NCBI RefSeq assembly: GCF_900142435.1 | Contig: NZ_LT670846.1 | Coordinates: 1 to 64,000 of the forward strand | Length of the DNA stretch: 64,000 bases | Source of the DNA: Thermocrinis minervae | GTDB lineage: Bacteria; Aquificota; Aquificia; Aquificales; Aquificaceae | Direction: 5' to 3' | Shown: one piece after another, positions 1 to 64,000 of the stretch | Numbering within the stretch: position 1 is the stretch's first letter | Layout of the letters: every line of letters begins with the position of its first letter | Translations under genes and position numbers: made by a program | Notes under the pieces: generated by a model | Database searches by the model: none | Told to the model about the DNA's origin: nothing | Seen by the model: only the letters and a program-made list of their open reading frames with translations

Positions 1-1
1 T

Positions 2-400
2 GGTCATAAAGAGGAGCTTCACCTAAACATAGCCCTTATCTCCACCTTTGTAGCTTTAACTGGTATAGCGTTGGCCTACATGGTTTTTGTCAGGAAAAGC
101 CCAGACCCTGAAAAACTCTACCAAGCCCTTAAGCCCTTACACACTACATTAAAAGAACAGTTCTTCACAGAAAAACTCTACCACAAAGTGCTGGCCGCAG
201 GTTATATGATGTACTCCAAACTCCTTTACCAAGTAGGTGACAAACTTTTTATAGATGGAGTCGTAAACGGTCTTTACCATATTGTCTCAAACCTTGGGCA
301 TACCTTTAAGCTAGTCCAATCTGGAAAGATAAACACTTACATGCTCTTTATGGCTGTTGGTTTGGCACTACTGTTACTTCTAATAATCTTTGGAGGGTAA
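2..400 (+). CDS. nuoL: NADH-quinone oxidoreductase subunit L, 3' end (partial)
   Basis: Open reading frame entering from the left edge, so only the last 132 residues are present. It holds membrane segments, a basic loop, and a final hydrophobic helix ending in a run of leucines and isoleucines. This is the usual C-terminal layout of NuoL, the antiporter-like, proton-pumping subunit at the far end of complex I with its long lateral helix and last transmembrane segment. The call rests mainly on context: nuoM starts 3 bases downstream and nuoN follows, the canonical L-M-N order. Confidence 0.85.
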   Translation, partial: GHKEELHLNIALISTFVALTGIALAYMVFVRKSPDPEKLYQALKPLHTTLKEQFFTEKLYHKVLAAGYMMYSKLLYQVGDKLFIDGVVNGLYHIVSNLGHTFKLVQSGKINTYMLFMAVGLALLLLLIIFGG

Positions 401-403
401 AGG

Positions 404-1873
404 ATGGAGCTTAGCTTGGCTATATTTCTACCACTCCTGGCGGGGATAGTAGTACTCCTAGTTAGGAATGAAACTTTTTCTAAGTGGCTTGCTACAGGAG
501 TTTCAGCTCTCGTCTTTTTGATTACCCTAGACCTGTTTTTAAAGTTTGACTGGAACAAGGAAGGTTTCCAGCATGTCTTTAGACTGAACTGGATACCATC
601 CTTAGGTATTTCCTACCATGTGGGACTTGATGGTATGGGTATGGCGCTGTTGGTCTTGACTGCCCTCATGTTTTTGGTGGCCTTTATATGGTCTATAAGG
701 ATAGAAGACAGACCAAACCTGTACATAGCTCTGTTTTTGATACTTGAAACAGCATGCTTGGGTGTGTTCTCAGCCCTTGACCTTTTCCTGTTTTACCTCT
801 TCTGGGAGGCTATGCTCATACCCATGTACTTCATCATAGGTCTGTGGGGACACGACAATAAAGTCTACGCAGCAAACAAGTTCTTCATTTATACCTTCTT
901 TGGTAGCATATTCCTGCTTTTGGGCATAGCCACTTTGGTGGTTTATGGCTACATCACCTCTGGTCAGGTAAGCTTTGACTACTTCTTCCATAAGAACCTT
1001 ATGCGTCCCTTCTGGCTCGAAGTGGTACTCTTCTTGCTTTTTGGTATAGGCTTTGCGGTTAAGGTACCCATGTGGCCCTTCCATACGTGGCTCCCAGACG
1101 CACACGTGGAAGCACCCACAGCCGGTTCTGTGATCCTGGCAGCAGTCCTCCTTAAGATGGGTACATATGGCTTTGTAAGGTACTCCTTACCCATGTTTCC
1201 AGAGGCAAGCAAGTACTTTATACCCCTTGTATTCTTACTCAGTGTGATAGCCATCATATACGCCGCCATGATGGCCATAGCCCAAACACACATAAAGAAG
1301 CTGATAGCCTACTCCTCCATAAGTCACATGGGTATGGTTACCCTGGGCACCTTTGCCATGGACCACAACGCTCTCAATGGTGCCGTATATATGATGGTTG
1401 CCCACGGTCTTTCTTCTGCAGCCCTGTTTATGTCAGCCGGCTTTATATACGACCGTATACATTCCTACCATATGGATGACCTTGGTGGTTTAGCTAGATA
1501 CCTTCCAAACCTTGCCATCTTTTTCATGATATCAGGTCTTGCTGGCATAGGCTTCCCTGGTCTTTCTGGCTTTGTGGCAGAGTTCCTAATCCTCCTTGGA
1601 ACCTTTAAAAGCTTCCCCGTATGGGCTTTTGTGGCTGGTTCTGGTGTAGTCCTAAGCGCTGCTTACTTTCTGTACATGTACAAAAGGGTTATGCTTGAAG
1701 AAGAAACCATATCCGATTACAGAAGAGAAAAGTGGAGCCACCTTAAAGACCTGGAAGTACACCATATGCTCTCTTTCCTTCTTGTAATAGCTGCAGCTTT
1801 CTTACTGGGCGTATATCCCTTCCCCTTTGTAAAGCTTATGGAGCACACTACAAAGATGGTACTTGGAGGTTAA
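404..1873 (+). CDS. nuoM: NADH-quinone oxidoreductase subunit M
   Basis: Integral membrane proton-pumping subunit of complex I, 489 residues, about the normal family length, with about 14 hydrophobic segments. The antiporter-family signatures are visible: a Phe-Trp-Glu motif in helix 5 near residue 135, the glutamate needed for pumping, and the conserved FHTWLPDAHVEAPT segment near residues 226-240. The ATG lies three bases after the nuoL stop, and nuoN follows three bases after this stop, so the genes are one operon and probably translationally coupled. Nothing looks degenerate. Confidence 0.96.
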   Translation: MELSLAIFLPLLAGIVVLLVRNETFSKWLATGVSALVFLITLDLFLKFDWNKEGFQHVFRLNWIPSLGISYHVGLDGMGMALLVLTALMFLVAFIWSIRIEDRPNLYIALFLILETACLGVFSALDLFLFYLFWEAMLIPMYFIIGLWGHDNKVYAANKFFIYTFFGSIFLLLGIATLVVYGYITSGQVSFDYFFHKNLMRPFWLEVVLFLLFGIGFAVKVPMWPFHTWLPDAHVEAPTAGSVILAAVLLKMGTYGFVRYSLPMFPEASKYFIPLVFLLSVIAIIYAAMMAIAQTHIKKLIAYSSISHMGMVTLGTFAMDHNALNGAVYMMVAHGLSSAALFMSAGFIYDRIHSYHMDDLGGLARYLPNLAIFFMISGLAGIGFPGLSGFVAEFLILLGTFKSFPVWAFVAGSGVVLSAAYFLYMYKRVMLEEETISDYRREKWSHLKDLEVHHMLSFLLVIAAAFLLGVYPFPFVKLMEHTTKMVLGG

Positions 1874-1876
1874 AGT

Positions 1877-3229
1877 ATGGCTTTCCTTCCAGAAACTGTA
1901 CTGCTTGTAGGTGCTCTTCTTCTCTTCCTTTTGGAACTCTTCCTGGAAAGGAAAAGAGTCCTTTACGTTCTGGGTGGCATAGTGGCCTTAATGGCGGCTG
2001 TGTCTCTGTACTTTGCTCCTCATCCTGCTGATACCTTTTACGGCCTTTTTACCACATATCCGACTGCGAAGCTTTTTATATACATCTTGACAGCTTTAGC
2101 ACTGTTCTCTATGTATGCCTACTACGAGGAGAAAGGATCCCTTTATGGAGAGGTTTCTTACCTGACCCTTATGGCTTCCCTGGGTCTTTCCATACTAGTT
2201 TCGTCCAACAATCTGGGTCTAACCTTTCTATCTTTGGAGCTTTCTTCCATAACCCTGTATATACTTACGGGGACCTTCAGGGGAGATTATCCTTCTAAAG
2301 AGGGTGCTTACAAATACTTAGTGATGGGTGCTACCGGTACGTCTCTCTTTGCTCTTGGTAGCGCCTTCTACTACGGTGCAACAGGTAGCCTTTATCTTAC
2401 AAATTACACACAGGAGAACAGTTTTTTCACGTTGGCTACCTTTTTGCTTCTATCGGCGCTAGCTCTTAAGATATCCGCCGTTCCCTTCCACTTTTGGACT
2501 CCGGACGCTTATGAATCGGCTCCCACTCCAGTAACGGGTTTTATGGCAACAGTTCCTAAGCTTGCCGTCTACTTCTTCTTGGTAAAGCTCCTCTCCTACA
2601 CATCCCACGTAAAGATATGGATGTCAGTGGTGGTCATCCTTTCCATGCTTTCCATGCTTTACGCAAACTTTACAGCTTATGCGCAGAATTCTGTAAAGAG
2701 ACTTCTGGCTTATTCCTCTATAGCCCATGCAGGATACTTTTTAACCGGCCTTACAGTAAAAGATCCTATGCTGCAGAAAGCCCTGCTTTTCTACGTAATA
2801 GTTTACAGCTTTGCCACCTTGGGAGCCTTCACCGTTTTAGCTACCTTAGAAAAGCAGGAGAATTTCTCCCATCACTTTTTGGATTACGTGGGCCTTGGTA
2901 GGAAAAGACCTATCCTGGCAGCATTACTTACCCTTTTCTTGATGGCACTTATAGGCATACCCCCCATGGCTCTTTTCGTAGGAAAGCTTTCACTGTTTAT
3001 GGGTCTTGCAAACGTAAACCTTATGTGGCTTGCCTTGATCTTCGCTGTGGCCAGCGTGATATCTGCAGGGTACTACCTGAAGGTGGTCGTTTACATGTAC
3101 ATGAAAGAAGAAGGTCAAAAGATGCACAGCTTTAGACTTTCAGCTGGCGAATCCTTTGTCCTTACTGTCTGCGGTCTGTTGGTGCTTCTCCTGGGTATAC
3201 TACCACACTTAGTATATGAATTACTATGA
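1877..3229 (+). CDS. nuoN: NADH-quinone oxidoreductase subunit N
   Basis: 450-residue membrane protein and third antiporter-like pump of complex I. The conserved PFHFWTPDAYESAP segment near residues 203-217 and a helix 5 region with a conserved glutamate (SLELSSITLYIL) identify NuoN rather than NuoL or NuoM. It lies in the nuoL-M-N operon. Its TGA overlaps the ATG of the following moaC gene (ATGA), so molybdenum-cofactor and complex I genes are probably co-transcribed here. Confidence 0.95.
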   Translation: MAFLPETVLLVGALLLFLLELFLERKRVLYVLGGIVALMAAVSLYFAPHPADTFYGLFTTYPTAKLFIYILTALALFSMYAYYEEKGSLYGEVSYLTLMASLGLSILVSSNNLGLTFLSLELSSITLYILTGTFRGDYPSKEGAYKYLVMGATGTSLFALGSAFYYGATGSLYLTNYTQENSFFTLATFLLLSALALKISAVPFHFWTPDAYESAPTPVTGFMATVPKLAVYFFLVKLLSYTSHVKIWMSVVVILSMLSMLYANFTAYAQNSVKRLLAYSSIAHAGYFLTGLTVKDPMLQKALLFYVIVYSFATLGAFTVLATLEKQENFSHHFLDYVGLGRKRPILAALLTLFLMALIGIPPMALFVGKLSLFMGLANVNLMWLALIFAVASVISAGYYLKVVVYMYMKEEGQKMHSFRLSAGESFVLTVCGLLVLLLGILPHLVYELL

Positions 3230-3960
3230 GAACAGTAGACGTCAGCAATAAGCCCCCTACTCTAAGGATAGCCAGGGCTTACGGAAGGATAAGGTTAAAA
3301 ACCCAGACTGTACAGAAGATAATCCAAGGTCAAGTACCCAAAGGGGATGTGCTTTCAGCAAGCAAGCTGGCTGGTATAATGGCGTCAAAGCATACCCACC
3401 AGCTTTTACCCTTTTGCCATCCACTTAGCATAGACCACGTGGAGGTAGATCTAAAGATTAACGAAGACTCTATAGAAGTCTTTTCCTTCGTAAAAGGTGT
3501 TGCCAGGACTGGTTACGAGATGGAAGCTCTTACAGCTGTTAGCGTATCTCTACTCTGCATATACGACATGTGTAAGGGCCTAGACGACAGCATGGTGATA
3601 GAGGAGATAAAGCTGCTGGAGAAAAAGGGTGGTAAAAGCGACTGGAGGATGGAGAGCCTTAACATGTTTCTAGATGAAGAGCTTTCGGAGTTCTCGGGCA
3701 TAGTAGAAAGCAAGGGTCATAAACTTTCCGGCGAGGAAAAGGCTAATGTGGTGATCACCACAAAGTATGTGGACCTTGATGAGAGGATTCTTCCAGCCGA
3801 GACGGCTGTTAACCTAAGCCTCTTTTCCATAAACCCATCCACAAAAGGTGTAATAATCGGAAGGAAGAAGGGAAAGCTCTACATAGTACTTGATAAGTCT
3901 GCCTTTCTAGCCTTCTTCGAAAACTTTTCTCAACTGTTACCCTCATGGATACAAGACTAG
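3226..3960 (+). CDS. moaC: Cyclic pyranopterin monophosphate synthase (MoaC) with C-terminal extension
   Basis: Residues 1 to about 143 are a complete MoaC, which turns 3',8-cyclo-GTP into cyclic pyranopterin monophosphate in molybdenum cofactor synthesis. The KHTHQLLPFCHP motif lies near residues 54-65, the TGYEMEALTAVSV..YDMCKGLD block near 95-120, and a Gly-Lys-Ser-Asp loop near 137. Family members are usually about 160 residues. This one carries about 100 extra residues (144-244) that I do not recognise; they lack the MoaB/MogA signatures known from MoaC fusions. The start overlaps the nuoN stop by four bases, and the end overlaps the DNA glycosylase gene by 16 bases. Confidence 0.9.
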   Translation: MRTVDVSNKPPTLRIARAYGRIRLKTQTVQKIIQGQVPKGDVLSASKLAGIMASKHTHQLLPFCHPLSIDHVEVDLKINEDSIEVFSFVKGVARTGYEMEALTAVSVSLLCIYDMCKGLDDSMVIEEIKLLEKKGGKSDWRMESLNMFLDEELSEFSGIVESKGHKLSGEEKANVVITTKYVDLDERILPAETAVNLSLFSINPSTKGVIIGRKKGKLYIVLDKSAFLAFFENFSQLLPSWIQD

Positions 3961-4649
3961 AAGCAACTCTCAGGGCTTTAAAGGCTATTGGCTTTGATGT
4001 TATCTTTTTGGAAAGCTCTCAGGTATACAGACAGCCTAGGCAGGAACAGCACAGACAGACAGAAAATCTAGAAAAGCCTCAGACGGACTCAAAGAAAAAG
4101 CTCCTTGAAGAACTCTACAGAAGGATAGAGACAGAGGGAAAGTGCCCTAAGTTTGAAGGTTCAAGCGGCTATGTTTTCGGGGAAGGTAATCCAGACTCAC
4201 CGGTTGTGTTCGTAGGAGAAGCTCCAGGAGAAGAAGAGGACAAGCTAAAAAGACCCTTTGTAGGAAAGGCAGGACAGTATCTAAACCGAAAGCTTCAAGA
4301 AGTAGGTCTAAAGAGGGAGGACGTTTACATCACCAACGTGGTAAAATCCAGACCCCCTAACAACAGAAAACCCACTAAAGAAGAAATAGCTAGCTGTGTA
4401 GGCTACCTTAAGAAGGAGATTGAGATTATCAATCCAAAACTTATAGTATGCTTAGGGTCAACTGCCTTGGAAGGAATTATGGGCAAAAGCTATCCCATAA
4501 CCAAGTACAGGGGACAGGTCTTCCAGTACCCTTTCAATCCTAAGATAAAGGTCCTGCTCACTTACCATCCCGCTTACATACTAAGAAATCCACACGCCGA
4601 GAAGGAGTTTGTAGAAGACCTTAAGAAGATAAAGGAACTTTTAGGATGA
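3945..4649 (+). CDS. Family 4 uracil-DNA glycosylase, lacking two Fe-S ligands
   Basis: 234 residues. It removes uracil from DNA, an important repair in thermophiles where cytosine deaminates fast. Family 4 motifs are clear: GEAPGEEED (uracil pocket), [19 protein letters not shown] and the C-terminal HPAYILRNP with the catalytic-loop histidine. Known family-4 enzymes hold a 4Fe-4S cluster with four cysteines. Here only Cys67 and Cys151 remain; the expected second ligand is Phe70 and the third is Ser135 (KSRPP instead of KCRPP). The first 50 residues are a poorly conserved polar extension. The gene overlaps moaC upstream and murG downstream by 4 bases. Confidence 0.92.
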
Positions 4650-5704
4650 AGCTTTACGTATCTGGTGGTGGTACAGGTGGCCATTTCTTCCCAGCCCTGG
4701 CACTTATGGAAGAAGCCATAAAGAAAAAACATAACGTTTTTTACGTAGGAGCAAAAAGAGGAATAGAGAATAAGATGCAACACCTTATAAACTGCCAGAG
4801 GCTGTTTTTGGATGTGTATCCTTTTGTTGGTTTGAACCCTCTACAAAAGATCAAGTCCCTGTTTTACCTATCGAAGGCACTTATGGACACCTTCAAGTTT
4901 GTTAAAGGTCCAGCAAAGGCTCTGGTCTTCGGTGGCTATGCAAGCCTACCCCTAGGGCTTACCAGCATTCTAAAGAAAATGCCCCTCTTTTTACATGAAC
5001 AAAACTCTGTACCCAGCAAGACAAACCAACTTTTAAGCAGGTTTGCCAAAAAGATCTTTATAACCTTTGAACACAGCAGAAAATTCTTCCCTAAGGATAG
5101 AGTAGAAAGGACAGGACTACCTATAAGGGAAAGTCTCTTAAAGAGTTTGAATATGAGCAGAGATGAGGCTCTTAAAAAGCTTGGGCTTAATGAGGAATAT
5201 CCTGTACTGCTGGTGATGGGAGGTAGTCAAGGCTCGTCCTTTCTGAACGAGGTGGCTGCAGAAGTTTTCCTAAAAACAGGGTGGCAGGGTATACACATAA
5301 CAGGGTATAGAGACTACCAAAGGATCAAAGATCTTTACTCTGAAAAAAAGTTAAGGGTTTTGGTCTTTCCCTTCTATGAGGACATGGGACTTCTGTACAG
5401 AGCTTGTTCTGTAGCCTTATCTAGATCTGGTGCCGGCAGCGTGTGCGAGCTTTCCCTCTTTGGAGTACCTTCCCTCTTCATACCATACCCGCATGCTGCT
5501 ATGGACCATCAGTATTATAATGCTAAGGAGTTGGAAGAGCTTGGAGGAGCTTTTGTGCTCCGAGAGGAAAAGGCTAAGCCTAAAGATGTGATCCAAATGC
5601 TTGAAAAGCTCTTGATAGACAGAGAGTCCTTTTCTGAAAGGATGAAGACCTTTTGCAAACCGGATGCCAGCATTAGGATATTAGATAGACTGGAGGAAAG
5701 CTAA
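4646..5704 (+). CDS. murG: UDP-GlcNAc:undecaprenyl-PP-MurNAc-pentapeptide GlcNAc transferase
   Basis: 352-residue GT28 glycosyltransferase that makes lipid II on the inner face of the cytoplasmic membrane. The N-terminal G loop GGTGGHFFPALAL lies at residues 7-19 and a second glycine-rich loop (MGGSQGS) near residue 190. The sugar-nucleotide site SRSGAGSVCEL lies near 255, and PYPHAAMDHQ near 280. Length and domain order are typical. The ATG overlaps the DNA glycosylase stop (ATGA), and the stop touches the glmU ATG (TAATG), so cell-wall precursor genes murG and glmU are coupled. Confidence 0.96.
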   Translation: MKLYVSGGGTGGHFFPALALMEEAIKKKHNVFYVGAKRGIENKMQHLINCQRLFLDVYPFVGLNPLQKIKSLFYLSKALMDTFKFVKGPAKALVFGGYASLPLGLTSILKKMPLFLHEQNSVPSKTNQLLSRFAKKIFITFEHSRKFFPKDRVERTGLPIRESLLKSLNMSRDEALKKLGLNEEYPVLLVMGGSQGSSFLNEVAAEVFLKTGWQGIHITGYRDYQRIKDLYSEKKLRVLVFPFYEDMGLLYRACSVALSRSGAGSVCELSLFGVPSLFIPYPHAAMDHQYYNAKELEELGGAFVLREEKAKPKDVIQMLEKLLIDRESFSERMKTFCKPDASIRILDRLEES

Positions 5705-7092
5705 TGAAGGCTCTAATACTGGCAGCAGGTCTTGGGACAAGGTTCAAAAGCCAAAAACCTAAGGTGATGCATCCTATACTGGGTAAGCCCATGGTATGGT
5801 ACGTAGTGAAAACCCTTAAGGATGCAGGCATAAGGGATATAGGTATGGTTGTAGGTTACTGTAAAGAACAGGTAATGGAATATTTCAAAGACGAAGGATT
5901 ACGATTCTTTGAACAGAAGAATCCCAAAGGCGGAACAGCGGATGCAGTGCTCTCGGCCATAGACTTCTGGAGGGCAGACGATGGACAACTTCTTGTAATA
6001 AACGGTGACGCTCCTATGGTAAAAGCAGAGACCATAAGGCAGATGATCAGATTCATGCATATGGTTGAGGAGTACGAAGGTGTAAAGCTTGCCTGCACTC
6101 TACTGTCTGCCTTTTTACCCGACCCTACAGGGTATGGAAGGGTTGTAAAGGATCAAGAAGGTTACGTGATGAAGATAGTAGAGGAGAAAGATGCCACCTT
6201 TGAAGAGAAGAAGATAAACGAGATAAACGGAGGCGTTTACATCTTTGACTGTGCCAAGCTTCTTGAAACCATCTTCCAGGTAAAACATAGTCCAGTCAGT
6301 GGAGAGCTGTACCTCACACAGGTGATAGACCTTATGTATCAAAAGGGTTACAAGATTAGGAGCTTCATGGCAGAAGAACCTGTAGAAGCCATGGGGGTTA
6401 ACGACAGGTGGGAGCTCGCGATAGCAGAAAACGTCCTAAGGCTCAGGATATTGCAACGTTTGGCAAAAGAAGGAAATACTATTCATCAACCTGAAACGGT
6501 CTACATAGAGCCGGATGTTATCCTTGAAGGTGATGTAGAAATAGAACCATCGGTGACCATAAAGGGTAGCTCTCGCATAGGCAAAGGCGCCAAGATAGGC
6601 AAAGGCGCATACATAGAAAGCTCCCAAATAGGAGAGGGAGCTGTAGTAGAACCCTACTCAGTAATAAAGAACTCTACGGTGGAGGGTTACGCTTCTATAG
6701 GCCCCTTTGCGTACTTGAGGGACGGGACTACCATAAAAAGTTCGGCACAGATAGGATGCTTTGTAGAGGTTAAGAGCTCTTATATAGGTGAGGGAGTAAA
6801 AGCTAAACATCTTGCGTACATAGGGGATGCCACAATAGAGGAAGGAGCTAACATAGGTGCTGGCGTTGTGTTTGCTAACTTTGACGGAAAGAAAAAGCAC
6901 AAGAGCTTCGTAGGTAAGTATGCCTTTATAGGAAGTAACTCCTTGCTTATAGCTCCTATAAAGGTGGGTGACTACGCTTACATAGCAGGTGGGTCTGTTA
7001 TAAACAAAGACGTGCCAGAAGGAGACCTTGCCATAGCTAGAGCAAGACAAAGACTTCTAAAAGGTAAGGGCTTTGAAAAGCTAAAAGACTGA
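5704..7092 (+). CDS. glmU: Bifunctional GlcNAc-1-P uridyltransferase / GlcN-1-P acetyltransferase
   Basis: 462 residues. It makes UDP-GlcNAc for peptidoglycan and lipopolysaccharide. The N-terminal nucleotidyltransferase domain begins with LILAAGLGTRF and the catalytic lysine region (KPKVMHPILGKPM). The C-terminal half, from about residue 250, is a left-handed beta helix of hexapeptide repeats (IGKGAKIGKGAYIESSQIGEG) ending in a short basic tail. It follows murG directly, which is sensible because its product is the MurG donor substrate. The stop lies just inside the promoter region of the downstream tRNA gene. Confidence 0.96.
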   Translation: MKALILAAGLGTRFKSQKPKVMHPILGKPMVWYVVKTLKDAGIRDIGMVVGYCKEQVMEYFKDEGLRFFEQKNPKGGTADAVLSAIDFWRADDGQLLVINGDAPMVKAETIRQMIRFMHMVEEYEGVKLACTLLSAFLPDPTGYGRVVKDQEGYVMKIVEEKDATFEEKKINEINGGVYIFDCAKLLETIFQVKHSPVSGELYLTQVIDLMYQKGYKIRSFMAEEPVEAMGVNDRWELAIAENVLRLRILQRLAKEGNTIHQPETVYIEPDVILEGDVEIEPSVTIKGSSRIGKGAKIGKGAYIESSQIGEGAVVEPYSVIKNSTVEGYASIGPFAYLRDGTTIKSSAQIGCFVEVKSSYIGEGVKAKHLAYIGDATIEEGANIGAGVVFANFDGKKKHKSFVGKYAFIGSNSLLIAPIKVGDYAYIAGGSVINKDVPEGDLAIARARQRLLKGKGFEKLKD

Positions 7093-7100
7093 GCTATAAT
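7073..7100 (+). promoter_or_regulatory. Sigma-70-type promoter of tRNA-Lys
   Basis: TTGAAA at 7073-7078 and a perfect TATAAT at 7095-7100 are separated by 16 bases. The -10 box ends 12 bases before the mature tRNA 5' end, leaving room for a very short leader. The -35 box lies inside the last codons of glmU. Good match by eye; not tested. Confidence 0.7.
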
Positions 7101-7112
7101 ATTTCTTTCATA

Positions 7113-7186
7113 GAGCCGGTAGCTCAGTCTGGTAGAGCAACGGACTTTTAATCCGTGGGTCGCGGGTTCGAATCCCGCCCGGCTCA
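7113..7186 (+). tRNA. tRNA-Lys (anticodon UUU)
   Basis: A 74-base cloverleaf can be folded by eye. The acceptor stem GAGCCGG (7113-7119) pairs with CCGGCTC (7179-7185), followed by discriminator A. The D arm carries AGCTCAGTCTGGTAGAGC. The anticodon stem ACGGA/TCCGT encloses the loop CTTTTAA with anticodon TTT, and the T arm contains GGTTCGAATCC. The 3' CCA is not encoded. The last three bases overlap the stop of the opposing hypF remnant. Confidence 0.96.
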
Positions 7187-8008
7187 TAACAGACCACCAA
7201 AGACTGCCTGTCCTAAGGAAATGCCACCATCGTTAGGTGGGACCGTTTGGTGTTGCAGGATTTCAAAGCCTTTAAGTTTTTCCCTGATCTTATGCACCAA
7301 GGGGTCGTTTTGCATAACTCCTCCTGAGAGACATATGGTAGGGATGCCTACCTCTTTGGATACGTAAAGACAAACCTCCGCTAGTGTGTTGATAAACCTG
7401 CTTACCGCTACAGAGGGTTTCTTCTTATCCTTTAAAACACCCTCCACTATGCCTTCCCAGAGGACCTTCCCATCTATTACATCAAAAGGATAAGTCTCTT
7501 TTACCGTATAGTCATACATGCTTTCAAGCATCATAGCTGCTTGCCCTTCGTAAGATACCCTATGCACCAAACCGAGGATGGAAGCAATCCCGTCAAACAG
7601 CCTACCAACGGAAGAAGAGTAAGGAGAGTTATAGCCAGAGATGTAAAGTCTTTCCAACATGGCAAGTTCCTTATCTTCCAGGAAATCAAAGAACTTTAGA
7701 GCTTGCCTTCCATACATGCTGTACAACAACGAGAAAGCCACACGGTATGGTTCCTTTATAGCCCTCTCTCCACCTAAAAGCCTAAACTCCTTGAAAGAGT
7801 AAACTCTTTCAAAATCCGTATATCCTCCTACTAAAAACTCCCCACCCCAGAGGGTACCGTCCACTCCATAGCCGGTTCCATCCCACACGATGCCAAGAAC
7901 CCTTTGACCTACACCCACACCCCTTTCCGCCATACATGACACCATGTGTGCATGGTGATGTTGTATCTGAAGCAATTCTTTACCATACTGTTTTGCCCAC
8001 CAGGAATA
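7184..8008 (-). pseudogene. hypF: 5'-truncated hypF: only the Kae1-like carbamoyltransferase domain remains
   Basis: HypF (about 740-760 residues) makes the cyanide ligand of NiFe hydrogenase; its C-terminal domain is a Kae1-like carbamoyltransferase. Only that domain is present: QHHHAH metal site, DGTGYG..G..WGGE, LSGGVMQN and NDGGISLGQ all look intact. The open frame starts at a TTG (7975) with no evident ribosome site. HypF-like residues (YSWWAKQYGKE) continue in frame upstream of it to a TAA at 8009-8011, beyond which similarity stops. The acylphosphatase, zinc-finger and YrdC domains are missing, so this looks like a deletion remnant. A separately expressed domain cannot be excluded. Confidence 0.78.
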
Positions 8009-8133
8009 TTAACTAAAAGCTTAGAGTTCAGACATTTCGCGATGTGCCACATTAAGAAATTTTTCACAAGGATGTAACTGAATCTTTACCTCTCTCTCAG
8101 TTGAAGTACATTATAATTTGTTTATACAGTTAT

Positions 8134-8152
8134 TATAATTTACTCAAGGAGG
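8134..8152 (+). promoter_or_regulatory. Candidate -10 box and strong ribosome site for the copper chaperone gene
   Basis: TATAAT lies at 8134-8139 and a full AAGGAGG at 8146-8152, six bases before the ATG at 8159. A second TATAAT lies at 8112-8117. No convincing -35 box stands at the usual distance from either. The rest of the 150-base gap back to the hypF remnant is AT-rich and shows no gene. Confidence 0.4.
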
Positions 8153-8158
8153 TTTAAA

Positions 8159-8590
8159 ATGAGAAGATTCCTACCAAGTCTAATTCTGCTAGGTGTTGCT
8201 CTGGCCCAGCCCAAGATAGAGGTAAAAGATGCCTGGGTAAGAGAGGTTCCACCCAACTCTCGTTCTAGCGCAGCCTACATGGTGATTGAAAACCAAGGAA
8301 ACGAACCTGATAAATTGATAGGTGCAAAGAGTGACATATCGAAGGTTGCAGAAATTCACGAGACTGTAGGGGGAAAGATGAGAAGGGTAAAGTACATAGA
8401 GATACCGGCTGGGAAGAAGGTAGAGTTAAAGCCTGGTGGATACCACATAATGCTAATAGATCTGAAAAAACCCACTAAGGAAGGTCAGCAAGTGGAACTG
8501 GTCCTACAGTTTGAAAAGTCAGGCCAGGTAAAGGTAAATGCACCCTTAAAGAAGGGTATAGGCAAGATGGAAGAACATCACCATCACTGA
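8159..8590 (+). CDS. PCu(A)C-family periplasmic copper chaperone
   Basis: 143 residues with an N-terminal signal peptide (MRRFLPSLILLGVALAQ). The mature part is a PCu(A)C (DUF461) cupredoxin-like domain. It has the family pattern of a histidine (EIHE) followed by methionine (GGKM) and then a distant His-x-Met (YHIML), the Cu(I) site. These proteins deliver copper to the CuA centre of cytochrome oxidase. The tail ends in four histidines, an additional likely metal-binding feature. The gene stands alone, with the last 7 bases overlapping the opposing lspA gene. Confidence 0.9.
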   Translation: MRRFLPSLILLGVALAQPKIEVKDAWVREVPPNSRSSAAYMVIENQGNEPDKLIGAKSDISKVAEIHETVGGKMRRVKYIEIPAGKKVELKPGGYHIMLIDLKKPTKEGQQVELVLQFEKSGQVKVNAPLKKGIGKMEEHHHH

Positions 8591-9060
8591 CCTTTCAGAA
8601 GCCATCTTATAAGCAAAAGGGCCATGGCGAGGCTTATGCTTGCGTCCGCTACGTTAAAAGCGGGCCAGGCTAAGCCTTTATAGCTTACGTATATAAAATC
8701 TCTTACGTAACCTAAGAAGAGTCTATCGTAGAAGTTACCGATTGCCCCGCCTCCTATCATACCCATAACAATGGAGTTGAAGGGAGAGGGGTTTTTCAAA
8801 GCGTAGAAAAAGGTCAAAGTGGTGGCTATCAAGGGCGTTAGGATGAGTACGGGTAACCTTATGCTGTCTGGTGCTTCTGATAAGAATCCGAAGGCCACCC
8901 CTTTATTGTGAACGAGTACAAGATGCAGAAAGGGCAAAAGCGTAATATCACCATACTGTAAGAATGCCTCTGCTAGATTCTTTGTAAATAGGTCAATCAA
9001 GACCACTAGGGAGACGATCAACCAGTAAAGGAAAGCACTCTTTCTAAGCAAAGCTTCCAT
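8584..9060 (-). CDS. lspA: Lipoprotein signal peptidase (signal peptidase II)
   Basis: 158-residue inner-membrane aspartyl protease that cleaves prolipoprotein signal peptides. It has four hydrophobic segments and the two catalytic aspartates, in GNFYDRLFLGYVRDF and in FNVADASI. The first 43 bases overlap the end of purL on the same strand in another frame. The start at 9060 is the only one giving a complete first membrane helix, so the overlap is probably genuine and suggests coupling with purL. Confidence 0.94.
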   Translation of the reverse strand: MEALLRKSAFLYWLIVSLVVLIDLFTKNLAEAFLQYGDITLLPFLHLVLVHNKGVAFGFLSEAPDSIRLPVLILTPLIATTLTFFYALKNPSPFNSIVMGMIGGGAIGNFYDRLFLGYVRDFIYVSYKGLAWPAFNVADASISLAMALLLIRWLLKGQ

Positions 9061-11252
9061 TCTTCCTCCAGATGTCTTACATCTTCCTCCAGTACCTTTT
9101 CGTCCACGTTCTTTATCACAAGCTTTGGTTCTTCGGTTACTTTACCTAGGTACATCCAATCCAAACCAGACTGCTCCACCATATCCTTAAGAAGGTCTGC
9201 CCTGTCGCTATCCGTGCTTACCACCACCAGAGTGGGGTTCTCCGAGAAGAAGAAGAAGTCCAACCGTTCCTCTGTGTAGAGCTTTATCTCTGCTCCGAAA
9301 GGTGTTCCAAAGAGGCACTCAAGCAAGGTAAACATAAGGCCACCTAAGGAGACGTCATGGGCTGAGAATACTATCCCCTCGTTTATGAGTCTGTAAAGGA
9401 GTTCATGTAGTTTCCTTTCCTTCTCCAAGTCTACCCTGGGCACTTTGCCGGCCACCTGAGAGTGTACAACCTTTAGGTACTCGCTTCCAGCTACAGAGAA
9501 TTCCCTCCTTATGTCTCCGATGAGAAAGATAAGGTGCCCTTCCTCTTTAAACTTGTGGTCCACGTACTTGCCGTCTATCCTTCCTACAGCCATTAATATG
9601 GGTGTTGGGTACACGTTCCTTGCTTCGTTCTCTTCTACAGTCTCGTTATAGAGGGATACGTTACCGCTTACAACGGGTACACCAAAGAACTTGCAGGCTT
9701 CTGCCATACCATTAACAGCCATCTCCAACTGCCACATTATCTGAGGTCTTTCTGGATTCCCAAAGTTGAGGCAATCAGTTATGGCTAAGGGTTTAGCTCC
9801 TACGCACGCTAGGTTCCTAAAGGCTTCTGCCACTGAGTACTTGGCACCCTCATAAGGATCCAGGTATAGCATTCTTCCATTGCCTTCTGAGGTTATAGCC
9901 AAGAGCTTGTCACTTTTTACCTCAGGCTTTACCACCCACTTTATCCTGAGGATTGAAGCATCTCCACCGGGCTTTAGAACCGTGTTTGTACCCACCTGGT
10001 AGTCATACTGGGTGTATATCCACTCCTTGGAGCATAGGTTCGGACTACTTAGGAGCTTATATAGGGCTTCTCTTAAGTCTACGGCTGGAAGCTTTGATTG
10101 GTCAAAGGTCCAAACCTTTTCAAGGTATTCAGGTTGCTGTCTTGGTCTGTTGTACCTTGGAGCTTTTTCCACTATAAGGCTGACAGGCAGCTCGGCAACT
10201 AGCTGTTCTCCATAGTAAGCTCTAAAGATACCATCTTCTGTGAGCTCTCCCACCTGTGCAGCCTCCAGATGGTACTCTTTGGAAAGGTTTAGCACATCCT
10301 CTACCTTCTCCTTTTCAACCACTAAAAGCATCCTTTCCTGGCTTTCGGAAAGGACTATCTCAAAGGGAGTCATACCCTCTTCACGTAGGGGTACCTTATC
10401 CAAGAAGAGTACCACTCCCATCTGGGATTTACTGGCAAGTTCGGAAGCAGCACCGGCAAGGCCTGCAGCTCCAAGGTCTTGGAGCCCTACCAGCAGGTCC
10501 CTCTCCACTAGCTCGAGAATGGCCTCCACAAGTTTCTTTCCAAAGTATGGATCTCCAATCTGGATGTTAACCCTTTTGGACTCTGCATCATCACTAAACT
10601 CACCAGAGGCCATTACAGCCCCATGTATGCCATCCCTACCTGTAGCCGAACCTATTAGGATAAGCCTTTGACCAGTCTTTGTTCCTCTTGCCCTAAGCAT
10701 CCTTCCTGCGGGCATTATGCCCAAACAGAAGACGTTAACCAAAGGGTTAGTCTTGTAGCACTCCTCGAAGTATGTTTCTCCGCCCACCGTGGGGACTCCT
10801 ATGGAGTTTCCGTAGCTGCTTATTCCCTTTACCACTCCCCTCACTATGTGCTTTGTCCTAGAGTCTAAAGGATAACCAAACCTGAGAGAGTCCATGAGGG
10901 CTATAGGTCTTGCACCCATCGAGAGTATGTCCCTTATGATGCCACCCACACCAGTAGCTGCACCGTGGAAGGGTTCTATGAAGGAAGGGTGGTTATGACT
11001 TTCCACCTTGAAAGCTATCCAAACATCCTCATCAAAAGCTACGACTCCGGCATTTTCACCAGGGCCCTGAACCACCCAAGGGGCTTTGGTAGGAAAGACC
11101 TTAAGGAGGTTCCTAGAGGACTTATAGGAACAGTGCTCCGACCAAAGAGCCCCTATTATTCCAAGCTCTACGTGGTTTGGCTCCCTTCCTAACTCTTCTA
11201 AAACTCTCCTGTATTCTTCCTCTGTAAGACCGTATAAAGCATAGTCCTGCAT
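9018..11252 (-). CDS. purL: Phosphoribosylformylglycinamidine synthase subunit PurL
   Basis: 744 residues, the normal size of small-type PurL, which works with PurS and PurQ in step 4 of purine synthesis. The N-terminal signature GALWSEHCSYKSSR contains the catalytic histidine. ATP- and substrate-binding segments GPGENAGV, SHNHPSF and the pseudo-repeat VSGNVSLYN are present. The gene reads away from the divergent aminotransferase gene with only a few tens of bases between starts and no Shine-Dalgarno sequence, so its message may be nearly leaderless. Confidence 0.96.
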   Translation of the reverse strand: MQDYALYGLTEEEYRRVLEELGREPNHVELGIIGALWSEHCSYKSSRNLLKVFPTKAPWVVQGPGENAGVVAFDEDVWIAFKVESHNHPSFIEPFHGAATGVGGIIRDILSMGARPIALMDSLRFGYPLDSRTKHIVRGVVKGISSYGNSIGVPTVGGETYFEECYKTNPLVNVFCLGIMPAGRMLRARGTKTGQRLILIGSATGRDGIHGAVMASGEFSDDAESKRVNIQIGDPYFGKKLVEAILELVERDLLVGLQDLGAAGLAGAASELASKSQMGVVLFLDKVPLREEGMTPFEIVLSESQERMLLVVEKEKVEDVLNLSKEYHLEAAQVGELTEDGIFRAYYGEQLVAELPVSLIVEKAPRYNRPRQQPEYLEKVWTFDQSKLPAVDLREALYKLLSSPNLCSKEWIYTQYDYQVGTNTVLKPGGDASILRIKWVVKPEVKSDKLLAITSEGNGRMLYLDPYEGAKYSVAEAFRNLACVGAKPLAITDCLNFGNPERPQIMWQLEMAVNGMAEACKFFGVPVVSGNVSLYNETVEENEARNVYPTPILMAVGRIDGKYVDHKFKEEGHLIFLIGDIRREFSVAGSEYLKVVHSQVAGKVPRVDLEKERKLHELLYRLINEGIVFSAHDVSLGGLMFTLLECLFGTPFGAEIKLYTEERLDFFFFSENPTLVVVSTDSDRADLLKDMVEQSGLDWMYLGKVTEEPKLVIKNVDEKVLEEDVRHLEEEWKLCLERVLSFTG

Positions 11253-11264
11253 GATGTGTAGACT

Positions 11265-11272
11265 ATTATAAT
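11265..11272. promoter_or_regulatory. Palindromic ATTATAAT: shared -10 box for two divergent genes
   Basis: The 8-base palindrome ATTATAAT reads as TATAAT on both strands (11267-11272 plus, 11270-11265 minus). It sits between the purL start (11252, minus) and the aminotransferase ATG at 11280 (plus). A transcript starting about 7 bases past each hexamer would have a leader of 0-6 bases. Neither gene shows a Shine-Dalgarno sequence. -35 boxes are poor on both sides, so the assignment is tentative. Confidence 0.5.
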
Positions 11273-11279
11273 GTTCTCC

Positions 11280-12458
11280 ATGCTTTCTAAGAGGGTTTCA
11301 CATATAAAACCTGCTCCAACTTTGGCTTTGAGTGCCAAGATAAACCAGCTTAAGGCTAAAGGGGAAGATATCGTAGGTTTTGGTGCTGGAGAGCCAGACT
11401 TTGATACCCCAGAGTTCATAAAAGAGGCATGCATAAAAGCCCTAAAGGAAGGTAAAACCAAGTACACACCCTCTGCAGGTATACTACCCCTAAGGGAGGC
11501 TCTCTCTGAAAAGCTCCTAAAGGAAAACAAGATTCACTACAACCCTTCTGAAATAGTGGTTACCGCTGGCGCTAAAATGGCGCTGTTTTTAACCTTCATG
11601 GCATTGCTCGAAGAGGGTGATGAGGTTCTCTTACCAGCCCCTTACTGGGTCACCTACCCAGAACAGATTCTACTATTCGGTGCAAAGCCTGTAATAGTCA
11701 ACCTAGACGAAAAGGAAGGCTTTGTGCTTACGGTTGAAAAGCTAAAGAAATACATAACACCAAAGACGAAAGTTCTAGTCCTTAACTCCCCTTCCAACCC
11801 TACTGGTGCCGTAGTGCCAAAGGAAGAGTTGCAGAAAATAGCCGAACTTTGCGTAGAAAAGAATATATTCATAATATCCGACGAGTGTTACGAAGCCTTT
11901 GTGTACGATGGAGAGGAGTTTTTAAGCCCTGCAAGCCTCTCACAGGAGGTAAGAAGTATAACTTTTACTGTAAACGCTTTTTCCAAGAGTTTTTCCATGA
12001 CAGGTTGGAGAGTAGGATACGTGGCTTGCCCAGAGAGATACGCCAAGGTCATAGCAGATCTAAACAGCCAGAGTGTGTCCAATGCTACAAGCTTTGCCCA
12101 ATGGGGAGCCCTCGAGGCTCTTAGGAACCCAGAAGGCAAAGCCTTCGTTGAAAGGATGAGGTCCACCTTTGAAAGGAGGAGAAATTTAGCCTATGAGCTT
12201 TTAAGGGAAATTCCCCACGTAAGTGTGGTAAAGCCAAAGGGAGCCTTTTACATATTCCCCAACCTCTCCTACTACTCAACAAAGCTTGGAAACGATCTTA
12301 AGTTAGCCGAGTATCTTTTGGAGGTAGGTAAGGTAGCCGGCGTCCCAGGTTCAGCCTTCGGGGCTGAGGGTTATCTAAGGCTTTCTTACTGCCTTTCCGA
12401 AGAAGATATAGCAGAAGGAATAAGAAGGATAAAGTTTGCTCTTGAGAAGCTTCTTTGA
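11280..12458 (+). CDS. aspC: Class I aminotransferase, aspartate (possibly prephenate) type
   Basis: PLP-dependent fold-type I aminotransferase, 392 residues from this start. Motifs: GAGEPDFDTP near the N terminus, substrate and PLP residues NSPSNPTGAV (about 170), DECYEAFVYDG, and the PLP lysine in SKSFSMTGWRVGY near residue 235. This subgroup of thermophile enzymes transaminates aspartate and sometimes prephenate. An ATG at 11271 in the same frame would add three residues but overlaps the probable -10 box, so I prefer 11280. It overlaps the next gene's possible TTG start, suggesting an operon with the amidotransferase. Confidence 0.9.
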   Translation: MLSKRVSHIKPAPTLALSAKINQLKAKGEDIVGFGAGEPDFDTPEFIKEACIKALKEGKTKYTPSAGILPLREALSEKLLKENKIHYNPSEIVVTAGAKMALFLTFMALLEEGDEVLLPAPYWVTYPEQILLFGAKPVIVNLDEKEGFVLTVEKLKKYITPKTKVLVLNSPSNPTGAVVPKEELQKIAELCVEKNIFIISDECYEAFVYDGEEFLSPASLSQEVRSITFTVNAFSKSFSMTGWRVGYVACPERYAKVIADLNSQSVSNATSFAQWGALEALRNPEGKAFVERMRSTFERRRNLAYELLREIPHVSVVKPKGAFYIFPNLSYYSTKLGNDLKLAEYLLEVGKVAGVPGSAFGAEGYLRLSYCLSEEDIAEGIRRIKFALEKLL

Positions 12459-12463
12459 AGACC

Positions 12464-13054
12464 ATGAAGATATTGATGATAGATAACTACGACTCCTTTA
12501 CCTACAACTTGGTGCAGTACTTCTACATGCTTGGTGCCCAAGTCCTGGTAAAGAGGAACGACGAGATAGAAGTTCAGGATGTAAAGAGTTTTGGTGTGGA
12601 TGCCATAGTCATTTCTCCAGGCCCATGCACACCAAAGGAAGCTGGCGTGTCTGTAGAAGTGATAAAAAGGTATTACACCGAGTATCCTATACTAGGCGTA
12701 TGCCTGGGACATCAGGCCATAGGTTATGCCTTTGGAGCCAGGATAGTGAGGGCTAAAAGGCTAATGCATGGAAAAACATCTCTCATATACCATACAGGAG
12801 AAGGTATATTCAAAGGTATCAAAAACCCCTTCACTGCGGTTAGGTATCATTCGCTCGTGATAGATAGGGAAAGCCTACCCGCGGAGCTTAAGATAACTGC
12901 AGAGTCAGAAGACGGAGAGATTATGGGTATAGCCCACGTGGAGTATCCTGTGTTTGGGGTCCAGTTCCACCCCGAGTCTGTACTATCAGAGGTAGGTCTG
13001 GATATACTTAGGAACTTCCTTCAGATAGTCCAAGAGAGTCGTCTATCCACCTAA
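12464..13054 (+). CDS. trpG: Glutamine amidotransferase of anthranilate/aminodeoxychorismate synthase
   Basis: 196-residue class I amidotransferase. It begins MKILMIDNYDSFTYN, the typical TrpG/PabA start. The catalytic cysteine is in LGVCLGHQAIGYAFG near residue 80 and the His-Glu pair is in GVQFHPES near 170. It hands ammonia from glutamine to the TrpE or PabB synthase, neither of which is in the window, so it may serve both tryptophan and folate pathways. A TTG at 12455 in frame overlaps the upstream stop; the ATG at 12464 fits family starts better. The last 47 bases overlap the opposing cutA gene. Confidence 0.9.
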   Translation: MKILMIDNYDSFTYNLVQYFYMLGAQVLVKRNDEIEVQDVKSFGVDAIVISPGPCTPKEAGVSVEVIKRYYTEYPILGVCLGHQAIGYAFGARIVRAKRLMHGKTSLIYHTGEGIFKGIKNPFTAVRYHSLVIDRESLPAELKITAESEDGEIMGIAHVEYPVFGVQFHPESVLSEVGLDILRNFLQIVQESRLST

Positions 13055-13340
13055 GGTAGTCCTCGTTGCCAGCTACTATAGGAAGTGCTATTATCTCAGG
13101 TACCGTGTAGGGATGTACCTTTTTGACTTCTTCCACTAGCTTTGGAAATACCTGCATGGAAGTTTTAACCACCAGAAGGCTTTCCCTGTCGTCCTCTACC
13201 TTACCCTTCCACCAGTAAAGGGATCTTACCTCAGGGACTATGTTTACACAGGCACCAAGTCGGTTGTCCACTATGTGTCTGGTTACATCCAAGGCCTTAT
13301 CCTGAGGTACAGTTATCAGAACTACCAAATACCCCTTCAT
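13008..13340 (-). CDS. cutA: CutA1-type divalent ion tolerance protein
   Basis: 110-residue small trimeric protein of the CutA1 family. The family core is visible: VLITVPQDKALDVTRHIVD at the start, ACVNIVPEVRSLYWWKGKVEDD in the middle, and the C-terminal HPYTVPEIIALPI..G...YL.W. Members are extremely stable trimers related in fold to PII proteins; the physiological role remains uncertain, with copper tolerance described in E. coli. It ends inside trpG (47-base convergent overlap) and lies 11 bases downstream of mtnC on the same strand. Confidence 0.93.
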   Translation of the reverse strand: MKGYLVVLITVPQDKALDVTRHIVDNRLGACVNIVPEVRSLYWWKGKVEDDRESLLVVKTSMQVFPKLVEEVKKVHPYTVPEIIALPIVAGNEDYLRWIDDSLGLSEGSS

Positions 13341-13351
13341 ACTAACAACAA

Positions 13352-14011
13352 TTATACTTGATCAAAACTTCTTATTATCTTATGCTTTGATAGGACTTCT
13401 CCTTCCCTTACTACTCTCACAGTGTTCATACCTGCCAACCTTGCCGCATCCAACTCCTCTTCAGAATCAGAGAAAAAGTAAACCTCTTCAGGTCCAACAC
13501 CTATAGTTTGAGAAATCCTCCTGTAAGACTCTGGATCCTTCTTACTACCCACGGACGTATCAAAGTGACCAGAAAAGAACTGCAAAAGATCTCCATAGTT
13601 GGTGTGTGAGAAGAAAAGCTTTTGAGCCTTTACAGAACCAGAAGAATAAATGTAGAGTTTTTTACCCTCTTTGTACCACTCTAGCACCTTCCTATAAGCA
13701 TCCTCGTATATAGGTGCAACCAACTCTCCCTTTAGAAAGCCCTCTTCCCAGATAAGACCCTGCAGGTCCTTAAGAGGCTTCTCCTTAAGGTCCTTATCTA
13801 TCCATTCTTTTAGAAGTTTTACCCCTTCTTCGAAGTCTAGACTTCTTCCTACCCTTGCTTCTAACTCCTTCCAGATCTGCCTTACATCTTCATCGTTCCA
13901 ATGCTCTTTAAGGAATCCCTCTAACCTTTCCCTTGAGTAGGGAAACATAACATCCTTCACGTAGGATATGGGGGCCACCGTACCTTCTATGTCCAGCAGG
14001 ATGATCCTCAT
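13352..14011 (-). CDS. mtnC: Enolase-phosphatase E1 (acireductone synthase)
   Basis: 219-residue HAD-superfamily enzyme of the methionine salvage pathway. It enolises and dephosphorylates 2,3-diketo-5-methylthiopentyl-1-phosphate. HAD motif I is LLDIEGTVAPISYV, where the aspartate is the nucleophile. Motif II is IYSSGSVKAQ near residue 120, and motif III/IV is the lysine at GSKKDPESY and FFSDSEEELDAA near 175. No other salvage gene is nearby. The start codon lies 48 bases from the divergent fliL, with TATAAT-like boxes in between; cutA follows closely and is probably co-transcribed. Confidence 0.93.
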   Translation of the reverse strand: MRIILLDIEGTVAPISYVKDVMFPYSRERLEGFLKEHWNDEDVRQIWKELEARVGRSLDFEEGVKLLKEWIDKDLKEKPLKDLQGLIWEEGFLKGELVAPIYEDAYRKVLEWYKEGKKLYIYSSGSVKAQKLFFSHTNYGDLLQFFSGHFDTSVGSKKDPESYRRISQTIGVGPEEVYFFSDSEEELDAARLAGMNTVRVVREGEVLSKHKIIRSFDQV

Positions 14012-14020
14012 ATCTCTCCA

Positions 14021-14054
14021 TATTGATTATAAACGCCTATTGTATAATTCTTAA
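14021..14054. promoter_or_regulatory. Overlapping divergent promoters of mtnC (minus) and fliL (plus)
   Basis: Plus strand: TATAAT at 14043-14048 with a TATTGA-like -35 at 14021-14026 (16-base spacer), placing the start near 14055, about five bases before the fliL ATG. Minus strand: TATAAT (14031-14026) with TTAAGA (14054-14049) at a 17-base spacer, placing the mtnC start about eight bases before its ATG. The two promoters overlap, so they may compete for polymerase. Confidence 0.5.
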
Positions 14055-14059
14055 CGGAC

Positions 14060-14536
14060 ATGGCAGAGGAAGTTGAGAAGAAAGAAGAGCAAAAAGGGGG
14101 AAGTAAGAAGAGGCTTATTTTCTTGCTTGTACCCCTAACCCTTGCCATAATTGCTGGTGGCGGTGCTTACCTGTGGTTCTCTACGTATCAGAAGAAGGAA
14201 AAGAGCGAACAGACACTTCCCAATCAGGTGGGAGTGATGTTTGACCTAGGTTCTTTCGTGGTAAACCTGGCAGATAAAAACGCCGATGTTTACGCAAAGG
14301 TGTCCATAACCCTCGAATTGTCTGACGAAAAGACGAGGCTTGAAGTTGAAAAGAGACTCCCTATAATCAAGGACGCGGTGATAGATGTCCTTAGTAGCAA
14401 AACATCAACCTTTGTGAAAAGCCCTGAGGGTAGAGAGAGCCTAAGACTCGAACTCATAAGGCGCATAAACACTATCTTAGTGGAAGGTGGCGTCAGGAAT
14501 GTCTACTTTACCGAGTTCGTGGTACAAGGAATATGA
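14060..14536 (+). CDS. fliL: Flagellar basal body-associated protein FliL
   Basis: 158 residues: a charged cytoplasmic stretch rich in Lys and Glu, one transmembrane helix (about residues 18-38), then a periplasmic FliL domain with the typical MFDLGSFVVNLADKNADVYAKV and the C-terminal NVYFTEFVVQGI. FliL surrounds the stator units and raises motor torque. It is the first gene of the flagellar export run fliL-O-P-Q-R-flhB and overlaps fliO by four bases. A start site only about five bases upstream of the ATG, with no Shine-Dalgarno sequence, suggests a nearly leaderless operon message. Confidence 0.93.
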   Translation: MAEEVEKKEEQKGGSKKRLIFLLVPLTLAIIAGGGAYLWFSTYQKKEKSEQTLPNQVGVMFDLGSFVVNLADKNADVYAKVSITLELSDEKTRLEVEKRLPIIKDAVIDVLSSKTSTFVKSPEGRESLRLELIRRINTILVEGGVRNVYFTEFVVQGI

Positions 14537-14808
14537 GCAACTTTTTTATAGAGCTTGTAAGAGTCTTACTAGCTTTGGGTATAGTCATCGTCCTTATACT
14601 CCTCATCTCTGCATTCCTGCCAAAGCTATTGGAGAAGTTCAGAATACGATACGTAGACAATGAAGATTTCAGGATAAAGAAGCTTCTACCACTTTCTAAG
14701 GGTATTAACCTTCTTGTGTTGGAGATAAAGGGAAAGCTACATGTGATGATAGTAACCGAGAGGTACACCTTCTTGGTCTACAAAGATGATGTTGATTCTT
14801 CTACTTAG
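14533..14808 (+). CDS. fliO: Flagellar biosynthesis protein FliO
   Basis: Short, 91 residues. One N-terminal transmembrane helix (about 8-30) is followed by a small cytoplasmic domain with the FliO-type strand pattern (ISKGINLLVLEIKGKLHVMIVTE, allowing variants), as expected for the chaperone that helps assemble the FliP ring. Sequence conservation of FliO is low, so position between fliL and fliP is important support. The ATG overlaps the fliL stop, and the 3' end overlaps the fliP start by 23 bases. Confidence 0.82.
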   Translation: MSNFFIELVRVLLALGIVIVLILLISAFLPKLLEKFRIRYVDNEDFRIKKLLPLSKGINLLVLEIKGKLHVMIVTERYTFLVYKDDVDSST

Positions 14809-15514
14809 TTTTACAAACTTAGCGTTGGCTCAGAACATCCTTCCGAACATAGACCTAAAGGTGGGTACAGGCCAATTGGACACTTCCATAAAGCTGCTGA
14901 TATTGCTGACTGTACTCTCCTTGGCTCCTTCTATACTCATAATGACTACCTCTTTCATAAGAATAGTCATAGTGCTTTCACTCTTAAGGCAGGCCCTAGG
15001 TGTTCCAACGGTACCCCCAAACCAGGTGATAGTTTCGCTGGCTTTATTCCTTACCTTCTTTGTGATGAAGCCAACCTTTGAGAGGATAAACCAAGAAGCC
15101 CTTCAGCCGTACGTAAAAAAGCAGATAACAGACGAGGTTTTCCTGGAAAGGACTTCCAACATCCTTAAAGAGTTCATGCTCAAACACACCAAAAAGGAAA
15201 GCCTCAAAGTCTTCTTGGATGTATCTAACATCCCTAAAGAAGAAAAGGAGAAGATAAGGAGCGCTCAGGATGTACCCTTTTGGGTGGTGGTTCCTGCTTT
15301 CATGATAAGCGAGATTTCTGTAGCCTTCCAGATAGTCTTCCTGCTCTTCTTGCCCTTTCTGATAATAGACCTAGTTGTGGCATCTATACTTATATCCATG
15401 GGTGTGATAATGATACCGCCCCAGATAATCTCGCTACCCTTTAAACTGATGCTCTTTGTGCTTATAAACGGTTGGGAACTTGTAGTGCTGTCCTTGGTGA
15501 GGAGTTATCAATGA
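14786..15514 (+). CDS. fliP: Flagellar export gate protein FliP
   Basis: 242 residues, typical FliP: a cleavable signal-like N terminus (MMLILLLSFTNLALAQ), a periplasmic region, then four membrane segments. Conserved blocks are TSFIRIVIVLSLLRQALG (about 52-70) and the C-terminal SISMGVIMIPP-like and LPFKLMLFVLINGWELVVLSLV segments. FliP forms the pentameric core of the type III export gate with FliQ and FliR. It overlaps fliO upstream and ends in an ATGA overlap with the fliQ start. Confidence 0.95.
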   Translation: MMLILLLSFTNLALAQNILPNIDLKVGTGQLDTSIKLLILLTVLSLAPSILIMTTSFIRIVIVLSLLRQALGVPTVPPNQVIVSLALFLTFFVMKPTFERINQEALQPYVKKQITDEVFLERTSNILKEFMLKHTKKESLKVFLDVSNIPKEEKEKIRSAQDVPFWVVVPAFMISEISVAFQIVFLLFLPFLIIDLVVASILISMGVIMIPPQIISLPFKLMLFVLINGWELVVLSLVRSYQ

Positions 15515-15780
15515 CGCCCGATATGGTTATGTCCTTTGGTTACAAGACCTTGGAGATAGCTTTACTCTTGGCCGGTCCTGTTTTGGTGGTAACCTTCCTT
15601 GTTGGGCTCGTGATAAGCATACTCCAGTCTGCTACACAGATACAAGAAATGACCCTTACGTACATACCGAAGATAATAGCCGTTTACGTGACTCTTCTTA
15701 TCCTGGGCGGATGGATGCTTTCTAAGCTTATGGACTTTGCCAAAGAGCTCATAGTTAACATACCAGCACTCTTAAGATGA
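15511..15780 (+). CDS. fliQ: Flagellar export gate protein FliQ
   Basis: 89 residues with two transmembrane hairpin helices, exactly the family size. The start at 15511 is chosen because MTPDMVMSFGYKTLEIALL is the normal FliQ beginning, the ATG overlaps the fliP stop, and a GGTGAGGAG ribosome site precedes it. A longer in-frame reading from 15472 would lie inside fliP. Conserved ISILQSATQIQEMTLTYIPKI links the two helices. It assembles around the FliP-FliR core of the export gate. Confidence 0.95.
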   Translation: MTPDMVMSFGYKTLEIALLLAGPVLVVTFLVGLVISILQSATQIQEMTLTYIPKIIAVYVTLLILGGWMLSKLMDFAKELIVNIPALLR

Positions 15781-16535
15781 TCTTGGACCTAAATACTCTC
15801 TTAACTCTCTTTTTGGTTTACCTAAGAGTGTTCGCCTTCTTAATATTTGTCCCAGTGTTTGGTACAGGTTTCCTCCCTAACACAGTAAAAGCCTTTCTTG
15901 GTAGCGCTATAGGGCTGTCCCTTTTTTTCTATCAACGAGTGGAACCCATAAAGTTTGACACTACTGTTGAGTTCTTTATCTACTGCTTTAATGAGTTCTT
16001 GCTTGGTTTTGTGGCTGGTCTCCTGCTGAGGTTTGTCTTGGATGCCGTGTTCATGGCTGGCGAGCTTATGAGTGTAAACATGGGTCTGGGTTTAGCTACC
16101 CTCTTCCTACCACAACAGCCACAAACCACCATCCTTGGGCTTTACTTTAGTCTCATGGCTACAATCATCTTCATAAACATAGGAGGTCTTCACATAGTCT
16201 ACCTTGCACTCCTAAAGAGCCTCCAATCTGTACCACCAGGTAGTTTTAAACTTTACTCTTTAGACGGACATGCTATCCTTAAGCTCTTTTACGCCAGTTT
16301 TTCCCTTGCTCTAAAGGTAGCTATTCCTTTGGTCCTCAGCATGCTCATCTTTAATATTACGCTGGCCGTGATCAACAGGCTTATACCCCAGATGAACGTC
16401 TTCATCGTTGGTCTGCCTTTCCAACTCTTTTTAGGCTTCTTGGTACTTCTTATAGCTTTACCTGTGATAGTTATGGTCATTACCTCACACATGAAGGAGT
16501 ATATAATTAACTTCACGAGGTTTCTGGGGGGGTAA
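15777..16535 (+). CDS. fliR: Flagellar export gate protein FliR
   Basis: 252 residues with about six membrane segments. The fold resembles a FliP-FliQ fusion, as known for FliR. Recognisable parts are the first helix FLVYLRVFAFLIFVPVFG, NEFLLGFVAGLLLRF near 75-90, and the C-terminal INRLIPQMNVFIVGLPFQLFLGF. It completes the export gate that passes unfolded axial proteins. The ATG overlaps the fliQ stop (ATGA), and flhB begins three bases after its stop with a GTG. Confidence 0.95.
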   Translation: MILDLNTLLTLFLVYLRVFAFLIFVPVFGTGFLPNTVKAFLGSAIGLSLFFYQRVEPIKFDTTVEFFIYCFNEFLLGFVAGLLLRFVLDAVFMAGELMSVNMGLGLATLFLPQQPQTTILGLYFSLMATIIFINIGGLHIVYLALLKSLQSVPPGSFKLYSLDGHAILKLFYASFSLALKVAIPLVLSMLIFNITLAVINRLIPQMNVFIVGLPFQLFLGFLVLLIALPVIVMVITSHMKEYIINFTRFLGG

Positions 16536-16538
16536 TCG

Positions 16539-17582
16539 GTGGCGGAGGAAAACAGAACAGAAAGAGCAACACCCTACCGGCGTAAAAAACTAAGAGAAGA
16601 GGGAAACGTAGCAAAAAGTCCAGAGATAGCACCATCCGTACTACTGCTTATAGGTTCTATAGTTACCTTCTTTTTAGGAGCTGCTTACTTAGGCACCATA
16701 GGGGATATGTTTAAACTCCTACTTTTAAGTACACATGTTAACGTGTTAGAGGCTTTAGTTTATAGTTTTCAACATGTGTTTAAACTCTTACTACCCTTTT
16801 TTGTTATACCACTGGTAGTAGTAATTCTTTCACATGTAGCGCAGTTCGGTTTTATTTTTACCCTCAAGCCCTTAAGCTTTAAGTGGGAAAGGCTTAACCC
16901 ACTTCAAGGTATAAAAAGGATATTTTCGCTAAACCTACTGTTTGAAATGGTAAAAAACACTCTAAAAGCAACTCTTTTCTTGCTTGTGGTTTATATGATA
17001 GTAAAAGGAGAGATTTATACCCTTCTCTTAGGTTCTGTCCAAGATCTAGGTACTTCACTTAGAGCTTTTATTCTTCTTGTATTTAAGGTTGTGGTGGTGC
17101 TTGGTGTTCTGGCAGTCTTTTTAGCGCTTCTAGATTACGGTTACAGAAGGTGGGACTATGAGAGAAGGATAAGGATGAGCAAGCAAGAGATAAAGGAGGA
17201 GATAAAACAACACGAAGGAGACCCCCTTATAAAGTCCGCCATAAGGAAGAGAATGCGCCAACTTGCTAGAGGTAGGATGTTTAAGGAAGTTCCTAAGGCG
17301 AGTGTTGTGATAACAAACCCCACGCATATAGCTATAGCATTGAGGTACATCCAAGGCAAAGATAGAGCTCCAGTAGTAGTAGCAAAGGGTAAAGGTTCTG
17401 TAGCTGAAAAAATAGTACAGATCGCCTCTGAAAGTCAGGTCCCTGTAGTAAGAAAGGAGGAATTAGCTAGAGCCATGTACCCTGCGGTAGAAGTAGGGGA
17501 AGAAATCCCTCCAAAGTTTTATAGAGCTGTGGCGGAGATAATAGCCTTTATAATGTACAAAAGGAAAAGGTGGGTCGCATGA
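16539..17582 (+). CDS. flhB: Flagellar export switch protein FlhB
   Basis: 347 residues starting with GTG, the only start that keeps the conserved N terminus (EENRTERATPYRRKKLREEGNVAKSPE). Four transmembrane helices are followed by the cytoplasmic switch domain. The autocleavage motif NPTH lies near residues 259-262 (VVITNPTHIAIALRY), and cleavage between Asn and Pro changes export from hook to filament proteins. Downstream PVVVAKGKGSVAEKI and the C-terminal core are intact. The stop overlaps the probable ATG of the DUF2905 gene. Confidence 0.96.
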   Translation: MAEENRTERATPYRRKKLREEGNVAKSPEIAPSVLLLIGSIVTFFLGAAYLGTIGDMFKLLLLSTHVNVLEALVYSFQHVFKLLLPFFVIPLVVVILSHVAQFGFIFTLKPLSFKWERLNPLQGIKRIFSLNLLFEMVKNTLKATLFLLVVYMIVKGEIYTLLLGSVQDLGTSLRAFILLVFKVVVVLGVLAVFLALLDYGYRRWDYERRIRMSKQEIKEEIKQHEGDPLIKSAIRKRMRQLARGRMFKEVPKASVVITNPTHIAIALRYIQGKDRAPVVVAKGKGSVAEKIVQIASESQVPVVRKEELARAMYPAVEVGEEIPPKFYRAVAEIIAFIMYKRKRWVA

Positions 17583-17797
17583 GTGAGATGGGGAAACTTC
17601 TCATACTGTTTGGGTCTCTCCTAATACTGGTCGGCCTACTTTTGACCCTCTCAGAGAAAATTCCCTTCATAGGTAAACTTCCAGGGGATATAGTCATAAA
17701 AAAGGACGGCCTTACCGTTTACATACCTATAGCCACCTCCATACTACTGAGTCTATTGCTTACACTCCTACTCAACCTTCTGTTTAGAAGACCCTAA
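17579..17797 (+). CDS. DUF2905 small membrane protein
   Basis: 72 residues with two hydrophobic helices. They are linked by a loop containing LSEKIPFIGKLPGDIVIKKDG, the signature of the DUF2905 family, whose function is unknown. The GTG at 17570 would add three residues, but the ATG at 17579 overlaps the flhB stop in the common ATGA arrangement and is preferred. Its place at the end of the flagellar run is probably transcriptional read-through and not evidence for a flagellar role. Confidence 0.8.
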   Translation: MSEMGKLLILFGSLLILVGLLLTLSEKIPFIGKLPGDIVIKKDGLTVYIPIATSILLSLLLTLLLNLLFRRP

Positions 17798-17816
17798 GTT
17801 ATAATTTTTTAGGATC

Positions 17817-18350
17817 ATGAAAGCTAGACTTTGGACACTAATCGGTCTCGTTGTAATCCTCGCCATTGGTCTTCTCCTACTTATAGTCTGGAACGACAGA
17901 AGAAAACAACTGCAAGCAGAAGCATCCTATAAAGAGTACGCTCTGTACAACGCACTTCAAAAGCAGGACTACCAAAAGGCCAAAGAGCTAATAAAGCAAC
18001 TTGAAGGCACACCCTTTGAACCCTTAGCCCTTTCTTATTACGTAACCTACAAGGAGTTAGGCGGAGACAAGATAAAAGTTTTGGAACAGGTAGAGAAGGA
18101 TGTAAAGGATCCTCAAATAAAGAAGTTATACACGGAAAGGCTTGCTTTTGAACTATATGTGTCAGGCAAAAAGGATCAGGCTTTAAAGGTCCTTGAAGGC
18201 GTACAAAAGGATGACTTTAACTACCCTTCGGCCCTTCTGTTAAAGGCTCAGATACTTAACGACCCTAAGCTTTACCTTGAGGTAAAGAATCTAGCAAAGG
18301 ATGGATACCTTTCAAACCTTGCCCAGGCTTTACTCCTAACGGGAAGGTAG
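17817..18350 (+). CDS. Membrane-anchored helical-repeat protein, function unknown
   Basis: 177 residues: an N-terminal membrane anchor (about residues 8-25) followed by an all-helical, soluble region with TPR-like pairs (SYKEYALYNALQKQDYQKAKELIKQL, ALKVLEGVQ, SALLLKAQILND). Length and layout resemble YfgM/TolA-type single-pass TPR proteins, but I see no diagnostic motif. A TATAAT-like box at 17800-17805 may supply an internal promoter here, with a leader of only a few bases. It ends one base before glyS, so it is co-transcribed with the tRNA synthetase. Confidence 0.7.
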   Translation: MKARLWTLIGLVVILAIGLLLLIVWNDRRKQLQAEASYKEYALYNALQKQDYQKAKELIKQLEGTPFEPLALSYYVTYKELGGDKIKVLEQVEKDVKDPQIKKLYTERLAFELYVSGKKDQALKVLEGVQKDDFNYPSALLLKAQILNDPKLYLEVKNLAKDGYLSNLAQALLLTGR

Positions 18351-18351
18351 C

Positions 18352-20319
18352 ATGAAGGACCTTCTTGTAGAGATAGGAACTGAAGAACTTCCTGCAGGCG
18401 TAATAAACCCGCTGCTTGAATACTTAAAAGAAAGCTTTATAAGAATCCTTGGTTGTGAAAACATAAAGGTCTATGGTACTCCAAGAAGGCTAGCGCTTTA
18501 TGTAGAAAACCTTCCTAATGAAAGATCTATGGAAGAACAGCTGATCGTAGGGCCACCGAAGAAGGTAGCTTACGATGAGGAAGGCAAACCCACAAAGGCT
18601 CTGCTTGCCTTTTTAGAAAGAAACCAAGCTAACATTGAGAACCTGATAGAGGTAAGAAAAGGCGATAACCTATACGTGGGTATAAAAAAGGTTGTAGAGG
18701 GTAAGACGCCTATGGAGAGACTACAGGAAGAGTTTGAAAGCGTGTTGCTCTCTGCTCCACTGCCAAAATCCATGAGATGGGATTCCACAAACCTCAGGTT
18801 TTCAAGACCTATAAGATGGATATGCGCCCTCTACGGAGAGGAGATCGTAGATATTAAGTTTGGAAAGGTAAAGTCCGACAGGAAGACAAAAGGTCATAGA
18901 TTCTTGTCCCCAGGCTGGATAGAGTTAAAGGAGGCAAGGGAGTATGAACAGAGCCTAAAAGAAAACTATGTCATCCCTTCATACAAAGAGCGCTTAGAGA
19001 TTATTCTATCCGAGCTTATGTACGAAGCCTATTCCCTTGGGGCAGACTTGGAAAAGCCAGAAGGTCTATTAGAAGAGGTGACCAACCTGGTAGAGTACCC
19101 GGTGGTCCTGAGTGGAGAGTTTGATGAAAAGTATCTCGAGCTTCCTGACAAAGTGATAGTAACTGTCCTTGCACACCATCAAAGATTTTTCTGTCTGAAA
19201 AAAGATGGAAAACTTCTAAACCGCTTCTTAGCGGTAAGCGGGAATATACCCAAAGATGAAAGTCTAGTAGTAAAAGGTTACCAGAAGGTGGTAAAGGCAA
19301 GACTTGAGGATGCCCTTTTCTTCTACAAGGAGGACCTTAAAGTCCCTCTGAGTGATCTCGTGCCCAAGCTCTCGGGTGTGATATTCCATCCTAAGGCAGG
19401 TACTATGCTAGAAAAAACTCACAGGCTTATGGAAATATCCAAGAAGCTCTGCGAACAGCTAAAGTTGGATCAGGAAACCACACAGAAGTGCCTTAGGGCT
19501 GCCTACCTATCCAAAGCTGACCTTCTTACCAATATGGTCAGGGAGCTCGATGAACTTCAAGGTTACATGGGCATGGTATACGCTCAAAAGCAAGGAGAGG
19601 ATCCAGAAGTAGCCATTGCCCTCTACGAACAGTATCTGCCTAAAGCTGAGGAGCTTCCTAGATCTAAAGTTGGTTTGGTGTTATCCTTAGCAGATAAGAT
19701 AGACCATGTGGTAAGCCTCCTAAAGGTTGGAGAAAAGCCAAGCGGAAGTTCGGACCCATACGGAATAAGAAGAGCGATAAACGGGATCTTCCTCTTGGTG
19801 GAGGAGTTTGAGCTTGACATAGATCTTTCTGAGTTTTCTCTACCCGAAGACTTTGTAAGATCTAGGTTTGAGAATTACCTTGAAAAGTACGGTTATGATG
19901 TAGCTAGAGCTGTCTTAGAAGTGTGTAATCTACTAAAACCACTTAGTTGTATAAAGAATGCCCAAGAGATAGCACGGCTTAAAGAAGAATCTATATTCAA
20001 AGATATAGTATCAGCTTATAGAAGAGTAGTGCGCATACTCCCAAAGGACTGGATGGGGGATACGGTGAGGGAAGAACTCTTAACACAGCAAGAAGAAAAA
20101 GAGCTGTGGGAAACTGTAAAGTCTCTGGAAGAAGACTGTCACGAAATACTACAGCTCAGCAGGCTAAAGGAGCCTATAGACAGGTTCTTTGACAGGGTCC
20201 TTGTCATGGATCCCAACCAAGATATAAGAGAAAACAGGCTTGCGCTTCTCTTTAGAGCTAAGAAGCTTTTTAACAGGTTTGCCGACTTTTCTCAGTTAGT
20301 ATACAAGGAGGAGGTATAG
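18352..20319 (+). CDS. glyS: Glycyl-tRNA synthetase beta subunit
   Basis: 655 residues, class II alpha2-beta2-type GlyRS beta chain. It starts with MKDLLVEIGTEELPAG, the family hallmark. Other markers are YGTPRRLAL near residue 42, GPPKKVAYD, MRWDSTNLRFSRPIRW near 140-155, and DPYGIRRAINGI near 468 in the HD-like domain. The C-terminal anticodon-binding (DALR) domain ends the chain with DFSQL. The alpha subunit glyQ is not in the window, so the two chains are encoded separately in this genome. It sits in the middle of a flagellar-to-pilus gene run. Confidence 0.95.
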   Translation: MKDLLVEIGTEELPAGVINPLLEYLKESFIRILGCENIKVYGTPRRLALYVENLPNERSMEEQLIVGPPKKVAYDEEGKPTKALLAFLERNQANIENLIEVRKGDNLYVGIKKVVEGKTPMERLQEEFESVLLSAPLPKSMRWDSTNLRFSRPIRWICALYGEEIVDIKFGKVKSDRKTKGHRFLSPGWIELKEAREYEQSLKENYVIPSYKERLEIILSELMYEAYSLGADLEKPEGLLEEVTNLVEYPVVLSGEFDEKYLELPDKVIVTVLAHHQRFFCLKKDGKLLNRFLAVSGNIPKDESLVVKGYQKVVKARLEDALFFYKEDLKVPLSDLVPKLSGVIFHPKAGTMLEKTHRLMEISKKLCEQLKLDQETTQKCLRAAYLSKADLLTNMVRELDELQGYMGMVYAQKQGEDPEVAIALYEQYLPKAEELPRSKVGLVLSLADKIDHVVSLLKVGEKPSGSSDPYGIRRAINGIFLLVEEFELDIDLSEFSLPEDFVRSRFENYLEKYGYDVARAVLEVCNLLKPLSCIKNAQEIARLKEESIFKDIVSAYRRVVRILPKDWMGDTVREELLTQQEEKELWETVKSLEEDCHEILQLSRLKEPIDRFFDRVLVMDPNQDIRENRLALLFRAKKLFNRFADFSQLVYKEEV

Positions 20320-20321
20320 GA

Positions 20322-22895
20322 ATGAAAAGGTTTTTAGTATGGTTAGATGAAGTAGGTATTGAAGATGTAGCCCTTGTAGGAGGTAAGAATGCCTCCTTAG
20401 GCGAGATGATAAGGAATCTAAAGCCTCTTGGGATAAACATACCATACGGCTTTGTAGTGACGTCAGAAGCTTACTACGAGTTTCTAAGATACAACAACCT
20501 TGAAGATGCTATAAGAAAAGAATTGGAAGGTTTAAACGTAAAGGATGTAGAAGATTTAGCCAAAAGGGGTTATCGGGTAAGGGAGCTCATAAAAGGTGGT
20601 GAATTTCCTCCCGAAATAGAAGAAATGATTAAAGAGTACTATCACAAGCTTTCTGAGATGTATGGCTCATTTGCAGTGGATGTAGCTGTGCGTTCTTCAG
20701 CAACAGCGGAGGATCTCCCACATGCTTCCTTTGCTGGTCAGCAGGAAACATACCTAAACGTAGTAGGAGCAGAAAACGTCCTCACAGCCATAAAGAATGG
20801 TTTTGCCTCCCTTTTCACAGACAGGGCCATATCCTACAGGGAATCTTTTGGGTTCGACCACTTTAAAGTAGGCATAGCTATGGGCATACAGAAGATGGTT
20901 AGGTCTGACATGGGAGCCTCCGGCGTCATGTTTACCCTGGACACGGAATCTGGCTTTAGGGATGTGGTGGTCATAAACGCGGCTTACGGACTGGGAGAGC
21001 TTGTAGTACAAGGTGTGGTAACGCCTGATGAATTCGTTGTTTTTAAACCTACGCTTCAAGCAGGTTACTCGGCCATAATAGAGAAGAAACTAGGAAGGAA
21101 AGACAGGAAGATGGTGTACGGTACAGGTGGGGAGAGGACAAAAGTAGTCAACGTCCCCTTAGCAGAACAAAAACAGTTCGCGCTAAGTGATGATGAAATA
21201 CTAAAGCTTGCCAGATGGGCTATCCTTATAGAGGAACACTATTCAAAGAAGAACGGAAGATGGACACCAATGGACATAGAGTGGGCTAAGGATGGTATCC
21301 TCAACGAGCTCTTCATTGTACAGGCAAGGCCAGAGACAGTCCATTCAAGGAGAGAAGAGAGTAAGCTCAAAGTTTACAAGTTCAAGCAACCTCTTGAGGA
21401 AAGAGAAAACAAAAGGTTGGTGTATGGTATAGCAGTGGGAGATAAGATAGCAACGGGCAGGGTTAGGGTGATCTACGATATAAAGGATGCTGGGCAGTTC
21501 CAAGAAGGAGAAATCCTGGTTACAGACATAACAGACCCCGATTGGGAGCCTATAATGAAAAAGGCCTCCGCCATAGTCACCAACAGAGGTGGTAGAACAG
21601 CACACGCCGCTATAGTGGCTAGAGAGCTAGGTATCCCAGCAATCGTAGGTACACATAAGGCCACAGAGATACTCAAAACTGGCATGGAAGTCACTGTCTC
21701 CTGCGCAGAAGGAGAAATAGGCTATGTCTACGAAGGTTATATACCCTTTGAAGTGGAAGAAATAGACCTGAAGGATCTTAAGAAGCCAAAGACTAAGATA
21801 ATGATGAACGTAGGAAACCCTGAGTCTGCTTTTAGGTATTCGTCCCTTCCAAACGACGGAGTAGGACTTGCGAGAGAAGAGTTCATCATCGCCAACTACA
21901 TAAAGATCCACCCCCTCACGCTGATATACTTTGAAGAAATTAAGGAACTTTACAAGGAGCTAAGCCTTAGGGGTATTCTGGACGAGAGGGGAAACTGCCC
22001 TATGTCCGCCGTTTACACTTACGCTCCCGAGAGGTTGAAGAAAGTTCTGGCCAAGGGTAAAGACAAGAAAATGATAAACCTAAGGAGGATAGTAGAGGAT
22101 ACAGAAAACCTTACCATAGGCTACGATGATAAGAGCCAGTACTTTGTAAAGAAACTCTCGTACGGTATAGCCAAAATATCAGCAGCCTTTTATCCTAATC
22201 CCGTGATAGTAAGGTTCTCGGACTTTAAGTCCAACGAGTATAAAGGCCTTATAGGTGGTGAACTCTTTGAACCAGAGGAAGAAAACCCTATGCTAGGTTG
22301 GAGGGGTGCCTCTAGGTACTACTCGGAAGTCTACAAACCAGCCTTTGGACTCGAGTGCCAAGCCATACTCAGGGTCAGGAATAAAATGGGACTCACAAAC
22401 ACAAAAGTTATGGTACCGTTTTGTAGAACACCGGAGGAGGGGAGAAGGGTGCTTGAGGTAATGGAGGAGTTTGGTCTAAGGAGGGGTGACAACGGTCTTG
22501 AAGTGTACGTCATGGCCGAGCTCCCAAGCAACGTGGTGCTTGCGGATGAGTTTGCAGAAATCTTTGATGGCTTTTCCATAGGTTCTAACGACCTTACACA
22601 ACTTACTCTTGGACTGGATAGGGACTCTGGTCTGGTGGCACACCTGTACGATGAACGTAACGAAGCAGTGAAGAGACTAATATCGTCTCTGATAAAGGTG
22701 GCGAAGGAGAAGGGTAAGAAGGTAGGCATATGCGGTCAAGGACCCTCCGACTTTCCAGACTTTGCCGCCTTCCTTGTAAAAGAAGGTATAGACAGCATAT
22801 CTCTAAACCCTGACTCTGTACTAAAGACATTGCTGGTGGTGTTAGGGGTAGAAAAGGAGATGGAGGAGGTCAGAAGTGAAAGTGCAAATGCCTAA
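20322..22895 (+). CDS. ppsA: Phosphoenolpyruvate synthase
   Basis: 857 residues. It converts pyruvate and ATP to PEP, AMP and phosphate; in autotrophs using the reductive TCA cycle this is the step from pyruvate to gluconeogenesis. The N-terminal ATP-grasp-like domain opens with VGGKNASLGEMI and holds VRSSATAEDLPHASFAGQQ. The swivelling phosphohistidine is in GGRTAHAAIVARELG near residue 424. The C-terminal TIM barrel has SIGSNDLTQLTLGLDRDS and the catalytic cysteine in GICGQGPSDFP near 802. The end overlaps the GTG start of the pilM-type gene. Confidence 0.96.
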   Translation: MKRFLVWLDEVGIEDVALVGGKNASLGEMIRNLKPLGINIPYGFVVTSEAYYEFLRYNNLEDAIRKELEGLNVKDVEDLAKRGYRVRELIKGGEFPPEIEEMIKEYYHKLSEMYGSFAVDVAVRSSATAEDLPHASFAGQQETYLNVVGAENVLTAIKNGFASLFTDRAISYRESFGFDHFKVGIAMGIQKMVRSDMGASGVMFTLDTESGFRDVVVINAAYGLGELVVQGVVTPDEFVVFKPTLQAGYSAIIEKKLGRKDRKMVYGTGGERTKVVNVPLAEQKQFALSDDEILKLARWAILIEEHYSKKNGRWTPMDIEWAKDGILNELFIVQARPETVHSRREESKLKVYKFKQPLEERENKRLVYGIAVGDKIATGRVRVIYDIKDAGQFQEGEILVTDITDPDWEPIMKKASAIVTNRGGRTAHAAIVARELGIPAIVGTHKATEILKTGMEVTVSCAEGEIGYVYEGYIPFEVEEIDLKDLKKPKTKIMMNVGNPESAFRYSSLPNDGVGLAREEFIIANYIKIHPLTLIYFEEIKELYKELSLRGILDERGNCPMSAVYTYAPERLKKVLAKGKDKKMINLRRIVEDTENLTIGYDDKSQYFVKKLSYGIAKISAAFYPNPVIVRFSDFKSNEYKGLIGGELFEPEEENPMLGWRGASRYYSEVYKPAFGLECQAILRVRNKMGLTNTKVMVPFCRTPEEGRRVLEVMEEFGLRRGDNGLEVYVMAELPSNVVLADEFAEIFDGFSIGSNDLTQLTLGLDRDSGLVAHLYDERNEAVKRLISSLIKVAKEKGKKVGICGQGPSDFPDFAAFLVKEGIDSISLNPDSVLKTLLVVLGVEKEMEEVRSESANA

Positions 22896-23772
22896 AATCA
22901 GCATACCAAAACTTTCGCTCCCTATCCTAAAGAAGAAGGCTAAAGTAGACCTTGCACTGCAGATAAACCATACAGTTGCAAGGCTTCTTTCGTTAGACAA
23001 AAACAAAAAACCTACCTTTGAACCTGTAGAAATAGACTGGTGGAACAAGAGTGAATACGAAAAAAAACATCTCCTTAAGGATGTAGTAGAAAAACTAGGG
23101 TTGAAAGGAAAAAGTGTGATAGCCAGTCTTGACTACAAGGATGTTCTTCTGAAGGTACTTAAATACCCAGCTACTATGAGTATGTCTGATCTGAAGAGTG
23201 CTATAGATTGGAGCATAAAAAGGGAGCTTTCTGCTTCAAAAGAAGAAATGGTTTATGATTACTTCCTTCTTGATAAGTTCAAGGAAACAAAACAAGTTAT
23301 GGTTCTGCTGGTGCTGGCTAGAAAGTCAGCCGTAGACGATTGTATCGCAATGCTAAAAGACGCTTCATTAGATCCCAAGATACTAGATTTTGAACTCCTA
23401 GCCCTCGTCAACTATGGTCTATATCTAAACCTCCCCTTACCTATTTCTATACTTTACATAGATTATCACTACTCGGTACTCGTAAGTTTATCGCAAAGCA
23501 ATCTGTCCTACTCAGAGATAAACTGGGGATTTGCAGAATATCAGGAATTCGAGGATGAAGACCATTTAGAAAGGTTCCTTTCGGAGGTAAGAAACCTAAT
23601 AGTGATAAACGACCTGTCTAGTGTCTATCTGGCAGGTCCAGTGCTTATGAATTCCGAGCTACTAGAAAGATTCATGGAAAATCTTCCTGTACTGGGGCTT
23701 TTGGATCTGGAAGGTATTAAGCCTAACTTTCTTATACCATATATGTTATTCATAAGGGGGATGGAAGGATGA
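22876..23772 (+). CDS. pilM: Type IV pilus assembly protein, PilM-type (divergent)
   Basis: 298 residues, GTG start following GGAGGAGG within the end of ppsA. PilM is the actin-like cytoplasmic ring protein that ties PilN to the pilus motor. The order M-N-O-small-Q supports the call, and the protein has the PilM/GspL-like alternation (ASLDYKDVLLKVLKYP..., SAIDWSIKRELSASKEEMVYDY). The nucleotide-binding loops are weak: where PilM has an Asp-x-Gly phosphate loop, this one reads ILYIDYHYSVLVSL. Nucleotide binding may therefore be lost. The last four bases overlap the pilN gene. Confidence 0.8.
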   Translation: MKVQMPKISIPKLSLPILKKKAKVDLALQINHTVARLLSLDKNKKPTFEPVEIDWWNKSEYEKKHLLKDVVEKLGLKGKSVIASLDYKDVLLKVLKYPATMSMSDLKSAIDWSIKRELSASKEEMVYDYFLLDKFKETKQVMVLLVLARKSAVDDCIAMLKDASLDPKILDFELLALVNYGLYLNLPLPISILYIDYHYSVLVSLSQSNLSYSEINWGFAEYQEFEDEDHLERFLSEVRNLIVINDLSSVYLAGPVLMNSELLERFMENLPVLGLLDLEGIKPNFLIPYMLFIRGMEG

Positions 23773-24392
23773 TAAAGATAAACCTCCTTGGAGATCAAAG
23801 AAGAAAAGAGGTTAAAACACAAAGATTTGCTATCAAAATTGGAGAAGTTAAAGATCTTTTCAAGATAGATAAAAGCTTTTACTACCTTGCCGTAGTGCTG
23901 TGGCTGATTCCTTTCTTCATGTTAGCTTATTACATAAAGCTAAAAGATGAGAACTCAAAACTGCTTTCGGATATTTCAAGCCTGAACCTTCAGAAATCCA
24001 AGCTGTTAGAAGCATACAAAAAACAGCAAGAAGAGAAGAAAATTTTAGAAGAAAGTATAAGCAAACTTACCAAAGAGATAGAGGAAATAAACTTTGGAAA
24101 GACTGTGCTAGTCGGACTTAAGGAATACTACAAACCTTTCAATGCACTCCTTTACTCCTCCGTAGAGACTCTTCCAAACACGGCATGGGTAAGTTCCTAC
24201 AAACAGGAGCTTGATCTGGACTCTGGCAAGATCTCTTTAGAGATGCAGTTAAAATCCTTGGATTACTTCGTTGTAGACAGCTACGTCAAGCGCATGTCAC
24301 CTGCTGTGGTTAGCTCTATAGAAAGGTCTCCATCTAAAACTGGTTACGATGTGTACTCTGTTAATTTAAAGTTGGAGAGGGAGGTAAGGTAA
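23769..24392 (+). CDS. pilN: Type IV pilus inner-membrane protein PilN
   Basis: 207 residues. The N-terminal MIKINLLGDQRRK is the PilN motif that binds PilM (consensus I-N-L-L-P). One transmembrane helix follows near residues 37-55, then a coiled coil (about 60-105, rich in Lys, Glu and Leu), then a periplasmic ferredoxin-like domain. It forms the alignment complex with PilO beneath the secretin. The start overlaps the pilM stop and its stop overlaps the pilO start, so translation is coupled. Confidence 0.88.
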   Translation: MIKINLLGDQRRKEVKTQRFAIKIGEVKDLFKIDKSFYYLAVVLWLIPFFMLAYYIKLKDENSKLLSDISSLNLQKSKLLEAYKKQQEEKKILEESISKLTKEIEEINFGKTVLVGLKEYYKPFNALLYSSVETLPNTAWVSSYKQELDLDSGKISLEMQLKSLDYFVVDSYVKRMSPAVVSSIERSPSKTGYDVYSVNLKLEREVR

Positions 24393-25135
24393 TGGAATCT
24401 TTAAGAAGGCAATGGGAAAATCTTCCTCAATGGCAGAAGATAGTAGTGTTGTTAGTGCTTCCATTACTTGTATCTGTTTATATGTACTTTATGTTAGTAT
24501 CTCCGTTGAAAGACCAAGTGGAGAGAAATAGAAGCGATTTGGAAAGGCTAAAAAGTGACGTAGAGAATCTAAAACGTCTGTCTAGTCCTGAGACTTTAAA
24601 CAAACTAAGAAGAAAAGAGGAGGAACTAATAAGGCAGAGAGACCAAGCTTATGAAGAACTTTCAAGAACAGTAGGGTTTTTACCCACTGAAAAAAACCTT
24701 TCAGAAGTCTTTAGGATAATTGGTTCCTTAGCTAAGAAAAACGGGCTTGTGATACAAAAGGTAAGCATAGAAAACCCACAGGATGTTAGATACATACTGG
24801 AGAATAACATAGTGAAGGAGGAAAAACCACAACCTCAGCAACCCTCCCAGCAGCAGCAACAACAACAGCCGCCATCACAACAACAAGCAAAATCACAGCA
24901 GGCAAAATCACAACAGCAGCAGCAAAAACCAGGAGTTTCCTTCAAAAAGTCAGATCTAACTCTATCTGTCCTCGGTAACTACAGCGGTATAAAAGGCTTT
25001 CTCATAGACTTACAGAAGTTTGGAATCGTCTCATACCCAAAGTCCTTGAGTCTATCATCTTCATCCAATAAGGTAAACGCTGAAATAAAATTGACTTTAG
25101 TCCTAAAAAAAGAAGAAGGGGGTGAGAAAAAATGA
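24392..25135 (+). CDS. pilO: Type IV pilus inner-membrane protein PilO with Gln/Pro-rich insert
   Basis: 247 residues: a short cytoplasmic start, one membrane helix (about 18-38), a coiled coil (45-90), and a PilO periplasmic core. The core is split by a low-complexity Gln/Pro/Ser region near residues 145-182 with runs of up to seven Gln, encoded by repeated CAA/CAG codons. After the insert the strand pattern DLTLSVLGNYSGIKGFLIDLQKFG resumes the family fold. PilO pairs with PilN and scaffolds the secretin. The tract sits in a loop and is probably a flexible linker or length-variable site. Confidence 0.87.
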   Translation: MESLRRQWENLPQWQKIVVLLVLPLLVSVYMYFMLVSPLKDQVERNRSDLERLKSDVENLKRLSSPETLNKLRRKEEELIRQRDQAYEELSRTVGFLPTEKNLSEVFRIIGSLAKKNGLVIQKVSIENPQDVRYILENNIVKEEKPQPQQPSQQQQQQQPPSQQQAKSQQAKSQQQQQKPGVSFKKSDLTLSVLGNYSGIKGFLIDLQKFGIVSYPKSLSLSSSSNKVNAEIKLTLVLKKEEGGEKK

Positions 25136-25353
25136 AGTGGTTTTCTACACTTATGGTTATAGCTAGCCTAGCATACGCACAGTCTGCCTTTATAGGAAAG
25201 GAGAATACAGTAGGCTACATAGTAGTGCAGGATAAAGGTAAAGTAGAAAACTACATAGTAGTGGAAGACCAAGATAACATAAAGCTGATAAGAGTAGAAA
25301 AGAATCCCAAGGAATTTTTAAGAAAGGATATGGAAGGAGGTGCAAAGAAATGA
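25132..25353 (+). CDS. Small exported protein in the PilP position
   Basis: 73 residues with a signal peptide (MKWFSTLMVIASLAYAQ). The mature part is only about 55 residues and contains two near-repeats, GYIVVQDKGKVENY and NYIVVEDQDNIKL. In other species this operon position holds PilP, a lipoprotein of about 170 residues that links PilN/PilO to the secretin. Here there is no lipobox cysteine and no PilP domain of normal size. It is either an extreme reduction or an unrelated replacement. It overlaps its neighbours by four bases on both sides. Confidence 0.7.
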   Translation: MKWFSTLMVIASLAYAQSAFIGKENTVGYIVVQDKGKVENYIVVEDQDNIKLIRVEKNPKEFLRKDMEGGAKK

Positions 25354-27128
25354 AGGTTTTTATTAGATTGATTCTGATACTTTTCCTATTCGGTAGTAGT
25401 TTTTCTTACTCCAAGACTATTCTTGAGATGAGTTTTAGCAATGTCAAGCTTTCTACGGTAATATCCGCCCTTATGAAGCTTGCAGGAAAGAATTACATCT
25501 TTGACCCTGATGCATCAGACATACTATCTAAGAACGTAGATGTGAACATCCAAAGCCCAGTAAGGTTAGAGGATGCCATAAACGCCTTGCTCGACCAGTA
25601 TGGACTTATAGCCGCGCAAAAGGACAAAAATCTTTACCTTATAGGAAAGTCTGCAAGTCTTACCATCAACCTCAAGGGTATGTCTGAAAAAGACAGGAAG
25701 GACTTGATTGACTTTGTAAAAAGCAGGACCACGCCTTCCGCCTACATAACCTACGACAAAATCCTAGACAACCTCTACGTAAAAGACTACGAGAAGAAGA
25801 TAAAAGAGCTTGAGAACGCTTTAAAGGAATTCTATACAAAGCTTCAGACACGGGAAAGAGTTACAGAGGAAGAGGTACCAACCACCAAAGTGTTCTACAT
25901 AGATTATGCAAAGCTAGAGGATGCCAAAAAGCTTATACAGCCCATACTTTCAAAGGACGCAGTCGTTACAGAGTCAACGGTTTTCAACGCTCTTATAATA
26001 ACAGACAAACCTTCAAAGTTAAGGGAGTACGAGAGGGTACTGAGCAAGCTTTCAGCTAGAACACCGGAAGAAAGAAAGCCCGTTACCAAAATACTTTACC
26101 TTAAGTACATAACGCCCGATGAGTTTATAAAGCTCATACAACCCATACTCTCCGAAAGCGGTACCATACTTTCTGGAGGTGCTCTAAAGACTGAAACTCA
26201 ACAAACCACCACACCCCAAGGACAACAAGTCACACAAACGACAACACAGGTTGTCAGACAGATACCTGTCATCAAAGAGTTCAACGCTATAATGCTAACG
26301 GACTATCCAGAAGTATTTGAGAAGATAAAGAGCCTCTATAAAGATTATGTGAGTGAGACTCCGCCGCAGGTTAGGATAGAAGCAAGGATAGTAGAAGTTA
26401 GGGAAGAAGTCGTAAGGCAGCTAGGCTTGGGACTATCTCTGAACATGTCTAACGTGCAAGTACCGAGCTCATGGAGCGGGGGAGTATCTGCCAACACACC
26501 TGTGTATCCACCCAACTTTCCAGAGATAGGAGCTCCACCTTCTCTTTTGCCAACACCAGGTTTATCCACAGTACCCGGTAGTCTACTTGTATTTAGGTAC
26601 GCCAAGGGACAGATAAACCCTCTTCTTCTAAGACTCTCTGCCTATGAAAAACTAGGTCAGGTTAAGAACCTTGCAAGGCCTAGCGTGGTTACCATAAACG
26701 GACAAACGGCTATCATAAAGCAGGGCCAAGAGATACCTTATCAGACTGCACTGGCTACAGGAGGTTCTACAACCGTAAGCTATAGCTTTAAAGAAGTAGT
26801 CCTGGCTCTAGAGGTAACCCCTATCATAGCTCCAGACGATAGGATACTGCTTGACATAAAGATCAAACAGGACACACCTCAGCAAACTACCATACCGGGG
26901 GTCCCACCAGCCATAAATAAGAGAGAGGCTTCTGCAAGAGCTATAGTCAAGGATGGGGATACCATAATCATAGGCGGCATAATACAGCAGCAGGATAGTA
27001 AAACAAATGAAGGCGTTCCTGGCCTTGTAAGGGTTCCCATACTCAAGTACCTGTTTGGGCAGGAGAACTTAAACCTTCAAAATACGGAACTACTCATATT
27101 CATAACACCGACCATAATAACGCAGTAG
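25350..27128 (+). CDS. pilQ: Type IV pilus secretin PilQ
   Basis: 592 residues, outer-membrane secretin. Signal peptide (1-20), an STN/N0 domain (ILEMSFSNVKLSTVISALMKLAGKNYIFDP), then N1-type repeats with KVFYIDYAKLEDAKKLIQPIL and KILYLKYITPDEFIKLIQPIL. A Gln/Thr-rich linker lies near 280-300, and the secretin domain begins with VRIEARIVEV near 345. The C-terminal signature VPGLVRVPILKYLFG..NLQNTELLIFITPTII is nearly perfect. The architecture without AMIN domains is closer to MshL/GspD-like secretins than to Neisseria PilQ. Its stop is two bases from the opposing pilX-type gene. Confidence 0.92.
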   Translation: MKVFIRLILILFLFGSSFSYSKTILEMSFSNVKLSTVISALMKLAGKNYIFDPDASDILSKNVDVNIQSPVRLEDAINALLDQYGLIAAQKDKNLYLIGKSASLTINLKGMSEKDRKDLIDFVKSRTTPSAYITYDKILDNLYVKDYEKKIKELENALKEFYTKLQTRERVTEEEVPTTKVFYIDYAKLEDAKKLIQPILSKDAVVTESTVFNALIITDKPSKLREYERVLSKLSARTPEERKPVTKILYLKYITPDEFIKLIQPILSESGTILSGGALKTETQQTTTPQGQQVTQTTTQVVRQIPVIKEFNAIMLTDYPEVFEKIKSLYKDYVSETPPQVRIEARIVEVREEVVRQLGLGLSLNMSNVQVPSSWSGGVSANTPVYPPNFPEIGAPPSLLPTPGLSTVPGSLLVFRYAKGQINPLLLRLSAYEKLGQVKNLARPSVVTINGQTAIIKQGQEIPYQTALATGGSTTVSYSFKEVVLALEVTPIIAPDDRILLDIKIKQDTPQQTTIPGVPPAINKREASARAIVKDGDTIIIGGIIQQQDSKTNEGVPGLVRVPILKYLFGQENLNLQNTELLIFITPTIITQ

Positions 27129-27130
27129 CC

Positions 27131-27631
27131 TTATGGTGTGTATAAAGTTTCTATCTGGGCCGTTGAATTCTGTGGCCCCCTGGCACTTGATATTATCCTA
27201 AATACATAGCCTTTGCTACCTATTGGCCTGCTGTAAGCTACGCCAGTGACCTGGTACCCTGAAACTTGGGCATAGCCAACAAAACATACTTGTACATTGT
27301 TCTGAAACACAGCGTTAGAACCTTGTACCCTAAAGGGAAATGTAAGATTACAGCATCTATTTACAGGATTGTTACCATCTGGACAAGGAAGGTTATAGGT
27401 TATGCTTTCTATTGCACCCGACGTAATAGCTCTATAAACTCCGGCGACAGCAGCCTCACGGGTGGAAGAGTAAACCCTTGCACTTTCAGAGGTACCCAGG
27501 AGACGAGTAAGCATAAAGTAAAGGCCGGCCAAAACAACGGTTATTATGACAGCTGTAATGACAACCGATAACAAGGTGGCTCCCTTTACTGAAGGTTTCT
27601 GAGCGGTATATCCCTCTCTATGACTTGCCAT
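27131..27631 (-). CDS. pilX: Minor pilin, PilX-type
   Basis: 166 residues and last gene of the minor-pilin operon. The N terminus has a basic leader ending in SVKG followed by the hydrophobic ATLLSVVITAVIITVVLAG. This is the PilX style in which Glu5 is absent. The remainder is a pilin-like head with four cysteines (CPDGNNPVNRCC and a later VQVCFVG) likely to form disulfides. It overlaps the pilW-type gene by 46 bases. The start at 27631 is the only one that includes the leader. Identification rests on operon position and the hydrophobic N terminus. Confidence 0.72.
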   Translation of the reverse strand: MASHREGYTAQKPSVKGATLLSVVITAVIITVVLAGLYFMLTRLLGTSESARVYSSTREAAVAGVYRAITSGAIESITYNLPCPDGNNPVNRCCNLTFPFRVQGSNAVFQNNVQVCFVGYAQVSGYQVTGVAYSRPIGSKGYVFRIISSARGPQNSTAQIETLYTP

Positions 27632-28446
27632 CTGTACTCCTCCGCGTTGTTTACTGGTAAAATGTTAACTCCTTGACAAGCCGGCGAATATGCCGGTACA
27701 GGCTGTTGCACGCTTTGACGCTCGCCAACCTGCAGGATCATGCATAACCTTACACCCAAAAGGTCGCTTAAGTTTTGAGGAAGCTGATCTACATACTGCA
27801 CACCATTGGGACCTCTTACCATGTACCTGACCCCGAAAGATCTCACGCAATCTACAACCGGTTGATTTTGATTCGTCCAAACTCGCCTCAAAGCTCTAGT
27901 TCCTGGAGCACATCTTGTATCTCCAGAATTGCCAAGACTGTAACACACTTGCCCTACCTGACCAAAGAACACAACACAGTTTGTACAGTTGAGACAGTTG
28001 TTTACTGGATTCCTAAGCAGGTCAAAGCACGATCCCGTGTACTGATTTCTGTTTTGAGGACAATTCTGCACAAGGGAGTTTATGGAGTTTACATTGAAAA
28101 CAGGGTTTCCGTTGTTATCTACGGTTACTACTCCCCAGCATCCAGAGTTAACACCAAGGTTTGCAGTTGCTGTAAGGAAACACGAAGGAGTTCTAGAAGT
28201 ATCCAGTGATGCAATGTTTTGGACTGCATTCAGAAGCTGATTTACCGGTACTCCAAACCCTGCCGAAGAGTAATCTATGGTCAGCATGGTAACTACGGCT
28301 TCCACGTCCTGCTGTTGCTTTGCCAAGGTTATTTGTGGTTGAGACCTTCTTACTAGATCTCTTACTGCCGTGATAACTCCGGCTCCTAGTATTACCATCA
28401 TGACCATGATTACTAAAAGCTCCACCAGTGTCATTCCCCTTTTCAT
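27586..28446 (-). CDS. pilW: Minor pilin, PilW-type prepilin
   Basis: 286 residues. The prepilin peptidase site is clear: MKRG followed by MTLVELLVIMVMMVILGAG, with Glu at position 5 of the mature protein. The head region is asparagine- and cysteine-rich (NCLNCTNCVVFFGQ) with about a dozen cysteines, typical of PilW-like priming subunits with several disulfides. It overlaps pilV by four bases and pilX by 46. Minor pilins of this set prime pilus assembly and carry PilY1 to the tip. Confidence 0.85.
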   Translation of the reverse strand: MKRGMTLVELLVIMVMMVILGAGVITAVRDLVRRSQPQITLAKQQQDVEAVVTMLTIDYSSAGFGVPVNQLLNAVQNIASLDTSRTPSCFLTATANLGVNSGCWGVVTVDNNGNPVFNVNSINSLVQNCPQNRNQYTGSCFDLLRNPVNNCLNCTNCVVFFGQVGQVCYSLGNSGDTRCAPGTRALRRVWTNQNQPVVDCVRSFGVRYMVRGPNGVQYVDQLPQNLSDLLGVRLCMILQVGERQSVQQPVPAYSPACQGVNILPVNNAEEYRWQVIERDIPLRNLQ

Positions 28447-29027
28447 GGTGCCCTCACAACTATACCGTTTACAGATCTGTACCTGTTATCAATAGGGCTA
28501 AAGTACCAAGCCACTACACCGAAAACTCTACCTACATCTGCGTTCTGTTGATTCCTACAAATAGCGACAGTTATACCAACGCGGACTAGTCTACTGCCCA
28601 CTTGCACTTGTAGCGGTGGGCTGTTCAGAAAGGGATTGTTTCTCGGACTTGCAAAAAGCCATGGAGCAAAGTTCTGCTGATTGTTGAAAAAGTTATTGTT
28701 ATTCCCGTTGTATGGATCATAGAAGTCAGGTATTCCATCAGCATCCGCATCTGCAGTTTCAAAACTAGTGTTAACACCACAGTTTACATTGTTCCAACCG
28801 TTTGGATAGTTAAAGTTCTGTGTTATGGCTTGTATGGTTTGGTAAGGAAGACTGTTTAAGTATCCTGTCCACTGACCCAAAAGGATGCTCGCCTGATCCT
28901 TTAGCCTGGTATGTAAGGAAAACTGTATGTACGTGAGCACTCCTCGTAAGAAACCTATCATGATAAAGGTGAGTATAAGGAAGGCTACTAGCAGCTCTAT
29001 GAGTGTAAAACCTTTCTTATACATCAT
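28443..29027 (-). CDS. pilV: Minor pilin, PilV-type prepilin with Ca-binding-like loop
   Basis: 194 residues. The prepilin signature is MMYKKG followed by FTLIELLVAFLILTFIMIGFLRG. The start at 29027 overlaps the fimT stop (ATGATG); upstream ATG at 29039 is possible. The head contains DADADGIPD at 28725-28751, the pattern of a thrombospondin-type-3 or EF-hand-like calcium loop, then an Asn/Phe-rich stretch (DPYNGNNNNFFNNQQNF). It lies in the pilY1-fimT-pilV-pilW-pilX operon and overlaps pilW by four bases. Confidence 0.85.
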   Translation of the reverse strand: MMYKKGFTLIELLVAFLILTFIMIGFLRGVLTYIQFSLHTRLKDQASILLGQWTGYLNSLPYQTIQAITQNFNYPNGWNNVNCGVNTSFETADADADGIPDFYDPYNGNNNNFFNNQQNFAPWLFASPRNNPFLNSPPLQVQVGSRLVRVGITVAICRNQQNADVGRVFGVVAWYFSPIDNRYRSVNGIVVRAP

Positions 29028-29518
29028 TCTCCCCCACACTGTCCAGGTGGTAGCACGTACCTTATCCTGCCTACGCTGCTCACACAGACTATCCTCTGAC
29101 TGTTTATCGCAGGTGCAGCAAGGTTAAAACCTATGGGTCCAAGGCCGCATATGGCATTCCTTGGTATGCCTTTCTTGTCGAAGATTACAATACCTGGGTT
29201 TTGAACCTGCACACCTGATTCCAAGCGTACTTCTTGAACTACCTCACCTTGATCCACTGTACAGTTTCCATTGTTGTCCTGGAAGAGTTGTATTCTATCG
29301 TTTAGTACGTTTACTCCCCAAACGGTACCGTTTCTCCCACTCAGAGAGTACCTCTTTGCAGTTTCTAACATGCTTATGAGCCTTTCTGTATCGGATTTTA
29401 GTCTTCTGTCTAAGATAAAGTTCCTAAACTCTATAAGAGCTATGCTGCCTAGAACTGCTATTATGGTTATCACCACGAGAAGCTCCAGCATGGACATACC
29501 CCTTACTTTTCTATCCAC
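29024..29518 (-). CDS. fimT: Minor pilin, FimT/FimU-type (GspH family) prepilin
   Basis: 164 residues. The prepilin site is KVRG followed by MSMLELLVVITIIAVLGSIALIEFRNF, with Glu5 present. The helix is followed by the GspH/FimT pattern (RLISMLETAKRYSLSGRNGTVWGV) and FDKKGIPRN near residue 110. The segment DNNGNCTVDQGE (29243-29278) has the spacing of a 12-residue EF-hand-like loop, common in FimT-type heads. Overlaps pilY1 by 16 bases and pilV by four. Confidence 0.87.
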   Translation of the reverse strand: MDRKVRGMSMLELLVVITIIAVLGSIALIEFRNFILDRRLKSDTERLISMLETAKRYSLSGRNGTVWGVNVLNDRIQLFQDNNGNCTVDQGEVVQEVRLESGVQVQNPGIVIFDKKGIPRNAICGLGPIGFNLAAPAINSQRIVCVSSVGRIRYVLPPGQCGGE

Positions 29519-32500
29519 AGTAAGAACCTCCCACCGTATCCTTCTGCCGTCTGTTGTTGGAGCCTTAGTATAACTCCTGTTGATATTTGAGCGTAACTTT
29601 GAAACTGTTCGCCACCGCTTGAGGTTATCTGGAAGGGATTTCCGAGAGGTGGTGTTCCTGTTCCTAAGCTTATCTCTCTCTGTACTTGATTGTTTACCAC
29701 TGCATTAGGAGAAAGGACAGTAGGCCTTGGGTATGGAGTGCCTGTCTTGTAGAATACGGAGTATAAGTTCGAACTACCAGAGAAACTACATACATCTTGA
29801 GGCAGGACCAATGAGAGAGAGTTAAGTGTACCACCAAACACAGCGGATTGAGAAATAATAGCCTCCGAATTGCCTAGGTTTATGTACCATCCTACAGAGG
29901 GTGTCGGTGGCACGGTTCCGTAAGCATCCGTTACTACAGTCCTGTTGCTACAACCTGAAGTATCGCATACACACATCTGAGTGCTGGATATAACACTTAC
30001 GGTAAGGCTGCTGTATGAGGTTACATCCGTAAGATCCGTTAACCTTACAGTGGATGTCAGAGGATCTTTGAAACCTATGAGGTAATTGTTGTAGGTAATG
30101 ACCTTGTCCGCGCTGGTGAGGTACTTACCGGTCCCGAAGAACACCCAGAGGTTTCCATACTCATCCTTTGTGAAGGTAGGTGCAGCAAACACTGGTGCAG
30201 GTGAGTTTCCAAAGTCAAAAGCCTGCGACAAGTTCCAACTTGAAAGGTCTAACCTGTAAAGGGCTCCGTAAACACCACCAGAAGACTTAACACCGTATAC
30301 ACCAAAGTAGGCATACTCATCCGAGTAGTCGTTGTTTATGTCAACGACCGCTATATCTCCAACAGCTAGGCCGCTGACTCCGGGTACTTTTATAGAAATT
30401 TGCTTATACAAGCTGCCATCTGCAAGGTTAAACACGTAGATGGATGTATTGCTTGAGTAAGTTTCACCATTAGAACTCAGTCCACTTGGACCCGTTCCTG
30501 CAAGGACGTACCAGTTGTTTCCTACTTTGGCAACTGCAGGGAAGGAAAGAGTGAGAGTTCTGTCAGGAAGAGACCTCTCCCAGAGAAGTTTAGGAGTTCC
30601 AGAAAGGTTGTTGTTTAGCCAGTCTGTGAGGTCAAGGACAAATATGGAAGAACTGTAGGTTGTGTTCGTAGTTATGGCTTTACCACCAAAGCCCATGGCC
30701 CCCAAGAGAAGCGTCCTCCATTGGCCACCTATGTAAGCGTCAAAAATCAAAACCCTGTAGTCGACGGTAGGTATGTGGCAGTAATTAGAATCTCCGTACC
30801 ACTTTAGATAGGGGAGGGCATTTTGTGGTATGAAGGCAAATACTTCTTGGCCTACGAGGTTGTTGTTGTTGTCGGTTGGTGAGTTTACCAGAGCTACTGG
30901 ATTGTTAGGATCACCTGTAGATACTACAGAACCAACCCTGAATATATGCAGCATACCGTCGTTTGCACCCACCGCTACTATGGTTGGCCTGTTTTTGTAC
31001 GTACTAGAGTACACATACTGCGCGTAAGACACATCGTTGTACTTAAAGTGATAGTTGTTAAGGGCATCAGATCCTGCAACTGCAGGACTGGAGTTTATTA
31101 TGTCTCCAAGCTTCCATGTCTTGATACCGGTTATACCTGTGTATGAACAGAAGTCTCCAACATTCAACGTTCTTGATCTGTAACCGGATATGTCCTGACC
31201 GCGTACGTAGTTTATTATGTTCTGGGCAGTGGTAGAATCTGTTGCCCACACTGTCTGCAGGTAGGAAGCCTCGGACGTGGTAAAGGCTGTCAACGTCCCG
31301 TTCTTGTTGTAGTAGATATTCCTCGAAGATGGATCAGTGTTGGCAAGGTAGCATCCTGCGTCCATGACAGGTACTAGATCCTTGAAGGCCTTCGTACTGT
31401 CAAGGGTACAGGAGTTTACATCGCTGACAAGGTATGCCGTAGTTTGTTGTGTGTTGCTGTTAAAGACAAGTTGGAACACCTTGTCCACAAGAGGAGACAA
31501 TAGGTTTAGAACTTTGTTGACTATGGTGTCTTCCCTCAGGTTAGCCCACACGTCCACCCAGAAAGCCCTTAGAAAGCCAAGCCAGGAGTAGGTTTGAGTA
31601 CCCTGAGAGTACCGGGGTAAAAAGTATGGCTGAATTACAAGTTGGGAGGTGTTTGCTCTACCCGTAAGGGTTGCTACCGTAGAACCAGAGGATGCTCTAC
31701 GCAGAATGTCCAGTATGGCGTTGTATATGGCGTCTTTTATCTGAGCAGCGTTGGAAGCTGCAAAGAAGGTGTCAGGTACACCATCTCCGTTGGCATCCCA
31801 GTCTGGTGAAGAAGGCGGTAAGGATGTACATCCGCTACCCTTACCAAAATCTCCAGTATAATAAGAACAGTCGTCCACATAACACTCACCATTTGGATAA
31901 CCAGAAAGACTGTCTGGCCATTGCTTTGATCTGTCAAAGGATCCATACATGGCTACATTCTTTAAAGATTGAGCACCCGTTCCACCCAAGAAGAGACCTA
32001 TACCGTATATAGCCTCTACGTACGAGTATATGCCTGTTATTTTGTTGGTAAAACCCTTCTTGTGCAACCAATAGGCGGGCACTACTGGGTCTGCTGAGTA
32101 CTGTTCAAATCCTGTATCTATGGAACATGTAACATCTGCTGGATTTCCTCCTACGTTCCACTGCCCGTCTGTAAGCAGGATAACAAAGTTTTTAGCGCAA
32201 GGCACCAGTTGAAACTCGTTTCCTTGACACATCCCATCATTATTCGTATCAAAACATTGGTACATAGGGTTTTTATAGACATCATCTTGTCCGGATTGTG
32301 GACTAAGGCCACCATACACAGGCTTTTGCTGAGCAAAGTAGTTGTAAGTATCCCACAAGGCAGGTGCTGTTGGTGTCCCCCCCTGTGGATCTTCAACGTT
32401 TACGTGAGTTATGGTGTTTTTGTAAGGGTGTTGAACATCATAGTCGTTTATACTTGTAACAAAATCACCTATGTAGACGCTTGCGTTGGATCTTATACCA

Positions 32501-33300
32501 TAATCACTAAAAAACATAACTCCCATACGTGGTTTGAGAGAAAGGTTCTTTAGTTTAAAGAGTAGGGCGTCGTATATCCTACTCCATGGAACTTTTACAG
32601 TAAAGTTTCCAAAAATACTAGAAAAATAAGAAAGATAAGGATTATAGGGATCTACTGCCAAATAAGGTTTTAAAACGCATCCGTAAGAGTCACAACTTGT
32701 TTGATCTCCAGGTGTACCATACGATTCTGGATCGCATCTGTTTATCGGAGGATTGTTTACATTAACTCCCGTAGGACAGCTTGCCAGAGTTCCACCCGTC
32801 AAAGCCCACCTTACCAGATCTATCCTAGTCATGATGAGGAAGTTAAGACAAGATCCTGAATATATCTTATTTTTATCCACATAAAGATAATAATAAGGTC
32901 CAATAAAAGTAAAATTTAAACCTCCAGGACACGGACTTGGGGTTCCGGTAGTCTCTACCCAACACCCGCCTCTATAGCTTCCCGTGTTACAGAAATCTGT
33001 CCATCTATAGACCTTGTTTGGGTCAAAGTACCCTTCCTCTTTACCCGTGTATGTATTTCCACACCCCTTGGGATCCCAACAACAGCCTGTATAAAAACCT
33101 GGATGACCATACGTACCTGGATTATAAGCACACCAGGACATGGAGCCGCTTACGTCTATGAGAAGCATCACGTTAGGTTGGGCAGTGTTACCCACGGATG
33201 GTGGAACATAACAGTAATCTTGCATATTTTGTGCCTTTAGATCTCCTGGCTTGAGGAAGGTAAGAAAGAGTATAAGGGCAAAAAGGAGGAGCCTTTTCAT
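29503..33300 (-). CDS. pilY1: Type IV pilus tip adhesin/assembly factor PilY1
   Basis: 1265 residues. Signal peptide (1-24), then a von Willebrand A domain with the MIDAS start NVMLLIDVSGSMS near residue 45, and a C-terminal beta-propeller. Calcium-type loops are visible: DTNNDGMCQGNE (32215-32250) and DANGDGVPD (31771-31797) in the VWA half, and DINNDYSDE (30316-30342) in the propeller, where PilY1 has its known calcium site. Many cysteines and aromatic residues lie near the N terminus. PilY1 governs extension/retraction and surface adhesion. Here it precedes the minor pilins, the reverse of the Pseudomonas order. Confidence 0.92.
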   Translation of the reverse strand: MKRLLLFALILFLTFLKPGDLKAQNMQDYCYVPPSVGNTAQPNVMLLIDVSGSMSWCAYNPGTYGHPGFYTGCCWDPKGCGNTYTGKEEGYFDPNKVYRWTDFCNTGSYRGGCWVETTGTPSPCPGGLNFTFIGPYYYLYVDKNKIYSGSCLNFLIMTRIDLVRWALTGGTLASCPTGVNVNNPPINRCDPESYGTPGDQTSCDSYGCVLKPYLAVDPYNPYLSYFSSIFGNFTVKVPWSRIYDALLFKLKNLSLKPRMGVMFFSDYGIRSNASVYIGDFVTSINDYDVQHPYKNTITHVNVEDPQGGTPTAPALWDTYNYFAQQKPVYGGLSPQSGQDDVYKNPMYQCFDTNNDGMCQGNEFQLVPCAKNFVILLTDGQWNVGGNPADVTCSIDTGFEQYSADPVVPAYWLHKKGFTNKITGIYSYVEAIYGIGLFLGGTGAQSLKNVAMYGSFDRSKQWPDSLSGYPNGECYVDDCSYYTGDFGKGSGCTSLPPSSPDWDANGDGVPDTFFAASNAAQIKDAIYNAILDILRRASSGSTVATLTGRANTSQLVIQPYFLPRYSQGTQTYSWLGFLRAFWVDVWANLREDTIVNKVLNLLSPLVDKVFQLVFNSNTQQTTAYLVSDVNSCTLDSTKAFKDLVPVMDAGCYLANTDPSSRNIYYNKNGTLTAFTTSEASYLQTVWATDSTTAQNIINYVRGQDISGYRSRTLNVGDFCSYTGITGIKTWKLGDIINSSPAVAGSDALNNYHFKYNDVSYAQYVYSSTYKNRPTIVAVGANDGMLHIFRVGSVVSTGDPNNPVALVNSPTDNNNNLVGQEVFAFIPQNALPYLKWYGDSNYCHIPTVDYRVLIFDAYIGGQWRTLLLGAMGFGGKAITTNTTYSSSIFVLDLTDWLNNNLSGTPKLLWERSLPDRTLTLSFPAVAKVGNNWYVLAGTGPSGLSSNGETYSSNTSIYVFNLADGSLYKQISIKVPGVSGLAVGDIAVVDINNDYSDEYAYFGVYGVKSSGGVYGALYRLDLSSWNLSQAFDFGNSPAPVFAAPTFTKDEYGNLWVFFGTGKYLTSADKVITYNNYLIGFKDPLTSTVRLTDLTDVTSYSSLTVSVISSTQMCVCDTSGCSNRTVVTDAYGTVPPTPSVGWYINLGNSEAIISQSAVFGGTLNSLSLVLPQDVCSFSGSSNLYSVFYKTGTPYPRPTVLSPNAVVNNQVQREISLGTGTPPLGNPFQITSSGGEQFQSYAQISTGVILRLQQQTAEGYGGRFLLWIEK

Positions 33301-33554
33301 GGTAGGCCTCCCTTTATGTGGTAAGTCTTGCCATCCTCACAGGTAGAGCTGTCTATGAGTACAAGTAAGTCATCACCTACTCTTAAGTTTTTATCTGTAG
33401 TGAGGTAGAACCTTTTACCTCTACATGCTCCGTTTATGCCCTCCACGTAGTAAGCTTTTTTGAGTTGATCCTTACCGAGCACTTTAACACCTATCATCAG
33501 CTCATCTACGGCCAGCGTTATGCTTATCATGGACAGGAGCACCAGGCCTATCAT
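33297..33554 (-). CDS. Small secreted protein at the head of the pilY1 operon
   Basis: 85 residues with a signal-like N terminus (MIGLVLLSMISITLAV) and a compact remainder rich in Lys, Gly and Asp with two cysteines (NGACRGKRF, DSSTCEDGK). A strong AAGGAGGAG precedes the start by about eight bases. Its end overlaps the pilY1 ATG. I do not recognise the family. Its position suggests a periplasmic or pilus-associated accessory protein; this is inference from context only. Confidence 0.72.
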   Translation of the reverse strand: MIGLVLLSMISITLAVDELMIGVKVLGKDQLKKAYYVEGINGACRGKRFYLTTDKNLRVGDDLLVLIDSSTCEDGKTYHIKGGLP

Positions 33555-33644
33555 TGTCCAACTCCTCCTTGAAAAGTTATTATCTTTCTTCCTGTTTGTT
33601 GATGTGTGGAGTTTTTGTGATACTCTTTATAAGGGAGGGGTTTT

Positions 33645-34730
33645 ATGCTTTGGGCTCAGGGAAGTTTTGAAGTGTTTAGAGAAGCTTCCCGGAAGATGTT
33701 TGAAGGACCTAGTTTGTGGGATATCCTCTTTGTAGTGGGAGGGTTTCTCTCTGTGGTTCTCTTCCTCATAGTCCTTCCTTACGTAATATCGCGGTACCTC
33801 AACCTAAGGGAAAAAAAGGCAAAGTTCTTCTCTGTGGGGAGGTCGTTGGGGCTTAGCGAGGAGGAGATAAGCGTCTTTTGGGAATGCGTGAAGGGTACAG
33901 ATTACGAGGCTACCAAGCTCTACACGAGTAAACCCATCTTTGAAAAGTGTGTCTCTATGCTGGTCAAGGAAGACCCTACTAAGGTAGATATGGTGGGAAG
34001 GGTTAGGAGAAAGCTCAACTTTGACTACGTTCCGTGGTTTTTGCCCTTAAGCACCAGCAGAGAGATAGACCTCTACCAGACTGGCTTTATCATCTACAAC
34101 AGGGACGCATACCCTGCCGCAGTTTGGGAAAGAACTGAGGGGGAACTCCACATAGCAATACTCAACGATAGACCCAGGATAAACCCAAACAACAGGGTGA
34201 AGTTCTCCTTCACGAGGGAGGATGATGCAAGGTATTACTTTGAGGCAGATGTCTTAGATGTTTACATGGACAGGGGTAAGGTGGTACTAATACTGCCACA
34301 CGTGGACAAACTGAACAGGATACAGTTAAGGGAGCATATAAGGTGGCGGGTAAAACTTCCTGTTCAGTTTACCATGTTAGAAGATGGTTCTGTAAAAGAA
34401 CTATCAGAAGAAAGCTTTATAGAAGGTATGATCCAAGATATAAGCGTGGGTGGTGCTAAGGTATGCACCCCTAGAGTATTAGACTTGAAAACAGGACAAA
34501 AGGTATTTCTCAGGTTCGATCTCTCAGGAGTACGTATGGAAGTTTTTGGAGAAGTAAGGAATACTCAAAGATCTACTGAAAGGTTATGCTTTGGGCTTAA
34601 GTTTGAAAACCTAAAAAAAGAGTATGAGGAGGTGATAAGAAGGTTTATATTAGAAGAGCAGAGAAAAACGCTCAGGGCATACAGGATGGGCAAGTTTACA
34701 GAAGGTTCTTCTTCTTCAGAGCCTTTATGA
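33645..34730 (+). CDS. PilZ-domain c-di-GMP receptor with N-terminal membrane helix
   Basis: 361 residues: one transmembrane helix near 28-50, a helical segment, a YcgR-like beta domain (about 140-220), then a PilZ domain. The c-di-GMP signature is present: RxxxR as REHIR near residue 229 and DxSxxG as DISVGG near 265. It has a strong GGGAGGGG ribosome site and is divergent from the pilY1/minor-pilin operon with only 90 bases between. It is a plausible link from cyclic-di-GMP to pili or to the flagella encoded nearby; which is not determined by the sequence. The last 35 bases overlap rpsU on the other strand. Confidence 0.88.
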
Positions 34731-34896
34731 GTCTCTTACGCGCCGCCCTTTCCTTTCTCTTCTTCTTTTCGCTGGGCTTTTCGTAAAACTGCCTTCTTTT
34801 TACTTCTGTGAGTATTTCCTCCTTCTCTACTATCCTCTTGAACTTCTTGAGCACCTTCTCAAAGGACTCGCCTTCGTTCACGTAAACTACAGCCAA
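34696..34896 (-). CDS. rpsU: Small ribosomal subunit protein bS21, TTG start
   Basis: 66 residues, very basic. [20 protein letters not shown] and the C-terminal [15 protein letters not shown] are the bS21 pattern. The start codon is TTG, supported by AGGAGG (34911-34906) nine bases upstream; no ATG or GTG stands nearby. A TATAAT on the minus strand at 34924-34919 is a likely -10 box, giving its own promoter after gcvPB. The 3' end overlaps the opposing PilZ gene by 35 bases. Confidence 0.94.
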
Positions 34897-34905
34897 TTTC
34901 TCTCA

Positions 34906-34924
34906 CCTCCTAATAATGATTATA
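34906..34924 (-). promoter_or_regulatory. -10 box and Shine-Dalgarno of rpsU
   Basis: Reading the minus strand, TATAAT (34924-34919) is followed by AGGAGG (34911-34906) and the TTG start at 34896. The ribosome site is what decides the unusual TTG start. No good -35 box is seen. Confidence 0.5.
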
Positions 34925-36347
34925 CCATAAACCTGAGTATGGGCTTCCTGTTTGCTTCCGCTTCCTTTATCCTTCTGACTGGTGTACGCGTGGGAGCCTG
35001 CTTTAGTTTTTCTGGCTCCGTACGGGCTGTTTGGACTATCTGCCGCAGGGCGTTGGCAAACTCTTCTAAGGTTTGCAGGCTTTCTGTCTCCGTAGGTTCT
35101 ATCATCAGAGCTTCTTTAACTATGAGAGGGAAATATACGGTGGGTGCGTAGAAGCCATAATCCAGAAGGGCCTTGGCTACATCCATGGCGTTCACGCCAT
35201 ATGGCAGGAGATTCTGGGCGGATAGCACAAATTCGTGCATACAAGGGGAGCTTTCGTACGGATCTACCAAGACATCCTTTAGGAGCTTTCTCAAATAGTT
35301 GGCGTTAAGGACCGAATACTTCGATATGAGGTCTATATCCTTGCCATAGCTCAGTATATAGGCCAAAGCCCTCAACAGTACTGCCGTATGACCGTAGAAG
35401 GTTAGAATCTTTCCCACACTCTTGGGTATGTCCCAGTTTAGAAAGTACTTACCGTCCTTGTAGTCTATCTGGGGTACTGGTAGGAAATCCTTTAGCCTTC
35501 CGGAGACACCCACGGCGCATGCTCCTGGTCCACCACCACCGTGAGGTGTAGAAAAGGTCTTATGAAGGTTAAAGTGCATAACGTCTACACCCCAATCGCC
35601 AGGTCTTGCCACTCCAACAAGTGCGTTAAAGTTGGCCCCATCCATGTAAAGGAGCGCTCCCTTTTCATGTAAGGCATCGGCTATGTCCTTTATCCTTCTT
35701 TCAAAAACACCAAGAGTGTTAGGGTTGGTGATCATAAGGCAAGCCACATCCTCGGTAAGCTTCTCTTTAAAGTCCTTCCAATCTAGTTCTCCCTTTTCAT
35801 CGCTTTTTACTGTCTTTATCTCAAAGCCACAAAGGGCAGCACTAGCTGGGTTTGTACCGTGGGCAGAGTCTGGAACAAGTACTGTCTTCCTTTCAAAACC
35901 TTTATCTAGGTGGTAGGCTCTTATGAGGAGTAGGCCCAAGAACTCTCCATGGGCTCCAGCCGCAGGCTGCAGTGTAACGTCGGCAAAGCCACCCAGCTCC
36001 TTTAAAAGCTCTTTCAGTCTGTACATAGCTTCTAGGGTACCCTGGGCGTACTCATCAGGAGTCAGAGGGTGAAGGTTTTTAAAGCCCTCATAGTTTGCTA
36101 CCTCCTCGTTCACCCTGGGGTTGTACTTCATGGTACAAGACCCCAGCGGGAAAAAGCTTGTGTCTATAGCGTAGTTAAGCCTTGAGAGGTTTGTGTAGTG
36201 CCTGACCACATCAAGCTCAGATACGGAAGGCAGGTTTAACTCTTCCCTTAGGTCTTCTCCAAGGTACTCTTTTAGGTCTACCTCAGGAACGTCGCACCTA
36301 GGCAGTCTGTAAGTGTTCTTACTTTTTATCTCAAATATAGTCTTCAT
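34920..36347 (-). CDS. gcvPB: Glycine dehydrogenase (decarboxylating), subunit 2
   Basis: 475 residues. C-terminal half-protein of the split P-protein of the glycine cleavage system, which takes CO2 from glycine with PLP. The PLP lysine is in HFNLHKTFSTPHGGGGPG near residue 270. Other markers are PLGSCTMKYNPR near 67, QPAAGAHGEFLGLL, PDSAHGTNPASA, and the C-terminal EPTETESLQTLEEF. The partner subunit gcvPA and the H and T proteins are not in the window. It may work in the reverse direction in autotrophs, which the sequence cannot show. Confidence 0.96.
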   Translation of the reverse strand: MKTIFEIKSKNTYRLPRCDVPEVDLKEYLGEDLREELNLPSVSELDVVRHYTNLSRLNYAIDTSFFPLGSCTMKYNPRVNEEVANYEGFKNLHPLTPDEYAQGTLEAMYRLKELLKELGGFADVTLQPAAGAHGEFLGLLLIRAYHLDKGFERKTVLVPDSAHGTNPASAALCGFEIKTVKSDEKGELDWKDFKEKLTEDVACLMITNPNTLGVFERRIKDIADALHEKGALLYMDGANFNALVGVARPGDWGVDVMHFNLHKTFSTPHGGGGPGACAVGVSGRLKDFLPVPQIDYKDGKYFLNWDIPKSVGKILTFYGHTAVLLRALAYILSYGKDIDLISKYSVLNANYLRKLLKDVLVDPYESSPCMHEFVLSAQNLLPYGVNAMDVAKALLDYGFYAPTVYFPLIVKEALMIEPTETESLQTLEEFANALRQIVQTARTEPEKLKQAPTRTPVRRIKEAEANRKPILRFMV

Positions 36348-36365
36348 CAGGGAAATATTTTAAGA

Positions 36366-36776
36366 TCAGTCTAGAAAGAACCCTTGGGAAGGGTTGCATA
36401 CCAGAAAAGCCTTGTCCGATTTGGCCTTGAGAAAGCTCTTACAGAAGACCCTCCTAAGGCTACTGGAGACGCTAATGTCGTTTACCGAGTAGATATCCGT
36501 GTGATTTACTGTGCTTCTGCCGTAGGTTATGTAAGCCCACATGCTACCTTTATGCTTTAGCCTGTAGTGTACCTCGCAGGCATCTTTGGACATATGCTTT
36601 TTGACATCCTCCATCAAGAAAGAGAGAAGCCCATTGACATCCCTTTCCTTCTTCGGCTTTTCCCTATCTAAGGTGATGTAAATCCTGTAGCACTGACCCA
36701 ACAGTGTAGACTCCTTCTCGTAAGCGTGAGTAAGGCAAAAAAGAAAGATAACACAGAGGTATATATACAGCACCAT
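36366..36776 (-). CDS. Exported protein of unknown function
   Basis: 136 residues with a signal peptide (MVLYIYLCVIFLFCLTHAYE). The mature part of about 115 residues is mixed alpha/beta in character, with four cysteines spaced as two likely disulfides (GQCYRIYI, KDACEVHY, RRVFCKSF, FLVCNPS). I do not recognise it. It is 18 bases upstream of gcvPB on the same strand and may share its transcript. The start codon is 21 bases from the divergent DUF2231 gene and no ribosome site is seen, so a leaderless message is possible. Confidence 0.7.
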   Translation of the reverse strand: MVLYIYLCVIFLFCLTHAYEKESTLLGQCYRIYITLDREKPKKERDVNGLLSFLMEDVKKHMSKDACEVHYRLKHKGSMWAYITYGRSTVNHTDIYSVNDISVSSSLRRVFCKSFLKAKSDKAFLVCNPSQGFFLD

Positions 36777-36781
36777 GTAGG

Positions 36782-36789
36782 ATTATATT
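36782..36789. promoter_or_regulatory. Overlapping divergent -10 boxes between two short-gap genes
   Basis: The segment ATTATATT gives TATATT on the plus strand (36784-36789) and TATAAT on the minus strand (36787-36782). A start about seven bases past each lies at or within two bases of the respective ATGs (36798 plus, 36776 minus). The gap is 21 bases and neither gene has a Shine-Dalgarno sequence. No -35 boxes are convincing. Confidence 0.45.
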
Positions 36790-36797
36790 ATTACCTT

Positions 36798-37220
36798 ATG
36801 CTTCCTGAGGTGGTAAAGTTACATCCGCCAGCTACGCACTTCGCCATAGCCATGCCAGTGGCCCTGCTCCTGATAGAGGCCCTATACAGACGGATGAAAA
36901 GGGAGCCTGATGTCATACATGAGGTGTTTACCCACATCTCCTTCCTGTCTGTGTTACTGGCAAGCTTGACGGGTTTTATAGCCCATGAACCTCTGGAAGA
37001 AAGGCTTAAGCAAGTTCCTGTGTTTAGTGCCCATGAGATTCTAGGCTTTTCTTTACCCTTCCTCTTTTTGGTAATCTCAGCTATAAGGCTTTTCAAGAGG
37101 AAGGACTTTTCAGGTATGGTAAGGAACGTATACTTCTTGCTTTTGCTTCTTGGGGTTTTCCTCATCTTTCTACAGGGTAGGTTGGGGGGTAAGATAGTCT
37201 ACGAGTACCTGATAGAGTAG
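36798..37220 (+). CDS. DUF2231-type membrane protein
   Basis: 140 residues with four hydrophobic helices. The N terminus [20 protein letters not shown] has the Pro-x-His-x-x-hydrophobic pattern of DUF2231 proteins, and histidines recur in later helices ([15 protein letters not shown]). The function is unknown; in some members haem or quinone-related roles are suspected. The longer in-frame reading from 36726 would run through the divergent gene, so 36798 is taken as start. Its stop is one base before uvrA, indicating co-transcription. Confidence 0.75.
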
Positions 37221-37221
37221 T

Positions 37222-40014
37222 ATGGACAGGATAATCATAAGGGGTGCTCGCCAGCACAACCTTAAGAACGTAGACCTAGACATTCCCAAAAACAAGCTTG
37301 TGGTTATCACTGGACCTTCTGGTTCGGGTAAGTCTTCCCTAGCCTTTGACACCATATACGCAGAGGGTCAAAGAAGGTACGTAGAATCCCTGTCCTCTTA
37401 CGCAAGACAGTTTTTGGGTGTTATGGAAAAACCAGACGTGGACGTTATAGAAGGTCTTTCTCCAGCCATAGCCATAGACCAGAAGACCGCATCAAAGAAC
37501 CCAAGGTCTACTGTAGGTACCGTCACGGAGATATACGACTACCTTAGGGTCCTTTGGGCAAACATAGGAAAGCCTTATTGTCCCGAGTGTGGCCGCTTGC
37601 TTGAGGGGCTTTCCGCTCACGAGATATTAGAAAAAGTCTGGGAGCTTTACAAGGGTAGGAAGATAGCCGTCCTTAGCCCTGTGGTAAGAGGCAAGAAGGG
37701 AGAGTTCAAAGACCTTATGAAGGAGCTGGACAGGATGGGCTTCTCTAGGGTTAAGGTAGACGGTGAGTACAAAAGGATCATAGATGTCCCACCCCTTGAC
37801 AAAAACAAAAAGCATACCATAGACGTGGTCGTAGACAGGTTCACCCTTGAGGAGGAAGAGAGAGCAAGACTTTTAAACGCCATAGAAAAGGCACTTGAAC
37901 TGTCAAACGGCCTTGTAAAGGTAGAAGATGTAGACAGCCAAAAAGAGGAGATATTCAGCGAAAGGTTGTCATGTCCAGACCATGGCTTTTCTATACCTGA
38001 GCTCTCTCCTAGGCTCTTTTCCTTTAACTCACCTTATGGTGCTTGTCCTACATGTAAGGGCCTTGGTGTAAAGTGGGAGGTGGACGTAAAGCTGTTAGTG
38101 GACGAAGATAGTCCAGCGGTGGATGCCTTCCGAATAACCCAGTCGGGTTTCTTTGACTACCTTAGGTTTCCTATAATCAACATGCTCAAAAGGCTAGGCT
38201 ATGACCCAAGGACTAAGTTCAAGCTCCTGCCTGAGAATGTGAGAAACTTTTTGCTTTACGGTGGTTCCTTCTACAACGCAAACTTTGAAGGGATAGTAAA
38301 ACACCTAGAGAGGCGTTTTATGGAGGAGGACTCTGAGAAGATAAGGGAGGAGATAGAGGAGTTTATCAAGGAAAAACCATGTCCTACCTGTGGAGGCTCC
38401 AGGCTTAGGGATGAAGCCCTAGCTGTTCTTATAGACGGAAAGAACATATGGCAAGTAGTGCAGATGCCCATAAGGGATTGCCTGGAGTTCTTCCAATCTC
38501 TTGAACACAAGCTAAGCCAGAAGGAAAGGCAGATAGCAGAAAGGCTGCTTAAAGAGATAACCCAAAGACTTGGCTTTCTCATAGACGTAGGACTAGACTA
38601 CCTTACCCTTTCTAGGAGCGCCACCACTCTATCGGGTGGTGAGATGCAGAGGATAAGGCTGGCCACGCAGATAGGTTCAAAGCTCACGGGTGTGCTGTAC
38701 GTACTCGATGAGCCTTCTATAGGACTCCATCCAAGGGATACGGAAAGGCTCATAAAGACGTTAAAGAATTTAAGGGATCTTTCCAATACGGTGATAGTGG
38801 TGGAACACGACCCTGAGACCATAATGGCAGCAGACTGGATTATAGAGCTAGGCCCAGGAGCCGGTAAGCTGGGGGGATACGTAGTAGCTCAAGGAACTGT
38901 AAGCCAAATCATGGATAGACCAAACTCTCTCACGGGTGCTTACCTTTCTGGCAGGCTCAGGATAGAGGTACCAAGTAAAAGAAGGCCAAAGGCAAACAAA
39001 GTAATAAGGATAAAAGGAGCAAGGCTTCACAATCTTAAAAACATAGACGTAGAGATACCTGTAGGCCTTTTTGTCTGTGTGACTGGGGTGTCTGGCAGTG
39101 GAAAATCCACCCTTATCTACGACATCCTATGGAACTACGCAAGGGCAATCTTCTACGGTGGGACAGCAGAAAAAGAAGGCTTTGATAGCATAGAGGGCTT
39201 GGAACACTTCGACAAGGTAATAAACGTAGACCAATCGCCCATAGGCAGGACTCCAAGGAGCAATCCAGCAACCTACACTAAGATTTTCGATCATATAAGA
39301 CAGCTTTTTGCAAACACTCCAGAAGCTAGGGCTAGGGGATACGATGCAGGAAGGTTCTCCTTCAACGTGAAAGGTGGCAGATGCGAGGTCTGTCAAGGTG
39401 AGGGTTACATAAAGGTGGAGATGCACTTCCTACCCCCTGTCTACATAACTTGTGACGTGTGTAAGGGTAAAAGGTACAACAGAGAAACTCTTGACATCCT
39501 TTACAAGGGCAAAAACATAGCGGATGTCCTGGATATGACTGTAGACGAGGCTTACGAGTTCTTTTACAACCATCCAGCCATAAGGAGAAAATTGGAACTT
39601 CTTAGGGACGTAGGTCTCGGATACATAAAGCTTGGTCAGCCTGCCACTACTTTATCCGGCGGAGAAGCTCAAAGGATCAAGCTTGCAAGGGAGCTCTCCA
39701 AGAAGGAGACGGGAAGGACTCTGTACCTGCTTGATGAACCCACCACAGGCCTACATATGGACGACGTTAAAAAGCTTATAAACGTACTACAAAGACTCGT
39801 AGACAAAGGCAACACGGTAGTAGTGATAGAACACAACCTGGATGTTATAAAATGCGCCGATTGGATCATAGACCTCGGGCCAGAAGGCGGAGACAAGGGT
39901 GGTTACGTAGTTGCAGAAGGAACACCCGAAGAAGTTGCCGAAAACCCAAACTCATACACAGGTCACTTCCTGAAGAAATATTTAGCGCTTGACACCACAA
40001 GGCCTTTAAGCTAA
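37222..40014 (+). CDS. uvrA: Excinuclease ABC subunit A
   Basis: 930 residues. DNA damage sensor of nucleotide excision repair. It has two ABC-type ATPase halves. Walker A sequences are [15 protein letters not shown] near residue 32 and [15 protein letters not shown] near 622; the ABC signatures [12 protein letters not shown] and [12 protein letters not shown] are near 472 and 813. Zinc modules are CPECG...CPDHG...CPTCKG in the first half and CEVCQGEGY...CDVCKG in the second. One zinc ligand is His (CPDH), a variant seen in other bacteria. The gene is cytoplasmic and complete. Confidence 0.97.
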
Positions 40015-40037
40015 CTTTTTTTTAGGAAGGGGGAGTT

Positions 40038-41078
40038 ATGCTAAAAGTAGAGCTCACGCCTGAAACCCTAATACTACAGCTTTTGGCAAACCAACAGGGA
40101 TTACAGGCGGAAGACTTTGAAAGCATACTGCTGAGCCTCAAAGCCAATCTATTTGGCAGCGTTCAAGAAGGAGAATCAAATAACTATGAACCGCAGTCAA
40201 AGGACGAAAGCAAAAAATTGAACCTAGCTTTGGAGTTCCTTTATCCTCAGTTTGCTAATCTAAACATCAACACCACCGTTCAAATACCTGAGAATACAGA
40301 GGGAGGAATTCCCCTCGGAACACGCATATACACAGCTCCATCCCAAAAGGTTTTAGAGACCGATGAAAAATCTATTCAAAGGCTCTTTCCTGAAGGTCTA
40401 TCTATAAACCTTCAGAATACTAAACAGAAAGAACAGGACCTAAATCCTTGGTCTCCAATACAAGAAGACATGGACGGCAAAAGACATAATGTTGGCAAAA
40501 ACTTCCTTATATTGTATGGAGTAGAAGACAATAGCACGCCAAAAACTGTTATAAGCACAGAAAAAGAACTCATCAGCACACTAAGAGACAGTACTACCGC
40601 AGAGATAGGAACAGATATCAAAAAAACTGAGAAAAAACAGTCTAATCTTATCAAAGAACAACGAAGTGAAGTTTTTGTACAGTCTACAGATGGAAATCCT
40701 AATACAAATACAAAGGAAGCTTCCCAAGTTAAGGAGGTGGTGAACACACAACCCCACAGCTACGACGTTTACACGTACAAAGCTCTAAAGGTAAAAACCG
40801 AAGATGCTGACATAAACGTACGCTTTTTAAGGGAAAATCTGAGGATAGAGATAAACTTAAAGAGTGAAAACATAAGGATGCCCACTGAAGCAGAAGTACA
40901 AAAGCTCCTAAACACATTACAGTCCTTAGGATTGGTTGTAGAGAGCTTTAGACTTAATGGAAAACAAACCTTTGGGTACAGCTCCGATAAGCGTGATTCT
41001 AAGGGTGAACATACATACAAACAAAAACCGGACAGAGGAGATGTAGAGCATACAGCCAACTTTAGCCTCACACTATGA
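40038..41078 (+). CDS. fliK: FliK-like flagellar hook-length control protein (probable)
   Basis: 346 residues with an AGGAAGGGGGAG ribosome site. The first 255 residues are polar, low in complexity (Gln, Asn, Thr, Ser, Lys, Glu), with no clear fold. The last 90 contain a compact segment (about 255-310: ADINVRFLRENLRIEINLKSENIRMPTEAEVQKLL). This resembles the FliK C-terminal core that meets FlhB, and is followed by a basic tail. FliK acts as a ruler and triggers the FlhB switch. FlhB is encoded 23 kb away. The call is moderate because FliK N termini are not conserved. Confidence 0.6.
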   Translation: MLKVELTPETLILQLLANQQGLQAEDFESILLSLKANLFGSVQEGESNNYEPQSKDESKKLNLALEFLYPQFANLNINTTVQIPENTEGGIPLGTRIYTAPSQKVLETDEKSIQRLFPEGLSINLQNTKQKEQDLNPWSPIQEDMDGKRHNVGKNFLILYGVEDNSTPKTVISTEKELISTLRDSTTAEIGTDIKKTEKKQSNLIKEQRSEVFVQSTDGNPNTNTKEASQVKEVVNTQPHSYDVYTYKALKVKTEDADINVRFLRENLRIEINLKSENIRMPTEAEVQKLLNTLQSLGLVVESFRLNGKQTFGYSSDKRDSKGEHTYKQKPDRGDVEHTANFSLTL

Positions 41079-42036
41079 GGTTTGTCCGCCTCTTTATACT
41101 TGCACTTACCGTAGTAATCCTCTCTTGCCAAAAGGATGGATATCATATAGCCTTTCTCATATCGGGAGAAGGTAGAACCAAGAAGGTAGAAGGCTTCCTT
41201 CAAGGTCTAAAGGCCTTAAACATAAAGATAAGCAGCTATAAGGTTTACAACGGGAAAACAACCTCTCTGAGCTTGAAAGAAAGGCGAGGCTGCTAGCTTC
41301 AGATATAGATAAGTACGATCTTGTAGCTACGGGAGGAAGCATAGAAACTTACATACTAAAGAACATCTTAGGAGAGAACATAAAGAAACCGATAGTTGTT
41401 ATGGGTGGGACCGCACTGAAAACCTGGGGCATAACGCATGAATTTAAAAAACCCTCTTACCCTATAACCGGTGTTGACAACCTAAACGCAGAACTTATGG
41501 AGAAGAGGGTTGAACTCTTTTCTAAACTCTTCCCTGATGTGAAGAAGGTTGTAGTGTTCTGCACTCCGAGGTTTGAAGCTTCTAAAGAAGCCACAAGAAG
41601 AGCCATAAAAGCAGGGCAAGTACACGGTATAAAGGTGGTTCCTGTCTCAGTAGATAATGCTAACGACTTGGAGTACATCATAAGTCACATGAGAGAGGAT
41701 GGCTTTGGTGGCATACTCCTTACCCCTTGTTTTTACACGGAGAACTTTCTACAGTCTTACATACTGTATTACGCGAGCTTTTATTCAATCCCAGTCATGT
41801 GTCTTTCTCCCGATCAGGTTAAACAGGGATGTCCAGTAGCCTACGGCACCTCTCAGTTCGAACAGGGGTATCAAGCCGCGTTCATAGCTTACAGGATATT
41901 TTCTGGGGAAGACGTTAGGAATATACCCTTCGAACCTGTCAGGAATGTAAAGCTGGCCATAAACTTCTCCGCCTTCAGGGAGCTTGGGTATTACAATAAC
42001 CCATACGTCTTTATGCTGGCCCAAACAGTTGAATGA
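41075..42036 (+). pseudogene. ABC-type substrate-binding lipoprotein gene with a -1 frameshift
   Basis: Two overlapping frames together encode one periplasmic binding protein. The first reads from 41075 with a lipoprotein signal (LALTVVILSC) to a stop at 41296. The second is open from 41242 to 42036. Adding one base in the GGGAAAA run at 41252-41258 joins them into a smooth chain (..SYKVYNG then ENNLSELERKA..) of about 320 residues resembling ABC_sub_bind proteins. The stop overlaps the sensor-kinase start. The break may be a sequencing error, a real mutation or a strain difference; there is no classical slippery heptamer in frame. Confidence 0.78.
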
Positions 42037-43910
42037 AGCTAAGGAATAAGGTACTAGTAGTCCTTCTTTTCGTAGCTCTATTCCAATGGGTTTTCTCTAT
42101 AGCTTACTTCTACGTACTAAAAGAAGATCTACTGGACAGATGGTATGTCGAGAGCAAAAGGCTTGGGACTATGCTAGCCGAAAGTCTAAACCTTAAACTC
42201 CATGAAACTATAGATAAGCTAAAACTCTACACATTAGACTACGGCGATACAAACGCCGAAATTCACGCATGGAAAGTATTCAACCAACTGAACGGCGTTT
42301 TCCTCTGCGCTCAGTATGATAAAGGTGGAAACCTCCTCATTGAGTTTGATAAAACCCCCACCGTAAAAAGGGCAGAACCTAAGATAGATCCTAATCCTGT
42401 TAAGGTTGACATCCTTGAGGTTTATCAAAACGAGTACTCTGAGCATTATGTAAGGGTAAAGGTGCCCCGTATAAAGGAAGGAGTTCTTAGGGACTTTTTT
42501 GTGTACGACATAAACTTGAACCATTTGCTTACAGAACTGTATCCAGTACTTCTATCCATGAATCTAGAAGTGACGCTTACAAGGAGTATGAACAGAAACG
42601 AAGGATTTGTCCATGTCTTCGTACCCATAAAGGATATGAACTTGTACGTGATGTTAAGACAAAAAGAGGATAAGGTACTTAGCCAGGCACACAGCTTCCT
42701 ACAAAGAGCTTTCTTTATGGGAAGTATAAGCACCATCTTGTTGCTGATGGTTTCCTATGAGATTGTCATGCGTATGTTTGTTCCATTATACAGGCTAAGG
42801 GATGAATTCGGAAGATGGATAGGTCTAAAAGATCTAGACAAGGTTGAGGAGATACAAGCACTATCAAAGATATTCTTAAACGTGTACGAACAACTCAGAA
42901 AGGAAAGAGACCTCTATACATCGCTCTTTAATAACGTCTTTGACGGCATGCTTCTACTTGACGAAAAAGGTGTGATAATGAAAGTAAACAGAAGATTTTT
43001 TGAAAGGTTCAATGCAGACAAAGAGAGCTTAGAAGGAAGACATATCTCTGAATTTTTATCAACAGACAGTTTGCATCCCAACACTTTCTTACCACATGCA
43101 ATACTGAAGATAGGTGATCATGTTTACCATATTTCCATATACACTGCGACATTACAGATGGATGAAAAGAACTTTCTTGTATGCCAGATCAAAGATATAA
43201 CCGACAAAAAGGAGCTTGAATACATATTGGTAAGATACTCTAAGCTCGCTATAGCTGGAGAGATAGCCTCATCAATAGCTCATCAGCTTAACAACCCTTT
43301 AGCCTCTGTGTTGGGCTATGCAGAAGTACTCCATAAGAAGCTAGAAGATCCTCAACTCAAAAGGTATGCTCAAGCTGTGATTAACAGCGCTCTAAAGTGT
43401 GCTGATACCACTAAGAGGTTGTTACATCTTGCTAAAGGTTACGATAAGTTCCCATCCGTGGTTGATGTTGAAAAGCTAACTGAGAATGTTGTAGAAATCC
43501 TGCAGGTAAAAGCTAGCAAAAAATCGGTAATCATAAAGCTGATAAAAGACATAAGAGCTCAGAAGCATATTTACACCTTTGAATGGAAGCTTGAACAGAT
43601 ATTGCTCAACGTGGTTGACAACGCCATAGACTCTTCCTTTCAGGGGAAGACCGTAGAGGTATCCTTGAGGGTACATGACAGCACAGTATCTTGGGAGGTG
43701 GTAAACGAGGGGCAGGAGATAAGTAAAGAAGAAGAAAAGCTCATATTTGAACCCTTTTATACTACAAAGGAAAGTGGCACAGGTTTGGGCCTTACCATAG
43801 TGAAAAGGTTCGCAGAGGATATAGGCGCAAAGATAGAGCTTAAAAGCCAAGCAAACATCACAAGGTTTATGATTATCTTAAACAGAGATGGTGAGGGTGT
43901 TGGTGGTTGA
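42033..43910 (+). CDS. Membrane sensor histidine kinase with PAS domain
   Basis: 625 residues. Two transmembrane helices (about 7-28 and 228-250) flank a periplasmic sensor domain of about 200 residues. A HAMP-like linker follows, then a PAS domain (about 300-385: LFNNVFDGMLLLDEKGVIMKVN). The phosphoacceptor His is in ASSIAHQLNNPLASVLGYAE near residue 417, and the HATPase has N box NVVDNAIDSS near 527 and GTGLGLTIVKRF near 586. It is NtrB-like and overlaps both the substrate-binding protein gene and the sigma-54 activator gene, its evident partners. Confidence 0.93.
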   Translation: MKLRNKVLVVLLFVALFQWVFSIAYFYVLKEDLLDRWYVESKRLGTMLAESLNLKLHETIDKLKLYTLDYGDTNAEIHAWKVFNQLNGVFLCAQYDKGGNLLIEFDKTPTVKRAEPKIDPNPVKVDILEVYQNEYSEHYVRVKVPRIKEGVLRDFFVYDINLNHLLTELYPVLLSMNLEVTLTRSMNRNEGFVHVFVPIKDMNLYVMLRQKEDKVLSQAHSFLQRAFFMGSISTILLLMVSYEIVMRMFVPLYRLRDEFGRWIGLKDLDKVEEIQALSKIFLNVYEQLRKERDLYTSLFNNVFDGMLLLDEKGVIMKVNRRFFERFNADKESLEGRHISEFLSTDSLHPNTFLPHAILKIGDHVYHISIYTATLQMDEKNFLVCQIKDITDKKELEYILVRYSKLAIAGEIASSIAHQLNNPLASVLGYAEVLHKKLEDPQLKRYAQAVINSALKCADTTKRLLHLAKGYDKFPSVVDVEKLTENVVEILQVKASKKSVIIKLIKDIRAQKHIYTFEWKLEQILLNVVDNAIDSSFQGKTVEVSLRVHDSTVSWEVVNEGQEISKEEEKLIFEPFYTTKESGTGLGLTIVKRFAEDIGAKIELKSQANITRFMIILNRDGEGVGG

Positions 43911-45195
43911 AGACGATACGGACTTTGGAAGTCTTTTGTTAGAGTACCTGTCCAACTACTACACGGTGGATTGGGTCAAGACTTTAAAGGATGCTGTAGA
44001 CAGGTTAAGTACAAACAGCTATGATGTGGCGATAGTTGACGTGCTACTTCCAGATGGCAATGGTGTAGACATACTTGAAACCGTCAAGAGTAACCAACTT
44101 GGTACAGAGGTAGTTTTTCTAACAGGTCATGGAAGCATAAAGCTGGCCGTGGAAGCTATGAAAAAAGGGGCAAACGACTTTTTGACCAAGCCATGCAGCC
44201 TTGACGATATAAACATGACCGTTGAAAAAGCCTTGGAGACTCTACGGACGAAGAAGGAAAACAAACTGTATAAGCTAGAAAAAGCCCTGCTAGAAGAAGA
44301 GTATGTGTTTAAAAGCCCAAAGATGAAGGAGGTCTTACACAACATCTCCAAGATATCCTGTAGCGATTGTCCTGTGCTTTTAGTAGGTGAAACAGGAGTG
44401 GGAAAAGAGGTAATAGCGAGGTTGATACACCAGCTAAGCCCCAGAAAAGCTAAACCTATGGTCGTACTAAACTTGGCTAGCATTCCAAAAGATCTGGTGG
44501 AGGCGGAGCTCTTCGGCTACGAGAAGGGAGCTTTCACAGGAGCCGTTCAATCCCGAGAGGGTTTCTTTGAGCTTGCCAACGAAGGCACCATATTTTTGGA
44601 TGAAGTGACAGATATTCCTGTCGAGGTACAAGCCAAGCTGCTGAGGGTAGTAGAGCACAAAAGCTTTTTCAGAATAGGTGGAAAGAGGGAGATACATACA
44701 GATGTACGGCTCATAGCTGCAACTAACGCAGACGTAAAAAAGCTTATTGAGGAGGGAAAGTTTAGGAAAGATCTATACTACAGGCTGAGCACGGTAGAGA
44801 TCTACATCCCACCCTTAAGAGAACGTCCGGAGGACATAATCCCCTTAGCCGAGCATTTTTTAAGGTTTTACTCCCACAAGTACAGAAAGAGTATAGAAGG
44901 TTTTACCAGGCAGGCAAAGGAGGAGCTTTTAAGCTATACCTACCCGGGGAACGTGAGAGAGCTAAAGAGCATAGTAGAAAGGGCAGTTCTTTTCGCCGAG
45001 GGTAGATACATAACACCGCAAGAGCTCTGTATACCAAATACCTGTCAAGGTACTTTAACTCTGAAGGATATGGAAAGGCAGCGTATACTGGAGGCTCTGA
45101 AGCTCAGTGGAAACAACAAAAAGAAGGCAGCTCAGATGTTAGGAATACCCTTAAGGACTCTCTACAGAAAGCTCAGGTACCATAACCTCCTGTAA
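43888..45195 (+). CDS. NtrC-family sigma-54-dependent response regulator
   Basis: 435 residues. Receiver domain (1-120) with phospho-Asp in VDVLLPDG near 51 and Lys in TKPCSLDD near 101. The AAA+ ATPase has Walker A GETGVGKE near 167, the sigma-54 contact loop GAFTGA near 215, and Walker B IFLDEVTDI. The C-terminal Fis-type helix-turn-helix (about 390-435) includes NNKKKAAQMLGIPLRTLYRKL. It overlaps the kinase gene by 23 bases. Two dyad repeats and a -24/-12 promoter start right after its stop, so the next genes are its likely targets. Confidence 0.96.
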   Translation: MVRVLVVEDDTDFGSLLLEYLSNYYTVDWVKTLKDAVDRLSTNSYDVAIVDVLLPDGNGVDILETVKSNQLGTEVVFLTGHGSIKLAVEAMKKGANDFLTKPCSLDDINMTVEKALETLRTKKENKLYKLEKALLEEEYVFKSPKMKEVLHNISKISCSDCPVLLVGETGVGKEVIARLIHQLSPRKAKPMVVLNLASIPKDLVEAELFGYEKGAFTGAVQSREGFFELANEGTIFLDEVTDIPVEVQAKLLRVVEHKSFFRIGGKREIHTDVRLIAATNADVKKLIEEGKFRKDLYYRLSTVEIYIPPLRERPEDIIPLAEHFLRFYSHKYRKSIEGFTRQAKEELLSYTYPGNVRELKSIVERAVLFAEGRYITPQELCIPNTCQGTLTLKDMERQRILEALKLSGNNKKKAAQMLGIPLRTLYRKLRYHNLL

Positions 45196-45229
45196 TGCCA
45201 TCATGACATCCTGCATGCCATTATGACAT
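45195..45229 (+). promoter_or_regulatory. Two direct dyad repeats, probable sigma-54 activator binding sites
   Basis: ATGCCATCATGACAT (45195-45209) and ATGCCATTATGACAT (45215-45229) differ at one base and are spaced 20 bases apart, about two helical turns. Each is itself an imperfect inverted repeat (ATGNCAT-N-ATGNCAT), as expected for a dimeric Fis-type activator. They lie about 65-100 bases upstream of the -24 element, a usual enhancer distance. That the adjacent NtrC-type protein binds them is inference. Confidence 0.75.
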
Positions 45230-45292
45230 ACACATAAGACCCACTCCTCTGACAAAAGGCTTTTAAATCCTACACTTTTCAAAATCCCCTCC

Positions 45293-45309
45293 TTGGCATG
45301 ATTTTTGCA
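45293..45309 (+). promoter_or_regulatory. Sigma-54 (-24/-12) promoter
   Basis: TTGGCATG-ATTT-TTGCA matches the sigma-54 consensus TTGGCACG-N4-TTGCA at all but one position, with the GG (45295-45296) and GC (45307-45308) exactly 12 bases apart. A start is expected near 45320, just before the GGAGG ribosome site (45324-45328) of the DsrE-like gene. The promoter falls after the activator gene and after its enhancer-like repeats. Confidence 0.85.
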
Positions 45310-45336
45310 AAAAGGTTGTATGCGGAGGTGGATAGT

Positions 45337-45843
45337 ATGGACAGGAGGAGCTTTTTTAAGTGGACCTCTCTGCTAGTGGGTTTACCTTTCATAGGAAGGT
45401 TTGCAGGTGCAGCACCGCCACGCATAGAATACAAAGACTTTAAGAAGGAAGCAGACATATCCGTAGTCTATCACTGTGACTTTCCACAGGAGCCACGTTT
45501 TAGGGCCATGCTCGGTAACATAGGGAATCATCTATCTGTTTACAACAACGATCCATTCAAGATAAAGATAGTGGTGGTTGCCCATGGACCGGGCGTAAAG
45601 TTTTTCATGAAGGACCTCACAGGCTCACCCTGGGAATCTGAACCCATAAACGTAGAAGAACTCTACAGAATGGAGAAGGACCTTACGATCTATGGAGTTG
45701 AGTACTACATATGTAACATAACCCTCACAAGACTAAGACTTGATCCTAATAAGCTTCATGAGTTTACAAAGATAGTTCCGTCAGGTGTTGGGGCCATAGG
45801 TGAGCTTCAAGCGAGGGGCTATGGCTACATAAAAGTTCAGTAG
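45337..45843 (+). CDS. Tat-exported DsrE/DsrF-like protein
   Basis: 168 residues. The N terminus MDRRSFFKWTSLLVGLPFIG carries a twin-arginine motif (DRRSFFK). The mature domain follows the DsrE-like pattern: strand, KIKIVVVAHGPGVKFFM loop, YGVEYYICNIT with Cys126 at the usual sulfur-carrier position, and VPSGVGAIGELQARGYGYIKV at the end. Related proteins relay sulfur in oxidation pathways. Here it would act in the periplasm. An ATG at 45298 in frame lies inside the sigma-54 promoter, so the start with GGAGG eight bases upstream (45337) is preferred. Confidence 0.85.
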   Translation: MDRRSFFKWTSLLVGLPFIGRFAGAAPPRIEYKDFKKEADISVVYHCDFPQEPRFRAMLGNIGNHLSVYNNDPFKIKIVVVAHGPGVKFFMKDLTGSPWESEPINVEELYRMEKDLTIYGVEYYICNITLTRLRLDPNKLHEFTKIVPSGVGAIGELQARGYGYIKVQ

Positions 45844-45855
45844 GGAGGTTTAAGC

Positions 45856-47442
45856 ATGAAGAAGCATCTTCTTACTTCGAGCTGCTTGGCTTTGCTTCTA
45901 TTCAGCCCAGAGTTTTCTCACGCCATAAAGCTGAGCACCTCTTCAGAGGAGCAGTACCTAGACATAAACTTCCTCATTCAAACCTGGTTTAGACATCAAA
46001 ACATAAGCGATCAAAACAGGCCTAACTTTGTCAACGCAAGCAGTAGGGATGATGTATTCTTCAGGAGGATAAGGATAAGGTTCGGTGGTAGCGTAAACCA
46101 GTGGTTTAAGTTCAACCTAGTTCTGAGAGATAACGACTTTGGCAGGGATCCTTATGACGCACCTTTTGGAGGGCAGCCAACTCATGCAAAAAGGCAGAGC
46201 AACGGAAATACGGGCTACATCCATGAATTTGACCTCATACTAGTACCAAGCGCCATGACCGACCTGAAGAGTCTGACGGTAGACCTTCACTTGGGGTATC
46301 CTAGAGTACCCCTAGGAAGGGAACAGTTTCAAAGAGCCTATGACAACATAGACCTTGACAGGACAAACGCCACCCTAAGATGGACCCATCTTGCCATAGG
46401 AGACGTCACGGGGAGGTCCTTCGGAGGCTATGTACACTTGAGGACACCCCCTAAAGGTCAAGGCTACTCTAAGATAACCTTTGATGCCTTTGTGGGAGCC
46501 TTTTCCAGTTTTAAGAACGTAAAAAACCCATGGGATGATACAGTCGTCGGCGTATCTAATAATACACCACTCTGTGGATATACAACCCCAAATCCAAACA
46601 TATCCACATGCTTGTCTAAGGCAAGGGGCAACTCCTCCAACAACCCTCTTTACACCTTTAGGGCCACGCTACAACTGGGTGACCCAGAAGGAAGACCTGC
46701 TATCTACAACTGGCTCTATAGGGACACTTACATAGGGAAAAGAAAGGGAATAACTCTTGGTGTATCTTATGCCTTCCAGAACAAGATAGACTAGCATATC
46801 GTAACGGATACCCAAGGGATATCCGCAGGTGTATTAGGTAACGGCTCACCGTACAACGGTGCTGGAACTGTAAACGTGCGCATACCCTACCTAATACTTC
46901 CCAATCCAATAGGTGTAAACAGCACTACGGTGTCGCAGAGTTTGCTTGACAACAAGGTTAACATGAGGTTTTACGGTGCGGACTTAGCCTGGCATCACGG
47001 ACCAATATCCTTCCTAGCGGAGATTGGACAGGTTAAGTTTGAAAAGCTACTCCTGACAGATGGTGCCAACAACCTATATCCTAATCAAAGCATAAAGAAC
47101 TCCTTCTGGATTGTGAAGGCAGGATATCTCTTGAACGAAAAATCTCCACATAAGTTCGAACCTTACATAAGCTACTCTGAGTACAAACCTCAGATAGTGA
47201 TAGTGGGCAGCGGAGCTAATGCCAGACTGTACGGTGACGCTACAAACTTTGTGGGAGCTAACCAACTGACCGCCGGTCAGGACAGATCTACCTTGGGTAA
47301 GATAAAACAGCTCGGCCTGGGCATCAACTACTACTACAGGAACGAAAACTTCAGATGGACCATTGAGTACACAAAGTTCGACGAAGAAAGAAACAAGATA
47401 AACAACGATGCTGTAACGATTCAGTTCCAGTGGATCTTCTAA
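45856..47442 (+). pseudogene. Porin-like outer-membrane protein gene interrupted by an in-frame TAG
   Basis: A signal peptide (MKKHLLTSSCLALLLFSPEFSHA) leads into a beta-barrel-like chain with alternating aromatic strands (FFRRIRIRFGGSVNQWFKFNLVLRD). The chain resembles phosphate-selective or general anion porins. The reading frame is broken only by TAG at 46792-46794 (codon 313). The same frame continues open for 215 more codons, ending in a typical barrel terminus with final aromatic (FQWIF). A single base change such as TAC to TAG would explain it. Without the stop the product is about 528 residues. It follows the DsrE-like gene by 12 bases with GGGAGG and probably shares the sigma-54 promoter. 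Confidence 0.8.
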
Positions 47443-47445
47443 AGC

Positions 47446-48360
47446 TTACCTCCCTTTCCGTTCCCCTCCTTTTTTTATCAAAAAACCCTCCTTTATTCCC
47501 CAGTCACTTACGACTATCTCCTTCTTACCAAACAGGAGGAGTATCCTGTAGAACATGACTATCCCTGCTATTATTACCTTGGACCTTTTTGGCTCTATGT
47601 GTGGGAATGTGGCGTACCTTTCTTGTGCTTTCATGGAAGAAAGGATTTCGAGCCACTTCATGATAGCTTCTAGGGAAAGAGCCTTGCCATGTACCTGAGA
47701 AGGGTCGTAAGGGAAGACGTTGTACTCTAACGCCGCCAGGGTGGTTATAGTACCACCAAGTCCCACAAGTTGATCCACTGGTCTTACCAACTCGGATATT
47801 CTTTCATCTACGTAGTTTTTGAGAGACTCTAGCTCGTATATGGTGGGTGGGTCGTGCTTTATGAACTCCTCCGTCAGGCTTACTATACCCATAGGAAGTG
47901 ATCGGACCTCATAGAGCTTTTTATCCCTTCCAAATACGAACTCTGTAGACCCTCCACCCTGGTCTATGACGCACACGTGACCGCTAAGATCGAGGGAGTA
48001 AACAGCAGACAAAAAGGCTAACTCTCCTTCCTTCTCTGGTGGTATCACTTCAACTGTTAACCCTAACCTCTCTTTGACTAGTCTAAAAAACTGATCTCTA
48101 TTCTTTGCCTTTCTAAGGGCTTCTGTTCCCAAAAGGTATATCTCTTGTACACCTAGCTCCTTTGCCTTCTTGAGGTAGGACTCTATTACCTGTAAAGTTT
48201 CCTCCATCCTGTCTTCCTGTATTAGACCTTCGGACTGTACACCGCTCATAAGGGATGTGATCTTTCCTTCCTTATAGACTATATGGGGTACACCGTTGTT
48301 AATATCTGCAACAGCAAGCCTACAGGAGTAAGAGCCTATGTCTACTACAGCAAGCCTCAT
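47446..48360 (-). CDS. ppx: Ppx/GppA-family exopolyphosphatase
   Basis: 304 residues, single ASKHA-fold Ppx/GppA domain, with the short form lacking the C-terminal HD part. Motifs are VVDIGSYSCRLAVADI at the N terminus, GTEALRKAKN near residue 84, and VIDQGGGSTEFVF near 137. The catalytic glutamate is in the usual EKEGELAFLSAVYSL block near 118. It degrades polyphosphate or pppGpp. Last gene of the arsR-trxA-trxB-MBL-ppx set, overlapping the MBL gene by four bases, and ending three bases from the opposing porin-like gene. Confidence 0.9.
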   Translation of the reverse strand: MRLAVVDIGSYSCRLAVADINNGVPHIVYKEGKITSLMSGVQSEGLIQEDRMEETLQVIESYLKKAKELGVQEIYLLGTEALRKAKNRDQFFRLVKERLGLTVEVIPPEKEGELAFLSAVYSLDLSGHVCVIDQGGGSTEFVFGRDKKLYEVRSLPMGIVSLTEEFIKHDPPTIYELESLKNYVDERISELVRPVDQLVGLGGTITTLAALEYNVFPYDPSQVHGKALSLEAIMKWLEILSSMKAQERYATFPHIEPKRSKVIIAGIVMFYRILLLFGKKEIVVSDWGIKEGFLIKKGGERKGR

Positions 48361-48989
48361 AGTAGCTCCCTCAGGTAAGGATTGAAGACCCTCTCATGGC
48401 CTATTGTGGTCTTATCATAGTGACCCGTTACCACCAGTGTGTCGTCAGGAAGCTCTTCAAACACACGCCTCAAGGATTTTTTTAAAGCCTGAAGGTCCCC
48501 ACCAGGCAGATCCCATCTTCCCACACCCCCTCTGAAGAGAAGGTCCCCGGCTATTAACAGGGAATGTTGTGGTATGTAAAAGCAGCAAAGTCCTGGAGTA
48601 TGACCGGGTGTATGCAATACCCTTATCTCCACAGACCCAAACTTTATGGTATCTCCTTCCCTTATGGAGATATCAGGTTCTGGGCAGGGTAGTTCGGCTC
48701 CTATATACCTATCAAACCCTGGCCAAAGGGTATCTTCTAACAAAAAAAGATCTTCTTCGTTCATGTAAAAGATGGCATCAGTCCGCTCTTTTAGGGTCTT
48801 TACTACACCTACGTGATCTATGTGTCCGTGCGTTGCAAGTATGCCCACCAGTTTAAAGTCCTTCAACTCTTCTATTATCCTGCTTGCATCTGCTCCAGGG
48901 TCTATTACTAAGGCCTCCTTCCTCTCCTCGTCCAACAGTATAGAGCAGTTAACAGATAAGGGTCCTACCGAGAGCACCTTCAGAAGCAT
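48357..48989 (-). CDS. Metallo-beta-lactamase-fold hydrolase (glyoxalase II-like)
   Basis: 210 residues. The metal-binding HTHGHIDHVG-type motif is present as THGHIDHVG near residue 55. Further ligands are LHTPGHTPG near 130, GDLLFRGGVGR near 150 and GHYDKTTIGHE near 190. Size and motifs match the YcbL-like, short glyoxalase II group lacking the C-terminal helical domain. Its substrate is probably a thioester such as hydroxyacylglutathione or a related thiol adduct, but is not clear in an organism without evident glutathione genes here. It lies between trxB and ppx in one operon. Confidence 0.88.
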   Translation of the reverse strand: MLLKVLSVGPLSVNCSILLDEERKEALVIDPGADASRIIEELKDFKLVGILATHGHIDHVGVVKTLKERTDAIFYMNEEDLFLLEDTLWPGFDRYIGAELPCPEPDISIREGDTIKFGSVEIRVLHTPGHTPGLCCFYIPQHSLLIAGDLLFRGGVGRWDLPGGDLQALKKSLRRVFEELPDDTLVVTGHYDKTTIGHERVFNPYLRELL

Positions 48990-48990
48990 A

Positions 48991-49932
48991 TTAAAACTCT
49001 TCTTGCAGGTACTTCTCTGCCTCTATGGCAGCTATACAACCCTCCCCTACTGCAACAGCCACCTGACCTGTGGCGCCGCTTCTGCAATCACCGCAGGCAA
49101 ACACACCTGGTACGTTCGTTCTCATACGCTCATCTGTCTTTATGTAACCTCTCTCATCCAACTCCACAAAACCCTTCAAGAATCCTGTGCTTGGCTCAAG
49201 CCCTATGAATATGAACACACCCTCTACGTTTAACTCGGAGAGCTCACCCGTCTTTGTGTCCCTTAGCACTAGCCTTTCTACGGCTTGACTTCCCTCTATC
49301 CTTTCAACTACCTTGTTGGGTATGAACTTTATCTTTGGGTTGGAAAAGACCTTTTCTTGTAGGTGCTTTTGAGCGCGAAGCTGATCTCTTCGGTGAATAA
49401 GATAGACTACGCTGCCAAAACGAGTAAGAAAAAGGCTTTCCTGACATGCAGAATCACCACCACCTATTACAGCTATGGGAACACCGTCAAAGAGGGCCCC
49501 ATCACAGGTAGCACAGTAGGATACTCCTCTGTTTAAAAACTCCTCCTCTCCAGGAACGCCTAATCTCCTTGGACTTGCACCCACGGCCAATACTACCGTT
49601 TTGCTTCTAACCATTTGACCTGTTCTAAGGTGTATGAATAGCTCCTTATCTACTTTTTCAATCTTTAAAACTTCGCCGCGGTGTATCTTAAGGCCAAATC
49701 TTTCAGCTTGGGCCTTGAACCGCTGGGTCAATTCTTTCCCGCTTATACCTTCTGGAAACCCAGGGTAGTTCTCAACTAGATCTGTTATAGCTATCTGACC
49801 GCCCAACGTACCCTTCTCAAAGAGAAGGGTGTTCATCTTTGCTCTTGCGCAGTAAAGACCTGCGGTAAGCCCCGCAGGTCCACCACCCACTATGACACAA
49901 TCGTAGAGTATATCTTCAGAAAACCCGTTCAT
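48991..49932 (-). CDS. trxB: Thioredoxin reductase
   Basis: 313 residues, FAD/NAD(P)H flavoprotein. FAD motif VGGGPAGLTAGLYCARA lies near the N terminus, and the redox-active CATC in GVSYCATCDGALF near residue 138. The NAD(P)-binding loop VIGGGDSACQESL follows near 155, and GVFACGDCRSG near 275. It reduces the adjacent thioredoxin. The ATG overlaps the trxA stop, and the metallo-beta-lactamase gene starts one base after its stop, all on the minus strand. Confidence 0.96.
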   Translation of the reverse strand: MNGFSEDILYDCVIVGGGPAGLTAGLYCARAKMNTLLFEKGTLGGQIAITDLVENYPGFPEGISGKELTQRFKAQAERFGLKIHRGEVLKIEKVDKELFIHLRTGQMVRSKTVVLAVGASPRRLGVPGEEEFLNRGVSYCATCDGALFDGVPIAVIGGGDSACQESLFLTRFGSVVYLIHRRDQLRAQKHLQEKVFSNPKIKFIPNKVVERIEGSQAVERLVLRDTKTGELSELNVEGVFIFIGLEPSTGFLKGFVELDERGYIKTDERMRTNVPGVFACGDCRSGATGQVAVAVGEGCIAAIEAEKYLQEEF

Positions 49933-50255
49933 ATGTGACTGAGTATCATCTGCCTTAGGGCTTCCTTGGGCTGTACACCTATCCTCGTGTCTACCACTTC
50001 ACCGTTCTTGAAGAGCATAACAGTGGGTATGGCCCTTATGCCATACTGCATCGCTATGTTTGGGTTTTCATCCGTGTTTAGCTTTCCTACCTTTACCTTT
50101 CCCTCAAACTCCTCCGCAAGTTCCTCTATTATGGGTGCCAATATCCTGCATGGTCCACACCACGGAGCCCAAAAGTCCACGAGCACAAGCCCGTCGGAGT
50201 TAAGCACCTCCGTCTGCCAGTTGCTGTCAGTTAAAGTGATAACTTTTCCAGCCAT
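49929..50255 (-). CDS. trxA: Thioredoxin
   Basis: 108 residues, typical single-domain thioredoxin with VLVDFWAPWCGPCRILAPI (active-site WCGPC near residue 33) and the cis-proline loop IRAIPTVMLFKNG near 75. Cytoplasmic disulfide reductant for enzymes such as ribonucleotide reductase. It lies two bases downstream of the arsR-type gene and overlaps trxB by four bases. Confidence 0.97.
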   Translation of the reverse strand: MAGKVITLTDSNWQTEVLNSDGLVLVDFWAPWCGPCRILAPIIEELAEEFEGKVKVGKLNTDENPNIAMQYGIRAIPTVMLFKNGEVVDTRIGVQPKEALRQMILSHI

Positions 50256-50257
50256 GC

Positions 50258-50563
50258 CTATCCTCCTTTATTAGCCTCTTCCTTTTCAGATGCAAGCAAC
50301 CTATATATGTGTATTACTCTCCTGTCCTTTATGTAATAACACACCACTGAACCGTCCCTTTTACATCCTAATATACCTTTATTCCTAAGAATGCTGAGAT
50401 GTTGAGAGATGTTAGGCTGGGATGTGCCTATGAGCTCGCTCAAGTTTTTAACGCACTGCTTGCTCTCCATAAGCTCTGCCACTATCCTCAGTCTTATAGG
50501 ATGTGCCAGAGCTTTTAAAAACTCAGCCCACTCTTCCAACCTTTCCTCTTCGCTTACTACCAT
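50258..50563 (-). CDS. ArsR-family transcriptional regulator with three cysteines
   Basis: 101 residues from the ATG at 50563. A TTG reading from 50593 would run through the promoter palindrome. The winged helix-turn-helix is clear: FLKALAHPIRLRIVAELME, SELIGTSQPNISQHLSILRNKGIL, and the wing KRDGSVVCYYI. Cysteines are Cys37 (the alpha-2 position used by thiol- or metal-sensing ArsR proteins), Cys67 and Cys75. Co-transcription with thioredoxin and its reductase suggests a redox or reactive-sulfur signal; which is not shown by the sequence. Confidence 0.88.
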   Translation of the reverse strand: MVVSEEERLEEWAEFLKALAHPIRLRIVAELMESKQCVKNLSELIGTSQPNISQHLSILRNKGILGCKRDGSVVCYYIKDRRVIHIYRLLASEKEEANKGG

Positions 50564-50575
50564 AACGCACCCCTG

Positions 50576-50590
50576 TATATAATTATATAT
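50576..50590. promoter_or_regulatory. AT-palindrome in the arsR/dienelactone hydrolase divergent gap
   Basis: TATATAATTATATA (50576-50589) is a perfect 14-base inverted repeat between two divergent starts (50563 minus and 50617 plus). It overlaps TATAAT-like boxes on both strands, so a repressor bound here could block both. An ArsR-type dimer is the obvious candidate, but AT-rich palindromes also arise by chance. Confidence 0.45.
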
Positions 50591-50616
50591 CAATAAAATA
50601 TAACAGGAGGATTGCT

Positions 50617-51324
50617 ATGGGAAAGATGATTAGCTTCAAAAAGGACGGAGTGGAGGTTTCTGGGTATTTTGCAGAGCCTGAGGCCATAACGAAGGGTCCG
50701 CTCGTCATAGTTATACACGAATGGTGGGGACTTGTACCTCATATAAAGGACGTGTGTGACAGGTACGCAAGGGAAGGCTTTTTCGCCTTCGGCATAGATC
50801 TATACAAGGGTAAGACTGCTAACAACCCAGAGGATGCAGGCAAGCTCATGCAGGATCTCTTTCAAAACAGGCTTCCTGAAGCCGAGGCTATGTTCAAAGC
50901 AAGCCTGGATTACTTTAAGGAGAACGACATAGGGTTTGTGGGTAGGGTCCAGGACTATAGGTTTGGAGTTACGGGCTTTTGCTGTGGTGGAACGTGCACC
51001 TGGTACTTTGGGGCTAAGTTCCCCCAAGACGTTCATGCCTTAGCTCCATACTACGGCTTGTACAGCATAGTGCCTATAGACTTTTCCAAGATAAAGGCTC
51101 CCGTGTTTGCCGTCCATGCAGGAAAGGACGCCTTCATACCACTGTCGGACGTAGTCAAGGCAATAGAGGAGTGCAATAAACACTCCATAAACGCCCAGTT
51201 TATCATATACGCAGGCGTGGATCATGCCTTCTTCAACGATGCAAGGCCTGAGGTCTACCATGAAGAGTACGCCAAAGACGTGTGGATAAAGACAGTAGCC
51301 TTCTTCAAGCAACATCTAGAATGA
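50617..51324 (+). CDS. Dienelactone hydrolase-family protein
   Basis: 235 residues, alpha/beta hydrolase. The catalytic cysteine is in GFCCGGTCTWYFG near residue 125. The aspartate is in VHAGKDAFIPLSD near 171 and the histidine in AGVDHAFFND near 205. The family cleaves dienelactone in aromatic degradation, but most bacterial members have unknown substrates. A clear AGGAGG ribosome site lies seven bases upstream. The stop overlaps the cstA ATG (ATGA), so the hydrolase and transporter are translated together. Confidence 0.88.
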   Translation: MGKMISFKKDGVEVSGYFAEPEAITKGPLVIVIHEWWGLVPHIKDVCDRYAREGFFAFGIDLYKGKTANNPEDAGKLMQDLFQNRLPEAEAMFKASLDYFKENDIGFVGRVQDYRFGVTGFCCGGTCTWYFGAKFPQDVHALAPYYGLYSIVPIDFSKIKAPVFAVHAGKDAFIPLSDVVKAIEECNKHSINAQFIIYAGVDHAFFNDARPEVYHEEYAKDVWIKTVAFFKQHLE

Positions 51325-53321
51325 GGGAAAAGCTTATACTCCTAATTCTTTCTCTAGTAGGTGCTTTTTCTCTATATGTATTGGCCATAGAGAGAGGAGA
51401 AAAGGTAAATGCAGTATGGTTCTTAGTGGCTACCCTCTGCGCTTTTACTATAGGTTACAGGTACTACAGCAGGTTCATAGCCTACAAAGTTTTTCAGGTA
51501 GATGACAGCAACCCCACTCCAGCCCATAAGTTTTACAACAAGGTAGACTTTGTTCCTACCAACAAGTGGGTGCTTTTTGCTCACCAGTTTGCCTCCATCT
51601 CTGGTGCTGGACCTTTGGTAGGTCCTGTCCTTGCTGCTCAAATGGGTTATCTTCCTGGGCTTCTGTGGATACTGATAGGTGTGGTTCTTGCTGGTGCTGT
51701 GCAGGATATGGTAGTGCTTGCCATGTCCATGCGCAAGGATGCTAAAAGCTTGGGTCAGATAGCTAAGGAGGAGCTTGGTAAGCTTGGGGGTATTGTGGTT
51801 CTCCTCACCATATTTTCCATACTCATTATACTGCTTGCAGTCCTTGCCCTGGTTATAGTCAAGGCTATGTTCAACAGCCCGTGGAGTACCTTTACAGTCT
51901 TTGCGAGCATACCCATAGCCATCCTTATGGGCTTGTACATGTGGTACGTAAGACCTGGCTCTGCACTTATCCCTTTCCTGTTTGGAGCTACTTCCTTACT
52001 ACTCAGCTTATATATAGGTAGATTGGTTGCAGACTCTCCAACTTTGTCCGTGTACTTTAACTTGTCTGAAAAGACTCTAGCCTTCTTCCTCATGGCTTAT
52101 GGCTTTACCGCTTCAGTCCTGCCCGTGTGGCTGCTGCTGGTACCAAGGGATTACCTTAGCACTTTCCTCAAGCTTGGAACTGTTGTGCTCGTAGCTATTG
52201 GTGTACTCGTGGCTATGCCTGAAGTGAAGATGCCGGCACTTACCCAGTTTGCTTTCAATGGAAATGGTCCCGTCTGGAAGGGTGATCTGTTTCCCTTCTT
52301 GTTTATAACTATAGCGTGTGGTGCTATATCGGGCTTTCACTCACTCATATCTTCTGGAACGACGCCAAAGCTCATAGACAAAGAAAGCCACATAAGGCTT
52401 GTAGGTTATGGGGGTATGCTAGCTGAATCCTTCGTAGCAGTCATAGCCCTTATAGCAGCTGTCAGCATGGAGCCTGGTCTTTACTTCGCCATAAACTCTC
52501 CCCCGTCAGTGATAGGAAAGACCTTTGAACAGGCAGCATCCGTGATATCTTCGTGGGGTTTCCCTATAACAGCTGAGGAGTTAAAGAGGTACTCGCAAGA
52601 GGTTCACGAGAACATCCTCTCAAGGACTGGCGGAGCTCCATCCTTCGCCATAGGTATAGCCTACATACTTGCCAAAAGCACATCGGAGGCACTCATAGCC
52701 TTTTGGTATCACTTTGCCATACTCTTTGAAGCCATGTTCATACTCACCACCATAGACGCAGGCACGAGAGTAGGAAAGTACATCCTTATGGACATACTGA
52801 GCTACGTACACCCATCCTTCAAAAACTACTCTAACCCTATTCTGAACATATTCGTAAGCTTCGTAGTTGTTGCCCTGTGGGGCTACTTCCTGTATGCAGG
52901 TGTTGTGGATCCCTATGGTGGTGTAAAGACCCTTTGGCCTCTATTTGGAGTATCCAACCAGTTGTTGGCTACTGCAGCCCTTATAATAGCAACCTACTAC
53001 ATAGCCACAAGGCATGGAATAAGGTATGCGTGGGTAACAGGATTGCCAGCACTGTTCGTAGGCATAAACACCATAACGGCTGGGCTTGAAAAGGTGTTCC
53101 ATCCTGACAAGGGTATAGGTTTTCTGGCACATGCTCGATGGATCTCTTCCTTCCTCCAAAAAGGAGAGCTTCCCTCCGGTATAAACTCTATGGACGTAGC
53201 CCATAAAGTACTTCTTGGAGATTACATAAACGCAACACTGGCGTTTACTTATGTCTCTTTAGTAGTGCTTGTGGCACTAATCAGTCTTTACAAAGTCTTC
53301 AAACATCTGCAGAAGGTTTAA
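51321..53321 (+). CDS. cstA: CstA-family peptide/pyruvate transporter
   Basis: 666 residues from the ATG overlapping the upstream stop; longer readings would lie inside the hydrolase gene. About 16-18 transmembrane segments. The CstA signature region VDFVPTNKWVLFAHQFASISGAGPLVGPVLAAQ lies near residues 70-105 (given here in shortened form as PTNKWVLFAHQ and GAGPLVGPVLA), with ISGFHSLISSGTTPK near 345. E. coli relatives take up peptides or pyruvate under carbon starvation. In an apparently autotrophic organism it may scavenge pyruvate. The last 45 bases overlap the opposing prenyl-synthase gene. Confidence 0.93.
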   Translation: MREKLILLILSLVGAFSLYVLAIERGEKVNAVWFLVATLCAFTIGYRYYSRFIAYKVFQVDDSNPTPAHKFYNKVDFVPTNKWVLFAHQFASISGAGPLVGPVLAAQMGYLPGLLWILIGVVLAGAVQDMVVLAMSMRKDAKSLGQIAKEELGKLGGIVVLLTIFSILIILLAVLALVIVKAMFNSPWSTFTVFASIPIAILMGLYMWYVRPGSALIPFLFGATSLLLSLYIGRLVADSPTLSVYFNLSEKTLAFFLMAYGFTASVLPVWLLLVPRDYLSTFLKLGTVVLVAIGVLVAMPEVKMPALTQFAFNGNGPVWKGDLFPFLFITIACGAISGFHSLISSGTTPKLIDKESHIRLVGYGGMLAESFVAVIALIAAVSMEPGLYFAINSPPSVIGKTFEQAASVISSWGFPITAEELKRYSQEVHENILSRTGGAPSFAIGIAYILAKSTSEALIAFWYHFAILFEAMFILTTIDAGTRVGKYILMDILSYVHPSFKNYSNPILNIFVSFVVVALWGYFLYAGVVDPYGGVKTLWPLFGVSNQLLATAALIIATYYIATRHGIRYAWVTGLPALFVGINTITAGLEKVFHPDKGIGFLAHARWISSFLQKGELPSGINSMDVAHKVLLGDYINATLAFTYVSLVVLVALISLYKVFKHLQKV

Positions 53322-54074
53322 AAAGTGCTCAGTAAGAACTGAAAGCTCCTGTGCCTTTTTCTTTATTGAGTTTAGCTTCTCTTCGGCCATATGCAGGACA
53401 CCTTCGCTGTACACTTGGTAGTATCCATCCTTATCCTTGTAGTCATCTATCATCTGGAAGAATATGCCAAACTCTTTTCCTAGGGTGTCTAACTCTTCAA
53501 GGAGGTCCAATCTCTTCCCAACTATACCACCAAAGATAAAGCATGCACTAAAAAGCTCGGCTGTCTTCTTTAAGGTTATCTCATCCTGATCTCCTAGCTT
53601 CCTTATGTCCAAAACTTGCCCACCGACCATACCCATAAAACCAGCCTTTTTGGAGAGAATGTTCACCATAAGCAGGAGTTCACCCTCTGTCAGAGTTTTG
53701 TACAGACCTTTGTCGGATAACACTTCAAAACTGAAGGTAAGCAAAGCATCACCTGCAAGAAGTGCAAGGTCTTCACCAAAAGCCACATGACACGATGGTA
53801 ACCCCCTCCTAAAGGCATCGTTATCCATACACGGCAGATCGTCATGTATAAGGGAATAATTGTGCAAAAACTCTATAGCACAGCCGGCAGTAATAGCATC
53901 CTCTATGTCTCCACCATAAGCGTCTGCCACTATGCATACGAGCATGGGCCTGATCCTTTTACCTTCCTGAAAAGGATAGTAGGACATGGCCCTGTAGAAC
54001 ACATCAGGGTTGAAGGGTTTTAGAAGATCTCTTAGCCTCTTTTCTATCTTTTCCTTCCAGAGCTGGAGCATCAC
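53277..54074 (-). CDS. ispA: Polyprenyl diphosphate synthase (farnesyl/geranylgeranyl type)
   Basis: 265 residues, short trans-prenyltransferase. First Asp-rich motif is IHDDLPCMDND near residue 78 and the second is QMIDDYKDKDG near 213. KRIRPMLV near 38 is the usual Lys/Arg substrate motif. Bacterial IspA-type FPP synthases have the two extra residues in the first motif (DDxxxxD), as here. Product length cannot be told from the motif alone. It overlaps the response-regulator gene by four bases and is the last gene of the pycB-regulator-ispA set. Confidence 0.9.
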   Translation of the reverse strand: MMLQLWKEKIEKRLRDLLKPFNPDVFYRAMSYYPFQEGKRIRPMLVCIVADAYGGDIEDAITAGCAIEFLHNYSLIHDDLPCMDNDAFRRGLPSCHVAFGEDLALLAGDALLTFSFEVLSDKGLYKTLTEGELLLMVNILSKKAGFMGMVGGQVLDIRKLGDQDEITLKKTAELFSACFIFGGIVGKRLDLLEELDTLGKEFGIFFQMIDDYKDKDGYYQVYSEGVLHMAEEKLNSIKKKAQELSVLTEHFLNLLQMFEDFVKTD

Positions 54075-54733
54075 TCTATTTTATAACCAAAACCTCTTAC
54101 CGTCTTGATAACATCTTTACCAAGCTTTTCTCTGAGGTTCTTTATGTGTACATCTACTGTCCTATCAAAAACATCCCTGTCCAAATAGTTCTCCACGAGT
54201 CTTTCTCTACTTACGGGCTTTCCTCTGTTTTCCAGAAGAGCTTCAAGTATCCTAAACTCCGAAGGTGTAAGGCTTACAAGAGTTCCACCCTTCCAAACCT
54301 TCTTGGTGTCTAAGTCTACCGTTATATCGCCTATGTTATGTACTCTACCAGGTGGCACACCCTTCGACCTCATCAACACCGCCCTGACCCTTGCAAGCAG
54401 CTCCTTTATGGAGAAGGGCTTTGTTATGTAGTCGTCTCCACCTACAGAGAAGCCTTTAAGCTTATCCTCCTCCCTATCTTTCGCCGTGATAAAAAGTATT
54501 GGGATCATCCTGAGGTCCTGCCTAGATCTTACGTACTGGGCTATCCTATAGCCGTCATAATCTGGAAGCATTATGTCCAAAAGTATGAGGTCTATCCTTT
54601 GGCTGTCCAGGAGCTTTAAGGCTTGTGCTCCACTGCTTGCTGTCAAAACTTGATAGCCTTCCCTTCTAAGATTGTAAGCTATAAGGTCAGAAAGGTCTCT
54701 ATCGTCCTCTACAATGAGGAGCGTACCTTTCAT
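54071..54733 (-). CDS. OmpR/PhoB-family response regulator (no adjacent kinase)
   Basis: 220 residues. Receiver domain with acidic pair VEDDRD near residue 8, phospho-Asp in LLDIMLPDYDG near 53, and Lys in DYITKPFS near 104. The C-terminal winged helix (about 130-220) has SLTPSEFRILEALLENRGKPVSRERL and the final TVRGFGYKIE. No histidine kinase lies nearby. Start and stop overlap pycB and ispA by four bases each, so its level would follow anaplerotic carbon metabolism. Confidence 0.93.
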   Translation of the reverse strand: MKGTLLIVEDDRDLSDLIAYNLRREGYQVLTASSGAQALKLLDSQRIDLILLDIMLPDYDGYRIAQYVRSRQDLRMIPILFITAKDREEDKLKGFSVGGDDYITKPFSIKELLARVRAVLMRSKGVPPGRVHNIGDITVDLDTKKVWKGGTLVSLTPSEFRILEALLENRGKPVSRERLVENYLDRDVFDRTVDVHIKNLREKLGKDVIKTVRGFGYKIE

Positions 54734-56583
54734 ATCTCTGGCTTTATCCTCATCACTACCTCATCTGGATTGATAACCTCACCCACAGACACCAGTATTT
54801 CTTCCACCACGCCGCTTATGGTGCTGTGCACCTCGTTCTCCATCTTCATGGCCTCAACCACAAACAGTACATCACCTTCTTTAACACGATCCCCTACGTT
54901 TACCTTTATGTTGACCACCTTACCAGATATGGGTGAAGTTATGTCTCCTACACCTACGGGCTTTCTTCTTTTTGGTTTTACTTCTTCACCAGCTGTTATC
55001 TCTCCCTTCTTTATTTGAGATATATCTATCTCCCTTAAAGGCTTAAGAACCACCTCTTCAAGCCTTCCATCTAGCCTGATGAAGAAGGTCTTACCTTCCT
55101 CCGTATCCTCACCTTTACCAGCTATCTGAACGTGGTACTGCTCACCATGCACCGTTATGTAAAACTCTACAGGAGCCTTATGCCTTTCTTCCTCTTCTTG
55201 CATGATATCTTCCGTGTAAGGTGGTGGTGCTTGACCTTTCTCAAACTTGTCCCTCCACTCAAAGAACTCTTTGGCTACTAACGGAAAGAGAACGTAGGAA
55301 AGTACATCTTCTTCGCTCCTCGCACCAGCCTGTATAGCTTCTTGCCTTACCTTTTCAAGCTCTGGCTCTAGCAGATCCGCAGGTCTTATATGGTATACGG
55401 GTTCCTCATTTCCTAGTATTTTCTTTATTAGTTCCTCCTTTATGGGGGCTGGTGGTCTACCGTATAGACCTTTTACGTAGTCTCTTGTCTCTTTGGTGAC
55501 CACCTTGTATCTTTCTCCATGCAAGACGTTTAAGAAGGCTTGGGAACCTACTATCTGGCTGGTTGGTGTTACCAGTGGAGGATACCCAAGGTCTTCCCTT
55601 ACCCTTATTACCTCTTGCATAACCTCCTCAAGTTTGTCTTCCATTCCTTGTTCCTTTAGCTGGCTTATGAAGTTGGTTATCATTCCACCTGGTATCTGAT
55701 GCTTCAACACGCCCACATCAGGGTATGGGGGTAGAACATCATACTTTTTGTATTTTTTCCTTATCTCTCTAAACATATCACCAGCCTTCTTGTAGAGGTT
55801 TTCATCCACGCTTACCTTATAACCGAACTCCCTAAGAACGTATATCATGGTCTCACCTGGTGGATGGGATGTTTGACCAGATAGGGAGTAGAAGACTGTA
55901 TCTATCATATCTGCTCCAGCTTCTATGCCTTTAAGCTGGGCCATCTCTGCTAGGTCTGCCGTTGTCTGTGTGTGTAGATGTACAGGATACGAAGGAAACT
56001 CCTCCTTAAGAGCCTTAACAAGCTCGTAGGCAACCTTTGGAGACAAGAGCCCCGCCTGATCCTTTATGGATATTATGTCTATTCCCATGTCTACTAACTC
56101 TCTGGCTACCTTAAGGTAATACTCCACTGTATGAACAGGGCTTATGGTGTAAGAGAGGACACCCTTGACTGTGGCTCCTATCTTCTTGGCCACCTCTATG
56201 GCCTTTCTCATGTTCCTTGTATCATTCAAAGCATCAAATATCCTGAAGACTTCTATGCCATTGTCGTAAGCTTTCTTAACAAAAGCTTCCACTACATCAT
56301 CAGGATAATGTCTGTAGCCTACCAGGTTTTGTCCTCTCAGAAGCATTTCAAGCTTTGTGTTCTTAGCTATATCTTTAAACTTCCTGAGCCTTTCCCATGG
56401 GTCTTCTTTGAGGTATCTAAGGCAGACGTCAAAGGTGGCACCTCCCCAAACCTCAAGGGACCAAAAACCACATCTGTCTAAAACCTCTAAAACTTCATAG
56501 AGGTCCTCACCTCTGACGCGTGTGGCAAGCAAGCTCTGTATTCCATCCCTAAGGGAGACGTCAGTTATGAAGATCTCACGCAT
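54730..56583 (-). CDS. pycB: Biotin-dependent carboxylase large subunit (pyruvate carboxylase B type)
   Basis: 617 residues from the ATG at 56583. A longer reading from 56625 would overlap pheT. The N-terminal carboxyltransferase TIM barrel has TDVSLRDGIQSL and SIKDQAGLLSP near 180, with metal ligands in HLHTQTTADLAEM. The conserved PASQ-like region follows, and a C-terminal biotinyl domain with the biotin lysine in VEAMKMENEV near residue 583. It could be pyruvate carboxylase PycB, or the closely related 2-oxoglutarate carboxylase large subunit known in Hydrogenobacter; a small biotin-carboxylase subunit is not in the window. Confidence 0.85.
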   Translation of the reverse strand: MREIFITDVSLRDGIQSLLATRVRGEDLYEVLEVLDRCGFWSLEVWGGATFDVCLRYLKEDPWERLRKFKDIAKNTKLEMLLRGQNLVGYRHYPDDVVEAFVKKAYDNGIEVFRIFDALNDTRNMRKAIEVAKKIGATVKGVLSYTISPVHTVEYYLKVARELVDMGIDIISIKDQAGLLSPKVAYELVKALKEEFPSYPVHLHTQTTADLAEMAQLKGIEAGADMIDTVFYSLSGQTSHPPGETMIYVLREFGYKVSVDENLYKKAGDMFREIRKKYKKYDVLPPYPDVGVLKHQIPGGMITNFISQLKEQGMEDKLEEVMQEVIRVREDLGYPPLVTPTSQIVGSQAFLNVLHGERYKVVTKETRDYVKGLYGRPPAPIKEELIKKILGNEEPVYHIRPADLLEPELEKVRQEAIQAGARSEEDVLSYVLFPLVAKEFFEWRDKFEKGQAPPPYTEDIMQEEEERHKAPVEFYITVHGEQYHVQIAGKGEDTEEGKTFFIRLDGRLEEVVLKPLREIDISQIKKGEITAGEEVKPKRRKPVGVGDITSPISGKVVNIKVNVGDRVKEGDVLFVVEAMKMENEVHSTISGVVEEILVSVGEVINPDEVVMRIKPEI

Positions 56584-56593
56584 AACAATGAAA

Positions 56594-56603
56594 ATTATAT
56601 AAA
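56594..56603. promoter_or_regulatory. Overlapping divergent -10 boxes between pycB and pheT
   Basis: ATTATATAAA holds TATAAT on the minus strand (56599-56594) and TATAAA on the plus strand (56598-56603). Starts about seven bases downstream leave leaders of about four bases to the pycB ATG (56583) and about three to the pheT ATG (56613). No Shine-Dalgarno sequence lies before either gene and no -35 boxes are convincing. Confidence 0.45.
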
Positions 56604-56612
56604 ATATCTCAC

Positions 56613-58910
56613 ATGCGGATTCCATACAGTTGGCTCTATGAGTTCATAGACATACAAGACGTGCATCCTCAAGAGGTAGCACACATACTAACACTAAAGA
56701 GCGTAGAGACAATAGCATACCTATTGGATATACGCATGGAGGGAGTTGTAACAGGCAAGATAGTGCAGATAGAGCCTCTGGATAAAGGATTATACTGCAC
56801 CGTACAGGTAGGAGAAAACACTTTCATAAAGGTATACACCAGAGACAACAGTGTAAAGGTGGGTGATGGTGTCATAGTAGCCCTCCCAAACGCCAGGATA
56901 GGAAATATATGCATACAGAAGAGAGAATTTGAAGGGAAGATCTCAGAAGGAATGTTCCTGTCAGCTAAGGAACTCGGTCTCGAGGATAGACAAGAAGGAG
57001 TGATAAGGTTTGAGGAGAACATAAAACCTGGTACAGATGCTTATGGACTTTTGGGCTTCGGCGAATGGATACTAGAAGTAGAAATAACACCAAACAGGGG
57101 AGATCTTCTGAGCGTAAAAGGGCTCGCCAGAGAAATAGGAGCTCTTTTAGGTAGAGACAGGAAGAACTGGAATGTTGAGGAGCTTGAGGATATAGAACAC
57201 TTGAACATACGCATAGAGGATGAAGATTGCAGTAGATACTCGGGAGCTCTATTAGTTGGAGTAAGCGTAAAGGAAAGCCCACTCTGGATGAGAAAAAGGC
57301 TATGGCAGTGTGGTATAAGAAGCATCAACAACGTGGTAGACATAACCAACTATGTAATGCTCAAGTATGGACAGCCGCTGCACGCCTTTGACTACGATAA
57401 GATAGAAGGTTCAATCGTTGTAAGGAGTGCCAGAAAAGGAGAATCCATAAACACACTAACAGGAGGTCAGGTGGAACTTTCTGAAGATAACCTGGTTATA
57501 GCGGACGATGTAAAACCACTGGCTATAGCCGGCGTTGTAGGAGGGTTAGAAAGTGCCGTACAAGAAGGCACAAAAAAGGTGCTCCTGGAGTCTGCTTACT
57601 TTAACCCCTACAGGATAAGGAGGTCTTCCAAGGCTGTTGGAATACAGACGGACAGCTCTTACAGGTTTGAGAGAAACGTAGACATACAAGGTGTGAAGAC
57701 ATATCAAACTGAAGCTATAAAGCTTATGCTTGAGCTCACAGGCGCCCAGCTTGTAGCCCTCAAAGATGTATACCCAAGAAGGTATATGTCAAAAGAGATC
57801 TTCCTACCCTTGGAAAAGTTTAGAAGGTACACGGGGGAGGACTTTAACAGAGAACAAATAAGCAGTATACTTTCAAGGCTTGAAATACCTCATGAGGTTT
57901 CAAGGTGTGGTCTGCAGGTATATGTACCTTCCTTTAGATCCTTTGACATAAAAGAAGACGTAGACATCATCGAAGAGATAATGAGGGTAAAAGGATACGA
58001 AAGCTTTAGCTCCGAGGTTCTATCCATCCCATGTGTACCAAAGAAGAGCAGCAGGGATGTAGCGTCCTTTTTGGCAGCCCGTGGTTGTATTCAGGTGATA
58101 AACTTCTCCTTTGAGGATGAAGAACTCTACGATCTAATGGGTCTTGAAAGACCGCAAGTAAAGGTAGTAAACCCACTTACTAAAAGTCAAAGCCTCATGA
58201 GAACTTCTCTACTTCCAGGCCTTATAAGGACTGCACTCCTCAACCAGAACAGACACAACTACGACATGTGCATCTTTGAGGTAGGAAAAGTCTACACACA
58301 GGAAGGAGAAGAAGAAAGAGTAGGTATCCTTATGACAGGTTTAAGAAAACTCTATCCAAAGGAAGAGTATGATGCGTACAAGCTTCTGTCTTTAGTAGAA
58401 GACCTTCTTAGGCATCTGAGGGTAGACTTCAATGTAGGTGAAGGACAGCTTGGCTTTTTACACCCTTACGTCCAAACAACCTTAAAGCACAAGGATAAAA
58501 GTATAGGATTTTTGGGAGAGCTTCATCCAAGCATAAGGCAACGTTTAGAGCTCAGGGGAAGAGTATTTGTGGCTGAGCTTTCCCTCGCAGATTTAGAATC
58601 TTACGTTCCTAGCTACAAAGAGCTGTCCAAGTTCCCGCCAGTCATAAGGGATATAGCCCTAGTTGTAGACAGGAACCTACCGGTGGATAGATTATTATTA
58701 AGAATATCTGAGTTGAGTAACTGGGTGGAAGACGTGAAAGTTTTTGATGTTTACACGGACAGTAGGATCGGGGAAGGCAAGAAAAGCATCAGCATCAGGA
58801 TAGTGCTGAGAAGTAAGGAAGGTAGTATATCTGATGAAGAGGCTAATGCCTTTATGGAAAAGCTTATAAGTACCCTGAAGAAGGAGTTTGGTGCCGAGCT
58901 TAGAGGATAG
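56613..58910 (+). CDS. pheT: Phenylalanyl-tRNA synthetase beta subunit
   Basis: 765 residues. Domain order: the N-terminal MRIPYSWLYEFIDI, a tRNA-binding OB fold (about 40-150) and EVEITPNRGDLLSVKGLAREI near 150. The B3/B4 editing domain holds NNVVDITNYVMLKYGQPLHAFDYDKI near 230. B5 (KFRRYTGEDF..ILSRLEI) and the catalytic-like core follow, and the C-terminal anticodon-binding FDX domain (PPVIRDIALVVDRNLPVD) ends the chain. The alpha subunit pheS is not adjacent, so the subunits are encoded apart. The 6S RNA gene starts just after the stop. Confidence 0.95.
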   Translation: MRIPYSWLYEFIDIQDVHPQEVAHILTLKSVETIAYLLDIRMEGVVTGKIVQIEPLDKGLYCTVQVGENTFIKVYTRDNSVKVGDGVIVALPNARIGNICIQKREFEGKISEGMFLSAKELGLEDRQEGVIRFEENIKPGTDAYGLLGFGEWILEVEITPNRGDLLSVKGLAREIGALLGRDRKNWNVEELEDIEHLNIRIEDEDCSRYSGALLVGVSVKESPLWMRKRLWQCGIRSINNVVDITNYVMLKYGQPLHAFDYDKIEGSIVVRSARKGESINTLTGGQVELSEDNLVIADDVKPLAIAGVVGGLESAVQEGTKKVLLESAYFNPYRIRRSSKAVGIQTDSSYRFERNVDIQGVKTYQTEAIKLMLELTGAQLVALKDVYPRRYMSKEIFLPLEKFRRYTGEDFNREQISSILSRLEIPHEVSRCGLQVYVPSFRSFDIKEDVDIIEEIMRVKGYESFSSEVLSIPCVPKKSSRDVASFLAARGCIQVINFSFEDEELYDLMGLERPQVKVVNPLTKSQSLMRTSLLPGLIRTALLNQNRHNYDMCIFEVGKVYTQEGEEERVGILMTGLRKLYPKEEYDAYKLLSLVEDLLRHLRVDFNVGEGQLGFLHPYVQTTLKHKDKSIGFLGELHPSIRQRLELRGRVFVAELSLADLESYVPSYKELSKFPPVIRDIALVVDRNLPVDRLLLRISELSNWVEDVKVFDVYTDSRIGEGKKSISIRIVLRSKEGSISDEEANAFMEKLISTLKKEFGAELRG

Positions 58911-59075
58911 CCTGCCCTGTTCGTGGTAGGAAGGTTTAGATTGGGGTCCACATGGTGAGGCTATAGGGAGCCCGGGCTCCAGGAGAGCCTCAGCGTAGGC
59001 ATCCTGGGAGGGCACCCACCTGTATTGGTTTGGGGCCCACCGAAGGCCTTCTTACCACGGCAAGGGTGGGTTTTT
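58911..59075 (+). ncRNA. ssrS: 6S RNA
   Basis: The 198-base gap between pheT and the 5-FCL gene holds a GC-rich rod-like RNA. The closing stem CGTGGTAGGAAGG (58922-58934) pairs with CCTTCTTACCACG (59047-59059), 13 pairs with one G-U. Inside are a GAGGCT/AGCCTC stem and a GGGAGCCCGGGCTCC hairpin, with an internal open region as in 6S RNA, which mimics melted promoter DNA and binds sigma-70 polymerase. Position directly upstream of 5-formyl-THF cyclo-ligase is the conserved ssrS-fau arrangement. Exact ends are uncertain; a T5 run follows at 59071-59075. Confidence 0.82.
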
Positions 59076-59095
59076 CTTGCCTTCCCCTCCTGCAA

Positions 59096-59104
59096 AAGGA
59101 GGTG
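59096..59104 (+). promoter_or_regulatory. Ribosome site that fixes the 5-FCL start
   Basis: AAAGGAGGTGG stands four to five bases before the ATG at 59109. This shows that the long in-frame reading from 59025, which would run through the 6S RNA, is not the start. Confidence 0.7.
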
Positions 59105-59108
59105 GAAG

Positions 59109-59675
59109 ATGTCTCTTTCAGAAAAGAAGAGTATACGTAGCTTATTACTTGAGAAGAGGAAGTCTCTTGATAAAGACCTATACAGCTACCTGTCTGCAAA
59201 GGTAGTTGACAACTGCCTTAGGTTTATTGAAACAAAAAGGCCGCGGACTGTACTTCTATTCTGGCCAATAGCAGGTGAGCCTGACATAAGACCTCTCTTT
59301 GATCACCTCTTACAGAGAGAAGATCTTACACTTACCCTTCCTAAGGTGGAAGATGATGACCTTTCCCTGTACGCCATTAAAAGCTTAGAAGACCTGCAGG
59401 TAGGCAAGTATAAAGTAATGGAGCCAATAAACGGTCTTAGGATAGAACCACAGCAGGTGGATCTGGCTTTTGTTCCTGGCCTGGCCTTTGACCTTAAGGG
59501 TTACAGACTGGGCTTTGGGAAGGGTTTTTACGACAAGCTCCTTCCACGCATAAGGGGGGAAAAGGTAGGTGTCTGTTTTAGCTTCCAGGTATTGGAGGAG
59601 CTCCCAAGGGACACTTGGGACGTACCCGTTGACTACATACTCACAGAAGACTACATAAAGGAGGTAGAGAGATGA
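59109..59675 (+). CDS. 5-formyltetrahydrofolate cyclo-ligase
   Basis: 188 residues from the ATG supported by the ribosome site. MSLSEKKSIRSLLLEKRKSL is the usual basic N-terminal helix. ATP/folate motifs are ILFWPIAGEPDIRPL-like (VLLFWPIAGEPDIRPLFDH) near 55-75, FVPGLAFDLKGYRLGFGKGFYD near 120, and the C-terminal VPVDYILTED. It makes 5,10-methenyl-THF from 5-formyl-THF. Its place after 6S RNA is conserved in distant bacteria. The stop overlaps the rny start by four bases. Confidence 0.93.
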   Translation: MSLSEKKSIRSLLLEKRKSLDKDLYSYLSAKVVDNCLRFIETKRPRTVLLFWPIAGEPDIRPLFDHLLQREDLTLTLPKVEDDDLSLYAIKSLEDLQVGKYKVMEPINGLRIEPQQVDLAFVPGLAFDLKGYRLGFGKGFYDKLLPRIRGEKVGVCFSFQVLEELPRDTWDVPVDYILTEDYIKEVER

Positions 59676-61309
59676 TGGTTGAGATATTTTTACTTATGTC
59701 TTCAGCAATCATGGCATCTATAGGCGTTTACTTCTTTGTAAAGACAAAGAATGCTCAAAAAGAACAAAAAGCAGAATTAGAACGCCTTAAGATTGAGACT
59801 GATCAACTTCTTCTCAAAGCCAAGCAGGAAGCACAGGCAGAGTACGAACGCATAATAGAAAAGGCAAGGGAAGAAGCCCGTGCACTGCTAAACAACGCTC
59901 AGACTGAATACACTCAAATACTGGAAAGGGCAAGAAAAGAAGCTGAAGCTTACGAAAAGGAGAAGAAAGAAGAGTTAAGACAAAAAGAATTACAACTAGA
60001 AAGACGCCTTGAAGCTCTAGAAAGAAGAGAAGAAGAACTTTTCAAAAGGGAGAAGGATATACGTGAAAAGGAAAGGAGTTTAGAAGAGTTCTACAAGAGT
60101 ATAAGAGAGAAGGAAAAGGAAATAGAAGAAAGGCTTAAGGAGGTAGAAGAGCTACGAAGCAGGGAACTACTTGAACTACAAAGGATAGCCTCCCTTACCT
60201 TCGAAGAGGCGAGAAGAGAGGTGCTAAAGAAAGCAGAGGAAGAAGCCAGAATATCAGCCATAAAACTTGCCAAGGCCATAGAAGAGGAGTATGTGCAAAA
60301 GGCCGAGTATGAGGCCAAGAAGATAATAGCTTCGGCTGTTCAGAGAATAGCACCGGAGATAGCCATAAACTACACCACCACTACTGTAGATTTACCCTCC
60401 AATGAGTTTAAAGGTAGGATAATAGGTAGAGAGGGTAGGAATATAAGGACCTTTGAACTCCTAACCGGAGTGGACCTCATAATAGACGACACTCCAGACG
60501 TGGTCACCATATCTTCCTTTGATCCATTAAGAAGAGAAATAGCAAAAGAGGCCCTTCAAAGGCTCATAGAGGACGGAAGGATACATCCAGCACGTATAGA
60601 AGAAGTAGTGGAAGAGGTAAAAAAGGAAATGGACGAGAAGATAAGGAAAATTGGTGAGGAGACATGTACAGAGCTTGGCTTGTATGACATAAACCCTGGG
60701 CTTTACTACTACATAGGAAAACTGTACTTCAGAACAAGCTATTCTCAGAACGTACTCTTACACTCAAAAGAAGTGGCTTATCTAGCCGGACTCATGGCCG
60801 AGGAGCTAGGACTAGATGCCAAGATGGCTAGAAGAGCCGGGCTTCTCCACGATATAGGAAAATCCATATCTCATGAGCTCGGTGGTTCACACACAGACAT
60901 AGGGGTTGAACTGTGTAAAAAGTACGGCGAACCAGACCTGGTCATAAACGCTATAAGGGCACACCACAACGAAGAACCCGTAAGGTATCCCGAAGTAGCC
61001 TTGGTATGTGCCGCCGATGCACTGTCTGCAGCAAGACCAGGAGCTAGAAGGGAAAGCCTAGAAGCTTACTTAAAGAGACTTGAAAAGCTAGAAAGCATCA
61101 TAAAGTCTTTCCCAGGAGTACAGAACGCTTATGCCGTTCAAGCTGGTAGAGAAGTAAGGGTCATAGTAAACCCCGATGAAATCTCAGACGAAGAAGCCTA
61201 CGTGCTTTCCAAAAACATAGCTAGAAAGATAGAAGAAGAGCTAGACTTTCCAGGACAGATAAAAGTCGTGGTCATAAGGGAGAAGAGGTTTGTAGAACAT
61301 GCAAAATGA
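59672..61309 (+). CDS. rny: Ribonuclease Y
   Basis: 545 residues. N-terminal transmembrane helix (about 4-24), a long Glu/Lys/Arg-rich coiled coil (25-210), a KH domain (FKGRIIGREGRNIRTFELLTGVDLIIDD cited in parts: GRIIGREGRNIRTFE near 250), and an HD domain with metal ligands in LLHDIGKS and HTDIGVE near 395-415. It is a membrane-bound endoribonuclease that starts mRNA decay. Its stop falls inside mutS, with an 11-base overlap between the two genes. Confidence 0.96.
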   Translation: MMVEIFLLMSSAIMASIGVYFFVKTKNAQKEQKAELERLKIETDQLLLKAKQEAQAEYERIIEKAREEARALLNNAQTEYTQILERARKEAEAYEKEKKEELRQKELQLERRLEALERREEELFKREKDIREKERSLEEFYKSIREKEKEIEERLKEVEELRSRELLELQRIASLTFEEARREVLKKAEEEARISAIKLAKAIEEEYVQKAEYEAKKIIASAVQRIAPEIAINYTTTTVDLPSNEFKGRIIGREGRNIRTFELLTGVDLIIDDTPDVVTISSFDPLRREIAKEALQRLIEDGRIHPARIEEVVEEVKKEMDEKIRKIGEETCTELGLYDINPGLYYYIGKLYFRTSYSQNVLLHSKEVAYLAGLMAEELGLDAKMARRAGLLHDIGKSISHELGGSHTDIGVELCKKYGEPDLVINAIRAHHNEEPVRYPEVALVCAADALSAARPGARRESLEAYLKRLEKLESIIKSFPGVQNAYAVQAGREVRVIVNPDEISDEEAYVLSKNIARKIEEELDFPGQIKVVVIREKRFVEHAK

Positions 61310-63845
61310 AGAACTCACCCCTATGCTTCTTCAGTACCACTCCTTAAAAAGGGAGTATGAAGATTGTCTCCTCTTCTTCCGCCTTGGTGACTTTTATGAG
61401 CTTTTCTACGAAGATGCCATCATAGGCTCAAGGGAACTTGGTATAGTACTCACCTCCAGACCAGTGGGTAAAGGTAAAGAAAAGATCCCCATGTGCGGCG
61501 TACCCTATCACTCCTTCAGCTCCTATGTGTCAAGGCTTGTAAGCAGAGGTTATAAGGTGGCCATATGCGAACAACTGGAAGACTCTTCACAGGCAAAGGG
61601 CTTAGTAAAAAGAGACGTCGTAAGGGTAATAACTCCTGGAACATACTTTGAAAAGGAAGAACATTCAGGTCTAGCAAGCATCTATAAGCTAAAGGACAGA
61701 TACTACTGTGCTTATCTCAACCCCTACACGGGAGAGTTTTTTGGTTTTTGTGGCGATAAAAAGCAAGTAGAAGAGTTTATGCTTAAGCTCTCACCCAAGG
61801 AAGTTCTAACACCAAAAGGTCTAAGCATAGACTTAAACCTTAAGGCTTACATCACATCCATACCTGAAGAGGACTTTATTGAAGGTAAGAAAGTTATACT
61901 AGAAAAGTGGCAAGCTTATCATCACAAGGCCTTTGGTTTTGAAGACGAAGGATGCCTGTATGCCTGTGGTGGTGTTTACATCTATCTGAAGAGAACTCAA
62001 AAGAACTTTCTCCCATACGTTCAAAGACCAAAACCCTATAGAATGCAAACTTACCTGCGCATAGATCACAGGGCAAGAGTAGGCCTTGAACTCACAGAAA
62101 GTTACGAAGGTCACAAGGAACACTCTCTCTTTGGTATCCTTGACAGAACCATAACCCCCATGGGAAGAAGACTTCTCAAGTTCAACATACTACATCCTTA
62201 CAGCAGCTTGGATGCTATACTCAAAGTCCAGGATGCTGTTGAAGAGCTGATCCAAAAAAGACACGTGCTTAAGACGTTAAGGGAACTCCTGGATGGCATA
62301 CACGACCTTGAAAAGCTTGTATCACGCATAAGCGGTAATATGGCAACACCCAGAGACCTTGTACATCTCAAAAAAGCCCTCTACTCAGTCTATCAGATAA
62401 AGGACCTAGTAGATAGAGAGTTAAGCTCAGAGTTCTTCAAGGAGCTATACTTTGCAGACACGCTCCATTTAGCCCAAGAGATAGACAGGGTACTCGTTGA
62501 TGACCCACCCTTGCACGTAAAAGAGGGGGGGCTCATAAAAGACGGTGTTAGTAAGGAACTTGATGAACTAAAGTCAGTAAGGGACAACTCAGAAAGTATC
62601 CTAAAAGAGTACGAAGAAGAACTAAGAACCTTAACAGGCATAGGAAGCCTAAAGATAGGCTACAACAAGGTAATGGGTTATTACATAGAGGTTACAAAGC
62701 CAAACCTCAAGTTTGTACCTTCGTACTTTAAGCGCAGGCAAACCTTAAGCAACGCCGAAAGGTTCACAACAGACAAACTTATAGAGTTAGAAGAAAAGAT
62801 AATGGCAAGTCAAAAGAAGATAGAGCTTATTGAGTACGAACTCTATTCACAACTGAAGGCCCATATCCTATCCTACATAGAAGACATAGCAAAAAACGCG
62901 AAAGCTATAGCCCAGCTTGATTACGTTCAATCCTTAGCTACCATAGCCATAGAAAAGGATTGGACTAAGCCAAGAATGGTTGAAGAAAAGGTCATACATA
63001 TAGAAGGCGGAAGACATCCGGTCATAGAAAGCTTCGTTAGGGATTACGTACCCAACGATACACACATGGATGAAGAGAGTTTTATGATGGTCATAACAGG
63101 TCCCAACATGGCAGGGAAGTCTAGCTACATAAGGCAGGTGGCCCTTATCACCATATTGGCCCATATGGGTTCTTTTGTACCTGCCAAAAGTGCTACCATA
63201 GGTCTGGTGAGCTCTGTGCATACACGCATAGGCTCGGGTGATATGCTTGCCTTGGGTGTTTCCACCTTCATGAACGAGATGCTAGACGTAGCAAGCATGC
63301 TAAACACTGCAGACGAAAGAAGCCTTCTGATACTTGACGAGCTAGGTAGAGGAACTTCCACATACGACGGAATAGCCATCTCTAAGGCCATCCTTGAATA
63401 CATACACGACAAATTAAAGGCTAGAACCTTGGTGGCAACCCATTACACAGAACTGACAGAGCTGGAAGGAAAGCTTAAAGGGCTGAAGAACTATCACATG
63501 GCAGCCATTCAGGAGGATAAAGACGTGCGGTTTCTATACGTACTCAAAAGAGGTCCCTCAAACGGTAGCCTTGGTGTATACATAGCCCAGATGGCAGGCC
63601 TACCAGAGGAGATAGTATCAAAGGCGCATCAGTACTACAGTATGCTGGCTACAAAGTCCGAAGTTCCTACACTCGAAGAAGTCTACCAGAAGAGCATTCA
63701 GATGGAGCAAGTGGAGAAGCTCCAACGGATAGCGGAGAAGTTAAAGAGTGTAGACGTTGCAAACCTAACACCTCTCCAAGCCCTCCTATTACTGGCTCAG
63801 TTAAAAGAGGAACTACTTATAGATAAAGAGCACTATCTTCTTTAG
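61299..63845 (+). CDS. mutS: DNA mismatch repair protein MutS
   Basis: 848 residues, MutS1 type. The mismatch-binding Phe-x-Glu is in LGDFYELFYED near residues 30-34. Connector, lever and clamp domains follow. The ATPase has Walker A ITGPNMAGKSSYIRQVAL near 600, Walker B LLILDELGRGTSTYDG near 678, and ATHYTEL near 712. It detects mispairs and loops; its partner mutL is not in the window. It overlaps rny at the start and a small unknown gene at the end. Confidence 0.96.
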   Translation: MQNEELTPMLLQYHSLKREYEDCLLFFRLGDFYELFYEDAIIGSRELGIVLTSRPVGKGKEKIPMCGVPYHSFSSYVSRLVSRGYKVAICEQLEDSSQAKGLVKRDVVRVITPGTYFEKEEHSGLASIYKLKDRYYCAYLNPYTGEFFGFCGDKKQVEEFMLKLSPKEVLTPKGLSIDLNLKAYITSIPEEDFIEGKKVILEKWQAYHHKAFGFEDEGCLYACGGVYIYLKRTQKNFLPYVQRPKPYRMQTYLRIDHRARVGLELTESYEGHKEHSLFGILDRTITPMGRRLLKFNILHPYSSLDAILKVQDAVEELIQKRHVLKTLRELLDGIHDLEKLVSRISGNMATPRDLVHLKKALYSVYQIKDLVDRELSSEFFKELYFADTLHLAQEIDRVLVDDPPLHVKEGGLIKDGVSKELDELKSVRDNSESILKEYEEELRTLTGIGSLKIGYNKVMGYYIEVTKPNLKFVPSYFKRRQTLSNAERFTTDKLIELEEKIMASQKKIELIEYELYSQLKAHILSYIEDIAKNAKAIAQLDYVQSLATIAIEKDWTKPRMVEEKVIHIEGGRHPVIESFVRDYVPNDTHMDEESFMMVITGPNMAGKSSYIRQVALITILAHMGSFVPAKSATIGLVSSVHTRIGSGDMLALGVSTFMNEMLDVASMLNTADERSLLILDELGRGTSTYDGIAISKAILEYIHDKLKARTLVATHYTELTELEGKLKGLKNYHMAAIQEDKDVRFLYVLKRGPSNGSLGVYIAQMAGLPEEIVSKAHQYYSMLATKSEVPTLEEVYQKSIQMEQVEKLQRIAEKLKSVDVANLTPLQALLLLAQLKEELLIDKEHYLL

Positions 63846-63998
63846 ATCCTTATCTTCTTTTATAACGCATATATGGGTAGACTCTTCCAGTCTGTCTGTT
63901 AGCTGACCGCTTTTTCTGTTTATAAAGTAAACTTTATCGTCCGCGTGTTTGTCTTTACTAAACTCTTCTCTTTTGAACACCTTTACTTCAAAAGGCAT
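63813..63998 (-). CDS. Small unknown protein at the right edge
   Basis: 61 residues from an ATG two bases inside the window edge; a start further upstream cannot be excluded. MPFEVKVFKREEFSKDKHADDKVYFINRKSG is charged and basic, without membrane segments or known motifs. It overlaps the end of mutS by 33 bases on the opposite strand. I do not recognise it; a real gene is likely because the frame extends to the edge with balanced composition. Confidence 0.5.
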   Translation of the reverse strand: MPFEVKVFKREEFSKDKHADDKVYFINRKSGQLTDRLEESTHICVIKEDKDLKKIVLFIYK

Positions 63999-64000
63999 AC

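Follow-up and report, generated by a model that had tools for sequence, protein, structure and literature searches.

A clade of Aquificaceae carries a family-4-derived uracil-DNA glycosylase with glutamate and serine at two of the four cluster-ligand positions

An uninterrupted open reading frame of 234 amino acids on the forward strand (3945–4649) encodes the uracil-DNA glycosylase (UDG) of Thermocrinis minervae within the 64,000-nucleotide stretch of DNA analysed here (hereafter, the window). The coding region overlaps the end of an upstream MoaC-domain gene and the start of the downstream murG. The MoaC-like gene (3226–3960), which covers the UDG start, continues for roughly 108 residues after its MoaC domain (residues 4–136), and this extension gave no Pfam match. 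The neighbours of the window UDG, namely nuoN, moaC, murG and glmU, are absent from the flanks (0 to ~6 kb) of the homologous loci L002–L042; with no shared gene neighbourhood, the genomic context is uninformative on function.

The protein scores 224.6 bits with the TIGR00758 profile (UDG_fam4; curated cut-off 125.3) and 131.5 bits with PF03167; a search of the whole 1,367,821-bp single-contig genome with the latter profile returned this one match. By sequence, the closest proteins of known structure are TM0511 (PDB code: 1vk2), the UDG of T. thermophilus (1ui0) and that of S. tokodaii (4zbx). The gene is thus a real UDG derived from family 4, as an earlier note on this DNA had proposed. In the sequence and in a MAFFT alignment, motif A is intact within residues 91–99 (4215–4241, forward strand), where residues 91–95 read GEAPG, as is motif B, HPAYILRN, at residues 208–215 (4566–4589, forward strand). 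The former fits the GE(A/G)PG given for family 4, and the His-Pro segment of the latter, HPAYILR, matches in kind the HPAAVL given for the family, although the letters differ (PMC10359453). Family-5 UDG (UDGb) would have GLAPA in place of GEAPG, and the match to 2d3y is far weaker (E 5.7e-09).

The literature treats family-4 UDGs as [4Fe-4S] enzymes (PMC5295032, PMC10359453), yet the four cysteine ligands of the family are incomplete in the window UDG, where the corresponding quartet is Glu64-Cys67-Ser135-Cys151. The register was taken from HMMER alignments to 1vk2, 1l9g, 1ui0 and 4zbx, in which residues ~57–79 are ungapped, and a separate MAFFT alignment, made from 188 loci together with the window UDG, gave the same result. 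In both, Glu64 (GAG, 4134–4136, all codons on the forward strand) aligns to the first cysteine of the CxxC pair, present in four-cysteine relatives, and Cys67 (TGC, 4143–4145) to the second, so that ligand position 2 is kept. Ser135 (TCC, 4347–4349) occupies position 3 and turns KCRPP into KSRPP, while Cys151 (TGT, 4395–4397) retains position 4. The spacings 64–67 and 135–151 (3 and 16 residues) equal the 13–16 and 84–100 counted in the aligned 1ui0 chain. The earlier note had rightly reported that two of the four ligands are missing and had placed Ser135 and Cys151 correctly, but it took Cys67 as the first ligand and Phe70 as the second. That register is rejected because both alignments contradict it: Phe70 (TTT, 4152–4154) aligns to His in 1vk2 and 1l9g, Met in 1ui0 and Trp in 4zbx, none of which is a ligand. 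The Glu-Cys-Ser-Cys site is therefore real and, as described below, clade-wide; it had been spotted correctly in outline and with the wrong register in detail. These data support a family-4-derived UDG that is unable to hold the four-cysteine [4Fe-4S] cluster. By sequence the protein descends from family 4 and probably acts as other members do, while in the strict sense it is no cluster-bearing family-4 UDG.

An AlphaFold2 model of the window UDG, calculated with 58 sequences, has a mean pLDDT of 90.2, and a model of a four-cysteine Aquificaceae relative (L037, 62% identity to the window UDG) from the same rows has a pLDDT of 93.2. The window model superposes on 1vk2 with a Z-score of 29.8 and an rmsd of 1.6 over 186 residues, and on 1ui0 with a Z-score of 28.0 and an rmsd of 1.4 over 179 residues; Foldseek was also run. 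The helix that precedes the ligand loop spans residues 46–64 in the window model and runs through the Glu64 site. In the L037 model the same helix stops at residue 53 (window 61) and is followed by a short helix at 60–63 (window 68–71). This comparison of two predictions suggests that the former cluster loop is folded differently in the window UDG.

The distribution of the substitutions was examined by seeking TIGR00758 in 112 genomes of the order Aquificales, of which 106 had a match; the loci were read for these. The Glu/Asp-Cys-Ser-Cys quartet is confined to a clade of Aquificaceae made up of the genera coded g1, g4, g7 and g9, and among named metagenome-assembled records it occurs in L033 and L036 (Hydrogenobacter sp.) and in L032, L034 and L035 (Thermocrinis sp.). 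Site 64 is Glu in 23 and Asp in one of the 24 readable loci from 25 clade genomes, Cys67 is found in 24/24 readable loci, and Ser135 and Cys151 are each found in 25/25. All four ligand cysteines are present in the 27 sister Aquificaceae loci compared (27/27), and also in the complete rows of genus g5 and of two other families of the order in the MAFFT alignment. The earlier note had proposed to check whether orthologues across Aquificales share the loss. They share it throughout one clade of Hydrogenobacter and Thermocrinis relatives, while the remaining Aquificaceae and the two further families read do not show it. The same substitutions in 25/25 clade loci from separate genomes, with intact reading frames under purifying selection and nothing found in favour of an artefact, reduce the probability of a sequencing or assembly error, or of gene decay, to practically nothing. 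Since the same quartet, with one Asp for Glu, occurs in all 25 clade loci as far as they are readable, sequencing reads with cysteine codons at these sites are not expected.

In a tree from which the ligand columns had been left out, made by a quick method without bootstrap, the variant rows form one group of 23 with an SH-aLRT of 99 inside the Aquificaceae rows. A single origin of Glu at position 1 and Ser at position 3, on the Hydrogenobacter/Thermocrinis stem, is thereby shown. Outside the clade, its closest relatives in this tree are the four-cysteine UDGs of other Aquificaceae (L002–L026, L028, L121). Clade and sister loci show fixed or nearly fixed differences at 9 of 185 sites: from sister to clade these are C64E, H70Y (Phe in the window UDG), S72G, Q75G, V76Y, C133V, C135S, V166L and C168V. 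Furthermore, site 73 is Arg in 27/27 sister loci and Ala or Ser in the clade. The changes all lie in the two ligand-bearing regions or in strand 166–168, with none in motif A or B. Over the window-aligned columns, the number of cysteines per protein falls from seven in 21/27 sister loci to three in 23/25 clade loci; the four-cysteine Aquificaceae enzymes thus differ from the window UDG in having all the ligand cysteines and about three more, with Val at the Tyr76 site and Arg at 73.

Cluster ligands have also been lost elsewhere. Among the best 30 loci from 144 genomes of Alphaproteobacteria (the class of L080), the quartet reads FCWC in 24, YCWC in three and LCWC in two, and one has no ligand cysteine at all, so that ligand loss is seen in 30/30. 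These family-4-like UDGs resemble the window protein in having lost ligands 1 and 3 and kept 2 and 4 (29/30), but they sit on a separate branch of the tree and have bulky hydrophobic residues at positions 1 and 3. The alphaproteobacterial loci seen to lack ligands are L192–L221, L046, L049, L062, L063, L067, L069 and L080; Pelagibacteraceae and related rows have lost further ligands. The named loci outside Aquificota include seven with Phe-Cys-Trp-Cys, four with Ile-Cys-Tyr-Tyr, single cases of CCSC, ARTC and DLRY, and two without any ligand cysteine. In Planctomycetota four cysteines are found in 45/50 loci, the rest being two AAVS, one CCSC, one LTWS and one ARTC. Independent losses in Alphaproteobacteria and Planctomycetota make the loss of cluster ligands a recurrent event. 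The view that it is unusual for the family holds for most lineages; it has to be qualified for Alphaproteobacteria, where loss is the rule among the best loci, and for Planctomycetota with their five exceptions. The Aquificaceae variant is nevertheless distinct in having two nearly invariant, ligand-capable residues at the lost positions, where other lineages mostly have hydrophobic ones.

The clade gene is under purifying selection. For eight clade pairs, dN/dS calculated by the NG86 method over the domain part is 0.030–0.097, with dS above 2 in two of the eight; two more pairs were saturated and dN/dS was not computable. A scan of 64 Aquificaceae genomes with PF03167 gave exactly one match in 25 of the 27 clade genomes and none in the other two, G049 (96% complete) and G054 (70%). 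If a UDG-fold enzyme excises uracil in these bacteria, it follows that it is the window-type UDG; the statement covers UDG-fold enzymes, endonuclease Q and exonuclease-type repair being other conceivable routes. Intact motifs A and B, purifying selection and the sole gene together support an active enzyme, insofar as activity can be read from sequence. Loss of uracil excision, leaving a uracil-DNA binder or another UDG-fold protein (UdgX-like or a pseudo-enzyme), would be in keeping with a vanished cofactor site, and the UdgX-family profile TIGR03914 does match, although with 159.1 against a cut-off of 189.95. However, UdgX (family 7) has GEQPG where the window UDG has GEAPG, its KRRIH loop is absent from the window protein in the alignment to UdgX, and the intact motifs, the single gene in 25/27 clade genomes and the low dN/dS (0.03–0.10) make such a protein very improbable.

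We consider it reasonably probable that the window gene encodes an active UDG, descended from four-cysteine family-4 ancestors, that no longer assembles the canonical [4Fe-4S] cluster. The replacement of the first ligand by Glu and of the third by Ser, once on the clade stem, was accompanied by changes around both ligands (sites 70, 72, 73, 75, 76, 133 and 168) and left the glycosylase core and both catalytic motifs in place. Uracil would be removed by the usual motif A and motif B chemistry, and the loop once anchored by the cluster may be held instead by direct side-chain contacts, candidates being a Glu64–Ser135 hydrogen bond and a Cys67–Cys151 contact, perhaps a disulfide. This pairing is a guess based on the fact that sites 1 and 3 changed together while 2 and 4 stayed. 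At high temperature the clade must presumably have offset any loss of stability. The Cys-to-Ser mutants of the family-4 UDGs from P. furiosus and A. fulgidus are said, in a report that cites others, to lose about 40% of activity, and that report's own data describe lower activity and lower thermostability for cluster mutants of a family-5 UDG (PMC5295032). As the archaeal mutants lose only about 40%, it appears from this source that a cluster-free enzyme can work. The alphaproteobacterial relatives, which also keep ligands 2 and 4 after losing 1 and 3, were counted in the same direction.

Several observations were counted against a cluster-free enzyme. Glu and Ser can ligate iron in other proteins and are invariant, or nearly so, in the clade, and ligand losses elsewhere mostly bring hydrophobic residues. 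Moreover, Glu64 is nearly invariant amid an otherwise variable stretch, with two residue types at site 64 in the clade and four to nine at the neighbouring sites 59–63 and 65–66; a position relieved of ligand duty is expected to drift. It is possible, though on balance unlikely, that a cluster or metal is still bound by Glu64-Cys67-Ser135-Cys151, be it Zn or a labile or retuned cluster of the [4Fe-4S] or [2Fe-2S] type, all four clade positions being ligand-capable and nearly invariant. We know of no [4Fe-4S] cluster that carries two non-cysteine ligands of the Glu/Ser kind, which weighs against such a site, as does the replacement of the adjacent conserved Arg73, Gln75, Cys133 and Cys168. In other lineages, too, Cys is kept at positions 2 and 4 where positions 1 and 3 are Phe and Trp; the two retained cysteines alone therefore do not mean metal. 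In favour of the mixed-ligand site, Glu, Asp, Ser and His are documented as Fe-S ligands in other proteins: according to a review (PMC11138216), RsrR uses Glu, His and two Cys, NsrR an Asp and LipA a Ser.

A second base-excision-repair enzyme of the clade also bears on the mixed-ligand site. The T. minervae genome encodes three HhH-GPD proteins (L189, L190 and L191), and L190, an endonuclease III (Nth), has the arrangement C-x6-H-x2-C-x5-C, with His at the second cluster cysteine and the other three cysteines kept. This gene lies outside the window (L190:1384–2010, corresponding to genome positions 450044–450670), contains the motif CTAQNPKHSKCPLVDIC and is matched by the clade loci L222–L244 and L270. 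In a survey covering 50 of the 64 Aquificaceae genomes, His was found in 24/24 loci of g1, g4, g6, g7 and g9, the g6 locus coming from a genus in which no UDG was found, and Cys in 26/26 other Aquificaceae loci; in family f2 the site is Cys in 30/30. The Cys-to-His replacement is one change on the tree. Among 30 Nth loci from other phyla none has His at that ligand, and four carry loop changes of a different kind. A second EndoIII paralogue of the clade has four cysteines in 20/20 loci read. A genome-wide loss of Fe-S clusters from DNA glycosylases is rejected, as L189 and L191 still have the four cysteines at their normal positions. Should the only UDG keep a Glu-Cys-Ser-Cys cluster and one endonuclease III a His-ligated one, the clade would possess two base-excision-repair enzymes with naturally retuned clusters, a combination that we regard as unlikely.

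A general coupling between ligand changes in UDG and Nth was also tested. In 30 diverse genomes, four had changes in both proteins, five in UDG only, none in Nth only and 21 in neither (Fisher p 0.0046 without correction for kinship, the independent pairs being too few for a test). Planctomycetota, where an Nth locus was read in 43 of the 50 genomes with a read UDG, gave three with both, two with UDG only, eight with Nth only and 30 with neither. The coupling thus failed there; a general tie is not supported and is kept as a lead only. Several Planctomycetota Nth homologues (L430, L431, L433–L435, L444 and L445) have C-terminal loops, like GREHCPARGHDLKACPICSWAA, in which the usual set of ligands is missing; these sequences may represent cluster-less or altered forms of EndoIII.

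Among the closest known proteins, TM0511 (1vk2/1l9g) and T. thermophilus UDG (1ui0/1ui1) share with the window UDG the fold (Z 28–30), 48–49% identity, motifs A and B, the KxRPP segment and ligands 2 and 4. They differ from it at ligands 1 and 3, where the window UDG has Glu and Ser, in the sequence after CxxC, and in the N-terminal helix and linker. A further parallel is the 'zincless finger' of NEIL1 (PMC9266487), a DNA glycosylase motif that has outlasted its metal ligands, but in another superfamily and with another metal. A literature search for a natural ligand-poor family-4 UDG found none; most subscription papers were outside its reach, and absence from print is not claimed.

The clusters of EndoIII, MutY and the A. 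fulgidus family-4 UDG have been proposed to be redox-active on DNA and to aid the search for damage (PMC9266487). A thermophile clade whose sole UDG is unable to bind the usual cluster, beside sister lineages able to do so, offers a natural comparison of the need for the cluster. If the clade enzymes equal the others in speed, specificity and stability, this enzyme can do without the cluster; if an unusual cluster is held, a new ligand set would be at hand. As a caution, Fe-S content should not be annotated from family membership.

Ahead of the glycosylase domain, the alignment and the model define an N-terminal segment of residues 1–22 (3945–4010, forward strand) with a predicted helix at 3–14. 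The linker that joins it to the domain is of low confidence, with residues 25–32 below a pLDDT of 50 (segment and linker together span 3945–4079). The helix segment is alike in the clade and in the four-cysteine Aquificaceae UDGs, and it might serve as a docking peptide.
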